A DNA stretch of 47,855 bases from an uncultured Pseudomonadota bacterium (GTDB lineage: Bacteria; Pseudomonadota; Gammaproteobacteria; Burkholderiales; Thiobacillaceae): the NCBI GenBank assembly GCA_903835655.1, contig CAILNT010000009.1, positions 1-47,855 of the forward strand, read 5' to 3'. Position numbers and translations under genes: made by a program. The notes below the pieces were generated by a model. It saw nothing but the letters and a program-made list of their open reading frames with translations. It did not search any database and was not told the DNA's origin. This document shows, piece after piece, positions 1 through 47,855 of the stretch (positions are counted from its first letter, which is position 1; every line of letters begins with the position of its first letter).

Positions 1-294
1 GACGAGTACTGGTTGAGGGGCGATGAAGGGCGGCTTCAGGTGCGGTAGCTGCCGCCCGGCGCGTCGGACATAGCCGTTCTGGAGAACCAGACGTTCGTGA
101 ACGTCCGCTGCTGGGGAGTGCCGACAGTCAGCAATGGCCGACAAGCTGTCCCTCAGGTATCTCATGTGAAGGTCCGCAGTACAGCCTTGAGCCGACCTTC
201 AACGACTGAACCACTGCTGGTGTCATACACCTGCCGGTGGGTAAGGCCGAGTGGCTCCAGTAGAATCCGCGCATCCTGAAACCCGGAGTTCCCC

Positions 295-561
295 ATGTCT
301 TCGCAACAAATCACCCTGCTCTACTTCGGCCATCTCGTATCCATGCTCGGGCGCGAGAGCGAATACCTGTTCCTGCCCCTGACCGTGAAAGACATCCAGG
401 GCCTGATGAACCACCTGGCACGGCGCGGCGAACCCTGGCTAGGTCTCTTCGGCAAGCCGCCACGAAGTCTCAGAATCACGGTCAATAAGCAGTTCGCGGA
501 AGTCGACACCCCGATCAAGGGCGGCGACGAGATCGCCTTCGTCGCCTTCAACATGGCTTGA
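295..561 (+). CDS. MoaD/ThiS-like beta-grasp protein lacking the C-terminal GG
   Basis: An 88-residue protein of the size and pattern of MoaD/ThiS ubiquitin-like sulfur carriers: N-terminal strand ITLLYFGHL, a middle segment with a conserved-looking RITVN strand, and a C-terminal strand GGDEIAFVAF. In true MoaD and ThiS the chain ends in Gly-Gly, which is adenylated by MoeB/ThiF and becomes a thiocarboxylate. Here it ends FNMA, so classical thiocarboxylation looks impossible without further change. The next gene, lnt, starts 9 bases downstream, so the two may be co-transcribed. A MoeB-like E1 lies at 26549-27310 but is not linked. Family assignment is by pattern only; function unknown. Confidence 0.6.
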   Translation: MSSQQITLLYFGHLVSMLGRESEYLFLPLTVKDIQGLMNHLARRGEPWLGLFGKPPRSLRITVNKQFAEVDTPIKGGDEIAFVAFNMA

Positions 562-570
562 GCGGCGCCC

Positions 571-2028
571 ATGCGCTCAGGGCTGTTCGCCTTTCTGCTC
601 GGTGCCGCCAGCGTGCTGGGCTTCGCTCCGTTCGGCTGGTTCTTTCTGCCCATTCTGTGCCTTGCCGCACTCTTCAGCCTGTTGCGCCATGCCAGCCCAC
701 GCCGGGCTTTCCGGGTCGGCTGGACCTACGGCCTCGGCCTGTTCCTGGGAGGGGTCTCCTGGGTCTATGTCAGCCTTGCCACCTATGCCGGCATGCCCCC
801 CGCCCTGGCCGCCCTGGCCACGCTGCTGTTCTGCGCCGCGTTCGCCCTATACCCGGCCCTTGCCCTCTGGCTGGGTACACGCCTGGCGCCCCCGGGCTGG
901 ACGCGCGTGGCGCTCGCCCTGCCTGCCTCCTGGGCCCTGCTGGAGTGGCTGCGCGGCTGGCTGTTCAGCGGCTTCCCCTGGCTCGCACTGGGCTATTCAC
1001 AAGTGCCTCACAGCCCTCTGCTAGGTTATGCGCCCCTGTTCGGGGTCTATGGGGTCGGCCTGCTGGCCGTGCTCAGCGCCGGCGCCCTGGCTGCGTTGCA
1101 GGCACGCGCCCTGGCGCTTCTGGTCGCGGTCTGGCTGGGCGGCTGGGTACTGGACGGCATCCACTGGACCCAGGCCGTGGGTCTGCCGGTGAAAGTCGCC
1201 CTGCTGCAAGGCAACGTGGCCCAGGAAATGAAATTTCGCCCCGACGAGCTGGAGCGCACCCTACTGGACTACCGCACCGCGGTGCTGGCTAGCGACGCGC
1301 GCCTCATCGTGCTGCCGGAGACCGCCCTGCCACTGCTGCGTTCCCGACTGCCGCCGGACTACCTCGCCTCGCTGGGGGCGCACGCGCGGCGCAATGGCGG
1401 CGATGTCGTCCTGGGCGTGCCGGAAGGCGAGGGAGGCGAACGCTATTACAACAGCGTGATCACCCTGGGCACCTCGCCCGAGGGCCGCTATCGCAAGGCG
1501 CACCTGGTGCCGTTCGGGGAGTTCCTCCCTCCCGGCTTTACCTGGGCATTGCGGGTGCTATCGATCCCGCTGTCCGACTTCTCTAGCGGCGACGCGGAAC
1601 AAGCACCGCTGGCTGCAGCCGGGCAGAAGCTGGCGGTGAATGTCTGTTACGAAGATGTCTTCGGCGAGGAACGCATCACCGCCGCGCGCGCATCCACCAT
1701 GTTGGTCAACGTCAGCAACGACGCCTGGTTCGGCACGAGCTTCGCACCCAAACAGCATCTGCAAATCGGTGCCATGCGCTCACTGGAGGCCGGTCGCTGG
1801 CAGCTGCGCGCCAACAATACCGGCTACACGGCGGTGATCGATGCACATGGCCGCACACGCAATCTACTGCCCCCCTTCACCCAGGGCAAGCTGGAAGCCC
1901 GAGTGCAGGGCATGTCCGGCGAGACGCCCTACCTGCGCTGGGGGAACTGGCCTACGCTGACCGCGATCCTCCTGCTACTGTTCCTCGCCCGTCGCGGGTC
2001 GCGCGTGGCTAAAATTTCCGCACCCTGA
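571..2028 (+). CDS. lnt: Apolipoprotein N-acyltransferase
   Basis: 485 residues, the usual length for Lnt, the inner-membrane enzyme that adds the third acyl chain to the N-terminal cysteine of lipoproteins. The first about 190 residues are a run of hydrophobic membrane segments. The rest is a nitrilase-fold domain with the expected Glu-Lys-Cys triad: E250 (in VLPETALP), K309 (in RYRKAHLVPFGEF) and C359 (in NVCYEDVFGE), followed by the conserved NVSNDAWFG. A C-terminal hydrophobic helix ends the protein. It follows the MoaD-like gene closely. In many proteobacteria lnt follows ybeZ-ybeY-corC; that context is absent upstream here. Confidence 0.95.
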   Translation: MRSGLFAFLLGAASVLGFAPFGWFFLPILCLAALFSLLRHASPRRAFRVGWTYGLGLFLGGVSWVYVSLATYAGMPPALAALATLLFCAAFALYPALALWLGTRLAPPGWTRVALALPASWALLEWLRGWLFSGFPWLALGYSQVPHSPLLGYAPLFGVYGVGLLAVLSAGALAALQARALALLVAVWLGGWVLDGIHWTQAVGLPVKVALLQGNVAQEMKFRPDELERTLLDYRTAVLASDARLIVLPETALPLLRSRLPPDYLASLGAHARRNGGDVVLGVPEGEGGERYYNSVITLGTSPEGRYRKAHLVPFGEFLPPGFTWALRVLSIPLSDFSSGDAEQAPLAAAGQKLAVNVCYEDVFGEERITAARASTMLVNVSNDAWFGTSFAPKQHLQIGAMRSLEAGRWQLRANNTGYTAVIDAHGRTRNLLPPFTQGKLEARVQGMSGETPYLRWGNWPTLTAILLLLFLARRGSRVAKISAP

Positions 2029-2075
2029 GCGCACTGGGGTAAGCTCCTCGCCCCACTTTCATCGCTTCTCGCCTC

Positions 2076-3131
2076 ATGCCCGCTCTCCGGCTCACCCAGT
2101 TCTCCCATGGCGGCGGCTGCGGCTGCAAGATCGCTCCCAATGTGTTGCAGGAAATCCTCGCCGGCACCCCTTTCGCCTCCCGCGTGGCCGCGGCCTTCCC
2201 CGACCTGCTGGTGGGCATCGAGCACGGCGACGACGCCGCCGTGTACAAGCTGAACGAGCGCCAGGCGGTGGTGGCGACCACCGATTTCTTCATGCCCATC
2301 GTCGACGATCCCTTCGACTTCGGCCGCATCGCCGCCACCAACGCCCTCTCGGACGTCTATGCCATGGGCGGGCGCCCTCTGTTCGCCCTGGCCATCGTCG
2401 GCATGCCGATAGACAAACTCGCCCCCGCGGTGATCCGGGAAATCCTGGCAGGCGGCGAGGCGGTGGCGCAGGCCGCCGGCATCCCCATCGCCGGGGGCCA
2501 TTCCATCGACGCGCCGGAACCCATCTACGGCTTGGTTTGCATCGGCGTGGTGGATCCCGCTCGGGTGAAGAAAAACAGCGCGGGCCAGGCCGGCGATATC
2601 CTGATCCTGGGGAAGCCTCTGGGCGTGGGCATCTATTCCGCGGCCCTGAAAAAGGGCGCGCTCGACGCTGCCGGCTACCAGGCGATGATCGCCGCCACCA
2701 CCCGGCTCAACACGCCCGGCCCCGAGCTGGCAGAATTGGCGGGCGTGCATGCCATGACCGATGTCACCGGCTTCGGCCTCCTCGGGCACGGCCTGGAACT
2801 GGCGCGCGGATCCGGCCTCACCGCCCATCTCGAATTTTCCCGCCTGCCGTTGTTGCCGGGCGTGGCCGCACTGGCACAGGCGGGTCACACTACGGGCGCC
2901 AGTACTCGCAACTGGGCCAGCTATGGCGGCGAAGTCGCTCTGCCTGGAACCTGTGCCGACTGGCAAAGTGCCATCCTCACCGATCCGCAGACCAGCGGCG
3001 GTCTGCTGGTATCCTGCGCCGCGGCATCGGTGGATGCAGTGCTCGGCGTATTCGGCCGACACGGGTTCGACCAGGCCTGTGTCATCGGCCACCTGGAAAC
3101 GGGCGCGGCACAAGCCGTGGTTTCCGTCTGA
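2076..3131 (+). CDS. selD: Selenide, water dikinase (selenophosphate synthetase)
   Basis: 351 residues. SelD makes selenophosphate from selenide and ATP for selenocysteine tRNA and 2-selenouridine formation. The N-terminal motif GGGCGCK (C15, C17, K18) carries the active-site Cys/Lys pair, so this is a cysteine and not a selenocysteine version. GDDAAVY with the following acidic residues gives the Mg-ATP site, and DVTGFGLLGH and DPQTSGGLL are typical AIRS-fold signatures. The gene implies that selA/selB or mnmH exist elsewhere; none is in the window. Its stop overlaps the possible start of the next frame. Confidence 0.95.
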   Translation: MPALRLTQFSHGGGCGCKIAPNVLQEILAGTPFASRVAAAFPDLLVGIEHGDDAAVYKLNERQAVVATTDFFMPIVDDPFDFGRIAATNALSDVYAMGGRPLFALAIVGMPIDKLAPAVIREILAGGEAVAQAAGIPIAGGHSIDAPEPIYGLVCIGVVDPARVKKNSAGQAGDILILGKPLGVGIYSAALKKGALDAAGYQAMIAATTRLNTPGPELAELAGVHAMTDVTGFGLLGHGLELARGSGLTAHLEFSRLPLLPGVAALAQAGHTTGASTRNWASYGGEVALPGTCADWQSAILTDPQTSGGLLVSCAAASVDAVLGVFGRHGFDQACVIGHLETGAAQAVVSV

Positions 3132-3814
3132 GTTTTCCCGCCGCTTTCGCCGCTTGGCAGGCGCGGGAAGCCCGGCGTGGCCCGGTCCACGTTTATGGCG
3201 CGGCGCTGAAACTGCCGGATCTCGCCAGGGGGGCCGGGGAGGCCGCCAGAATCCAGGCGGCCTGGGCGGTGGGCAGCACGCTGTTCTGGCGAGGCCGCTT
3301 CGTGGACGCGCTCAGGTGGTTGCCACCCTCCAGGGAACGGGGCTGGACCCTGGCCCGGCTGGGCCAGCGCGATGCCGCCCTGGACCAGCCGCAAGATGCC
3401 GCGCTGCATTTCTATCTCGACGAGCCTGAAACCTGTCTGAAGCGACTGGGCCCCGCGGATACGCCGATAGAGGCCGCGCGAATGGAATTGCTGCGTTACT
3501 GGGCGAATACCCGCCTCGCCGAACCCGCAGACGAAGCCCGCGCCCATTGGGCGCTGGCCACGCTGCGCCGCATGGCGCCAAGCGAGGAAGCACGCGGCCT
3601 GGCCGTCTACGCCGAAGCCGCGTTCCGGCGCCACCCCGTCCACGCGCTGGCACATCTGGATCATGCCCTGGAGCGGTTTGCGCGCTTCGGCCTGCATCAC
3701 CTGGAAGAACGCCTGCTCGAACATAAGGCCTGCGCGCTCGAAGCCTCCGGCATGCTGGCGGAGGCCGAGCGCTTCCGACACGCGGCGGCGGAAGTCACGA
3801 AACGCCAGCGCTAG
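3128..3814 (+). CDS. Uncharacterised helical (TPR-like) protein
   Basis: An open frame directly after selD, rich in Ala, Arg and Leu and predicted mostly helical, with amphipathic helix pairs such as EARGLAVYAEAAF and HLEERLLEHKACALEASG that recall TPR or Sel1-type repeats. I do not recognise a family. No ATG or GTG lies near the expected start. The best candidate is a CTG at 3128 overlapping the selD stop (CTGA), and an in-frame GTG inside the gene would give a shorter product. The frame stays open from well upstream inside selD, so the start is uncertain. Its position between selD and hemE and its strong coding bias favour a real gene. Confidence 0.55.
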   Translation: MSFPAAFAAWQAREARRGPVHVYGAALKLPDLARGAGEAARIQAAWAVGSTLFWRGRFVDALRWLPPSRERGWTLARLGQRDAALDQPQDAALHFYLDEPETCLKRLGPADTPIEAARMELLRYWANTRLAEPADEARAHWALATLRRMAPSEEARGLAVYAEAAFRRHPVHALAHLDHALERFARFGLHHLEERLLEHKACALEASGMLAEAERFRHAAAEVTKRQR

Positions 3815-3895
3815 CGCTGACATCCGCGCGACATGGCGCGGCCGGCGGAGGCTTGACCGGTTAGAATACCCAGCGATTTTTCTCCAGGCCCGATC

Positions 3896-4960
3896 ATGAC
3901 CACTCTCAAGAACGACACCTTTCTGCGCGCCCTGATGCGGCAACCCACCGACTACACGCCCACCTGGCTGATGCGTCAGGCCGGCCGCTATCTGCCGGAA
4001 TACTGCGCCACCCGCGCGCGCGCCGGGAATTTCCTGAATCTGTGCAAGACCCCGAGCCTGGCCACGGAAGTGACCCTGCAACCCCTGGCGCGCTACGACC
4101 TGGATGCCGCCATCCTGTTCTCCGACATTCTCACCATCCCCGATGCCATGGGCCTGGGGCTGTATTTCGCCGAAGGCGAAGGCCCCCGATTCGAACGCCC
4201 GCTGCGCGAGGAATGGGCCATCCGCAATCTGCAAGCCCCCGATCCGCATGACCATCTTCGCTACGTGATCGACGCGGTGTCCGAAATCCGCCGCGCCCTC
4301 GACGGCAGCGTGCCGCTGATCGGCTTCTCCGGCAGTCCGTTCACCCTGGCCTGCTACATGGTGGAAGGCTCGGGCAGCGATACCTACAAGGAGGTGAAGA
4401 CCCTCATGTATGCGCGCCCGGACCTGATGCACCACATCCTGGACGTGACCGCCAAGGCTGTCACCGATTATCTCAACGCCCAGATCGAGGCCGGCGCCCA
4501 GGCGGTGATGGTGTTCGACTCCTGGGGCGGCATGCTCTCCCAGGCGGCCTACCTGGAATTTTCCCTGCCCTACATGGCCCGCATCATGGCCGGCCTCACC
4601 CGAGAACACGAGGGCCGCGTGGTGCCGCGCATCGTCTTCACCAAGGGCGGCGGGTTGTGGCTGGAACAGATCGCCCAGTGCGGCGCCGACGCGGTTGGCC
4701 TGGACTGGAGCATCGACATCGGCGAGGCGCGCGCGCGCGTCGGACACAAGGTGGCGCTGCAAGGCAATCTCGACCCCGCCGTCCTGTTCGCCCCGCCCGA
4801 CGCGGTGGCCGCCGAGGCGCGCCGGGTACTGGCCAGCTACGGCACGGGATCGGGCCACATCTTCAACCTGGGCCACGGCATCTCCCAGTTCACCCCGCCG
4901 GACAGTGTACGCGTGCTGGTCGACACCGTGCGGGATGACAGCCGGCAGTACCACCTCTGA
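3896..4960 (+). CDS. hemE: Uroporphyrinogen decarboxylase
   Basis: 354 residues, standard family length. HemE converts uroporphyrinogen III to coproporphyrinogen III by four decarboxylations in cytosolic haem synthesis. Diagnostic segments are the N-terminal [15 protein letters not shown] signature with its substrate-binding arginines, the [14 protein letters not shown] region carrying the catalytic Asp, the [13 protein letters not shown] signature, and the C-terminal FNLGHGI with the conserved His. It is preceded by about 80 bases of spacer, so it may have its own promoter as well as read-through from selD. Confidence 0.97.
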
Positions 4961-5121
4961 CGCGGCGGGCCCAGCCCCACGCCTTGGCACGGCGCACAGG
5001 AATCAAGGATTATTCAGCGGTTCGGCAAGATTTCCAGTGCACCAGGATTACTCGGTTTGGGTCCGAAATTAGGTAGATGCCGGTTGTTCAACATTAACTC
5101 CGCCGAGTGGTGGGCCCGCAT

Positions 5122-5151
5122 GAAAGCAAACGGGCGACTTTCGTCGCCCGT
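5122..5151 (-). terminator. Intrinsic terminator of the Ala/Lys-rich small protein gene
   Basis: A perfect 9-bp inverted repeat (ACGGGCGAC / GTCGCCCGT) with a 4-base loop lies 22 bases beyond the stop of the gene at 5173-5388. On the minus strand it is followed by TTGCTTTC, a weak T-rich tail. Confidence 0.6.
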
Positions 5152-5172
5152 CATTACCGAGTTCCGCGCCGA

Positions 5173-5388
5173 TTACTTGGCGGGAGCAGCGTCGGCAGCC
5201 GGCTTTTCTTCAACTTTCTTGGCAGCCTTTTTCTTGGCATGGTGCTTGGCCTTCTTGGCGGGCTTCGCGCCTTCGGCAGGCTTGGCGGCCTCGGCAGCGG
5301 GCTTGTCCATGGGGGCGTCAGCGGCTTGGGCTGCACCGATGGTCAGGAAAGAAGCGGCGGTCAGCAGGGCAATCAGGGTCTTGCTCAT
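5173..5388 (-). CDS. Small exported Ala/Lys-rich protein
   Basis: 71 residues. A clear Sec signal peptide (MSKTLIALLTAAS...AAQA, cleavage after about residue 22) is followed by a low-complexity tail made almost only of Ala, Lys, Pro, Glu and Asp, with AKPA-type repeats and a His/Lys patch (KAKHHAKKKAAKK). An AGGAGA ribosome site precedes the ATG. The mature protein should be disordered and highly cationic in the centre, like acid-shock (Asr-like) or histone-H1-like tails, but placing it in a family would be a guess. It ends at a hairpin terminator, which supports a single-gene unit. Confidence 0.65.
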   Translation of the reverse strand: MSKTLIALLTAASFLTIGAAQAADAPMDKPAAEAAKPAEGAKPAKKAKHHAKKKAAKKVEEKPAADAAPAK

Positions 5389-5546
5389 GTGTTTCTCCTA
5401 GCAGTGTGGTTGGTGAACTGCCGTCCGGATTGACGTTCGGCAGAGTCATTATTCAGGGGCAAACTTAAAGAATACTTAAAACACAAAACATTTTTCTACC
5501 AGTCCGAATAACGTCTAACGGGTGCGAGGCGCAATTCCGGATTGGT

Positions 5547-5577
5547 TTGCATGTATTTACACAACCCGCAGTATATT
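5547..5577 (+). promoter_or_regulatory. Possible sigma-70-type promoter for the candidate small RNA
   Basis: TTGCAT at 5547-5552 and TATATT at 5572-5577 are separated by 19 bases, longer than the optimal 17. The surrounding 100 bases are unusually AT-rich for this genome. Start of transcription would fall near 5584. Confidence 0.3.
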
Positions 5578-5583
5578 TACAGG

Positions 5584-5728
5584 GGCCAGGTATTCTGAAT
5601 AAGAGGGTCCAATTCCCTGCATGGGCTGTCGCGTGCATGCTCACCCCGACAGCCGGCCCTCAAGGTGGCGCTGCACTGTGTCCTTGCTCAGGCGCCGGAG
5701 AGCCGAGTCCAGCCGGCGCCGTTTTCTT
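5584..5728 (+). ncRNA. Candidate standalone small RNA with intrinsic terminator
   Basis: The intergenic stretch between two minus-strand genes holds, on the plus strand, a strong hairpin (GGCTGTCG 5624-5631 with CGACAGCC 5647-5654) and then a GC-rich hairpin followed by a T-run at 5691-5728. The 5' segment GGGGCC near 5582-5587 can pair with GGCCC at 5656-5660, closing the first hairpin. No coding frame here looks real, and no plus-strand gene follows closely enough for this to be a leader. It did not resemble 6S, tmRNA, SRP RNA, RNase P RNA or a tRNA. The assignment rests on structure alone. Confidence 0.4.
5691..5728 (+). terminator. Plus-strand intrinsic terminator
   Basis: Perfect 8-bp stem GGCGCCGG / CCGGCGCC with a 14-base loop, followed by GTTTTCTT on the plus strand. 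On the minus strand the bases after the hairpin are not T-rich, so the orientation is plus, opposite to both flanking genes. Confidence 0.6.
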
Positions 5729-5731
5729 GAC

Positions 5732-6412
5732 TTAAGGCGCAGACCGCGGCGCAGCCGGCAGCTTGAACGATTCCGGAATGGCCCCGGCGGAGGCCGCGGG
5801 TTGAGTCAGGAAACTGCCCCACGGCCCATAGTTGGCGGGATTTACGGCTGTAAGCGCCCAACTTGGGTACAGACCGGGATTCATCGGCGTCGTTGCGGCG
5901 CTCAGCACGGATGGGCTCATGGGCGCGGTCAGCCACTTCATGTACAAGGACGGGCTGAGCATCTGCATGGCTTGATTCCACAGCTGCGGGTTCACGGGCA
6001 GCGTCGCCCAGTTCATATAGGAAGTCGGGTTCAGCGCCGGTGCCATCATGGAAGTGTAAAAACCCGGGTTCATGGCGGCTTGCAGCCAGCGCAGGTACAC
6101 GGCCGGATCGGTCATGCGCTGATAGCTTTGCAAGGAGGTGGGGTTCATCACCTGGGACGCCGTGCGGGCATAGCTGTTGGGTTCCATACCCAGTTGCATC
6201 AGGCCGAGGTAGGTGGCCGGACTCGTCATCGCGTTGCTCCACTGCGCAAATGCGGCGGGATTGCCCGCAAGAGCCGGATAGGTTGTGGGGTTGGTATTTG
6301 CCTCGGCGGTGCTTCGCAGCGGAGTGGCAGGCGCAGTTTGCGCGACAACCTCGTCCGCTTGGGCAAGTCCGGTCAAGGAAAACAAGGCGACTGACAACGT
6401 GATGAGTTTCAT
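5732..6412 (-). CDS. Exported protein made of about thirteen NPxxY-type repeats
   Basis: 226 residues starting at ATG 6412, the start that gives a clean signal peptide (MKLITLSVALFSLTGLAQA, cleavage near residue 19). Residues 41-202 are a tandem array of 10-14-residue units with consensus N-P-x-x-Y-x-x-W-x-x-A-x-M: NPAAFAQW, SPATYLGL, DPAVYLRW, NPGFYTSM, NPTSYMNW, NPQLWNQA, PSLYMKW, NPGLYPSW, NPANYGPW. The units have diverged in sequence but keep the Asn/Asp/Ser-Pro and the aromatic positions. The tail is Pro/Ala-rich. There are no cysteines and no membrane segment after the signal. I recall similar uncharacterised proteins in sulfur-oxidising betaproteobacteria but can give no function. Likely periplasmic or outer-membrane associated. 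Confidence 0.75.
   Translation of the reverse strand: MKLITLSVALFSLTGLAQADEVVAQTAPATPLRSTAEANTNPTTYPALAGNPAAFAQWSNAMTSPATYLGLMQLGMEPNSYARTASQVMNPTSLQSYQRMTDPAVYLRWLQAAMNPGFYTSMMAPALNPTSYMNWATLPVNPQLWNQAMQMLSPSLYMKWLTAPMSPSVLSAATTPMNPGLYPSWALTAVNPANYGPWGSFLTQPAASAGAIPESFKLPAAPRSAP
5807..6292 (-). repeat. Coding tandem repeat array, about 39-bp unit, about 13 copies
   Basis: This is the DNA encoding residues 41-202 of the repeat protein. The period is near 13 codons. Units are diverged at DNA level, with GGGTTCAT or similar (antisense of ATGAACCC) recurring, so the array is old rather than a fresh expansion. Confidence 0.6.
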
Positions 6413-6461
6413 GGCTGATTCCTGGTGAGTACGGTGAGGTGGATGGTTTTCGGCGTTCATC

Positions 6462-6701
6462 TTAGGGGCAAGCTGGAGAAGGTGAACGTGGAAGCTGGAT
6501 TCCACCGCGCATGCCGAAAAATTGTTGTACTTCCGCAACGGTGACACCAGGCAGCAAATTTCCGGTCATGGCGGACCCGGCACCATGTTCCCTCTGGCAG
6601 CTGACACAACGACCACGGCCGACCGGGGGTTGCGGCATCTCTGTAATTTTTTCGAAGATCAACTCCAATGCTGCGTCTTGCCACCCATGGGCAGATGGCA
6701 T
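6462..6701 (-). pseudogene. Possible decayed haem-protein fragment (CxxC without His)
   Basis: The minus frame in this otherwise gene-free stretch (6413-6739) contains GRCVSCQREHGAGS. It resembles the haem-attachment segment of a small cytochrome (CxxCH followed by EHGA, as in some cytochrome P460-type proteins) but has Gln where the haem-ligating His should be. The rest shows no signal peptide or clear domain. It may be a remnant or a chance frame. I see no other feature in 6413-6739 beyond the ribosome site of the cyclase. Confidence 0.2.
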
Positions 6702-6739
6702 ACAAGGTCACACTACGGTGTGTGCAAAAAGGATGCCTG

Positions 6740-8614
6740 ATGTGGCTGCGAGACAACGCTAACGTCTTAGAGCGCGTGAGCCGGGTAAGGCGTCCGATCA
6801 GCTTCAAAATCTACGGTATTACCGGCTTGTTGCTGATCTTGATGGCGCTGGTGACGCTGATCTCCAGCATCAACTTCGAGCGGGTCGACCGCCAGATGTC
6901 GCTGCTGTCGAACTATTACATACCGCTCGACCAGATTCTCGGCGACATCCGTTACCACCACCTGTTGCAGGGGATGCTGTTGGAAAGGGCCCTGGCTATC
7001 AATTCGGGGCTGGCGCTTCTCCCCCAGGCTCGCAGTATGGTCCAAGCCGCAGCGGGGAAACTGGGTGATTGCGAGTACGAAACCTACTCTGCCCAAAGCA
7101 AGAAGATGCGCCAGGCAATCACGGATCCAGAGGGTCAAGCCTTGTTGGGCTTCGAACTGAACCGTTATTGCGGTGACCGTAAGACGCTTCTGGCCACTGC
7201 GCTGGTAGACAAGGCGCTGGCATTGCCCTACGTGGCCGAAGATCCGGTGCTGGTGCGCGAATTCACGCAGCTACAGGATGAAATGCTGCGCATCCCTGAA
7301 GCGCGAGCGGCCATGAGCGCGAGTGTCGACAAGTTCGCGGCTGGGTCGCAAGTCGCCGACACCCAGGCGGAGAAGATTCTGAAGGAGCAGATGGAGAGCG
7401 ACCGTCGTGCGGTCGGGCGCACCAGCAGCACAGTCAGTCGCCTGCTCCATAACATCACCCGCGAGGCCGCTGCCAAAGCGAGCCACGCCGAGCGCAGCAC
7501 TACGCTTTTCAACTGGGGCATCACCCTGGCTGCGGCCATCCTCGGCATCCTGTTTGCAGGGTTGATCACGCGCAACCTCATCAAGCCGGTGCGCGCCCTC
7601 CTCAAGGGTGCCAGATCGGTGGAAGGCGGCGACTTGAGCATCATCATCCAGGTCCATTCGTCCGACGAGATCGAACTCCTGGCACAGGCGTTCAATTACA
7701 TGGTCGGTGGCTTGCGTGAAAAGGAAAGCATCAAGGAGACCTTTGGCAAGTACATCGATCCGCGCATCGTCAAAGGACTGCTCGACGAACATTCGTTCTC
7801 GGACGTAGGCAACAAGACTTTCGCGACCGTGTTCTTTTCCGACATCGAGGGCTTCACGCCCATCTGCGAACAGCTATCTGCCGACGCGGTGGTCAAGCTG
7901 CTGAACAGCTATTTCTCCCACATGTCCCAGCCCATACGCGACCACAACGGCATCATCGACAAATACATCGGCGACGCAATCATGGCGTTCTGGGCACCCC
8001 CTTTCACCGGCGAGCAGGAACACGCCCTCCTGGCTTGCCGGGCCGCACTCGACCAGCGAGCGCGGCTGGCCGAGTTTCGCGCGGCGTTGCCCGACGTCAT
8101 CGGTTTGCGCCGCGGCATCCCCGCCTTTAATGTCCGCATCGGCCTCGCCACGGGAGAGGTCACCGCTGGTAGCGTCGGCTCGGACGAGGCGAAGAGCTAC
8201 ACCGTCATCGGCGACACGGTCAATTTGGCCTCCCGGCTGGAAGCGGCGAACAAGGCCTTTGGCACCTACCTACTGATCAGCGAGACCACCCGCAAGCTCG
8301 CCGGCGATGCCATCGAGGTGCGTGATCTGGCCCGCATCCGGGTGGCAGGCAAGGTCGAATGGGCGCATGTCTATGAATTGCTGGGGCTGACGGGCCAGGT
8401 CGAGGAAGGGCTTCTGACCTTGCGCGACCGCTTCGAAGTCGGCTTGCGCTGCTACCTGGAACGTGACTGGGATGGCTCCGAGAGCCACTTCGCTGCCTGC
8501 GCCGAACTCGATCCGGACGACCGTCCTAGCCGCGTTTTCCTCGATCTGACTGCCCGTTTCCGCGCACAACCACCGGCGGCGGACTGGGAGGGCATATTGG
8601 AAGTAACCAAGTGA
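6740..8614 (+). CDS. Membrane sensor adenylate/guanylate cyclase (class III) with HAMP
   Basis: 624 residues from ATG 6740, chosen because AAGGA sits just upstream. An earlier in-frame ATG at 6668 lacks a site. Layout: membrane helix near residues 20-46, a periplasmic helical sensor of about 200 residues, a second membrane helix near 253-280, HAMP (NLIKPVRALLKGARSVEGGDL...), and a class III catalytic domain from about 360. Metal-binding Asp D368 (FSDIEGFT) and D412 (GDAIMAFW) are present, as are the IGLATGEVTAGSVG segment and the TVIGDTVNLASRLE signature. The C-terminal 60 residues look TPR-like. It should make cAMP (or cGMP) in response to a periplasmic or membrane signal; the signal is unknown. 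Confidence 0.88.
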   Translation: MWLRDNANVLERVSRVRRPISFKIYGITGLLLILMALVTLISSINFERVDRQMSLLSNYYIPLDQILGDIRYHHLLQGMLLERALAINSGLALLPQARSMVQAAAGKLGDCEYETYSAQSKKMRQAITDPEGQALLGFELNRYCGDRKTLLATALVDKALALPYVAEDPVLVREFTQLQDEMLRIPEARAAMSASVDKFAAGSQVADTQAEKILKEQMESDRRAVGRTSSTVSRLLHNITREAAAKASHAERSTTLFNWGITLAAAILGILFAGLITRNLIKPVRALLKGARSVEGGDLSIIIQVHSSDEIELLAQAFNYMVGGLREKESIKETFGKYIDPRIVKGLLDEHSFSDVGNKTFATVFFSDIEGFTPICEQLSADAVVKLLNSYFSHMSQPIRDHNGIIDKYIGDAIMAFWAPPFTGEQEHALLACRAALDQRARLAEFRAALPDVIGLRRGIPAFNVRIGLATGEVTAGSVGSDEAKSYTVIGDTVNLASRLEAANKAFGTYLLISETTRKLAGDAIEVRDLARIRVAGKVEWAHVYELLGLTGQVEEGLLTLRDRFEVGLRCYLERDWDGSESHFAACAELDPDDRPSRVFLDLTARFRAQPPAADWEGILEVTK

Positions 8615-8646
8615 GTACACGAAATGGGATGGAGAGGCGCGGCACC

Positions 8647-9804
8647 CTATGGTTGTCTTCCAGTCTGCCGATATTCTTCCCCGCCCTGTTTCCGAATGAG
8701 TGAGTCGGCTTGTCCCAACCCGGTCAGTTCGATGAGCGTGATCTCCCCCGGTGCGAGAACGCGTATGGGCGGGCCCCAGCTGCCGGTTCCCCGGCTGACG
8801 TAGAGCCACCTGCCGCCGGGCAAGACATGGAGTCCCTCGATCATGGGGTATACCCGCTTGACCAGGAACCCGAAGGGAAATATCTGCCCCTGATGCGTGT
8901 GGCCGGAGAGTTGCAGATCGAACCTGGCCCCGTGAGCAATGACCGGCTGGTGTTTTAGAAGCACGACGTAGCGATCTTCGGCAAGCTTGGCCAACAGCCG
9001 CGCTTCGTCCGTCGGCCCTGCCAGCACGGCCGGGTCGTCCACACCGGCCAAGGTAATGCCGCCCACGTTGACCCAGGCTCCCCGCAATAGTTGAAATCCG
9101 GCGTGTCGATGGAAATCCAGGGCGTGATCCAGGCCGGCATAGTGTTCGTGATTGCCGGTCACCGCGAATTTTCCCAGGCGCGGCCGATAGGCGGCCAGTC
9201 GGGCGGAAAGTCCATCCAGATGATGGGCCCGGGCATCGATCAGGTCCCCCGTCGAGATCAGCATGTCGGGCTCTAGAGCCGCGACCCGATCGAGGAGGCG
9301 GTCGAGACTGCGTCCGCCGATGAGCATACCCAGGTGCAGGTCCGAGATCAGCGCGATGCGTAGGCCTGGGTAGTCGGCGGGCAGCTTGCCGGACTGGATC
9401 GACACGCGTTCTACCCGCGGATTGCGCGCACTGTGGAACCCGTAGATCCAGAGCGCGAGAGCGGTCATCGACACCGCGAGCCAGGCTGGAGCGGCGCCAG
9501 GCATGGGCAGGCCAACGAGTCGGGCACTCAGTTCATAGAAATTCATGGCCAGGCCGACCAGGAAAAACAGGAAGGCATATCCCATCCACGAGAACACGAT
9601 CCAGGCAAAGCTGGAGACGAGCACGCTGGCACCCTGAAGGCGTTCCATCCGACGCAGCAGCATGGGGCTGAGGGTCATCAACAGGGCCACGCCCCAGACA
9701 AGCCGCGAGTCCGGGCCCGTCAGGTTTTCGGCCTGAATGACGGCACCGGCAAGGTACGCCTGCATCCCGCCGTAGAGGAGGAAGAAGATCAGGAAAAATC
9801 GCAT
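8647..9804 (-). CDS. Membrane-anchored metallophosphoesterase (YaeI-like)
   Basis: 385 residues. Four hydrophobic helices fill the first about 150 residues. A calcineurin-like phosphoesterase domain follows with its metal-ligand blocks in order: SDLHLG (D, H), STGDLID (D), TGNHEHY (N, H) and SGHTHQGQIFPFG (H, H). This is the YkuE/YaeI type, whose characterised members act on lipid or UDP-sugar phosphates; the substrate here is unknown. It converges with the cyclase gene, with 32 bases between the stops. The gene appears to be transcribed alone. Confidence 0.85.
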   Translation of the reverse strand: MRFFLIFFLLYGGMQAYLAGAVIQAENLTGPDSRLVWGVALLMTLSPMLLRRMERLQGASVLVSSFAWIVFSWMGYAFLFFLVGLAMNFYELSARLVGLPMPGAAPAWLAVSMTALALWIYGFHSARNPRVERVSIQSGKLPADYPGLRIALISDLHLGMLIGGRSLDRLLDRVAALEPDMLISTGDLIDARAHHLDGLSARLAAYRPRLGKFAVTGNHEHYAGLDHALDFHRHAGFQLLRGAWVNVGGITLAGVDDPAVLAGPTDEARLLAKLAEDRYVVLLKHQPVIAHGARFDLQLSGHTHQGQIFPFGFLVKRVYPMIEGLHVLPGGRWLYVSRGTGSWGPPIRVLAPGEITLIELTGLGQADSLIRKQGGEEYRQTGRQP

Positions 9805-10515
9805 GGATGCTTATGTGGTCTGACGTATGTGGCGGAATCCCTGAGCCGAACCATCTCGGGCACGCGTGTGTAGTCTACAAATAATCGTGCACAATCATAC
9901 TGTTACAATCGCTCCTATATACAATTGCATAGGAGTAATTATCAGGCCAATAGCCCTATTTACATCGGGTGTTTATGGACGGTAAATTTGCGTAAATTCC
10001 CAACAAAATGGAAAGACCCGCGGATTGTGGTCGCGCGGCGATCGCAGGGCAAACCGCCCGCGAGAATTCTTCACAATCATCGCGGCGGCTCCCTCTGTAA
10101 AGCCGCTACAAAGTTAGCACGGGCAAGCTCGCTCCCACAGGAACAAGGGCTTGTAGGAGCGGGCTTGCCCGCGATTCGAATGATTCAGCGCGTCCCTGGG
10201 TTCGACTGATCTCCCGGCCAGGAGGGGGTGGGCACTTGGCTTGCTTGCATACGGCTGCACAGCCTTGTTTATGAAAAACCACCGCAACCATGCCCATCGC
10301 AAAGGAGGCCGTGTGGCCATTGAACACCCCCTCCAGTCACGTGAAGGCGGATGTAGGTTGAACCTTTCCTGAAGACCTGCCGCCCATTTTCGGCAGGCGG
10401 GTGACGAAAAACGTCAGTTCGCGAGGGCGTATGGGTGTCTGCGTACCCGAATTCATTGCATGAATGTCATGTAAAAACAATGTGTTGAAGTCAATTTATG
10501 GATGTTGTTCTAACC
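9805..10515. other. Long intergenic region upstream of the pilin
   Basis: No convincing gene. It contains an AT-rich part around 9880-9990, a REP-like palindrome pair (10118-10175), a hairpin CCTGCCG/CGGCAGG at 10376-10397 and immediately after it TGACG-AAAAA-CGTCA (10402-10416). The two hairpins have no T-run on either strand, so they are not obvious terminators. Confidence 0.5.
10118..10175. repeat. REP-like inverted pair (BIME-like)
   Basis: Two oppositely oriented copies of a GTAGGAGCGGGCTTGCCCGC-type palindrome: a minus copy at 10118-10139 and a plus copy at 10151-10175. The same unit recurs as an inverted pair at 15247-15304. This is the pattern of repetitive extragenic palindromes mobilised by RAYT (TnpA-REP) transposases, best known from Pseudomonas. 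Confidence 0.75.
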
Positions 10516-10531
10516 TGGCACGGTTCCCGCT
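10516..10531 (+). promoter_or_regulatory. Sigma-54-type promoter of the pilin gene
   Basis: TGGCACGGTTCCCGCT matches the RpoN consensus (TGGCACG-N4-TTGCW) at the -24 GG and -12 GC with correct spacing; only the TT before GC differs. It lies 69 bases upstream of the pilin ATG. PilR/RpoN control of pilA is established in Pseudomonas, which makes the site plausible. Confidence 0.6.
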
Positions 10532-10599
10532 TAATGGATCACGCCTTGCCGGCGCATCCTGCCGGCAGCGGACTCGAAACTCACTCTTTGGAGATCATC

Positions 10600-11010
10600 A
10601 TGAAACAACTCTCTGCTCGTTCCGGCCAGTCCGGCTTCACCTTGATCGAACTGCTGATCGTTGTGGCCATCATCGGCATCCTGGCGGCCATTGCCGTGCC
10701 GAGTTATCAGAGCTACACGGCGCGGGCCCAGGCTTCCGAGGCGTTCGCGTTGATCGACGGCACGAAAACCCCCCTGGCACTGTCTGCGGGCGAAAGCAGC
10801 ACCTGCGTCGTACCTGCCAGCACGAACCTGACCGGCAAGTATGGCGCCGTCGTGGTTAGCGGAACCTCGCCTGCCTGTGCATCGACCTACACCTTTGCCT
10901 CAGGAAAAAATACGGGTGGTGAGGTCAAATATTTATACGATGGTACGACGTGGGTTTGTTCTGTAACCAAGCCGCCGACCGATACCTCCGTTACGCTGGC
11001 TTGCCCATAA
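10600..11010 (+). CDS. pilA: Type IV pilin (PilA-like major pilin)
   Basis: 136 residues. A short leader ends in Gly before [22 protein letters not shown], the classic class IVa prepilin motif with Glu at +5, cut and N-methylated by PilD. The remaining 100 residues are the globular head. A C-terminal disulfide loop is likely between the Cys in WVCSVT and the Cys two residues from the end (LACP). ATG 10600 follows GGAGATCATC. No assembly genes adjoin, as is common for pilA. The sigma-54-type promoter and a strong terminator define a monocistron. Length and head fit a major pilin better than a minor one, but that is inference. Confidence 0.9.
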
Positions 11011-11032
11011 CAGGTTTGGTGTGATTGGTTCG

Positions 11033-11058
11033 AACGCCGGCTTCCCGCCGGCGTTTTT
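11033..11058 (+). terminator. Intrinsic terminator after the pilin gene
   Basis: Perfect 9-bp stem AACGCCGGC / GCCGGCGTT with a 5-base loop, running into TTTTT on the plus strand, 22 bases after the pilin stop. Confidence 0.9.
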
Positions 11059-11091
11059 CATTCCGCCGCCAGGCGGAAAGGCCCGGCGAAC

Positions 11092-11634
11092 TCAGCCGCC
11101 GTAGCGGGCGTACCAGAGTAGGCCCATCACCGTCTTGCCGTCGCTGATGCGTCCGTCTCCCACCATCTCCAGAGCGTCGGCCATGGGGACGCGCAGGATT
11201 TCCAGGAATTCGTCTTCGTCCATGTCGTGCCCGGAATAGGACAGGTCGCGCGCCTCGAAATAGACCAGGCGTTCGTCGGAATAGCCTATGCAGGGGTGGA
11301 AGGTGGGCAGTTGCCGCCACTGCCTCGCCAGGTAACCGGTTTCTTCTTCCAGTTCGCGTTGCGCGCAGGCCAGCTCGGTTTCATCCGGGTCGAACTTGCC
11401 CGCGGGCAGTTCCAGGAAATCGCGGTGCAGCGGATAACGATGCTGGCGCTCCAGGAGGAGGTCGCCATTGTCGAAAATCGGGAGGATGACTGCGGCACCC
11501 GGGTGGACGATGTACTCGCGGGTGGATTCGGCCCCGTTGGGCAGGCGCACCCGGTCCTTCTTCACGTGCAGCAGACGGCCGCGGTATTCGTCGCTGGTTT
11601 CGAGCATGTGCTCGGTGAGATCGGGTGCGGACAT
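11092..11634 (-). CDS. nudF: Nudix hydrolase, ADP-ribose pyrophosphatase type
   Basis: 180 residues from ATG 11634. A complete Nudix box (G-x5-E-x7-REL-EEETGY, within GKFDPDETE...REL) supplies the Mg2+ ligands. The proline about 16 residues after the box (TFHPCIGYSDE) is a feature of ADP-ribose pyrophosphatases, which split ADP-ribose into AMP and ribose 5-phosphate. The symbol is given by similarity of layout to E. coli NudF, and another nucleoside-diphosphate sugar remains possible. It lies 67 bases downstream of the HIT gene on the same strand. Confidence 0.82.
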   Translation of the reverse strand: MSAPDLTEHMLETSDEYRGRLLHVKKDRVRLPNGAESTREYIVHPGAAVILPIFDNGDLLLERQHRYPLHRDFLELPAGKFDPDETELACAQRELEEETGYLARQWRQLPTFHPCIGYSDERLVYFEARDLSYSGHDMDEDEFLEILRVPMADALEMVGDGRISDGKTVMGLLWYARYGG

Positions 11635-11701
11635 GGCAGGCGTAATGAGTGTGAGTCGGGCGAGTATAGCGCCGGGCCACCGCCGCCTGCTCGCGTGCCT
11701 A

Positions 11702-12118
11702 CTACAGGCTGGCGGCGAGCCTTGCCGCGACCCGCGCCTGGAGGTCGCCGGGAAGATCGCGTCGGGGTCTGGCCCGCCGCGCGGGGGCCCAGATAGCATC
11801 GGGGAAATTCGGGTCGTCCGCCCAGCGCGGAATCACATGCCAGTGCACATGCGGCACCACATTGCCCAGGCAGGCCAGGTTGATCTTGTCCGGATGCGCC
11901 TCTTCCCGCAGTGCCGCTTCCACCGCGAAGACTACGGCCATCAGGACTTGCCGCTCGGGCGGAGGCAAATCGCTCATTTCCTTGACGTGGGCGTTGAGGA
12001 TCACGCGGCAGAAGCCGGGGTAGTCGGCGTCCCCCACCCAGATCACGCGGGAGGAGGCGTCACGCCAGAGGAGAGTTTCCGAGACAGGGATGCAGAGAGG
12101 ACAGGGGGCGTTGGTCAT
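11702..12118 (-). CDS. HIT-family nucleotide-binding hydrolase
   Basis: 138 residues from ATG 12118. The histidine triad HVHWHVIPR near residue 92 is the catalytic site of HIT nucleotide hydrolases and transferases (AMP-lysine or dinucleoside polyphosphate substrates). An N-terminal CPLC pair follows the start. The family signatures NAHVKEMSDL and NLACLGNVVPH are intact. Together with the neighbouring Nudix gene it suggests a small nucleotide-housekeeping unit, though the exact substrate cannot be read from sequence. Confidence 0.88.
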   Translation of the reverse strand: MTNAPCPLCIPVSETLLWRDASSRVIWVGDADYPGFCRVILNAHVKEMSDLPPPERQVLMAVVFAVEAALREEAHPDKINLACLGNVVPHVHWHVIPRWADDPNFPDAIWAPARRARPRRDLPGDLQARVAARLAASL

Positions 12119-12398
12119 TGTTATTGCGGAAAGGCAAGCTCGTGAATTGTATGGAAAACATGCGGTGGAATCGTCAAGCAATGGTGCAATCAAGTAACCC
12201 AGGGGGTTGTGAACGGCTATTGAAATCCGCTTGAATCTGGCTGCAAGGGGCTTGGCGGGGTTGGTTTTGGTTTGAGTTGTTGCTGCCGGACAGGGCTTGG
12301 GCTGTAGGTGCGAGTCGATGCGGGGTGATTCGGTGTGGGGACCGGTAGTCTGCGAGCCGGGGTGATGGCGGGGGAGCGGCGAATGCGCTAGAAAGGCG

Positions 12399-12572
12399 AC
12401 AGCCTATTTGCGCGACGCCATGGTGCCCTACGCCTGGGCATGGACCTTGCTGCAAACAATCCCCGGCATTGGCGAGATCACCGCTGCGCTGATCCTGATC
12501 GAGATCGGCGACGACCTTTCCCATTTCAACAGTGCCGACCGGTTCGCGGCCTGGGCAGCCCTTTGCCCATTC
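12399..12572 (+). pseudogene. IS110-family transposase remnant (C-terminal Transposase_20 part)
   Basis: The frame encodes PYAWAWTLLQTIPGIG and then EITAALILIEIGDDL and ADRFAAWAALCP, the helix-hairpin-helix-like start of the Transposase_20 domain of IS110/IS116/IS902 elements. The N-terminal RuvC-like DEDD domain is missing, and the frame leaves the family pattern after ALCP, where an oppositely oriented IS4-type fragment begins. It is non-functional. Confidence 0.7.
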
Positions 12573-12585
12573 CATTACACACAAC

Positions 12586-12831
12586 TCATAGCGCATGAGC
12601 CTCGCGAGCGAATCTGATCCCTGCGGCGAAATCCATGACGCGCTGGAGGCCGAGTCAAATGGTCTTCACGCCCGGCTCGCCATCGCCCTTGCGCGCCAGG
12701 AAGCCGCCGAGCATGGCCACCAAGCGCACCACCTCGTTCAGTCTGAGTGGGGTCTTGGGCACCTTCTTCCGATTCAGGATATACGCCGCCTGCCACTCAT
12801 CCCGCTCGAACAACAAGGCCGCATCCCGGGA
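12586..12831 (-). pseudogene. IS4 (Tn5-like) transposase C-terminal remnant with internal stop
   Basis: Read on the minus strand: LLFERDEWQAAYILNRKK, then RLNEVVRLVAMLGGFLARKGDGEPG, then GLQRVMDFAAG, the C-terminal dimerisation region of IS4-family Tn5-like transposases. A TGA at 12655-12657 replaces the Trp codon usual before LGLQR, so the copy is dead even apart from truncation. Its 5' side joins unrelated sequence near 12832. Confidence 0.75.
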
Positions 12832-13369
12832 TAGGCGATGGTGTCGAGCAACGACGTGATCACCGCATGCACGCGGCCGTTGTCGTACAGCTTGGCCGCC
12901 CAGACGGACTCCAGCGCGGCGTGCGCAGGAAGGGACAGAACCAGGGCCAGGGTAGACAGGGACGGGGTACAGGTTGCTCTGCTTGGCTCCTCATGTGACG
13001 CCAAGCTGGCAACACAGTGTCGGCCTCTCGGCATCACACCTCGGCCCCGTCCGTCCGCAGTTTCTGCATCCGCATGGTCGACATTTTGGGCAACTCCACC
13101 GGCGTCGCGCCGGTCTTCCCCAGCAGCTTGTTGGTTCGCCGCCAGGCGAATGACCTGGTAGCGCATCCCGGAGAACATCATCCTCCGCAGGCACTCGAAG
13201 ATGCGCGGCTGCACTGCCAGAGGATCTTCGCCTGCCTCCATTGCCAGCCAACTCGCCAGGCGCACACTCGGGCGTGTTCGACTAAGGATTCAAGGATGAT
13301 CGGGTACCAGACCCGCAAGGATACCGGCGCTACAATCGACAGCCCCAATCCACCCCGTAGGAGCAGCAC
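12832..13369. other. Decayed, gene-free region between IS remnants and fbp
   Basis: Several minus-strand frames show gene-like stretches that do not connect: a signal-peptide-like run (STLALVLSLPAHA) leading to LYDNGRVHAVITSLLDTIAYPG, and in another frame TNKLLGKTGATPVELPKMS ending at a stop near 13034. They look like pieces of disrupted genes; I cannot name them. The fbp upstream region starts near 13300 with an AGGAG site just before ATG 13370. Confidence 0.4.
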
Positions 13370-14374
13370 ATGCACACCGGAACCACGCTGACCCAGTTCA
13401 TCATCGAAGAACAGCGCCACATCGCCGGCGCCACGGGCGAATTCACCGCCCTGCTGAACGACATCGTCACCGCCATCAAGACCATTTCCAATGCGGTGAA
13501 CAAGGGTGCCCTCATCGGCGTCATGGGTGCGTTGGAAACCGAGAACGTGCAGGGCGAGACCCAGAAGAAACTGGATGTCATCACCAACGAAATGATGATA
13601 CGCAGCAACGAATGGGCCGGGCACCTGGCGGGCATGGCTTCCGAGGAGATGGACGAGGTCTACCCGATACCCACGCAGTACCCTCTGGGAAAATACCTGA
13701 TGGTGTTCGACCCGCTCGACGGCTCGTCCAACGTCGACATCAACATCTCCGTGGGCACCATCTTCTCCATCCTGCGCGCACCGGTGCCCAACCGTGCCGC
13801 CGCCGCCGCCGATTTCCTGCAACCCGGGGTGAAGCAGGTATGCGCGGGCTACGCCCTCTACGGCTCCTCCACCATGCTGGTGCTGACCACCGGTCATGGC
13901 GTCAATGGCTTCACCCTGGACCGCGACATCGGCGAGTTCATCCTCACCCACCCGGGCATGAAGATTCCCGCCGACACCAAGGAATTCTCCATCAACGCCT
14001 CCAACCAGCGCTTCTGGGAGCCGCCGGTGCAGCGTTATGTCTCGGAATGCCTGGAAGGCATGACCGGCCCCAGAGCCAAGGATTTCAACATGCGCTGGGT
14101 GGCCTCGATGGTCGCCGAGGTGCACCGCATCCTCACGCGCGGCGGCGTCTTCATGTATCCGCGCGACACCAAGGACCCGTCCAAGCCGGGCAAGCTGCGC
14201 CTGCTCTACGAGGCCAACCCGATGAGTTTCATCGTCGAACAGGCCGGCGGCGCCTCCTCAACCGGCCGCGAACGCATCCTCGACCTGAAGCCGGAAAACC
14301 TGCACCAGCGCGTGCCGGTGATCCTGGGCTCGAAGAACGAAGTGGCAGTGGTGGTGGGCTACCACCAGGGCTGA
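13370..14374 (+). CDS. fbp: Fructose-1,6-bisphosphatase, class I
   Basis: 334 residues, typical for class I enzymes, which hydrolyse fructose 1,6-bisphosphate to fructose 6-phosphate in gluconeogenesis and the Calvin cycle. The metal site is in [17 protein letters not shown], and the sugar-phosphate region includes [25 protein letters not shown] and EQAGG. ATG 13370 follows GTAGGAGCAGCAC, a good ribosome site. It stands alone, bounded upstream by IS debris and downstream by a convergent gene, so there is no cbb operon context here. Confidence 0.97.
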
Positions 14375-14432
14375 CCCTCGCTGGTAACGACGAGTCCCGC
14401 CTAGGCGGATTCGTCGTTTACGGTCGCAATGG

Positions 14433-15071
14433 TCAACTGAGCCCGGTGCAGCCCGCGGTCGAACCGTAGGCTGTTTCTCCAAATTCGAGCTGGTAGAGGC
14501 TTTCGAGGTAGGCCGTGCAACAACCCGCCCCCCAGGAAACGCCGGGCTTGGGCTGGTAGGTGCTCGTGCTGTAGATCGAGTTGTACATCTGGATCGCTTC
14601 GCTGCCGCTGATCGCGTAATTCGGGGCGAACTTGACGCTGTTGAGCACCGTGGCGATCACCGCGCGCGCCAATGCGGCATAAGGGCTGCCGTTGTTGCCC
14701 CCCGACGTGCACAGCACCTGCAGCAAGGTCTTGCCGTGGAAAGCATCCAGCAAGGCGGCGCCACCACTGGCCGAACCATAAAAGGGATTACCCGGAGCCC
14801 ATGAAGACGCAGGCCAGGTGTGAAACTGTGGGGCATTCGGGTACTTCCAGTAGCCCGGCGACCGGCCGATCCCGCATGCCTGGGCCTGGCCATGACCGGA
14901 GGCATTGCCCGACATTTTTCCAGAAATCGTGCAGTTGTACGGGGCCGCGCCCAGCACCTGCTTGCTCGCCAGCGTGGCGAGCACGACGGGGGTCGCCAGG
15001 CCACCCTTGACCAGTTGCCGGCGCAAGGCGTCGGGCTGCTTGATCTCTGATTCGTTGATTTTTTCGGGCAT
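14433..15071 (-). CDS. Exported protein with twin-Arg-like leader and SPGYWK motif
   Basis: 212 residues from ATG 15071, which has GGGAAGG upstream. An N-terminal charged stretch reaches RR at 17-18, then a hydrophobic segment (LVKGGLATPVVLATLAS), resembling a Tat or Tat-like leader although the canonical SRRxFLK is not met. The mature part has at least six Cys, including a CC pair late in the chain, and the motif GRSPGYWK at 69-76, seen in secreted proteins with a CRSPGYWKNHP-type pattern. Domain and function are unknown. It lies just downstream of the HprK-related cassette on the same strand, separated by a REP pair. Confidence 0.65.
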   Translation of the reverse strand: MPEKINESEIKQPDALRRQLVKGGLATPVVLATLASKQVLGAAPYNCTISGKMSGNASGHGQAQACGIGRSPGYWKYPNAPQFHTWPASSWAPGNPFYGSASGGAALLDAFHGKTLLQVLCTSGGNNGSPYAALARAVIATVLNSVKFAPNYAISGSEAIQMYNSIYSTSTYQPKPGVSWGAGCCTAYLESLYQLEFGETAYGSTAGCTGLS

Positions 15072-15246
15072 GATCGGCCTTCCCTGGAGAAACGACTGTT
15101 GCAGCATAGAGCAAGATTCATGCCTCAGTCTAACGCAATGATTCTAAACAGCCCATTGCAGCCAGGGGCGACGTCATGTAAAAAAATCCGACAGACTGCT
15201 TCATCACCCATGGCAATCATCCCATCTTCCTCAGTCGAGCTGGCCA

Positions 15247-15304
15247 TAGGAGCGGGTTTGCCCGCGATAGAGCGCGTCCAATCGCGGGCAAGCCCGCTCC
15301 TACA
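15247..15304. repeat. REP-like inverted pair (BIME-like), second copy
   Basis: A plus copy TAGGAGCGGGTTTGCCCGC at 15247-15265 and a minus copy ending at 15304 (GCGGGCAAGCCCGCTCCTA), separated by about 12 bases. Same unit as at 10118-10175. It sits between the SPGYWK protein and the nucleotidyltransferase gene, where it could act as a transcript-end structure. Confidence 0.75.
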
Positions 15305-15313
15305 AGTGGCGCC

Positions 15314-16381
15314 TCACTTACCTTCGGGTTTCAATGCCTTGCGCAGTAGATGCGGCAGCAAGAGGTGCAAGGGCATGCGCAGCCAGTGGCTGCGCACGTA
15401 GAGCACGAAGGCTGCGGGCCGGGTAAGGAGGCCGCGACATTCCGCATGAGCACAGGCGAAGGCAGGCAGGAACAGGACGTCCATGACGGCGGCGGACAGG
15501 CTGCTCGGGCGTTCCGGGCAGTTTGCGATGGCCTCCTCGGGGACGGGGGTGTGCAGCAGGCGCCGCGCGTAGCGCAAGGCATAATACAGCGGGCGACCCA
15601 GGTTTAGTGTCCGCGCGCGCTCCAGCAGTCGCCCCCAGAAAGCCGGCTCGCCGCCATAGGCGCGCAACAGGGCGTCGAGATCGACCAGATCGCGCAGGCC
15701 GTGTTGCCACTCGCCTTCGTGGAACAGGTGGGTCGCGGAATGCAGCACCAGGTCGACGGGTGCCGGGATGGAGAAGCGGGGGAAACCCGGCAGCGGCGTC
15801 GACGCCGCCAGGATCAGCCCTGGCCGGGTCCTGCGCCGCGCACTCTCGGGCAGGAGGTTGTGATGCACGTCCAGCCAGGTCTGGCGGCGAATATGCTGCA
15901 TCGGCGGCAATTCGTGCATCCACTCGCGGAAGTAGCGCAGGTCGTAGGCGTCGTGCGGACTGCTGATCCAGCCGCCCAGCATCAGCGCCGCCTCGGTCGC
16001 ATCCAGTTGCGCACGCGGTAGCAGGAGGTCGATGTCGGTGAAGAGGCGGCCGGCAGCCGGGGGCAAATCCGCCGCGGCATAGGCCGCCCCCTTGAGCAGC
16101 ACCACGGGGCCTGCGATGCCCTCCAGGTCGCGAGAAAGCTGGGCGAGTTCCCAATGCACCGCGCGGCATTGCTGTTCGGCCAGCGTCAGCGCCGCTTCCA
16201 GGTGCCGCCACACGGCAGGCGGCAGCCGCTCGTGGAAGCCAGCCGCCCGCGCGCCCAAGCGTCCCAGCAGGCCGGCGGCACGCGCCTGGCGGACGACTTT
16301 GTCCCAGGTCCGGGCATCGAATCCCGCCATGGCGCGCGGTTCGCGCAGGGCGAGAAGGAAGGCCGCGCAGGCCGGGTTCAT
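15314..16381 (-). CDS. Nucleotidyltransferase-fold protein of the HprK-related cassette
   Basis: 355 residues from ATG 16381, which overlaps the previous stop (ATGA). Residues 93-120 hold VVLLKGAAYA and RLFTDIDLLLP, with the D-x-D pair (116, 118) of the minimal nucleotidyltransferase fold seen in the uncharacterised NTP_transf_5 family. Conserved HxxNL- and HxxHLF-like segments follow (DVHHNLLP, HSATHLFHEG). It may transfer a nucleotide to a protein or small molecule; the substrate is unknown. Tight coupling to the HprK-related kinase and the PqqD-like gene is the strongest clue to its role. Confidence 0.75.
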   Translation of the reverse strand: MNPACAAFLLALREPRAMAGFDARTWDKVVRQARAAGLLGRLGARAAGFHERLPPAVWRHLEAALTLAEQQCRAVHWELAQLSRDLEGIAGPVVLLKGAAYAAADLPPAAGRLFTDIDLLLPRAQLDATEAALMLGGWISSPHDAYDLRYFREWMHELPPMQHIRRQTWLDVHHNLLPESARRRTRPGLILAASTPLPGFPRFSIPAPVDLVLHSATHLFHEGEWQHGLRDLVDLDALLRAYGGEPAFWGRLLERARTLNLGRPLYYALRYARRLLHTPVPEEAIANCPERPSSLSAAVMDVLFLPAFACAHAECRGLLTRPAAFVLYVRSHWLRMPLHLLLPHLLRKALKPEGK

Positions 16382-17283
16382 GCGACCAGTTCCTCGAAGG
16401 CCGCGAGCGCATCTTCCAGGCGGGAATATTCGAAGTCCCAGCACGCGCAGGCATCGATCAAGGCGGCATTGAGCTCGAAGCCCAGTCGCCCCAGCAGACT
16501 GTAATTGAAGCCGTGAGTGGCTGCATGGATGAAGGCATCCGCCTTCGAGTGCCGGGTCAGCCGAGCCGTGGCCTCGGCGCGCCAGCGGGGAAAGACGATA
16601 TGGGCGGGGCGCGCCTTCTCGCCCATGCGCGCCACGCTAATCGGTGGCGGTCGCAAGTGGGCCACGGAGCCCTTGTGGGTATCCAGGGCGGTGTCGCCGA
16701 TCACGGCTTCCGGGAAAGCCTCGCGGATCAGGGCGATGGACTGGTTTTTCAGGCTGATCGGCCGAGCCAGCGGGACGATGTGGCCATCCTCGCGGTCGAT
16801 CAGGGTGATCTCGTCGGAGAGCAGGCGCCAGCCGGACAAGGCTAGGGCGGCGGTCAGCGTGCTTTTCCCCGCGCCCGGGTCGCCAGGCAGGATCACCGCG
16901 CGGCCACGCCGCTCCAGCACGGCGGCATGCAGCATCAGGTAATGCTGAGCGTAGCCCGCGATGCACCAGTTCATGCCCCACTCCAAAAGCGGGAAGGCAT
17001 GATTCAGGGGCAAGGGCTTGAACGGCGCGTGCTCGTCATGCCAGAAGTTACATTGCGGTTTGTAGCAGCGGCGTAGCCCGGCCACGGCATCGACGCGGAC
17101 ATGGAAATCGCGAAAGCCGTCCACCTCCAGGGGAAAATCCGGGTAGAGCCGTTCCAGGCCGCGCGCGACATCCTCGCGTCGGCTTCGGATCAGGAACCGG
17201 AACGGTCCGGTGCGCAGATCCAGTCCCAGCGCTAGCCGCCGGCGCAAGTCCCGCGCGGAAAGCAAGCCCAGGGTCAGCGCCAT
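16378..17283 (-). CDS. HprK-related kinase A
   Basis: 301 residues from ATG 17283. The central Walker A motif GDPGAGKST (134-142), followed by GWRLLSDEITLID with the Asp typical of the HPr kinase fold, places it with HprK-like P-loop kinases. The HPr-binding and regulatory features of true HprK are absent, and no ptsH or EIIA gene is nearby. From memory this matches the family called HprK-related kinase A, found with a PqqD-like protein and a nucleotidyltransferase. Its target is unknown. Its start overlaps the PqqD-like gene by 10 bases and its stop overlaps the next ATG. Confidence 0.82.
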   Translation of the reverse strand: MALTLGLLSARDLRRRLALGLDLRTGPFRFLIRSRREDVARGLERLYPDFPLEVDGFRDFHVRVDAVAGLRRCYKPQCNFWHDEHAPFKPLPLNHAFPLLEWGMNWCIAGYAQHYLMLHAAVLERRGRAVILPGDPGAGKSTLTAALALSGWRLLSDEITLIDREDGHIVPLARPISLKNQSIALIREAFPEAVIGDTALDTHKGSVAHLRPPPISVARMGEKARPAHIVFPRWRAEATARLTRHSKADAFIHAATHGFNYSLLGRLGFELNAALIDACACWDFEYSRLEDALAAFEELVA

Positions 17284-17534
17284 GTCAGGAAGTCGATCTT
17301 CACAAGCGCCCGCAGGATGGCTTCCAGATCCTGCGCATCGAGCCCGCAAGCGTCGGCCAGGGCTGCGCTCTCCACTTCGCCGTCCCGCAACAACTGCGTC
17401 AGAACGCTGCCGGCGGGCTCCGAGAGGCGATGCGTGTCATTGGCGAGGGCATGATGGAAGACGTATTCGTCCTCCCAGCGGCGCCAGGCGAGGTCGGCCG
17501 CGTCGGCAATGCGCCAGAAGCGTGGGGCTTTCAC
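17274..17534 (-). CDS. PqqD-like protein of the HPr-rel-A type
   Basis: 86 residues starting at GTG 17534, 2 bases after the hslV stop. The PqqD winged-helix pattern is clear: WEDEYVFHHALANDTHRLSEPAGSVL, then a helical ALADACGL and a C-terminal LVKIDFLTW. PqqD-family proteins bind peptide substrates for modifying enzymes (RRE domains). No radical-SAM enzyme or evident precursor peptide is adjacent, so here it may present a protein to the HprK-related kinase or the nucleotidyltransferase. That is inference from gene order. Confidence 0.75.
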   Translation of the reverse strand: MKAPRFWRIADAADLAWRRWEDEYVFHHALANDTHRLSEPAGSVLTQLLRDGEVESAALADACGLDAQDLEAILRALVKIDFLTWR

Positions 17535-17536
17535 GC

Positions 17537-18073
17537 CTACTCCAGCGTTTCGATGAGGAGGTTGCGATTGGTGTAGATGCACAGATCGGCGGCGATGCCC
17601 AGCGCTGCGCGCACGATGGCCTCCGGCGCCAGATCGGTGTGTTCCAGCAGGGCGCGCGCGGCCGATTGCGCATAGGGGCCGCCGCTGCCGATGGCGGCGA
17701 TGCCAAACTCGGGCTCCAGCACGTCGCCCGCCCCGGTGATGATCAGGGTACTGACGCGGTCCGCCACTGCCAGCATGGCCTCGAGGCGGCGCAGCATGCG
17801 ATCGGTGCGCCAGTCCTTGGCCAGCTCCACGGCGCTGCGCACCAGATTTCCCTGATGCTTCTCCAGTTTGGCCTCGAAGCGTTCGAACAGGGTGAAGGCA
17901 TCGGCCGTGCCACCGGCGAATCCGGCCAGGATGCGGTCCTGGTAGAGCTTGCGTACCTTGCGGGCGCTGGACTTAATGACGATGTTGCCGAGCGTGACCT
18001 GGCCGTCGCCGCCGATGACCACGTCCTCGCCGCGACGCACTGAAATAATGGTGGTGCCATGAAATTGTTCCAT
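17537..18073 (-). CDS. hslV: ATP-dependent protease peptidase subunit HslV
   Basis: 178 residues from ATG 18073. HslV is the threonine peptidase of the HslUV two-component protease. MEQFHG precedes TTIISVRR, so processing exposes Thr7 as the nucleophile. [29 protein letters not shown] and the late [14 protein letters not shown] are standard signatures. The frame stays open upstream but the extra 40 residues have no HslV homology. The partner ATPase hslU, normally immediately downstream, is absent: a PqqD-like/HprK-related/nucleotidyltransferase set occupies that place. Confidence 0.95.
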
Positions 18074-18216
18074 GTCAGTTCCGCACGACTGTTCCGAAGG
18101 CCTCCCCCCCTGGGGGGTGAGGCAGGGCATACGTGGCGCACTGCGCAGCGCCTCTCGAACGACCCCGCTGGACAGCCGGGCCTCCACGAGCATGCGAGTC
18201 GGTGGGCCGTTTCATT

Positions 18217-19332
18217 TCAGACCCGGGTACGAGCGTGTACGGGGGCGAACTGACTGGCGCCGACGACCTTCAACAGCGTATTGACCATCTCGTTGCCTTC
18301 TCTGAAGTGGATCGTGCGCTGGCCCACACCCAGGTGAATCAGGGTTTCCAGCAGGAGGCCGACGGCGGCGAAATCGATGCGCGGAACCTGGGAAAGGTCG
18401 ATGTCGATCTGCTTGCGTCCCACAGCATAACGCGACAATTCCCCCAGCGTGATCTCGCAACCAGGCCCGAGTACGCCGGACAGGTGGAAAACCGCAGCCG
18501 ATGCCGCACCCTGCCCTGCCATGCCGGCCCCGCCAGGAAGCGCCAGCGGCGGCCGAAAAGCGGGCGGCGAGCGTTCAAAGGAGACGGCGTAGGCGGCGGC
18601 CACTTCCTCGAAATCGGCCTCCTTGCCTTGCAGCCGCAAAACGGCCAGCCACAGCAACCAGCCGGCTTCGCCGAGCCGGCCACCTTGATGCGCCGCCCCC
18701 AGTCGCACGGCAAACCCCGCGCCGCCGATCAATTCCAGCGGTCTGGACATGCCCTCGACCTGATCCAGTGTGGCGAGCATGGACCGGGCCGCGGCATCCC
18801 CCGGCGCCGGACAGCGGCTGACTTCGACACGGACGAAGGGCGCGTCTCGCGCGTCCTGGAGAAAACGTTGCAACCTCAGCTGCTCGGCGCCGCCGAATTT
18901 TTCTCCGTAGCTCATCAGTGGTACGGATAGCGCCGCCACCTGCAACTGGCCGCGTGGCGCCCAAGTAGGGGGGGAACGCTCGAATTTCACCGCGAAATCC
19001 ACGGCGGCATCCTCGAAAGCTTCGGGCTGCTTGCTGGCTTCATAGAGGTCGAACAACATGAACCAGGGCAGCGGGTCGGTATTGTCCGGATGCTCGAGCA
19101 GATAACGATTGAGCAGCGCAGCGGCCTCACCGACCTTGCCGTTGGCGTAGAGCACGGCAGCTTCCTCGAACTCCTGCACCAGCCCTCCTCTGGTTTCCTG
19201 TACTTCGATCCCTACCTCGCGGGAGGCCGCATCCACCAGCGTATAGGTCGGCCCGGAGGCGAACTCATGCTGCCCCTCCCTGAGAAAGGCCATCAGGTCT
19301 TCGGGCTTGTCCTTGCGAAAGAATGAGAACAC
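18217..19332 (-). CDS. STAS-domain protein with TPR-like N-terminal part
   Basis: 371 residues from GTG 19332; the protein begins VFSFFRKDKPEDLMAFL, and no better start gives this conserved-looking beginning. Residues about 60-130 are helical and TPR-like (EEAAVLYANGKVGEAAALLNRYLLEHP). The C-terminal 100 residues form a STAS/SpoIIAA-like domain (HLSGVLGPGCEITLGEL, then IDIDLSQVPRIDFAAVGLLLETL). A duplicated FERSPP-containing stretch suggests internal repetition. It has no recognisable phosphorylatable DSSG motif. It is probably a cytosolic partner-binding or regulatory protein; its role is unknown. Confidence 0.65.
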   Translation of the reverse strand: MFSFFRKDKPEDLMAFLREGQHEFASGPTYTLVDAASREVGIEVQETRGGLVQEFEEAAVLYANGKVGEAAALLNRYLLEHPDNTDPLPWFMLFDLYEASKQPEAFEDAAVDFAVKFERSPPTWAPRGQLQVAALSVPLMSYGEKFGGAEQLRLQRFLQDARDAPFVRVEVSRCPAPGDAAARSMLATLDQVEGMSRPLELIGGAGFAVRLGAAHQGGRLGEAGWLLWLAVLRLQGKEADFEEVAAAYAVSFERSPPAFRPPLALPGGAGMAGQGAASAAVFHLSGVLGPGCEITLGELSRYAVGRKQIDIDLSQVPRIDFAAVGLLLETLIHLGVGQRTIHFREGNEMVNTLLKVVGASQFAPVHARTRV

Positions 19333-19396
19333 GGAGGCGGGCCAGGTGGAACGGCGAGCCACGATAGTAGAGCCGGCATGCGGCAGCGGCAAGCGC

Positions 19397-19615
19397 TCAA
19401 GGCACGGGATCGTGCCCACCCGGGTGCCAGGGATGGCAGCGTAAGACCCGGCGCAGCGCCATCCAGCTTCCCCTGAGCGCACCATGTCTTGCCACCGCCT
19501 CGTGCGCATAGTGCGAACAAGTCGGGGTGAATCGGCACTGATTGCCGATGAATGGGGAAAGCAGCAGTTGGTAGCCGCGGATCAGGCCGATGAGCAAACG
19601 TTGCGCCAGGTTCAT
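19397..19615 (-). CDS. yidD: Membrane protein insertion efficiency factor YidD
   Basis: 72 residues. The signature ([44 protein letters not shown]), with its three conserved cysteines, is that of YidD, a small peripheral membrane protein that helps YidC-dependent insertion. Usually it lies in rpmH-rnpA-yidD-yidC; here it is detached and overlaps the stop of mobA by ATGA, so the two are translationally coupled. Confidence 0.92.
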
Positions 19616-20235
19616 GCAAATCCCCTGCGGCGGTAGCGCTGTTTCAGGCGCTCCGCGGTACGCAGGTCGTCCGGCGTATTCACATTGAGAAAGGCATAGG
19701 GGTCTTCCCGGAACGCCACGGTATCGATAACCTGCGTCGCCTGCCAGGCACGTACCTGGCGCCCGCCGGCGCGCACGAAGTCATCCAGGTCGCGCAGCAA
19801 GGAACGGTGCATCAACATGACGGCATAGTGGCTGCCGGTTTCATCGGCGGCCCTGACCAGGTTCATGCCGTAGCTTACCGCCTGGGCATGCAGCCGCGCG
19901 GCGAGATCCAGGGGCAGGAAGGGGGTATCGCAAGGCACCGTGAGCAGCCAATCCTGCTGCGCGGTCTGAGCCGCCGCGAGTAGTCCGGCCAGCGGCCCCA
20001 GGTTGCCCGGAAGGTGGTCGGCCACCACGGTGTGGCCCAGGGCCGCGTAATCGGCGAGGTTGCGGTTGGCGCTGACCAGCACCTCGGCGACAAAGCCCCG
20101 AAGCCGCTCCGCCACCCAGGCTGCAAGCGGCCGCTCGCCCAGCCGGATCAAACCCTTGTCCTCGCCCCTGAAGCGACGCGCCAGCCCGCCCGCAAGGATG
20201 ACCGCTGTGACCGGAGTCGGCGTCGCCAGTTTCAT
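19612..20235 (-). CDS. mobA: Molybdenum cofactor guanylyltransferase
   Basis: 207 residues from ATG 20235. MobA transfers GMP to molybdopterin to make the bis-MGD cofactor of enzymes such as nitrate reductases and formate dehydrogenases. The nucleotide-binding signature [21 protein letters not shown] is complete, and [13 protein letters not shown] carries the catalytic Asp. NVNTPDDL near the C-terminus is also typical. It overlaps the upstream GT39-like gene and the downstream yidD by four bases each. It fits with the nitrate transporter a few kilobases away, though the two are not in one operon. Confidence 0.93.
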
Positions 20236-21770
20236 CGCGCAAGATAATAGAGTCGGTAACGCTGTTTGTTCTGGCGCGGGCGGGCGCCTTCCCAGCGCGG
20301 CTTGCTGTCCGTCGTGGCTTTGTGATCCGCATCGGCCAGCAACCAGGGGCAATTCGAGTCGTTCTTCGGATGCAGGTGGTAGCGCAGCATAACGCGCATG
20401 GCCGGGTCGGTATCGATCTTGAGGCACGCACCCACCGGCAGGTGCCGCCCCATGTCCGCGATCAACGGTTTGTAGCCCCAGCCGGCTTCCAGCCAGGGGC
20501 GAAACAGTGCGATCAGCAGGGTCCAGACCAGCACCATGCCGCTCGCCCAGACCAATACGGGCCGGGTCTTCGCGCGTGGAAACAGGGGAATCGCCAGAAG
20601 CCAGAGCGCACTGGCGCTCAAGGCCAGAAACTGGCTGCGCACGGGCACCAGGCCTGGACGATGGGAAGGGGTGAGGGACACCATATGTGCCGCCAGTCTC
20701 GCCGGCATCCCCCACTCCATAGCGGAAAAATAGGTCCAGAAGGCAAACACAAAAAACAGGAAGGTGACCACGCCGAACCAGTAGAACGCCTGGGCGGCAC
20801 CGCGCTTCATACGATCCACGCCATGCACCGCCAACAGGGCCAGCGGGGGCAGCAGCGGCAACAGGGCGCCGTCACGCGTCCAGGAAGGCCCCAGGGTGGC
20901 CAGCATCGCGGCGAGCAGGGCGAGCAGGGGAAGGTGCAATTCCTGGGCGCGGCCCAGTCGCCGGTGCTCGTGCCAGAGCGCGACCAGCGCAAGGGGCCAG
21001 AGCGGCCAGGCGAACCAGGGCAGTTCCGAATAAGCGCGAACCGAGCCCATGCCCGAGGTCAGGCGCTGCGGGCCGTGCCAGCGCAGCCAGGCGTCGAGCT
21101 GTCCGTTGCCGTGGAGCGCCAGCACGGCAACGGCGGCGATCGCCGCCGCCAGCGCAAGTCCAAGTCCCAGGGTGCGGAAATACTCCGGGCGGCGCCAATG
21201 CGGGGAGACCAGGGGCAGGAACAGCAGCGCCATGCCCGCGATCAGGTCGGGTACACCCCGCAGACCCAGGAACAGGGCAGCCAGGGCAAGTCCGCTGAGC
21301 ACGCCCCCCGTGCGCGAGGCGTCGCGCCCGTGGGCGACACCGGCCAGCAGCGCCGACCAGGCCGCGAGTTGCGCGGTTTCAGGCGCCATGGCATGCATGC
21401 GCAGCATCAGCCCGAAACAGCCCAGCAAGGCCAACACCAGGGTTGCCCCAAAGCCGGCACCATACAGACGGCGCGCGGCCAACGCGGTGAACCCCATGGC
21501 AGCCAGCGTGAACCCGCCGCTGGCCAGACGAGCCCCGTCCTGAAGATTCATCCAGGGGGCGCCGAGTCTCGCCAGCAATGCCGCGGCCCAGGCGTACAAG
21601 GGTGCGGGTGCGGCCCAGGCACGGGCCAGATCGGGGACGGCATCCAGAATCGGTGCCAGCGCCAGCGCTTCGTCCGGCTTCCAGGCGTCACGGCCGGTCA
21701 ATCCAAAGAACGCCCAGAAGGTGACCAGCAGCAGCAGCCAGAGCTGCTTGGCGGGTGCCGCGGCGTTCAT
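20232..21770 (-). CDS. Polytopic membrane protein, GT39/ArnT-like glycosyltransferase
   Basis: 512 residues from ATG 21770. About ten to twelve hydrophobic segments, with RDAWKPDEALALAP in the first periplasmic loop; an acidic D/E motif at this place is the hallmark of GT-C enzymes such as ArnT and protein mannosyltransferases. They transfer a sugar from a polyprenyl-phosphate donor at the periplasmic face. The C-terminal 90 residues (CLKIDTDPAMRVML...) are soluble. Acceptor and sugar are unknown. It overlaps mobA by ATGA. Confidence 0.72.
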   Translation of the reverse strand: MNAAAPAKQLWLLLLVTFWAFFGLTGRDAWKPDEALALAPILDAVPDLARAWAAPAPLYAWAAALLARLGAPWMNLQDGARLASGGFTLAAMGFTALAARRLYGAGFGATLVLALLGCFGLMLRMHAMAPETAQLAAWSALLAGVAHGRDASRTGGVLSGLALAALFLGLRGVPDLIAGMALLFLPLVSPHWRRPEYFRTLGLGLALAAAIAAVAVLALHGNGQLDAWLRWHGPQRLTSGMGSVRAYSELPWFAWPLWPLALVALWHEHRRLGRAQELHLPLLALLAAMLATLGPSWTRDGALLPLLPPLALLAVHGVDRMKRGAAQAFYWFGVVTFLFFVFAFWTYFSAMEWGMPARLAAHMVSLTPSHRPGLVPVRSQFLALSASALWLLAIPLFPRAKTRPVLVWASGMVLVWTLLIALFRPWLEAGWGYKPLIADMGRHLPVGACLKIDTDPAMRVMLRYHLHPKNDSNCPWLLADADHKATTDSKPRWEGARPRQNKQRYRLYYLAR

Positions 21771-21795
21771 GCTCTTACAACGTTCACGGTCTGAA

Positions 21796-21821
21796 ACAAA
21801 AAAGGCAGCCTCGGCTGCCTT
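21796..21821 (-). terminator. Intrinsic terminator of rpmE
   Basis: AAGGCAGC / GCTGCCTT stem with a 4-base loop, running on the minus strand into TTTTTTGTTTC, 20 bases after the rpmE stop. Confidence 0.9.
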
Positions 21822-21840
21822 AGTCCCAAGTCGGAGTCGA

Positions 21841-22047
21841 TCACCTCTTGAGGCCGTACTTCTGGCGGAATTTCTCGACCCGGCCGGCGGTGTCGACGAT
21901 CTTCTGCTTGCCGGTATAGAAGGGGTGGCAGGCGGAACAGACTTCCACATGCAGCGCTTTCTTCATGGTGGAACGCGTGGTGAAGACGCTGCCGCAACTG
22001 CAAGTCACGGAGATGTCGTTGTATTCGGGATGGATGCCGGCTTTCAT
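21841..22047 (-). CDS. rpmE: 50S ribosomal protein bL31 (zinc-binding form)
   Basis: 68 residues, the usual bL31 length. Starts MKAGIHPEY and contains C16, C18, C37 and C40 ([19 protein letters not shown]), the full zinc-ligand set of the C+ form. No cysteine-free paralogue is seen in the window. ATG 22047 is preceded by AGGTCCTCC. It is followed by a strong terminator and acts as a single gene. Confidence 0.97.
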
Positions 22048-22136
22048 GAGGAGGACCTAGGCTGAGAACTTGGAAAGCGTGGGATTATCCGCCAAATCTC
22101 CCTTCCAGGCAAACCGTGGATGCGGCCGCATCGACA

Positions 22137-22928
22137 TCACGCCGCATGCTTCAGATGTTTCTGGTACAGGAAGGCCAGCACTTGGCTGCGCAGGTGATGG
22201 TAGCGCGGCTCCACGGCGAGACTCAGACGGTCACGCGGGCGCGGCAGGTCGACGTCCAGGATTTCGCCTATGGTCGCCGCCGGCCCGTTGGTCATCATGA
22301 CGATGCGATCGGAGAGCAGGACGGCCTCATCGACATCGTGGGTGACCATCAAGGTGGTGGCCTTCGTTTCCTGGACGATGCGCATGAGCTCGTCCTGCAA
22401 GCCGGCGCGGGTGAGCGCATCGAGCGCGCCGAAAGGTTCGTCCAGCAGCAGCACCTTGGGCTCCATCGCCAGGGCACGGGCGATGCCGACGCGCTGCTTC
22501 ATGCCGCCTGAGATTTCATTGGGGTGCTTGGCGCTCGCGTGGGAGAGGCCCACCAGCTCGATGGCGGCCTGGGTGCGTTCCCTTAGCCTGGACTTGGGCT
22601 CCCTGGCGCCGAACACCCTTTCCACCGCCAGGTAGACGTTGCCGAAGCAGGTGAGCCAGGGCAGCAGGCTGTGGTTCTGGAAGACCACGCCGCGTTCCGG
22701 CCCGGGCCCCTTGATTTCCTTTTCCGCAAGCAACAGGACACCCTCCGTGGCTGTAGCAAGACCCGCGACCAGGTTGAGCAGCGTGGACTTGCCGCACCCG
22801 GAGTGGCCGATCAGGCTGATGAACTCGCCTTGCCCGACCCGGAGATTGATGTCGGTCAGCGCGGTGAATTTTCCCTTCTTGGTGTCGAACACCATCCTGG
22901 CGTGCTCGATGTGCAAATAGTTGTGCAT
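22137..22928 (-). CDS. nrtD: Nitrate/nitrite-type ABC transporter ATP-binding protein
   Basis: 263 residues from ATG 22928. Walker A GHSGCGKST, signature EISGGMKQRVGIARALAMEPKVLLLDEPFGALDALTR (signature, Walker B and D-loop in line) and the H-loop in MVTHDVDEA. It starts 11 bases after the permease stop. The closest families are NrtC/NrtD, CmpD and SsuB/TauB-type ATPases; nitrate specificity comes from the binding protein and leader upstream. It lacks the C-terminal NrtA-like domain of cyanobacterial NrtC, so it corresponds to NrtD. Confidence 0.88.
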   Translation of the reverse strand: MHNYLHIEHARMVFDTKKGKFTALTDINLRVGQGEFISLIGHSGCGKSTLLNLVAGLATATEGVLLLAEKEIKGPGPERGVVFQNHSLLPWLTCFGNVYLAVERVFGAREPKSRLRERTQAAIELVGLSHASAKHPNEISGGMKQRVGIARALAMEPKVLLLDEPFGALDALTRAGLQDELMRIVQETKATTLMVTHDVDEAVLLSDRIVMMTNGPAATIGEILDVDLPRPRDRLSLAVEPRYHHLRSQVLAFLYQKHLKHAA

Positions 22929-22939
22929 GGCGGTGCCCT

Positions 22940-23923
22940 TCACTCGTAATTGAACCGGTTCGCGACCATCACCAGGGCTTGTTCCAGCAGCAGGCCGGTG
23001 AAGCCGACGATGAAGATGGCGATCAGGATGTGCTCGACGTTGAGGTTGTTCCATTCGTCCCACACCCAGAAGCCCAGGCCTGTGCCACCGGTGAGCATCT
23101 CGGCGGCGACGATTACCAGCCAGGCCACGCCGATGGAGAGTCGGATCCCGGTCATCAGATGGGGCAGCACCGACGGGAACAGGATACGGGTGAATATCGT
23201 CCATTCCGACAAGTTCAGCACCCGCGCCACGTTGAGATAATCCTGCGGTACGCGGGAGACCCCGGCTGCGGTATTGAGAATGATCGGCCAGATGCTGGAG
23301 ATGAAGATAACCCAGAGAGAAGCTGGTTCGGTTTGCTTGAATACGTACAGGCCGATGGGCAGCCAGGCGAGCGGCGACACCGGGCGCAGCAGACTGATGA
23401 CGGGAGCGACCATGGCGGCCAGGAAGGCGAAACGGCCGATCAGGAAGCCGGCGGGTATGCCGACCAGGGCGGCCAGTCCGAAGCCGGCGCCGACGCGGTA
23501 GAGCGAATGCAGGATGTTCCAGCCTATGCCCTTGTCATTGGGGCCTTTGTCGTAGAACGGATCCGCAAACAGGATTTTCGCGGATTCCCAGGTCTTGGCC
23601 GGGCCCGGCAGCCCGTGTTCGCCACCGCTGCTGGAAACGATCTGCCAGAGCAGGATGAACAAGGCCATGCCCAGCAAGGGCGGGAGGGCTGCACGGAAGA
23701 ATTTGCCGACCGCCTCACCGAAGGCCTGGCCGCGTTCGGATTCCCACATCGGCGTCTTCCTTCCCTGGGGGAGGGCGCCGGCCTCGGCCCCGCGCTGCGG
23801 ATTGGTCTGGCTGTTTTTCCTTTCCCCCAGCCCCGGAGGGGGAGGAGGAGAGACGACCGGCGACGGTGGGGTGACTGGGGAATTCATGCTGTAATGGGTC
23901 TCGTTGAAAGTCACTGCGCTCAT
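22940..23923 (-). CDS. nrtB: Nitrate-type ABC transporter permease with Pro-rich N-terminal extension
   Basis: 327 residues. Residues about 60-327 are a typical NrtB/SsuC-type permease of six membrane helices with the EAA-like loop (AAGVSRVPQDYLNVARVLNLSEW). The first 58 residues are an unusual Pro/Gly-rich extension (PPSPVVSPPPPPGLGERKN). The DNA there resembles GC-rich intergenic repeats found nearby (about 23940 and 38460). ATG 23923 has an AGGAG at ideal distance; ATG 23749 (MWESERGQ) also has a GGAAGG and would remove the extension. Both starts are possible. Confidence 0.88.
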   Translation of the reverse strand: MSAVTFNETHYSMNSPVTPPSPVVSPPPPPGLGERKNSQTNPQRGAEAGALPQGRKTPMWESERGQAFGEAVGKFFRAALPPLLGMALFILLWQIVSSSGGEHGLPGPAKTWESAKILFADPFYDKGPNDKGIGWNILHSLYRVGAGFGLAALVGIPAGFLIGRFAFLAAMVAPVISLLRPVSPLAWLPIGLYVFKQTEPASLWVIFISSIWPIILNTAAGVSRVPQDYLNVARVLNLSEWTIFTRILFPSVLPHLMTGIRLSIGVAWLVIVAAEMLTGGTGLGFWVWDEWNNLNVEHILIAIFIVGFTGLLLEQALVMVANRFNYE

Positions 23924-24041
23924 GGCGGACTCCTGATTTCTCTCCCCTCGCCCGCAACCGGGGCAAGCGGAGACTGGGTGGGCGTTTAGCCTGGTCGGTT
24001 GCTTGGTCGTTCCACCAGAGACGCTGGGGGAGGGGGCTGGC

Positions 24042-25310
24042 TCAAGCCTTTACCTTGAACCCGTCGGCGTAGGCCTTCGGATTCTTGCCCTCCCACACCA
24101 CGCCGTCGATGAGCTTGGCACTGCGCATCTCCGACTTCGGCAACGGCGTATGCGTCATCGCGGCGGCTTCCTTGTAGAGCTGGATCTGGTTCACCGACCG
24201 GGCCACGGCCAGGTAATCCGGATGCTCCTTGATCAGACCCCAGCGCTTGTGCTGGGTCAGGAACCACATGCCATCCGACAAATAAGGGAAATTGACCCTG
24301 CCCTCGTTGAAGAACTTCATGTAATTCGCGTCCTTCCACTTGCGGCCGATGCCGTTGTCATAGTTGCCCTGCAAACGGTCTTCGATCACCTCGTAATCGG
24401 TGTTTACATAGTTCTTGCCCGAGATGATCCGGCCTACCTCGGGACGGTTACTCATGGTGTCGATGTACTTCGAGGCGTCGAGGAGGGCGGCGATCAGGGC
24501 ACGCGCGGTGTTGGGATGTTTGCGCGCGAACTCCAACGTAGTGCCCAACACTTTTTCCGGATGGTCGGCCCAGATATCCTGCGTGGTGGCGACGGTGAAG
24601 CCGATCTTGTCGTGGATGGCGCGCGCGTTCCAGGGTTCGCCCACGCAATAGCCGTCCATCTTGTCGACCCGCATGTTCGCGACCATCTGCGGCGGCGGCA
24701 CGGTGATGACCTTCACGTCGCGGAAAGGGTCGATGCCGTAGGACGCCATCCAGTAATACAACCACATCGCGTGGGTGCCGGTGGGAAAGGTCTGGGCAAA
24801 GGTCCATTCCTTGGGCTCAGCCTTCACCAGCCGGGCCAGGCCGGCGCCGTCGGTCACGCCCTTGGCCTTGATCTGGTTGTTCAGGGTGATGGCCTGGCCG
24901 TTGTTGCTCAGAGTCATGAGGACGGACATGTCCTTCTTCGGCCCGCCTATGCCCAGTTGCAGGCCGTAGATCAGACCGTAGAGCACATGCGCGGCATCCA
25001 ATTCGCCGTTGGACAGCTTGTCGCGTACGCCGGCCCAGGAGGCCTCCTTGCTGGGGATGATCTTGATGCCGTATTTTTTGTCGAAGCCCTTCTCCGCGGC
25101 CATCACCACACTGGCGCAATCGGTCAGGGGGATGAAGCCGATCTTGATCTCGGTCTTTTCCGGGGCGTCGGAGCCGGCAGCCCAGGCGGCGCTGCGCACG
25201 CCGGGTGGCACCAGGGCCATGAGGGCCGCGGCGGCGGAAAGTGTGGCGGTTTTTTTCATGAAATCACGCTTGCCATCGTCGATGAAGGGCGGGGTACCCG
25301 GCAGGTCCAT
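24042..25310 (-). CDS. nrtA: Nitrate-type ABC transporter substrate-binding protein
   Basis: 422 residues from ATG 25310, GGAG upstream. An N-terminal leader with KRDFMKKTA followed by a hydrophobic run resembles a Tat signal with Lys-Arg. The mature protein starts its NrtA/CmpA fold at EIKIGFIPLTDCASVVMAAE and has the family segments PTGTHAMWLYYWMASYGIDP, PPPQMVANMRVDKMDGYCVGEPWNA and FPYLSDGMWFLTQ. Length and motifs fit NrtA/NasF/CmpA rather than the shorter SsuA/TauA. It binds nitrate (possibly nitrite, bicarbonate or cyanate) in the periplasm. It is the first gene of nrtA-nrtB-nrtD, and its leader has a sigma-54 promoter and an antiterminator. Confidence 0.92.
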   Translation of the reverse strand: MDLPGTPPFIDDGKRDFMKKTATLSAAAALMALVPPGVRSAAWAAGSDAPEKTEIKIGFIPLTDCASVVMAAEKGFDKKYGIKIIPSKEASWAGVRDKLSNGELDAAHVLYGLIYGLQLGIGGPKKDMSVLMTLSNNGQAITLNNQIKAKGVTDGAGLARLVKAEPKEWTFAQTFPTGTHAMWLYYWMASYGIDPFRDVKVITVPPPQMVANMRVDKMDGYCVGEPWNARAIHDKIGFTVATTQDIWADHPEKVLGTTLEFARKHPNTARALIAALLDASKYIDTMSNRPEVGRIISGKNYVNTDYEVIEDRLQGNYDNGIGRKWKDANYMKFFNEGRVNFPYLSDGMWFLTQHKRWGLIKEHPDYLAVARSVNQIQLYKEAAAMTHTPLPKSEMRSAKLIDGVVWEGKNPKAYADGFKVKA

Positions 25311-25321
25311 GGTGAAACTCC

Positions 25322-25362
25322 AAAAAAAGACGGCGTCGTTCCCGCAAGGGGAAGGACGCCGT
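25322..25362 (-). terminator. Leader terminator upstream of nrtA
   Basis: On the minus strand ACGGCGTC pairs with GACGCCGT (8 bp, with further pairing inside the 17-base interval) and is followed by C and seven or more T. It stands 12 bases before the nrtA ATG, too early to end any gene, so it is an attenuator. Confidence 0.85.
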
Positions 25363-25414
25363 TGTCCAAGTTGCATCTGAGAAGGAGCGTGACCGGCGCG
25401 CCTTTGCACCGGTC
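25354..25414 (-). promoter_or_regulatory. ANTAR-type two-hairpin antiterminator in the nrtA leader
   Basis: Read on the minus strand, the first hairpin (25391-25414) is GACCGG-T-GC, loop AAAGGC, GC-G-CCGGTC. The second (25354-25367) is GGAC, loop AACGGC, GTCC. Both six-base loops have A at position 1 and G at position 4, the known recognition feature of ANTAR-domain antiterminators (NasR, NasT, EutV). The second hairpin uses the 5' arm of the leader terminator, so the two structures exclude each other. No ANTAR protein is encoded in the window. Confidence 0.75.
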
Positions 25415-25425
25415 GATGAATCTTT

Positions 25426-25441
25426 AGCAATACCCGTGCCA
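25426..25441 (-). promoter_or_regulatory. Sigma-54 promoter of nrtA
   Basis: On the minus strand TGGCACGGGTATTGCT is a full match to TGGCACG-N4-TTGCW. The predicted start near 25415 is exactly at the foot of the first leader hairpin. An AT-rich stretch (25440-25480), with an IHF-like CAATGAATTG, lies upstream. I found no confident NtrC site. Confidence 0.8.
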
Positions 25442-25595
25442 CATCCATAAAAAAATGCAATTCATTGTATTTATTGTCATTTTCAGATTCACGCGCGCGC
25501 CATGGAGCATGGATATGGAGGGTACGCGCCAGGAATGCGCCGAATCGGGGCGCGATGCACTATTGCGGCCAGTCCGCGAAGCACACGTCCGCCAC

Positions 25596-26039
25596 CTACT
25601 GTTTGACGAAATCGTCCAGTGTGGCCTTGAGCTCTTCCTGCCAGGCGCGGATCATCAGGTGTGCCGGGGCATCGGGGAATTCGCGCAACCAGGGCTCGAA
25701 ATCGTCGCTGATCACGGTCATGCGCCCATCCTTCTGGAACAGGGTCAGGCGCAGCGGCAACAGGTTGAGCAGCTTCGGCTCGGCCACTTCCGCCCAGCGC
25801 ACGGCGGACTCGCTACCGATGAACAGGATGCGGATATGCGGATTCTCGAAGCCACGCTTCTCCAGGGCGTGGTCGATGGGCTGCATTTTCACCAGGACCA
25901 GCTCATGGTTCGTTGCGGCCAGCGTGATGTCGTCCAAAGCCTGGCGCATGTCCACATTCTTGCTCACGCTCAGTGGCTCGGCCCGCACCGTGAGGACCAG
26001 CCCCACGCTCAGGCCCAGCACGCACAAGCTGCGTTTCAT
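25596..26039 (-). CDS. Exported DUF302-family protein (second of a pair)
   Basis: 147 residues from ATG 26039, overlapping the stop of the previous gene (ATGA). Signal peptide MKRSLCVLGLSVGLVLTVRA. The mature part has the DUF302 pattern: an N-terminal helix (ALDDITLAATNHELVLVKMQPIDHALEKRG), IRILFIGSESAVRWAEVAEPKLLNLLPLRLTLFQKDGRMTVI as the core strands, and a C-terminal helix. DUF302 proteins are small periplasmic or cytosolic alpha/beta domains of unknown role, often near redox or sulfur genes. It is homologous in layout to its neighbour. Confidence 0.75.
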   Translation of the reverse strand: MKRSLCVLGLSVGLVLTVRAEPLSVSKNVDMRQALDDITLAATNHELVLVKMQPIDHALEKRGFENPHIRILFIGSESAVRWAEVAEPKLLNLLPLRLTLFQKDGRMTVISDDFEPWLREFPDAPAHLMIRAWQEELKATLDDFVKQ

Positions 26040-26488
26040 AGCGAAGCCTCCTCCAGAATGCTCTGGTAATCGCGCTTCAGTTCCTGGCATTCATCGTGCA
26101 GAACCGGCATGTTCTGCGACACCCAGGCTGGATTTACCGCGATCAGGTCCACCCCGGTCGGCGTCTCCACCAGAGTGACGCGGCAGGGCATCATCTGCGT
26201 GGCGCGCGGGTCCAGGCGCAGGACACGATCCATGCGCGCGAAATTGCAGAAATAGACCAGCCGCACGGAGCGCACCTCCTGGGCATAGGGCACCAGTCGA
26301 CTGTCGATGGCTTGTTGCCGCACGAAACTGTAGTTATGGTCGGTGATGGCCTGGCCCAGCGCCAACACCGCCTGATCCATGGTCTTGCCCTGCGCGGTGG
26401 TGGTAATCAGCATGGGCTCGGGATCGCCCGCGTGTGCCGCGCCCAGACATACGAGCAAGAGGATGAATAGCCGAACCTGTTTTCTCAT
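26036..26488 (-). CDS. Exported DUF302-family protein (first of a pair)
   Basis: 150 residues with a signal peptide (MRKQVRLFILLLVCLGAAHA). Core segments match DUF302: a helix with HNYSFVRQQAIDSRL, RLVYFCNFARMDRVLRLDPRATQMMPCRVTLVET and then a C-terminal helix. It has two cysteines (YFCNF, MMPCR) in the core that its neighbour lacks. Translational coupling to the second DUF302 gene suggests the two proteins act together, perhaps as a heterodimer. It lies 60 bases after the MoeB-like gene. Confidence 0.75.
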   Translation of the reverse strand: MRKQVRLFILLLVCLGAAHAGDPEPMLITTTAQGKTMDQAVLALGQAITDHNYSFVRQQAIDSRLVPYAQEVRSVRLVYFCNFARMDRVLRLDPRATQMMPCRVTLVETPTGVDLIAVNPAWVSQNMPVLHDECQELKRDYQSILEEASL

Positions 26489-26548
26489 ATAGCCTCCGCG
26501 CGACGATACCGCCGAGGCTGCATCATCCTTGATTCCTCAGTTGACCGC

Positions 26549-27310
26549 TCATCTTCCCCCGTGACCCGGGCCGCAGGCCGTGCAGCCTGGGTCGCGCCGG
26601 AGCCGGATACCGCGCCAATCCGCGGCGAGTGCGTCGAACAGGAGCAGGCGGCCGGACAGGCTCTCGCCTATGCCCACCAGGAGTTTCAAGGCTTCCAGCG
26701 CCTGCATGGCGCCGATCACGCCTACCACGGGCGAAAACACGCCAAACTCCGCGCAGCGCATTTCCTCGTCCGGCGCCTGCTCGGGAAATAAACAGGCGTA
26801 GCAGGGCGCTACCTCGTGGCGCAGATCGAATACCGCCACCTGCCCGTCGAAACGCACGGCGGCACCCGATACCAGAGGTTTGCGCCGCGCCACACAGGCG
26901 CGGTTGACGGCATGTCGGGTGGCGAAGTTGTCGCAGCAGTCGAGCACGACATCGGCGGCAGCCACCGCGGTATCGAGTTCCTCCCCCAGAAGGCGGACCG
27001 GCAATTCGATGACCTCGATCTCCGGGTTCATCGCCCGCATCCGTTGCGACGCCGAACAGGCCTTGTTCTGGCCCAGGCTGTTCATGTCGTGTGCGATCTG
27101 GCGTTGCAGGTTGCTCAGGTCGACCACATCGTCATCGGCCAGGGTAATCCGCCCGACCCCCGCCGCGGCCAGATAGAGCGCCACGGGTGAGCCGAGTCCG
27201 CCGGCACCAATGATCAGTGCATGCGCCCCCAGCAGGGCCTCCTGACCGCGGATGCCGACCTGATCGAGCAGGATATGGCGGGAATAGCGCAGGAGTTGGG
27301 CGTCGTTCAC
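26549..27310 (-). CDS. moeB: MoeB/ThiF-type adenylyltransferase (E1-like)
   Basis: 253 residues from GTG 27310, which opens the conserved NDAQLLRYSRHILL. The ATP site GAGGLGSPVALYLAAAGVG is intact, as are the DDDVVDLSNLQRQ segment and the two CxxC pairs (PCYACLF and GCTACG) that hold zinc. MoeB adenylates the C-terminal Gly of MoaD in molybdopterin synthesis; ThiF does the same for ThiS. No rhodanese domain is fused. Molybdopterin seems more likely because mobA and a nitrate transporter are in the window, but ThiF activity cannot be excluded. Confidence 0.88.
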   Translation of the reverse strand: MNDAQLLRYSRHILLDQVGIRGQEALLGAHALIIGAGGLGSPVALYLAAAGVGRITLADDDVVDLSNLQRQIAHDMNSLGQNKACSASQRMRAMNPEIEVIELPVRLLGEELDTAVAAADVVLDCCDNFATRHAVNRACVARRKPLVSGAAVRFDGQVAVFDLRHEVAPCYACLFPEQAPDEEMRCAEFGVFSPVVGVIGAMQALEALKLLVGIGESLSGRLLLFDALAADWRGIRLRRDPGCTACGPGHGGR

Positions 27311-27359
27311 GGCGGGGAGTGGGGTGAGCGACTCAGGGGGCGCATGACGCCGTCCTCGC

Positions 27360-27755
27360 CTACTTGTATTGCCGCCACTCTGCCGGCGTCTCGTCGTGGT
27401 CGCCGTGCGGGTGCTTTTCCCAGGCGTCCACATGCGGCTTGAATTTCTTGGTTTGCACTTCGGGCTTGTGCAGGTTCTCGCGCTGCACGTGCTCGCAGTA
27501 ATGGACCAGGGCGCGTTTCACCCGAATCAGGAGCGTGGCCTCCAGGTGTAGGCCGTGCAGACTCAGCATAGCCTCCAGTTCCTGTAGGCTATGATCGTCG
27601 ACACGATAGGCAACTTGCAGGCTCAGCGGACCCGTCCGGCTGAGTTCGATCCCGGGCAGTGCGTCCAGGAGCTCTATGGCGCGCTCCACCTGCCCTGGAG
27701 GCAGGGGGTGAAACACGATCTCCCGAAGTTTGTCGACGTCACAGGGCGCCGACAT
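27360..27755 (-). CDS. Uncharacterised protein between ctpA and moeB
   Basis: 131 residues, ATG 27755 with AAGGAG close upstream and 3 bases after the protease stop. The first 80 residues look like a ferredoxin-like alpha/beta domain (VERAIELLDALPGIELSRTGPLSLQVAYRVDDHSL, similar in outline to heavy-metal-associated domains but without CxxC). The tail is charged and His-rich (VDAWEKHPHGDHDETPAEW). No family recognised. The operon position suggests co-expression with the envelope protease. Confidence 0.6.
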   Translation of the reverse strand: MSAPCDVDKLREIVFHPLPPGQVERAIELLDALPGIELSRTGPLSLQVAYRVDDHSLQELEAMLSLHGLHLEATLLIRVKRALVHYCEHVQRENLHKPEVQTKKFKPHVDAWEKHPHGDHDETPAEWRQYK

Positions 27756-27758
27756 GGC

Positions 27759-29174
27759 TCACTCCTTGGTGCGCTGCAATAGATTGAGGCCTTTGAGCAG
27801 GATCAGCGCCTGGTTGACCTGATAGTCGTTCTTGCTGACGATCTCGCCCGGCTGCAACTGCCTGCCCTTGCCGCTCTTCGCCTTCTCGTCCTTGGGCTTG
27901 TCCGCCTTGTTGTCGTCCTTGGCCGCGGGCGCCTTGGTCGCGGCCGCCTCGTCGCCGTTGGTCAGATGGTGTTCCAGGTCCGCCTCATGCACTTCCATGC
28001 CGGGCTTCTCGTCCGAGGAAACCGTCGCCTCTTCGACGGCGATGTCCGGCGTGATGCCCTTGGCCTGGATCGATCGGCCGCTGGGTGTGAAGTAGCGCGC
28101 AGTGGTGAGTTTGATGGCCGTGCCGTTGTTGAGCGGCAGGATGGTCTGCACCGAACCCTTGCCAAACGACTGCGTGCCGACGATCAGGGCGCGCTTGTGG
28201 TCTTGCAGGGCGCCAGCGACGATCTCGGACGCGGAGGCCGAGCCGCCGTTGACCAGTACCACCAGCGGCACGGTCTTGGTCCACGCCGGCAGATTCTTGA
28301 GGTAATCCGCTTCGCCCGGACGCAGGTAGTTTTCCCGCGCATTGGTCAGGCGCATCTTCGCGTCCTCGGTGCGGCCATCCGTGTAGACCACCAGATCTCC
28401 CGCCTTGAGGAAGGCACCGGAGACGGACACCGCGGTGTTGAGCAGGCCGCCTGGATCGTTGCGCAGATCGAGGATCAGGCCCTTGAGATCGCCCTTGTTC
28501 TGCTCACCCATGTCTTTCAGCGCTTCAACCAGGTTCTCGCCGGAGTGTTCCTGGAACTGGGTGATGCGGACATAGCCGAAGCCGGACTCGATGAGCTTGT
28601 ATTTCACGCTCTTGATCTTGATGACCGCCCGAGTCAGGGTCAGGGTCAGGGGCTTGGTCTCACCCTTGCGGATGATGGTCAGGGTGATGTCGCTGCCAGG
28701 CTTGCCGCGCATGCGTTTGACCGCATCGTTCAGGGTCAGGCCCTTGACCGGGGTGTCGTCCAGCTTGATGACCAGGTCGCCACTCTTCACACCAGCCTTG
28801 AAGGCGGGCGTATCCTCGATCGGAGAGACCACCTTGACGAAACCATCTTCCATGCCGACTTCGATGCCCAGACCTCCGAACTCGCCCTGGGTGCCCACCT
28901 GGAGTTCCTTGAAGGCATCGGCATCGAGGTAGGCCGAATGCGGATCGAGCCCGGAGAGCATGCCGTTGATGGCTTCGGTAATCAGCTTCTTGTCTTCGAC
29001 CGGCTCGACGTAGTCGCTCTTGATCTTGCCGAAGATTTCGCTGAATGCGCGCAGATCCTCGATCGGCAGCGGCGCAGTATCCTTCGATGCGGTCGCGGAA
29101 TAATTGAGGGTGAGCGCGGCGCCGATCAGGACGCCTACGCCCACCAAGCCGATTTTCTTGAATTTTCCTGCCAT
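27759..29174 (-). CDS. ctpA: C-terminal processing peptidase (S41 family)
   Basis: 471 residues. Signal or anchor helix at 5-25, an N-terminal helical part, a PDZ domain about 90-170 (GGLGIEVGMEDGFVKVVSPIEDTPA...) and the S41 domain with catalytic Ser in GGSASASEIVAGALQ and Lys in GTQSFGKGSVQ. It cleaves near protein C-termini in the periplasm. The last 80 residues are a charged Lys/Asp/Ala-rich linker and a helix (NQALILLKGLNL). Sits 11 bases after envC, in the common gpmI-envC-ctpA order of betaproteobacteria. Confidence 0.95.
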   Translation of the reverse strand: MAGKFKKIGLVGVGVLIGAALTLNYSATASKDTAPLPIEDLRAFSEIFGKIKSDYVEPVEDKKLITEAINGMLSGLDPHSAYLDADAFKELQVGTQGEFGGLGIEVGMEDGFVKVVSPIEDTPAFKAGVKSGDLVIKLDDTPVKGLTLNDAVKRMRGKPGSDITLTIIRKGETKPLTLTLTRAVIKIKSVKYKLIESGFGYVRITQFQEHSGENLVEALKDMGEQNKGDLKGLILDLRNDPGGLLNTAVSVSGAFLKAGDLVVYTDGRTEDAKMRLTNARENYLRPGEADYLKNLPAWTKTVPLVVLVNGGSASASEIVAGALQDHKRALIVGTQSFGKGSVQTILPLNNGTAIKLTTARYFTPSGRSIQAKGITPDIAVEEATVSSDEKPGMEVHEADLEHHLTNGDEAAATKAPAAKDDNKADKPKDEKAKSGKGRQLQPGEIVSKNDYQVNQALILLKGLNLLQRTKE

Positions 29175-29185
29175 GATGCCTCTGG

Positions 29186-30367
29186 CTATTTGAGATTGAC
29201 CCAGGTCAGTGGGTCGAAAGGTCTGCCCTGCCGGCGCAGTTCAAAATAAAGACCAGGTTCATCCTGGCCGCCGGTGGCGCCAACCGCCGCCACCACATCA
29301 CCCGCGCGGACCGCGTCGCCGGCCTGTTTATACAAGCTTTCATTATTGCTGTATAGGCTGAGAAAGCCAGCGCCATGATCGATGATCAACAGGTTGCCGA
29401 AGCCGCGCAACCAGTCCGCGAACGCCACCTGGCCGCTCCCCACTGCGCGCACGTCCTGGCCTTGCCTGGCATGGATGAACAGGCCCTTCCAGGCCGGCCC
29501 GCCTCCCTCGCGGCTCTGGCCGAAACGATGCAGGATTTCGCCGGAAACGGGCAGGGCGAGCTTGCCCTTGAGGCGATCGAAATTCAGTCCGGCCAGACTG
29601 GCGTCGACGACCTTGTCCACCTTCTGGCCATGCTTGACCTGAGCCGGTGGTTTCGGCGCGGCCGCGAGACGGGCGAGGCGCTCGATCAATCGGGTCAAAC
29701 GCGTCTCGTCGCGCACCAGAGTATTGATTTCGCGGCGCTGCTGGCTGATCTTCGCGGAAAGCCGGGTGAGCACCTGCTGGCGCGCGCCCTTTTCGTCTTC
29801 CAGCGCCTTTTTCTGGGCCACGCGCTCGCCTCTGACCTGGCTCAGGTCGTCGCGCTGTAACTTCGCCTTGTCCTTGAGTTCGCCCAGACGGAGCAGTGAG
29901 GTGCGGTACTCGCGGATGATGTCGGCGCGGGCACGACCGATATAGCCGTAAAACTCCAGATTGCGCGCCATCTCGCCGGGGCTCTGCCCGTTGAGCATCA
30001 ACTTCATGGCATCGTTGCCGCTCTGGACATAGCGCACGCGCAGGAGAGCGGCGAGGCGACGCTGCTGGTCGGCGATCTCGCCGTCGACCACGGCGGTTTC
30101 GTGTTCCAGCTTGTCGAGCTGACGCGTCAGGTGGCGTTGTTTCGCCTCCAGTTGGCGCAGACTGCGCGCCACATCGGAGATTCGGCTCTCCGACTCCTTC
30201 AGGCCATCGGCCGCTTCCGCCCGATCCTCGCTGGCATGCTCCAGTTCCTGTTTCAGGGCCTCGATACGCCCGCGCAAATCCTTGAGTTCCTCCTGTTTGC
30301 CGGCTTCCGGCCCGGCCTGCGCCGATTGTGCCAGGGCGGCGAAGAGGAGTAGGGAGCGGATCAGCAC
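29186..30367 (-). CDS. envC: Murein hydrolase activator EnvC
   Basis: 393 residues. Signal peptide to about residue 18, then about 220 residues of coiled coil (RGRIEALKQELEHASEDRAEA and later blocks) and a LytM (M23) domain about 270-390. The zinc-ligand histidines of active M23 peptidases are replaced: the last motif reads GLYFELRRQG instead of HLHFE. This is the known degenerate form, which activates the amidases AmiA/AmiB at the septum and does not itself cut peptidoglycan. It starts 1 base after the gpmI stop. Confidence 0.93.
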   Translation of the reverse strand: MLIRSLLLFAALAQSAQAGPEAGKQEELKDLRGRIEALKQELEHASEDRAEAADGLKESESRISDVARSLRQLEAKQRHLTRQLDKLEHETAVVDGEIADQQRRLAALLRVRYVQSGNDAMKLMLNGQSPGEMARNLEFYGYIGRARADIIREYRTSLLRLGELKDKAKLQRDDLSQVRGERVAQKKALEDEKGARQQVLTRLSAKISQQRREINTLVRDETRLTRLIERLARLAAAPKPPAQVKHGQKVDKVVDASLAGLNFDRLKGKLALPVSGEILHRFGQSREGGGPAWKGLFIHARQGQDVRAVGSGQVAFADWLRGFGNLLIIDHGAGFLSLYSNNESLYKQAGDAVRAGDVVAAVGATGGQDEPGLYFELRRQGRPFDPLTWVNLK

Positions 30368-30368
30368 T

Positions 30369-31916
30369 TCATTCGAATTCGATGAGCGGATGGCCGGTCA
30401 TCTCCATCGGCTGCGGCAAGCCCATCAGCTTCAGCATGGTCGGCGCGATGTCCTCCAGGGCGCCGCTGTGTTGCATGCGCGCGTGCCGGCCGATGTAGAC
30501 GAAGGGCACCAGATTGATGGTGTGAGCGGTATGCGGCTGTCCGGTGATGGCGTCCTGCATGGTTTCCGCGTTGCCATGGTCGGCCGTGATCAGCACTTCA
30601 CCGCCTATCGACCGCATGGCCTCCACCACCCGGCCCAGGCAGGCGTCCACCGCTTCCACCGCCTGCACGGCGGCTTCCATGATGCCGGTATGGCCGACCA
30701 TATCGCAGTTGGCATAGTTGCAGATGATGGCATCGTACTTGTGGCTCTTGATCGCCTCGACCAGCTTGTCGGTCACTTCCGCGGCACTCATCTCGGGCTG
30801 GCTGTCGTAGGTGGCCACATCCGGCGACTTCACCATGATGCGGTCCTCCCCGCGGTAGACCGTCTCCTCGCCGCCGTTGAAGAAATAGGTGACGTGCGGG
30901 TATTTCTCGGTCTCGGCGATGCGCAGCTGGCGCAGACCGAGGTTGGCGATATATTCGCCAAAGCCGTTGCGCACGCTCTCTGGCGGGAAGGCGATGGTTA
31001 CATCGAACTCGGCGCTGTAGCTGGTCAGGGTGCAGTAGCTGCTGAGTTTGGGCAGGTATTCGCGCTCGAAGTTGTCGAAATCGGGAAAGATGAATGCGCG
31101 TGTGAGTTGACGGGCGCGGTCGGAGCGAAAGTTCATATAGATGATGGCATCGCCGTCATGCATGCGCACCGGCGCCTCCCCCTCGGGGACGATGGCCGTC
31201 GGTTTCACGAATTCGTCGTTTTCCCCGCGCGCATAGGCCATCTCCAGGCCGAGAGCGGCGCTGGGCGCCTGGTATTCCGCGCGCCCCAGGGTCAGCAGAT
31301 CATAGGCCACCTTGACCCGGTTCCAGCGGCGATCCCGGTCCATCGCGTAGTAACGGCCGACGATGTTGGCGATGCGCCCACATTTGATGCCGTCCATCTT
31401 GTTTTGCAGACATTCCAGGTAAGCGTGCGCGCTCCTGGGCGGGGTGTCGCGGCCATCGAGAAAGGCGTGGAAGTAGACCCGGCGCAGCCCGGCTCGCGCC
31501 ACCAGGTCCAGCAGCGCGTGGATGTGATTTTCGTGGCTGTGCACGCCGCCGTCGGACAGGAGGCCGAAGATGTGCAGAGCGGAATCGGCCGCCTTGACCT
31601 TGGCGATCACGTCGCGGAAGGCACGGTTCTGGGAGAAATGGCCATTCCGGATCGAACGGTCGATGCGCGAAAAATCCTGATAGACGACGCGGCCCGCACC
31701 GATATTGAGGTGACCGACTTCCGAGTTGCCCATCTGTCCCGCGGGCAGGCCTACGGCGGCCTCGGAAGCCTGGATCAGCGTGTGTGGATAGTCATTCCAG
31801 AAATGGTCGAAATTCGGCTTGCTAGCGCAGCTGATCGCGTTGTGCGCATCGGCCTGGCGGCATCCGAAACCATCGAGGATGAGGAGCAGTACGGGGTTGA
31901 CGGTGGCAGGTGGCAT
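30369..31916 (-). CDS. gpmI: Phosphoglycerate mutase, cofactor-independent
   Basis: 515 residues, standard iPGM length. It interconverts 3- and 2-phosphoglycerate using two Mn2+ ions. ILDGFGCR holds the first metal Asp, GQMGNSEVGHLNIGAG the phosphorylated Ser, SDGGVHSHENHIHALL the substrate loop, and ITADHGNAE the late metal ligands. No ribosome site problem is seen at ATG 31916. Its promoter region is shared with the divergent arsR gene. Confidence 0.96.
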   Translation of the reverse strand: MPPATVNPVLLLILDGFGCRQADAHNAISCASKPNFDHFWNDYPHTLIQASEAAVGLPAGQMGNSEVGHLNIGAGRVVYQDFSRIDRSIRNGHFSQNRAFRDVIAKVKAADSALHIFGLLSDGGVHSHENHIHALLDLVARAGLRRVYFHAFLDGRDTPPRSAHAYLECLQNKMDGIKCGRIANIVGRYYAMDRDRRWNRVKVAYDLLTLGRAEYQAPSAALGLEMAYARGENDEFVKPTAIVPEGEAPVRMHDGDAIIYMNFRSDRARQLTRAFIFPDFDNFEREYLPKLSSYCTLTSYSAEFDVTIAFPPESVRNGFGEYIANLGLRQLRIAETEKYPHVTYFFNGGEETVYRGEDRIMVKSPDVATYDSQPEMSAAEVTDKLVEAIKSHKYDAIICNYANCDMVGHTGIMEAAVQAVEAVDACLGRVVEAMRSIGGEVLITADHGNAETMQDAITGQPHTAHTINLVPFVYIGRHARMQHSGALEDIAPTMLKLMGLPQPMEMTGHPLIEFE

Positions 31917-31961
31917 CAGTGGATTTTATCGTCTCTAATGGGTATTTCCATCGCGCATTTT

Positions 31962-31977
31962 AGTATATTTGAATACT
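31962..31977. promoter_or_regulatory. Inverted repeat, candidate ArsR operator
   Basis: AGTAT-N6-ATACT, a perfect dyad of the size ArsR-family dimers bind, lies between gpmI and arsR, 70 bases before the arsR ATG. CTAAT at 31935-31939 matches half-sites before the tolC-like gene. Confidence 0.45.
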
Positions 31978-32046
31978 TGGCAAACTATACCGATGCGTCA
32001 AGGCTGCAAGGCACGCATTTATACAATCGGTTGCACGGAGCCCACA

Positions 32047-32364
32047 ATGATCATCGCATCCAGCGCACTCATCGACAAGGACGAACACATCGAGCAGGCT
32101 TCACGCGCGCTCAAGGCCATGTCGCATCCCCTGCGCCTGAAAATCCTCTGCGTGCTCGGCGACAAGGAAGTCAGTGTGCAGGACATCGTTGAGAACGTGG
32201 GCACTTCGCAAAGCAATATATCGCAGCATCTGGCCATACTTCGCGACAAGGGCGTGCTGCGCACCCGCAAGGACGCCAACCGCGTCTACTACCGTGTCGG
32301 CGACACCCGCACCTTGCTGCTGATCGGCATGATGCGCGATGTTTTTTGCGGTTTCGCGAAATAG
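32047..32364 (+). CDS. ArsR-family regulator, YgaV/BigR-like
   Basis: 105 residues from ATG 32047, CGGAG upstream. A single winged-helix domain (ALKAMSHPLRLKILCVLG, VQDIVENVGTSQSNISQHLAILRDKGVLRTRKD). C35 in the helix before the HTH and C101 near the end (RDVFCGF) lie where the two reactive cysteines of BigR, SqrR and YgaV form a disulfide or tetrasulfide with persulfides. These regulators release DNA on oxidation by reactive sulfur. The metal-binding ELCVCDL box of arsenic sensors is absent. It precedes an efflux set with rhodanese and glutaredoxin, consistent with sulfide or persulfide sensing. The inducer is inferred, not shown. Confidence 0.82.
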   Translation: MIIASSALIDKDEHIEQASRALKAMSHPLRLKILCVLGDKEVSVQDIVENVGTSQSNISQHLAILRDKGVLRTRKDANRVYYRVGDTRTLLLIGMMRDVFCGFAK

Positions 32365-32421
32365 CCACTCACCGACGGTCGTGCAACGCGACCGCTTCTT
32401 TTCATCCTTGCATAAACAAAA

Positions 32422-32449
32422 CTAATCGAGTAAATTAGAAATCTCTAAT
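32422..32449. promoter_or_regulatory. Three ATTAG/CTAAT half-sites before the tolC-like gene
   Basis: CTAAT (32422-32426), ATTAG (32434-32438) and CTAAT (32445-32449). The last two form a perfect ATTAG-N6-CTAAT dyad. The octamer TCTCTAAT here also occurs at 31932-31939, upstream of arsR. This suggests one regulator for both, most simply the ArsR protein. Confidence 0.45.
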
Positions 32450-32494
32450 ATTCGAAGGGCCGCAACCGCGGATGCCTTTGCCAGGAGCGTGGTC

Positions 32495-33871
32495 ATGAAC
32501 AAAGTGCGACGATGGGCCGCCGTCACGGTCGCCGTGATGCTGGCCGCCTCAGGCGTGCGCGCGCAGACGCTGGAATTCAGACAGTGCGTCGAGACGGCGC
32601 TGGCGCAGAACCCGGACCTCTCCATCAGCCACGCCCGGATCGATCAGGCACAAGCCGGTCTGCGCGAGGCAAGGGGTAACCGCATGCCGCGTTTGAACCT
32701 CTCGCTGACGGGTACCCGCAGCAACGACGCGCTCAACGCCTTCGGCATGAAACTGGGGCAACGCAATGCCACCTTCAACGACTTTGGCGCGGGGGAGTTC
32801 ACCGGCCCAGGCGCGTTGGGCGTAACACCACAGAACCTGAATCACCCCGACGCCGTCAACAACTTCAATTCCCGTATCGAGTTGCAGGTGCCCGTCTACA
32901 ACGGCGGCATGGTGCGCGCTTACATCGACACCGCGAAAGCCTACGTGCGCGCGGCGCAATCCGGCGACGAGGCGGCGCGGCAGCAATTGATCAAGAATGT
33001 ATTGATGGCCTACCAGGGGGTGCACACCGCGCGCGCCTACATCCAGGTAGCACAGGAGGCGCGCGCCGCCGCCGAAGAATACGTGCGCATCACCGAGAAA
33101 CTGCACAAACAGGGCATGGTGGTGAAGAGCGACCTGCTCACGGCCCGCGTCAATCTGGAGGACGTCAAGGTCAAGTTGATCGAGGCGCGCGATGAGGAAA
33201 AATCGGCGCTGAATCAGCTGGCTCTCCTGCTGGGCTTGCCCATGGACGCCCCCCTGGAAGTCGGCGCAGCGGTGATGCCGGGGCTGCAAGCCGGCAGCGA
33301 TGCGGAACTGAGGCAACAGGCAAGCGCCGGCAATGCCGGCCTGCGCGCCCTGCGTGCCCAGGTCGAGGCCACCGGCGCCCAGGTGGGTGTGGCGCGCGCC
33401 GGGAAGAAACCGCAGTTCAACGTCCTGCTGCGCCAGGACTGGAATGACAAGGATCTGGGGCTGACCGCGCCCGCCTACACGGTGGCGGGCGTGCTGTCAT
33501 GGACGGCTTTCGACGGTGGCGTGACGAATGCGGGCGTCGACCGCGCCGAAGCCGCACGTTCCGAATGGCGGGCGAAGCTGCGTCAGGCCGAGGCGGGCAT
33601 CGCCTACCAGGTTACCGATGCGCAACGCCGCGCGCTGGAAGCGCAGGAGAGAGAGACCGCGCGCACGGCCAATCTCAATCAGGCGCAAGAAGCGCTACGT
33701 CGGGTCAGGAAACGCTACGAGAGCGGCATGGGCACGATGGTCGAGTTGCTTGCCGCACAAGCTCAGCTGGAAAAGGCCGGCGCCGACCTGGTCGCCGCCC
33801 GTTATGAACTCGCCGTCAACCGCACGGAATTGAAACGCGCAGTCGGCGTGCTCACCGTCGATACGCTTTAA
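32495..33871 (+). CDS. TolC-like outer-membrane efflux protein
   Basis: 458 residues from ATG 32495, AGGAG upstream. Signal peptide to about residue 24 (MNKVRRWAAVTVAVMLAASGVRA), then two outer-membrane efflux protein (OEP) repeats with long coiled-coil-type helices (QAQAGLREARGNRMPRLNLS; AQEALRRVRKRYESGMGTMVELLAAQAQLEKAGADLV). It forms the outer-membrane trimeric channel of the efflux system. It starts 130 bases after arsR and 13 bases before the adaptor gene, so it is the first structural gene of the operon. Confidence 0.92.
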   Translation: MNKVRRWAAVTVAVMLAASGVRAQTLEFRQCVETALAQNPDLSISHARIDQAQAGLREARGNRMPRLNLSLTGTRSNDALNAFGMKLGQRNATFNDFGAGEFTGPGALGVTPQNLNHPDAVNNFNSRIELQVPVYNGGMVRAYIDTAKAYVRAAQSGDEAARQQLIKNVLMAYQGVHTARAYIQVAQEARAAAEEYVRITEKLHKQGMVVKSDLLTARVNLEDVKVKLIEARDEEKSALNQLALLLGLPMDAPLEVGAAVMPGLQAGSDAELRQQASAGNAGLRALRAQVEATGAQVGVARAGKKPQFNVLLRQDWNDKDLGLTAPAYTVAGVLSWTAFDGGVTNAGVDRAEAARSEWRAKLRQAEAGIAYQVTDAQRRALEAQERETARTANLNQAQEALRRVRKRYESGMGTMVELLAAQAQLEKAGADLVAARYELAVNRTELKRAVGVLTVDTL

Positions 33872-33884
33872 CCGGAGGCCACCC

Positions 33885-34964
33885 ATGCCCACCGATATAT
33901 TCGTCCCAATTCCTAAATTCACCCTCTTCCCCCTCCTGATCCTCGCCCTGGCCGGCTGTTCCGGCGAGGAACCGGCAAAGCCCGCCCAGACCACGCCGCA
34001 CAGCGTCCAGGCCCAGGTGAGCGTGCTACAAACGGCGACGACTGTCGCCACCAGCGCCACGCCAGGCAACCTCGTCGCGCTCGAATCGGTCCAGGTCGCT
34101 TCCCGGCTGATGGGCTACATCCGCAATATCGCCGTGGTCGAGGGCCAGACGGTAAAGAAGGGCCAACGTCTGTTCAGCATCGATCCGCTCGATATCGAAG
34201 GCGCTGTGGAGCAGGCTCGCCTAGGTCTGAAGCAGGCCGAAGCCGCGCTGGACGATGCCAGGAGCGATTACGAACGCTTCGAGCATCTCTACAAGGACGA
34301 GGTGGTGACCCGGCAGCAATACGAGAAGATGAAGCTCAACCATGACATTGCCGAATCCCGCATGGCCCAGGCTAGATCGGGCCTGGGCACCGCCCAGGGA
34401 CAGATGCGCTACGCGACGGTGACTTCACCGATCGACGCCGTGGTGACGCGCAAGCTGGCCAACGAGGGCGATATCGCCGCTCCCGGCCATCCCGTCCTGC
34501 TGCTGGAAAATCCGTCGCGTTTGCAGGTGCAGACCAGCGTCCCCATGGACTTGTACCGGGGTCTGCGCTTGGGCCAGCGCGTGATGGTAGAGATCGACGG
34601 CCAGCCCCGCCCGGTCGCGGCGAGTGTGGCGCGCTTGTCGCCCGCGGCCGATCCGGTCGCGCACACGTATCTGGTCAAGCTCGATGTCGCCGCCCCCAAC
34701 CTGTCCAGCGGCGCATTCGCCCGCGTGCTGTTTCCGGTGGGCCAGCGTGATCTCCTGGCTCTGCCGCGGGCCGCGGTGCTGAATCGCGCCGGCATCACCG
34801 GCGTCTTCGTGGTGGATGCGCAGGGCATCGCGCAATACCGCATGGTGCGCCTGGGAAGCGAAACCGACGGACTGATCGAAGTGCTCTCGGGCCTGAGCCT
34901 GGGTGAGCGCGTGGTCACGGGCAACGCCGCGTCGGTCAACAACGGCGACAAGGTTTCCGGGTGA
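33885..34964 (+). CDS. RND efflux periplasmic adaptor lipoprotein
   Basis: 359 residues. Lipobox LAGC with C25 as lipidation site. Lipoyl half-motifs (YIRNIAVVEGQTVKKGQRLFSID and TVTSPIDAVVTRKLANEGDIAAPGHPVL) flank a coiled-coil hairpin (QARLGLKQAEAALDDARSDYERFEHL). A beta-barrel and membrane-proximal domain follow. It bridges the pump and the outer channel. Its stop overlaps the GTG of the RND gene by GTGA. Confidence 0.92.
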   Translation: MPTDIFVPIPKFTLFPLLILALAGCSGEEPAKPAQTTPHSVQAQVSVLQTATTVATSATPGNLVALESVQVASRLMGYIRNIAVVEGQTVKKGQRLFSIDPLDIEGAVEQARLGLKQAEAALDDARSDYERFEHLYKDEVVTRQQYEKMKLNHDIAESRMAQARSGLGTAQGQMRYATVTSPIDAVVTRKLANEGDIAAPGHPVLLLENPSRLQVQTSVPMDLYRGLRLGQRVMVEIDGQPRPVAASVARLSPAADPVAHTYLVKLDVAAPNLSSGAFARVLFPVGQRDLLALPRAAVLNRAGITGVFVVDAQGIAQYRMVRLGSETDGLIEVLSGLSLGERVVTGNAASVNNGDKVSG

Positions 34965-37900
34965 CCGGCATGACGACCAAGGATTCCTCGGCAGTGAGCG
35001 GCACTGAAACCGCAATGAATCTCGCGGGCAAGCTCGCCCGCGGCTTCCTCACCTCCAAGCTCACCGCCTTGTTCATCCTGGCGGTGACCCTCACCGGCCT
35101 GCTCGCGCTGGTCGTCACGCCGCGCGAATACAATCCGCAGATCGTGGTGCCCGCGGCCAACATCATCGTCGCCAAGCCGGGCGCCTCCGCCGACGAGATA
35201 CGCAATCTGGTGGTGAAGCCGCTGGAAGCGATCATGAACGCCCAGTCCGGCGTCGATCACACCTTCGGATACGCCAGCAACGACTTCGGCCTGGTCACGG
35301 TGCAATTCAAGGTGGGAGAGAACCAGGAAGACAGTCTGGTCAAGCTCTACAACCAGTTGATGCAGAATATGGATCGCGTCCCCCCCGGTGCGATGCAGCC
35401 CATCGTGCGACCGATCAACGTCGACGATGTGCCGATCATGACCCTCACCCTGTCGTCCGCCAACTATGACGATCTCCGCCTGCGCCAGGTGGGCCAGCGG
35501 CTGCTGGAGCAACTGCGTAACGTCCCCGGCGTGTCCTTCACCCAGATCATCGGCGGGCACAATCAGGCGGTGAACGTCTGGATCGATCCGCAGCGCCTGG
35601 AAAACGCGGGGCTCAGCCTGGACCGAATCGACTCGATGCTGCGCGGCGCCAATGTCGCCGCTCCCCTGGGCGAGCTGGTGCGGGACAACCTCGCACGGCC
35701 GCTGCGCCTGGCCGGTTTCCTGGGTTCGGCCGAGGAAGTGGGCAAGATCGTGGTCGGCGTATCCGCCGGCGGCGCGCCTACCTATCTCAAGGACATCGCG
35801 CGCATCGAGGACGGTCCCGACGAGATCGAGGAAACCACACGCTTCGCTTACGGCCCCGCCAGCCATGCCAGGAATGCGGGGGAGCACCCCGCCGTCACCC
35901 TGGCGATCGCCAAGAAGGCAGGCACCAATGCCGTGGTCGTGGCCAATGCCGTGTTGGCGAAACTGGAAGAGCTGAAGAAGCAGGCAATTCCCGCCGGAAT
36001 CGATGCCGTGGTGACGCGCAACGACGGCGCGAAGGCGGACGCCGCGGTGAACGAACTGGTCATGCACCTGGGGATCGCCATCGCCTCGGTGGTGGTGATC
36101 CTGGTGTTCTTCCTCGGCTGGCGCGAAGCCGGCATCGTTACCATGACCGTGCCCCTGATTCTCTTCGTGGTGCTGGCCGTGGGTCTGGCTGCGGGGCAAA
36201 CCATCAACCGCATCACCCTGTTCGCCCTGATCCTGTCGCTAGGCTTGCTGGTGGACGCGGCGATCGTCGTGATCGAGAACATCCACCGTCACCTGCATCA
36301 CGGCACGAGCCGGCCCTTCAGGGAAACGCTGGTGATCGCCACCAACGAGATCGGCAACCCCACCAATGTCGCCACCATCGCGGTGATCCTCGCCTTCATC
36401 CCGATGGCCTTCGTCACCGGCATGATGGGGCCCTTCATGCTGCCCATTCCGTTCAACGTGCCGGTGGCCATGCTTGCCTCCATCCTCATCGCCTACATGG
36501 TGGTGCCCTGGGCTGCCAATCTCTGGCTGGCGAAGAAGGCCGCGCGCGAGGAAATGGAGCGCAAACCCTGCCTGGGCGCCGCCTGCCAGCAGGATCCCCT
36601 ACAGCGGTTCTATATCAGGGTACTCACCCCGCTGATCCGGTCCGATTTCAAGCGCAACCTCACCTTCTTGCTGGTGCTGTGCCTCCTGGCCGGCGCCATG
36701 CTCATGCCGGCCTGGCAGTTCATCCGTGCATCCGGGCTCAACGGGCCGCTGTCGCCCATGGGTGTCGAACTCAAGATGCTGCCCAACGACAACACCAACA
36801 CCATGCTCCTCCAGGTCGATATGCCCGCGGGCACGGCCCTGGCGGCCACGGACGAGGTCGCGCGCGCGGTCGGGGAAGTCCTCGGCCGGCATGCCCACGT
36901 CACCGATTACCAGACCTTTCTGGGGATGACCGCGCCGATCGACTTCGCGGCCCTGGTGCGTGGAGACATGATCAAGCGCGGCAGCAACCTGGCCCAGATC
37001 CGCGTCAACCTGGTCGACAAACACCATCGCGACCAGCCCTCGCATGAATTCGCGCGCCAGCTCGACGAAACGCTGCGAGGCGTGCGCACGCGTTTCCCCA
37101 CTGCGCGCATCAAGCTCTACGAGACGCCGCCTGGGCCGCCGGTACAGGCGCAAGTCCTGGCCGAGCTGTACGGCCCCGACTACGACCTGCTGCGCGGAGC
37201 GGCACCCGAGGTCGACGCCGCCTTCGCGCAGATCTTCGGCATGATCAACGTCGACGACTCCCTCACCGCCAACAGCGACAGCTACCTCATCCACGTCGAC
37301 AGCGAGAAGGCACTGCTGTCCGGGGTCGCGCCCGGTCAGGTGGCCAAGCTGCTGCGCGATTACGTCTCCGGCTTCTCCATCGGCAGCCTGCACGTGGAGG
37401 GCGCCCGCGAGCCGGTGGACATCAAGGTGCGCCTGCCGCGCGAGTTGCGCGCCGCCGCCGATACCCTGATGAATCTGCACGTGGCCAACCCCCAGGGCGC
37501 TCAGGTGCCCCTGTCCGCCATCGCCAGCGTGGTGCGTGTGCCCACGGTCAAGCCGATCTACGATCGCGATCAGCACGAGATGGTCATGGTCGGCGGTGAA
37601 CTGCTCAAATCCAGCCCGGTCTTCGCCGTCCTGGCTCTGGACAGGATGCTCGACGGCAGGAAGCTGGCGAACGGAGCGACCTTCACCACGGCCAACCTGG
37701 GCTTCACCCCCGTGTCACCCAAGGACGTGGTGCAGAACACCCTGCTCTGGGGCGGCGAGATGCGCCTGACCCTGGATGTGTTCCGCGATCTGGGGTCGGC
37801 CTTCATCATCGCCTTGATCCTGATTTATCTGATGCTGGTGGCCTATTACCGGTCGTTCATGCTGCCCCTGGTTGTCATGGGTGCGATCCCGCTCACCCTG

Positions 37901-38272
37901 GTCGGCGTATTCCCCGGGCATTGGGCGACGCATCAGGCTTTCACCGCAACCTCGATGATCGGCGTGATCGCGCTGGCCGGCATCGTGGTGCGCAACTCCC
38001 TTCTGCTGATCGACTTCATCCTCGAGTACCGCCTGCAAGGCTACGGACTGGAAGAAGCGGTGATCGAAGCCGGCGCCGTTCGCTTTCGCCCGATACTGCT
38101 TACTGCCCTGGCCATCATCCTGGGCTCGGCCATCATGACCACCGACCCGGTGTTCGGTGGTCTGGCGGTCTCGCTGATCTTCGGCACTTTCGCCTCCACC
38201 GCACTGACCCTGGTGGCTATCCCGCTGCTCTACTTTGTCTGGCAAAGAGGGCTGGCCACGGATGGCGCATAG
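34961..38272 (+). CDS. RND efflux pump, inner-membrane permease
   Basis: 1103 residues, slightly longer than the usual 1020-1060. It has two halves of six membrane helices with large periplasmic loops. The proton-relay Asp lies in LGLLVDAAIVVIENIHRHLHHG, typical of this family. The first helix starts at LTALFILAVTLTGLLALVV. GTG 34961 overlaps the previous stop; ATG 34970 is the alternative. The extra length includes a loop CLGAACQQDPLQRF after helix 6. The family groups with broad RND or AcrB-like permeases of sulfur-related operons; the substrate is unknown. The operon continues to DUF2892, rhodanese and glutaredoxin genes. Confidence 0.93.
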   Translation: MTGMTTKDSSAVSGTETAMNLAGKLARGFLTSKLTALFILAVTLTGLLALVVTPREYNPQIVVPAANIIVAKPGASADEIRNLVVKPLEAIMNAQSGVDHTFGYASNDFGLVTVQFKVGENQEDSLVKLYNQLMQNMDRVPPGAMQPIVRPINVDDVPIMTLTLSSANYDDLRLRQVGQRLLEQLRNVPGVSFTQIIGGHNQAVNVWIDPQRLENAGLSLDRIDSMLRGANVAAPLGELVRDNLARPLRLAGFLGSAEEVGKIVVGVSAGGAPTYLKDIARIEDGPDEIEETTRFAYGPASHARNAGEHPAVTLAIAKKAGTNAVVVANAVLAKLEELKKQAIPAGIDAVVTRNDGAKADAAVNELVMHLGIAIASVVVILVFFLGWREAGIVTMTVPLILFVVLAVGLAAGQTINRITLFALILSLGLLVDAAIVVIENIHRHLHHGTSRPFRETLVIATNEIGNPTNVATIAVILAFIPMAFVTGMMGPFMLPIPFNVPVAMLASILIAYMVVPWAANLWLAKKAAREEMERKPCLGAACQQDPLQRFYIRVLTPLIRSDFKRNLTFLLVLCLLAGAMLMPAWQFIRASGLNGPLSPMGVELKMLPNDNTNTMLLQVDMPAGTALAATDEVARAVGEVLGRHAHVTDYQTFLGMTAPIDFAALVRGDMIKRGSNLAQIRVNLVDKHHRDQPSHEFARQLDETLRGVRTRFPTARIKLYETPPGPPVQAQVLAELYGPDYDLLRGAAPEVDAAFAQIFGMINVDDSLTANSDSYLIHVDSEKALLSGVAPGQVAKLLRDYVSGFSIGSLHVEGAREPVDIKVRLPRELRAAADTLMNLHVANPQGAQVPLSAIASVVRVPTVKPIYDRDQHEMVMVGGELLKSSPVFAVLALDRMLDGRKLANGATFTTANLGFTPVSPKDVVQNTLLWGGEMRLTLDVFRDLGSAFIIALILIYLMLVAYYRSFMLPLVVMGAIPLTLVGVFPGHWATHQAFTATSMIGVIALAGIVVRNSLLLIDFILEYRLQGYGLEEAVIEAGAVRFRPILLTALAIILGSAIMTTDPVFGGLAVSLIFGTFASTALTLVAIPLLYFVWQRGLATDGA

Positions 38273-38535
38273 TCAGCGCAACCAACGGTATTTTGGTATT
38301 GTCGCGGCACGCGCTCACGACGGTGAGCGGCCACTTTGTAACCGCCATGGCCGACTGGCCGCCCCGTAACATGAAAGGCCGGCCATGTCGGCTCCCTCAC
38401 TGATGGAACTACCTGCCAACCGACTTGGCCGACAGAATACGTCGGCCAAATCTCTGGCTGCCCCAGCCCCTCTCCCGCATGCTGGCGAGGGGAACGTCGT
38501 GAGCCGCTGTGCGACCTTCATCGCAAAGGAATACC

Positions 38536-38763
38536 ATGAGCATAGAACGCATCATCCGCATCATGGCAGGCGCTTTCATCCTGCTATCTTTGGGCCTGGC
38601 TCATTTCACCGGCCAGATCGACCTGGCCCGCCTCTCCTGGCTCTGGTTCACCGCCTTCATCGGCCTGAACCTGGTGCAGTCCGGTATTACCGGGTTTTGC
38701 CCCCCGGTGCTGCTGCTGAAGAAACTGGGTTTCAAGGAAGCCGGCGGTGCCTGCACCAAGTAA
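38536..38763 (+). CDS. DUF2892 membrane protein (YgaP-type tail domain)
   Basis: 75 residues from ATG 38536, AAAGGA upstream. Two hydrophobic helices with a Cys in FCPPVLLLKKLGF, the pattern of the membrane domain of YgaP, where it is fused to a rhodanese domain. Here rhodanese and membrane domain are separate genes 220 bases apart. It may help export or sense sulfur species. About 260 bases before it (38273-38535) show no gene, only GC-rich repeats. Confidence 0.85.
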   Translation: MSIERIIRIMAGAFILLSLGLAHFTGQIDLARLSWLWFTAFIGLNLVQSGITGFCPPVLLLKKLGFKEAGGACTK

Positions 38764-38985
38764 GCGACCATCTCGCGAACGACCTTCGGGGAATTCGATA
38801 TGCATGGACCTGCCGCAACGGCGAGTCCGGCCAGCCCATCGTTGCATCCTCGGGGACGCGACAGCCGACGGGTATACGCTTGCCAGGGTCGTCCGGATCG
38901 GGAAATGCAGGGTACGATAGGGATTGGCGTATTGCCGGATGTCACCATAGACTCCACGCTTTTCCCGTAACCGAGAAGGTACACG

Positions 38986-39396
38986 ATGGATTTCGTATTG
39001 CAAAACATCTGGCTGATACTCCTGGCCGGCGTCTCCGGCTTCATGTTGCTAGGCGGCGGCCTGCTCGGGAAGCTTTCAGGGATCAAGCAAATCGGCCCGC
39101 AGGAAGCGGTCATGCTGTTCAACCACGAAGACGCGCTACTGATCGACGTGCGCGAGGCTTCGGAATGGGCCGACGGCCATATCGCCCGCGCCAGGCACAT
39201 TCCCCTGGGCCAGTTGAAGGGCCGGCTGAATGAACTGGAAAAATTCAAAGGCAAGCCGATCATTGCTGTCTGCCGAAGCGGCAACCGTTCCGGCAGCGCT
39301 TGCAGCCTGCTCAAGAAGGCCGGATTCGAAAATCTGCACAACCTCAGCGGAGGCATGCAAGCCTGGGAACAGGCCAACTTGCCCCGCGAACGCTGA
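38986..39396 (+). CDS. Membrane-anchored rhodanese
   Basis: 136 residues from ATG 38986. N-terminal membrane helix (NIWLILLAGVSGFMLLGGG) and a single rhodanese domain: LIDVREASEWADGHIARARHIPLG and the active-site loop VCRSGNRSG, whose Cys carries the persulfide. It transfers sulfur from thiosulfate or persulfide donors at the membrane. Grouped with the DUF2892 gene it reconstitutes the two parts of YgaP. Confidence 0.93.
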   Translation: MDFVLQNIWLILLAGVSGFMLLGGGLLGKLSGIKQIGPQEAVMLFNHEDALLIDVREASEWADGHIARARHIPLGQLKGRLNELEKFKGKPIIAVCRSGNRSGSACSLLKKAGFENLHNLSGGMQAWEQANLPRER

Positions 39397-39459
39397 TGCC
39401 GTATCGGCTTGCCGCTAGTGGCCAGTAGCCACTACCCTCAACTCAACGAGCTACCCACC

Positions 39460-39714
39460 ATGCCTCCGATCAAGATGTACTGCACCGCCACCTGCCCTTA
39501 CTGCGTCATGGCCGAGAAGCTATTGACCAGAAAAGGTGTCAGCCAGATCGAGAAAATCCGCGTCGACCTCGACCCGGCGCAACGCGACGAGATGATGCGC
39601 ATCACTGGCCGCCGCACCGTGCCGCAGATCTACATCGGCCAGCATCATGTCGGCGGCTTCGATGACCTCTCCGCACTCGATGCCGGTGGCGAACTGGACC
39701 CGTTGCTGGCTTGA
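39460..39714 (+). CDS. grxC: Glutaredoxin 3
   Basis: 84 residues from ATG 39460. Active site CPYC (C12, C15) near the start, TVPQIYIG with the cis-Pro, and GGFDDLSAL for glutathione binding. It reduces disulfides and glutathione mixed disulfides, which suits a persulfide-handling cluster. It starts 64 bases after the rhodanese stop, on the same strand. Confidence 0.95.
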   Translation: MPPIKMYCTATCPYCVMAEKLLTRKGVSQIEKIRVDLDPAQRDEMMRITGRRTVPQIYIGQHHVGGFDDLSALDAGGELDPLLA

Positions 39715-39732
39715 TCGACGGGAGCCGCGCCG

Positions 39733-39915
39733 CTACCTGGCGTCCCGTTTCCGGAATCTGAGGCACGGCTCGCCGGAGGCCTCCAGCACGTCCAGGATAG
39801 GCTGACGCTTGCTTTTGAAGCCAAAGGCCCTGCACCCATAGCGGAAGCGGGCGTCGTGGGTGATGTGGTAATGCACGCAAGCGGTGCAACTCGGTCGTTT
39901 TTCGGCGGTGTTCAT
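39733..39915 (-). CDS. Small Cys-rich conserved protein
   Basis: 60 residues from ATG 39915. MNTAEKRPSCTACVHYHITHDARFRYGCRAFGFKSKRQ... with CTAC, a Cys after RYG and a later PCLRF: four cysteines and several His/Lys, suggesting a zinc or metal site. Homologues of this size occur in betaproteobacteria, sometimes misnamed as uracil-DNA glycosylase. It converges with grxC; the stops are 18 bases apart. Function unknown. Confidence 0.65.
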   Translation of the reverse strand: MNTAEKRPSCTACVHYHITHDARFRYGCRAFGFKSKRQPILDVLEASGEPCLRFRKRDAR

Positions 39916-39996
39916 GTGCTTCCAGGAACACGCTCGGGTTCCATGCAAATCGCGGTAGCCGCACCCGAGGCGCCCTCGGTGGAGCGCGCCGCGGAC

Positions 39997-40182
39997 TCAG
40001 ATCACCATCACCAGCCGTTCCACCACATAGCCCAGCATGATCAGGATGGCCAGGGCGATACCGCCCTTGAGACCGAGGCCGGCGAAGCGCAGCCAGCGCG
40101 GATCGCGATCGATGGCGTAGCCCAGCAGGCTGACCACCAGCAGGATGCCGATCAGGAGCAGGAGCAGGCGTATACCCAGCAT
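39997..40182 (-). CDS. Small two-helix membrane protein
   Basis: 61 residues from ATG 40182, 7 bases after the lpxC stop. Two hydrophobic segments (MLGIRLLLLLIGILLVVSLLGYA and KGGIALAILIMLGYVVERLVMVI) flank a short loop with DRDPRWLRF. Small membrane protein of unknown role. It may be the last gene of the lpxC transcript. Confidence 0.6.
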   Translation of the reverse strand: MLGIRLLLLLIGILLVVSLLGYAIDRDPRWLRFAGLGLKGGIALAILIMLGYVVERLVMVI

Positions 40183-40189
40183 CTTCGCT

Positions 40190-41101
40190 TCAGGTAAGCA
40201 GGGGGTGCAGGTTGAGCAGACCGGCCGGCACGCCTTCGTCCCTGAACTCCGCCCATTCCCATGCGCTGGCATCGTCCAGCAGGGCGCGCAACAGCTTGTT
40301 GTTGAGGCCGTGCCCGGACTTGTAGGCTTGGACGGCGCCCAGTATGGGGTGACCGGCGAGGTAGAGGTCGCCCACGGCGTCGAGCACCTTGTGCTTCACG
40401 AACTCGTCCGCATAACGCAGGCCGTCGCTGTTGAGCACGCGGAACTCATCCATGACGATGGCGTTGTCCAGCGTGCCGCCCAAAGCCAGGCCATTGCTGC
40501 GCAGGTACTCTACTTCCCGCATGAAGCCGAAGGTGCGCGCCCGGCTCACTTCCTGGACGTAGGACTGGCGCGCGAAGTCCAGTTTGATCTCGCGCGCGGA
40601 ATGCTTGAACACGGGGTGGTCGAAGTCGATCTTAAAGGCCAGCGTATAGCCCTCATGCGGGGCGAATTCGGCCCATTTGTCGCCATCCTCGACGCGCACC
40701 GTGCGCTTGACGCGGATGAAGCGTTTGGCGGCATTCTGGACTTCGATGCCGGTGGATTGCAGCAGATAGACGAAGGGGGCCGCGGAGCCGTCCAGGATGG
40801 GGACTTCAGGACCATCCAGGTCGATGTGCAGGTTGTCGATGCCGAGTCCAGCCAGTGCGGACATGAGGTGTTCCACGGTGGCCACCCTGGCGCCGTTGCC
40901 TTCCAGCGCGGAACACAAGCGGGTATCACACACCGCTTCCGGGGAAACGCGAAACTCACGCGGTTCGGCCAGGTCGGTGCGGCGAAACCAGATCCCGCTG
41001 CTCGCCGCCGCCGGGCGCAGGGTCAGGTTGACCCGTGCACCCGTATGCAGGCCCACACCGGTGGCGTGAACCAGGGATTTGATGGTTCGTTGGCGAATCA
41101 T
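40190..41101 (-). CDS. lpxC: UDP-3-O-acyl-N-acetylglucosamine deacetylase
   Basis: 303 residues. LpxC commits UDP-acyl-GlcNAc to lipid A synthesis. Zinc ligands are in [14 protein letters not shown] and [15 protein letters not shown]; the opening [18 protein letters not shown] is standard. It lies about 110 bases downstream of ftsZ, with a weak hairpin (CCAGGCG/CGCCTGG at 41144-41167) between, as in many proteobacterial dcw clusters. Confidence 0.97.
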
Positions 41102-41213
41102 GTGCTCGGCAGGAGGGGACAGGACGGGTGCATGTTACCCCGACCAGGCGGGAGGGAGGTCGCCTGGCCCAGGTAAAGCCATGTAAGCCTTGTTGCATGC
41201 ACCCGGCAAGGCC

Positions 41214-42401
41214 TCAGTCCGCCTGCTTGCGCAGGAAGGCCGGAATATCCAGCGTGTCCATGCCCGTGCTTTGCACCACATCCACTGCGGCCTGGCTGCT
41301 GCGACGGTTGCGTATGACCGTGGGCGTGTCGATGTCGCTCTCATAGCTCGTGGCATAGGGCTGCGCATCGCCGGTGCCGGTAGCCCGCATCATCGGCTCG
41401 ACGATGCGAATCTCGGGCTTCCTGGCGGACTTGAGCGCGGTGCCCAGTCCCGTGGCCACCATGGTCACGCGCAGACTCTCGCCCATGGCTTCGTCCAGGG
41501 CGGTGCCGATGATGACCGTGGCTTCTTCGGCGGTAAAACCCTGGATGGTGTTCATCACCTCATAGAACTCGTCCATGGTCAGGCTATCGTTGGACGTGAT
41601 GTTCACCAGCACGCCGCGCGCGCCCTTGAGATCCACGTTCTCCAGCAGCGGGCTGGCGACGGCCTGCTCGGCGGCCTTGCGGGCACGATCCTCGCCGGAT
41701 GCCTGCGCGGAACCCATCATGGCCATGCCCACTTCGCTCATCACCGTCTTCACGTCGGCGAAGTCGACGTTGATCATGCCCGGATTCTTGATGATTTCGG
41801 CGATGCCGGATACCGCGCTGTGCAACACGTCATTGGCCGCGATGAAGGCGTCGATCAGCTTGGCACCGCCGCCCAGCACCTGGATCAGCTTCTCGTTGGG
41901 GATGACGATCAGGCTGTCGACGTGCTCGGACAGGGCTTTCAGGCCCTGTTCGGCGGAGCGCATGCGCTTGGGTTGTTCGAACACGAAGGGCTTGGTCACC
42001 ACCGCCACCGCCAGTATGCCCAGGTCCTTCGCCACTTCCGCCACGATCGGGGCGGCCCCGGTGCCGGTGCCGCCGCCCATACCAGCGGCGATGAACAGCA
42101 TGTCGGCGCCGTCGATCAGCGCGGCGATGCGCTCCTTGTCTTCCAGGGCCGCCTCCTTGCCCACCTCCCACTTGCCGCCGGCGCCCAGGCCCTTGGTGGC
42201 CGAGTTGCCGATCTGTAGTTGCACCGGCGCGCGGTTGCGGCGCAGAGCCTGGGCGTCGGTGTTGATGGTGATGAATTCCACCCCGGTCATGCCCTTGCCG
42301 ATCATGTGATCCACGGCGTTGCCACCGCACCCACCCACGCCGATGACCTTGATCACGGCTTCCTGGGTATTCAAGTCTTCCAGTTCAAACAACATGTTCA
42401 T
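41214..42401 (-). CDS. ftsZ: Cell division protein FtsZ
   Basis: 395 residues. The tubulin GTPase that forms the Z ring. GTP-binding GGGTGTGAAP and the NTD- and T7-loop-type segments (NITSNDSLTMDEFYEVM) are present. The C-terminal peptide DIPAFLRKQAD binds FtsA and other partners, and the linker in between is variable as expected. The start has a CCTCC-type site upstream (AGGAGGGATGAAC). Confidence 0.98.
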   Translation of the reverse strand: MNMLFELEDLNTQEAVIKVIGVGGCGGNAVDHMIGKGMTGVEFITINTDAQALRRNRAPVQLQIGNSATKGLGAGGKWEVGKEAALEDKERIAALIDGADMLFIAAGMGGGTGTGAAPIVAEVAKDLGILAVAVVTKPFVFEQPKRMRSAEQGLKALSEHVDSLIVIPNEKLIQVLGGGAKLIDAFIAANDVLHSAVSGIAEIIKNPGMINVDFADVKTVMSEVGMAMMGSAQASGEDRARKAAEQAVASPLLENVDLKGARGVLVNITSNDSLTMDEFYEVMNTIQGFTAEEATVIIGTALDEAMGESLRVTMVATGLGTALKSARKPEIRIVEPMMRATGTGDAQPYATSYESDIDTPTVIRNRRSSQAAVDVVQSTGMDTLDIPAFLRKQAD

Positions 42402-42470
42402 CCCTCCTACGGTGACTTACACAAGTAAACGGTGATGAGAATGGGGCCTCCCCCACACCTCATCTCCGAA

Positions 42471-43709
42471 TCAGAAATTCTGTTGAAACCACGATTTCAT
42501 TCTTTCCAGGATCTGCTTGAAGCTCGCACCCTGGATACGCGCCGCCTGGTCGGTTTCGTGTTTTTCCAGCCCGGTGAGCAGGAGTCCCACGCTGGTGGCG
42601 AAGCGCGGACTCTTCACGCGCTCTGAAAAGCCGCCGATATATTCCGGCGTACCGATGCGCACCGGCATGTCGAATACCTCCTCGGCGAGTTCCACCATGC
42701 CGCGCATCTGGCTGCTGCCCCCGGTCAGGACGATGCCGGAAGAGAGTTGCTCGGCGAAACCGGAGCGGCGCAGTTCCGCCAGCACCAGACCGTAGAGTTC
42801 CTCGGCGCGCGGCTCGATCACCTCCGAGAGCAATTGTTTGGAAAGCATGCGCGGGCCGCGTTCGCCGATGCCCGGCACCTCGATCATTTCCTTGGGGTCG
42901 GCCAACTGCCGCAGCGCGGTGCCGTGCTGAATCTTCAGGTCCTCGGCCTCGCGCGTAGGCGTGCGCAGGGTCATGGCGATATCGTTGGTGATCTGGTCGC
43001 CGGCTATGGGGATCACCGCCACATGCTGGATGGCGCCGCGGGTATAGACGGCGATGTCGGTGGTGCCGCCGCCGATATCGACCAGGCACACACCCAGATC
43101 CTTTTCGTCGTTGTTGAGCACCGCCTTGCTCGAAGCCAGGGGTTGCAGCACCAGATCCTGCACTTCCAGGCCGCAGCGGCGCACGCACTTGACGATGTTC
43201 TGGGCCGCGGAGACTGCGCCGGTGACGATGTGTACCTTCACTTCCAGGCGCACGCCGGACATGCCCAGCGGTTCGCGCACACCATCCTGGCCGTCGATGA
43301 TGTACTCCTGAGGCAGCACATGCAGCACCTGCTGGTCTGCCGGGATGTTGAGCGCGCGGGCAATCTCGACCACGCGATCCTTGTCCGACTGGCTCACCTC
43401 GCGGTCGCGGATCGGCAGCATACCGCTGGAGTTTTGCGCCTTGATATGGCTGCCGGCAATGCCCGTATAGACTTGCGTGATCTTGCAGTTGGCCATCAAC
43501 TCGGCCTCTTCCAGGGCACGCTGGATGGCCGAGACGGTCGCCTCGATGTCGACCACCACGCCCTTCTTCAAGCCGCGGGATGGCGCCGACCCCATGCCGA
43601 TGATGTTGATGCCGCCTTCCGGCAGTGCCTCCGCTACCAGGGCGACGATCTTCGACGTGCCGATGTCGAGACCGACGATCAAATCCTTGTTTTCACGAAT
43701 CTTGCTCAT
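42471..43709 (-). CDS. ftsA: Cell division protein FtsA
   Basis: 412 residues. An actin-fold membrane tether for FtsZ. Phosphate loops LIVGLDIGTSKIVALV and VDIGGGTTDIAVYTRG are intact. The C-terminal amphipathic helix (KQILERMKSWFQQNF) should bind the membrane. ATG 43709 overlaps the ftsQ stop by ATGA; the gap to ftsZ is 69 bases and holds the ftsZ ribosome site and an AT-richer stretch. Confidence 0.97.
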   Translation of the reverse strand: MSKIRENKDLIVGLDIGTSKIVALVAEALPEGGINIIGMGSAPSRGLKKGVVVDIEATVSAIQRALEEAELMANCKITQVYTGIAGSHIKAQNSSGMLPIRDREVSQSDKDRVVEIARALNIPADQQVLHVLPQEYIIDGQDGVREPLGMSGVRLEVKVHIVTGAVSAAQNIVKCVRRCGLEVQDLVLQPLASSKAVLNNDEKDLGVCLVDIGGGTTDIAVYTRGAIQHVAVIPIAGDQITNDIAMTLRTPTREAEDLKIQHGTALRQLADPKEMIEVPGIGERGPRMLSKQLLSEVIEPRAEELYGLVLAELRRSGFAEQLSSGIVLTGGSSQMRGMVELAEEVFDMPVRIGTPEYIGGFSERVKSPRFATSVGLLLTGLEKHETDQAARIQGASFKQILERMKSWFQQNF

Positions 43710-44470
43710 GCCTTTTTCACATCCTTAGCCATTTTTCTGCCCGTAAACGAGCCGCCTGCCGGAGTACCTTTCATCTGTGCCGCGAAACCATTGGGATAGC
43801 GCATGTCGGCGCGGACGATGGAGCCCAGACTCGCCACCGCCTGCGGGTAGAAACGGGCGAAGCGGGCCAGCCGCTCGGAGAGGTGGTCACGCCCCAATTC
43901 GACCTGGACGCTGTTGGCATCACTGCCATGCAGGCGCACGCGCCAGGAAAGCCGGGCATTCACCACGATCTGCTCGACGCGCAGGCCGAGTGGCTTCGTC
44001 AGCGCCACGAATTCGCCATAGCGGCGCGCCGTCTCGCGCTCGGTGCCTTCCGGGGCGTACACCCGCGGCAGGCCGAGGTATTGCTCCATCGCCGCGACAG
44101 CGAATACTTCGCCGTGGGTGTTGAGCAGGGCGCGATCATTCCAGGCCGCCGCCGCGCGTTGCTCTTCCAGGGCGATGGCCAGGCGCCCCGGCCAGACGCG
44201 TCGTATTTCCGCATGCCGCACCCAGGGCAAGCGCTCGAACCGCCCGCGAACCCCTTCCAGATCGAGTGCGAAAAAGCCGCCGCGCAGCTTGCTCAGTGCC
44301 TGTTTCGCAGCCGCTCGCGTTTCTGCGTGGCCAGCGCCACTCACGCTCACCTGCCAGAAGGGCGCCAGCTTCTCCGCGGCTGCCCGTCCCACCGTCCACA
44401 AGGTGAACAGCAGGACGCCGACCAAGATCAGTCGGGTCAGGCGGTTGAGGGAGGCGGGGTCATTCCACAT
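43706..44470 (-). CDS. ftsQ: Cell division protein FtsQ
   Basis: 254 residues from ATG 44470, which overlaps the end of ddlB by 11 bases. One membrane helix ([18 protein letters not shown]), a POTRA domain ([16 protein letters not shown]), and the FtsQ domain with [30 protein letters not shown]. It joins FtsL and FtsB in the divisome. An upstream in-frame ATG (44494) would lengthen the cytoplasmic tail but lies within ddlB. Confidence 0.92.
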
Positions 44471-45437
44471 GAGCCATCTCCAGAATGGAAACACACAGTT
44501 CGGGGAAATCCAGGCCGCCGACCCGGGCCGCCATCGGCACCAGGCTGTGGTCGGTCATGCCGGGCGAGGTATTGGCTTCCAGCAGGTAAGGGCGGCCCGC
44601 CGCATCAAGCAGGAAATCCACCCTGGCCCAGCCGCGACAGCCCAGCGCGCGATAGCCGGCCTGCGCCAGCTCGCGCATTTCGGCTTCCGCCGCGTCGGAG
44701 AGTCCGCTCGGGCAGAGATAGCGCGTGTCGTCACGGAAATACTTGGCTTCGAAATCGTAGAACTCGGTGCTGGGGACGATGCGGATCGAGGGCAAGGCGA
44801 TCAGATGGGCACCTTCTCCCAGCACTGCGACGGTGAATTCGCCGCCGCTCATGGCCCGTTCCGCCAACACCAGATCGTCGTGGCGCGCGGCTTCCGCGTA
44901 GGCCGCGGGCAGGTCGGCGGCCCGTTTCACCTTGACCACGCCGATGCTGGAGCCCTCGCGTGCCGGTTTGATGAACAAGGGCAGGCCCAGACGGGCGACC
45001 ACGGCATCGAACTCGGCCTGGGTGGGCACGGTATCCGTGGGCGCGGCGTCACCGCTGGCTGCGCGTGGCAGTCCCGTCCCCGGCCCGAGCACAGCGTAAT
45101 CGGGAATCGGCAGGCCGGCGGCTTGCCAGAGCAGCTTGCAGCGCCATTTGTCCATCGCCAGCGCGGAGGCCAGCACGCCGCTGCCGGTGTAGGGGATGCG
45201 CATCAGGGTGAGTGCGCCTTGCAGGCTGCCATCCTCGCCTCCACGTCCATGCAGGGCGATGAAGACGCGCTGGAAACCCTTCAGCGCCTCTAGCGGCTGC
45301 GTGGCCGGGTCGAAGGCATGGGCATCGACGCCGCGGCTCCTCAAGGCAGCCAGCACAGCAGCACCGCTCTTGAGCGACACCTCGCGCTCGGCGGAACTTC
45401 CGCCCTGCATCACGGCGACCTTGCCAAAGTCGTTCAT
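44460..45437 (-). CDS. ddlB: D-alanine-D-alanine ligase B
   Basis: 325 residues. It makes the D-Ala-D-Ala dipeptide for peptidoglycan. [19 protein letters not shown] opens the fold, [19 protein letters not shown] is the ATP site, and [15 protein letters not shown] holds the metal ligands. A stretch [20 protein letters not shown] appears longer than in E. coli DdlB and looks like a low-complexity insertion. The start overlaps murB by ATGA. Confidence 0.97.
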
Positions 45438-46351
45438 GTCATTTCTCCCAGAATCCGCACTTCCCGGATCAACTCGACGCCGGTCTTCGCCTGCACCTGT
45501 GCCTGCACCGCCTCGATCAAGGACTCGACGTCAGCCGCCGTGGCCTGGCCCAGGTTGACGATGAAATTGGCGTGTTTCTCCGACACCTGAGCGCCACCGA
45601 GCCGCCGGCCCTTCAGGCCGCATGATTCGATCAGACGCGCGGCGAAGTCGCCCGGGGGATTGCGGAACACCGAGCCGGCATTGGGCATATCCAGCGGCTG
45701 GCTGGACTGGCGGCGCTCCAGCAGGCTCTTGATCTCCTCGCGCGCGGCCTCGCCATCGCCTTTCGGGAACAGGAACCAGGCGGCGAGAAACCATTCCTCG
45801 CGGCGCTCCTCGGGGTCGACATGGCGGTAGGTGACGCGGTACTCCCGCGGGGTGCGCTTGTTGGTCACTCCCTGGCGATCCACGCTCAGGACATGGGTCA
45901 CGTAAGCCCAGGTCTCGTGGCCATGACAGCCGGCGTTCATCGCCAGGGCGCCCCCGACCGTGCCGGGGATGCCGGCCAGAAAGGCCGATCCGCCGAGGTC
46001 GTGGCTGGCGGCGAAGCGCGCCAGTTTGGGGCTGGCCACGCCGGCCTCGGCGTAGATCACGCCGAACTGAGGCTGGCTGCCATTGCGCTCCTCGAGTCGC
46101 AGCGTCTTCAGGGCGCCATGCAAGTGGATCACCGTGCCGCGCACCCCAGCGTCGCGCACCAGCAGGTTGCTGCCCAGGCCGATGAAATGAAGCGGTTCGT
46201 TGGCGGGCAGGGTCTTCAGGTAGGCACACAGATCTTCCATGTCCGCCGGCTTGTAGAGTGTGTCCGCCGGCCCGCCCACGCGCCAGCTGGTGTAGTAGCG
46301 CATCGCGACGTCATGCTCCAGGATGCCGCGCAGGCCGGTCGCCACGGTCAT
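45434..46351 (-). CDS. murB: UDP-N-acetylenolpyruvoylglucosamine reductase
   Basis: 305 residues, a short (type II-like) MurB. It reduces the enolpyruvyl group of UDP-GlcNAc-enolpyruvate with NADPH and FAD. FAD-binding [10 protein letters not shown] and [15 protein letters not shown], catalytic Ser region [11 protein letters not shown] and the C-terminal HANFIVN are present. ATGA overlaps on both sides couple it to murC and ddlB. Confidence 0.97.
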
Positions 46352-47799
46352 GGGGCCACCCCCATCTCCGCGAGCCTGGCGGGAACCTGGCCGATGGAGC
46401 CCGCACCCATGGTCAGGACCACATCGCCGTCGCGGATGAAGTCGGCCAGCATGGCGGCCAGGTCGTGCACGTTTTCCACGAATACCGGCTCCACCTTGCC
46501 GGCGACCCGCAGCGCGCGCGCCAGGGCGCGACCGTCGGCGGCGACGATGGGGGCTTCGCTGGCGGCATAGATCTCGGTGAGCAGCACGGCGTCGGCCTGC
46601 GACAGCACGCGCACGAAATCCTCGAACAGGTCACGGGTACGGGTGTAGCGGTGTGGCTGGAACGCAAGCACAAGGCGGCGACCGGGGAAGGCGCCGCGCG
46701 CGGCGTTGAGCGTGGCCTGCATCTCCACCGGGTGGTGACCGTAATCGTCGACCAGGGTGAACGTCCGCCCGCTCGGCACGGGGCAAGGGGCAAGGGCCGC
46801 CGCGGCAGCGCCGGTGGGCAGGGTGATTTCCCCATAACGCTGAAAGCGTCGGCCGACGCCGCTGAAATTCGCCAGCGCCTTTTGCAGCGCGGCATCCGGC
46901 ACCTGGAGTTCCCAGGCCACGGCCACCGCGGCCAGGGCGTTGAGCACGTTGTGCCGACCGGGCATGTTGAGCCGGATGTCCACGGCGGAGCGCACGCCCG
47001 CCTTGGTGTGCTCCCGCAGCGCGGTGAAATTCATGCACCCGTCTTCCGCGCGGATATGGACAGCCTGGATGGCGCAGTCGTCACCCGTGCCGTAAGTCAT
47101 CAACGGTTTGTCGATGCGCGGCAGCAGGGCACGCACGACAGGGTCATCGGCACAGACGATGGCCATGCCCCAGAACGGGAGTCGATGCAGGAACTCCACG
47201 AAGGCCGACTTCAGTTTCTCGAAGTCGTGCTCGTAGGTTTCCATGTGGTCGGCGTCGATGTTGGTGACGATGGAGACGACCGGAGACAGATGCAGGAAGG
47301 ACGCATCCGATTCATCCGCTTCCGCCACCAACCATTCACCCTGTCCCAGGCGGGCATTGGCGCCGGCTGCCAGGAGCTTGCCGCCGATCACGAAGGTGGG
47401 GTCGAAGCCGGCCTCGTTGAGCACGCTGGCGATCAGGCTGGTGGTGGTGGTCTTGCCGTGGGTGCCGGCGATGGCGATGCCCTGCTTGAAGCGCATCAAC
47501 TCGGCCAGCATCATGGCGCGCGCCACAACCGGAATGTGGGCCGCGCGCGCCGCCCGTACTTCCGGGTTGTCTTCCTTGATGGCGCTGGAAATCACCAGAA
47601 CATCGGCGCCCAGGATGTGTTCCGCAGCATGGCCCAGGAACACGGCCGCCCCCATTTCCGCCAGGCGTTTGGTGACTGCGTTGCTGGCGCCGTCGCTGCC
47701 GGAAACCTGGTAGCCCAGGTTGATCAACACCTCGGCGATCCCGCTCATGCCGGCGCCGCCGATGCCGACGAAATGAATACGATGGACCTTATGCTTCAT
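46348..47799 (-). CDS. murC: UDP-N-acetylmuramate-L-alanine ligase
   Basis: 483 residues from ATG 47799. It adds L-Ala to UDP-MurNAc. [18 protein letters not shown] is the nucleotide-binding start, [14 protein letters not shown] the ATP loop, and [10 protein letters not shown] the conserved C-terminal His region. A short low-complexity piece (APCPVPSGR) precedes it, encoded by a GGGGCAAGGGGCAAGGG-like run. Upstream genes (murG, ftsW) would lie beyond the window end. Confidence 0.97.
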
Positions 47800-47826
47800 G
47801 ACGCTCGTCCCGTAGCGCAGGCATCC

Positions 47827-47855
47827 TTGCCTGCGTCTTTGCAACCCGCAGGCAA
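47827..47855. repeat. Inverted repeat upstream of murC
   Basis: TTGCCTGCG and CGCAGGCAA, perfect 9-bp arms with an 11-base interval, reaching the last base of the window. CGCAGGCAT just before it shares the same core, suggesting a dispersed short repeat. The window ends here, so its full extent is unknown. Confidence 0.45.

Follow-up and report, generated by a model that had tools for sequence, protein, structure and literature searches.

How can the genes of a nitrate importer be expressed when a terminator stands between their promoter and their first start codon? The question is raised by three minus-strand genes in the window analysed here, a stretch of 47,855 nucleotides from an uncultured member of the Thiobacillaceae. 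nrtA (25310–24042) encodes a nitrate-binding protein of 422 amino acids (PF13379, 342.6 bits) with a Tat-like signal, KRDFMKK, recognised by eye; its closest solved structure is the nitrate-binding NrtA 2g29 (E 1.7e-81). nrtB (23923–22940) encodes a nitrate ABC permease (TIGR01183, 234.8 bits; cut-off 209.05) and nrtD (22928–22137) a nitrate ABC ATPase (TIGR01184, 343 bits; cut-off 291.8), the start of the latter being our by-eye choice of the ATG at 22928 inside a 355-amino-acid open reading frame (22137–23204). Upstream of the leader, two overlapping minus-strand open reading frames (25596–26488) are weakly DUF302-like (22.4 and 26.5 bits; cut-off 23).

Read directly on the minus strand, the leader consists of a sigma-54 promoter, a first hairpin (P1), a linker, a second hairpin (P2) merging into a terminator, a GGAG (25321–25318) and the nrtA ATG at 25310. 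The promoter TGGCACGGGTATTGCT (25441–25426) has the full consensus TGGCACG-N4-TTGCT, with GG at -24 and GC at -12. Transcription from sigma-54 promoters usually starts about 12 nt downstream of the -12 C, a spacing that predicts a start at 25417–25415, at the base of P1. P1 (25414–25391) pairs GACCGGTGC with GCGCCGGTC over 9 bp around the loop AAAGGC, which has A1, G4 and a C-G closing pair; it is seen in the sequence, in the fold and in the covariation described below. A linker of 23 nt (25390–25368) separates it from P2 (25367–25354), GGAC-AACGGC-GTCC, which is read in the sequence and found in relatives, and which has bases in common with the 5' arm of the intrinsic terminator predicted by folding (25362–25322: stem 25362–25330, then a C and seven T residues at 25328–25322). 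An earlier sequence-only reading of this DNA had recognised the promoter, the start at the base of the first hairpin, both A1/G4 loops, the overlap of the second hairpin with the terminator stem, and the terminator with its T-run. All of these were borne out, the start as a prediction from spacing, except that the T-run ends 11 bases before the ATG and not 12.

The leader is markedly more stable than expected by chance: positions 25425–25322 fold with -42.3 kcal/mol compared with -29.0 for shuffled sequences (z -4.1; none of 200 shuffles was as good). The minimum free energy structure contains P1 and the terminator, which is strong when taken alone and which displaces P2. As P2 and the terminator stem draw on the same bases, either one or the other forms, and this is the mutual exclusion that characterises ANTAR antiterminators. 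Two C-G-closed A1/G4 hexaloop hairpins (stems of at least 4 bp) followed by a T-run occur once in the window, at this leader, and on average 0.0 times in 20 block-shuffled windows. The window also holds a single full TGGCACG-N4-TTGCW consensus, again at this leader; the exact promoter consensus is found 11 times in the whole genome and, with up to one mismatch, at 61 places against 44 for the reversed pattern, so that the motif by itself says little. A weak NtrC-like dyad, CGCCCCGATTCGGCGCA (25552–25536, minus strand), was found by a dyad scan 111 nt 5' of the promoter; it matches 7 of 10 consensus bases compared with 6.5 in shuffles of the same single-base composition and is therefore not significant alone. 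Across 27 family leaders including that of the window, the mean is 8.3 against 6.6 in shuffles, and the best dyad lies at -90 to -104 from the promoter in 24 of the 27.

The sequence-only reading had placed the ANTAR protein elsewhere in the genome and had named its absence as grounds for rejecting the switch. The genome, 3.67 Mb in 132 contigs and 99.98% complete, encodes exactly one ANTAR protein (58.7 bits), on a contig other than that of nrtA, as well as one sigma-54 (RpoN). The ANTAR protein has 211 amino acids and the NasT-type arrangement of a receiver-like domain (Response_reg, 24.6 bits, E 3e-05, under the cut-off of 30.2) and an ANTAR domain (55.9 bits; cut-off 27.3); its nearest solved relatives are the antiterminator 1s8n and the response regulator 6wsh. 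A domain search detected no NIT domain in it. The suggested search for nasST or nasR thus turned up nasT, with neither a NasS nor a NIT-ANTAR NasR found by profile and domain searches.

nasT closes a nirB, nasA, nasT cluster on contig C114, presumably one operon, and nirB has a leader of its own comprising TGGCATG-N4-TTGCT, GGACAACGGCGTCC and a terminator. R1, a covariance model built from 26 leaders with the promoter columns excluded, matches this genome exactly twice: at the window leader, which was in its seed, and at the nirB leader, which was not (40.6 bits). No hexaloop hairpin was predicted upstream of P2 in this nirB leader. Across the genus, nirB leaders (L036, L035 and L037) retain promoter, P2 and terminator, and in two congeners the 5' loops, UUAAUC and UUCCUC, are without A1/G4. 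A single NasT probably acts on both the nirB and the nrtA leader, in which case importer and reductases would be co-regulated as one regulon; sequence alone thereby joins the importer and reductase genes in one probable NasT regulon.

Relatives provided a further view of the leader. Within the family, 88 of 117 genomes have NrtA at E 1e-60 and 83 have an ANTAR protein. The 67 nrtA loci with upstream DNA that were examined represent the better NrtA matches, lower identity classes (the sole class in some genomes) being omitted; a script that scores P2, terminator and promoter jointly accepted a leader at 59 of them. Among the eight that failed, L044 and L051 show P2 and six do not, one of the six (L057) having only about 120 bases upstream. 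The leader had been called unusual on nrtABD, a view that these counts reverse. Of the 67 genomes, 63 encode an ANTAR protein, and in 48 of these no more than 1.2 kb separates its ANTAR domain from nrtA.

For covariation we used 48 leaders anchored on the promoter, namely 47 of the 59 accepted leaders plus L044, all with P1 near the start site; in the 12 accepted leaders not used, P1 either comes to within 5 nt of P2 or is weak or not clearly present. The P1 loop has A1 in 48/48 and G4 in 47/48, and the -24 GG and -12 GC are present in 48/48, the leaders having been located by that motif. Over the eight P1 pairs analysed, 93.9% of cells were paired compared with 83.7% in shuffles, and 28 cells had changed on both sides compared with 7.2, shuffle controls that are flattering because the sequences are related; with the partner slid, 24.5–55.5% of cells were paired. 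Changes affect both partners in five of the eight pairs and a single partner in two; the eighth pair departs through unpaired cells alone. P1 played no part in choosing the loci for this test, which makes the promoter-aligned set fairer than an earlier one picked for pairing and A1/G4 and hence biased. P2 hardly varies and so gives no covariation information. Linker length in the family ranges from the 23 nt of the window to more than 50 nt (L045); a compacting hairpin within the long linkers was considered and rejected, because no shared structure emerged when the leaders were folded with P2 constrained.

The leader extends well beyond the family. Across 399 genomes of the order, R1 matched 112 (the window's family and the seed genomes included; the filters were strict and weak matches were lost) and an ANTAR protein was found in 188. 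The two coincide strongly: 107 genomes have both, five a match only, 81 an ANTAR protein only and 206 neither (Fisher P 4e-38). Four of the five matches without an ANTAR protein (G079, G149, G216 and G298) are weak (E 0.0018 to 0.005); the strong one is in G161, a genome that is 67% complete.

We then considered the 82 leaders outside the family with R1 matches down to E 1.5e-7, a subset of all matches. In 77 of the 82, P2 is preceded by a promoter that matches 9 or more of the 12 consensus bases; shuffled upstream stretches give 1.3 of 82, and setting aside six leaders first detected through a promoter pattern, of which five were in the R1 seed, leaves 71 of 76. Between promoter and P2, hexaloop hairpins with stems of 5 bp or more number 107, 92 of them A1/G4, compared with 19.1 and 1.8 in shuffles; here, as for the dyad and promoter counts, the shuffles preserve single-base composition alone. 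A strict script placed at least two A1/G4 hairpins before P2 in 22 leaders, one in 46 and none in 14, so that 22 of the 82 have three or more ANTAR-type hairpins including P2 (e.g. L153, L158, L161, L165, L168, L170 and L174). Since R1 favours one A1/G4 hairpin per leader, this multi-hairpin figure is more telling than the hexaloop excess. The single 5' hairpin of the window leader sits at the start site, like the first hairpin in several three-hairpin leaders, and a middle hairpin may have been lost from it.

NrtA-like genes are the commonest target, standing behind 47 of the 82 leaders, followed by NirB (9), NasA (2) and a gene closest to the signal-less NrtA paralogue (1), with other or no target in 23; targets were assigned by tblastn using protein queries from this genome and its congener G421, a search in which NrtA and NasS are not separable. 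Inspected by eye, the 23 include what we take to be numerous permeases resembling NarK and three proteins that look like siroheme methyltransferases. A sigma-54 promoter coupled to an ANTAR attenuator is thus a widespread arrangement for assimilating nitrate in the sampled order.

NasST controls the nirB leader of Pseudomonas, and nasF of Klebsiella oxytoca has a sigma-54 promoter. The NasST leaders of Paracoccus nasA and Bradyrhizobium nosR resemble the window leader in their NasT, in having hairpins before a terminator and in serving nitrate genes (PMC3795266, PMC6759348, PMC5424462); they differ in that here NasS was not found, the leader is on ABC importer genes and nasT is unlinked from nrtABD. 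The likeness to Klebsiella nasF that had been proposed holds for the RNA, which has two hexaloop hairpins with A1, G4 and a C:G closing pair (PMC7496416). It does not extend to the protein, as NasR is a NIT-ANTAR protein that senses nitrate itself whereas the NasT of this genome is of the receiver-ANTAR kind. EutV leaders share the dual hairpin, the A1/G4 loops and the opposition of P2 and terminator, whereas the sigma-54 promoter, the pathway and the linker differ: Enterococcus faecalis eut linkers are 5–12 nt and 14 nt already cuts induction (PMC3369931). The 23 nt of the window leader thus lie beyond the eut range and inside the 2–25 nt accepted by an actinobacterial ANTAR survey (PMC8164766). 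By its protein the window leader belongs with NasT leaders, and by analogy it would work like those of NasR and EutV. It is of a known kind and common in relatives; the absent sensor and the multi-hairpin leaders are what depart from the textbook and, together with the identity of the P11 and narK RNAs considered below, are its points of interest.

We consider it highly likely that nrtABD is under a two-step nitrogen switch dependent on sigma-54 and NasT. The promoter suggests that, when nitrogen is limiting, sigma-54 RNA polymerase aided by an NtrC-type activator would start the RNA at about 25416; by default the nascent leader would fold into the terminator (25362–25330) and transcription would halt. 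Free NasT is predicted to bind the A1/G4 loops of P1 and P2, and once P2 had formed the terminator stem would be excluded and polymerase would continue into nrtABD. The nrtA leader is, then, very probably an RNA switch that needs NasT on two hairpins for continued transcription, and it may respond to nitrate. Points against such a switch are the 23-nt linker, the failure to find a NasS, the 5' hairpins of the nirB leaders, the eight nrtA loci at which the script saw no leader, the 81 ANTAR-bearing genomes without an R1 match, the five matches without an ANTAR protein, the weakness of the NtrC-like dyad and the 14 of 82 leaders without an A1/G4 5' hairpin.

The nitrate step deserves particular attention. 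In Paracoccus, nitrate is sensed by NasS, which resembles NrtA and has no signal peptide (PMC3795266, PMC5424462). Searched with NrtA as query, this genome yielded only NrtA itself, and the NasS/NrtA profile PF13379 matched only NrtA, with its export-like signal, and a protein on contig C61 (43 bits). We judged the latter unlikely to be NasS, since it belongs only distantly to the family and, judged by eye, seems to carry an export signal. No NasS was found either in seven ANTAR-bearing relatives at least 95% complete (G167, G261, G291, G374, G443, G448 and G492; G443 and G448 are single contigs), each having a single PF13379 match, which in six is NrtA with a KRDF motif and in G492 lies in a stretch that gave no reading; the remaining ANTAR-bearing family genomes have extra PF13379 matches left unclassified, or lower completeness. 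The congener G421 has a signal-less NrtA paralogue directly behind nrtABD (L137, 4421–5611, plus strand), a candidate NasS; the cluster has nasT at its opposite end. In the genome of the window the nitrate step of the known NasST model is thus left without a sensor, and the description of the ANTAR protein as nitrate-released, which calls for NasS, could not be upheld. A sensor from a family other than NasS/NrtA is possible; a conserved attenuator without NasS raises the question of what signals nitrate to NasT.

One answer, possible though on balance doubtful, is that nothing does: with no NasS, NasT would always be free, and nrtABD would be set by sigma-54/NtrC and the level of NasT. This is a variant of the two-step switch with another signal, and it accords with the failure to find any NasS-family protein beyond NrtA and its distant relative. 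It accords also with the Paracoccus nasS mutant, which expresses nas without nitrate and not with ammonium (PMC5424462, PMC3795266). The place of nasT in a cluster behind a like leader means that the level of NasT could itself be the signal; the family-wide conservation of the P1 loop, P2 and terminator is, however, hard to explain for an attenuator that stands idle.

A second and improbable answer is that NasT is controlled by NrtA, which comes nearer to NasS than any other protein of this genome: NrtA would bind NasT prior to its own export and let go of it upon binding nitrate. The kinship of NrtA with NasS and the proximity of ANTAR domain and nrtA in 48 of 63 family genomes fit with this, as does the signal motif, which is KR and not RR in 40 of the 43 NrtA N-termini read correctly among 68 loci (a KR in L042 was discounted, being in the wrong frame). 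Phosphorylation also appears unlikely as a general NasT signal: of 30 aligned NasT sequences, 27 have Ala, Ser or Gly at the acceptor Asp position, although in the NasT of this genome the Asp is kept and the acidic pair is absent (all by eye). Yet an export-like motif is present in all 43 N-termini read, nasT and nrtA are on different contigs in this genome, and G421 keeps its separate signal-less paralogue, suggesting that the sensor there needs its own protein. Were NrtA, with its weak KR-type signal, the brake, NasT in this family would act without NasS, and importer and sensor would be one protein controlling its own leader. That the leader is simply a sigma-54 promoter and a terminator, the latter strong enough alone, with A1/G4 hairpins arising by chance, is effectively ruled out by the P1 covariation and loop conservation, the co-occurrence with ANTAR proteins, the excess of the A1/G4 loop class and the absence of the layout from shuffled windows.

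We also compared the window leader with Rfam. At gathering scores it had no match; below threshold it matched RF03032, the narK RNA (25440–25353, minus strand; 26.0 bits, gathering 43.2), and RF00625, P11 (25453–25332, minus strand; 22.6 bits, gathering 70), and further leaders of the set matched both, also below threshold. A search of the whole genome with RF03032 gave no match, but its controls were silent too, which makes the result uninformative. As in the window leader, the consensus lines of both families show hairpins, a stretch like P2 and columns resembling a promoter (GGCAC..TGC), and neither is labelled an ANTAR target in the table of the search tool. This shared anatomy suggests that both are NasT leaders: the narK RNA looks like an ANTAR leader family, and Pseudomonas P11 may perhaps be the terminated NasT leader of a nitrite reductase operon. 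A primary study reportedly describes P11 in nitrogen assimilation. P11 is known from work on pathogen avoidance by C. elegans, where it is described as a regulator of the nitrogen assimilation operon of PA14 (PMC12080996). Searches of a limited literature collection found no link of the narK RNA or P11 to NasT, nor of P11 to nirB, and gave no result for NasT with nrtA in Burkholderia-type bacteria. The RF03032 model starts with columns resembling a sigma-54 promoter (GGCaCA..UUGCU), a part that would belong to the DNA rather than the RNA, followed by a hairpin and a P2-like stretch; the RF00625 model has promoter-like columns (GGCAC..CUGC), an CCcGAuaGAACgGG hairpin with an A1/G4 loop, GGACAAAGGCGUCC and GGGACGCC.
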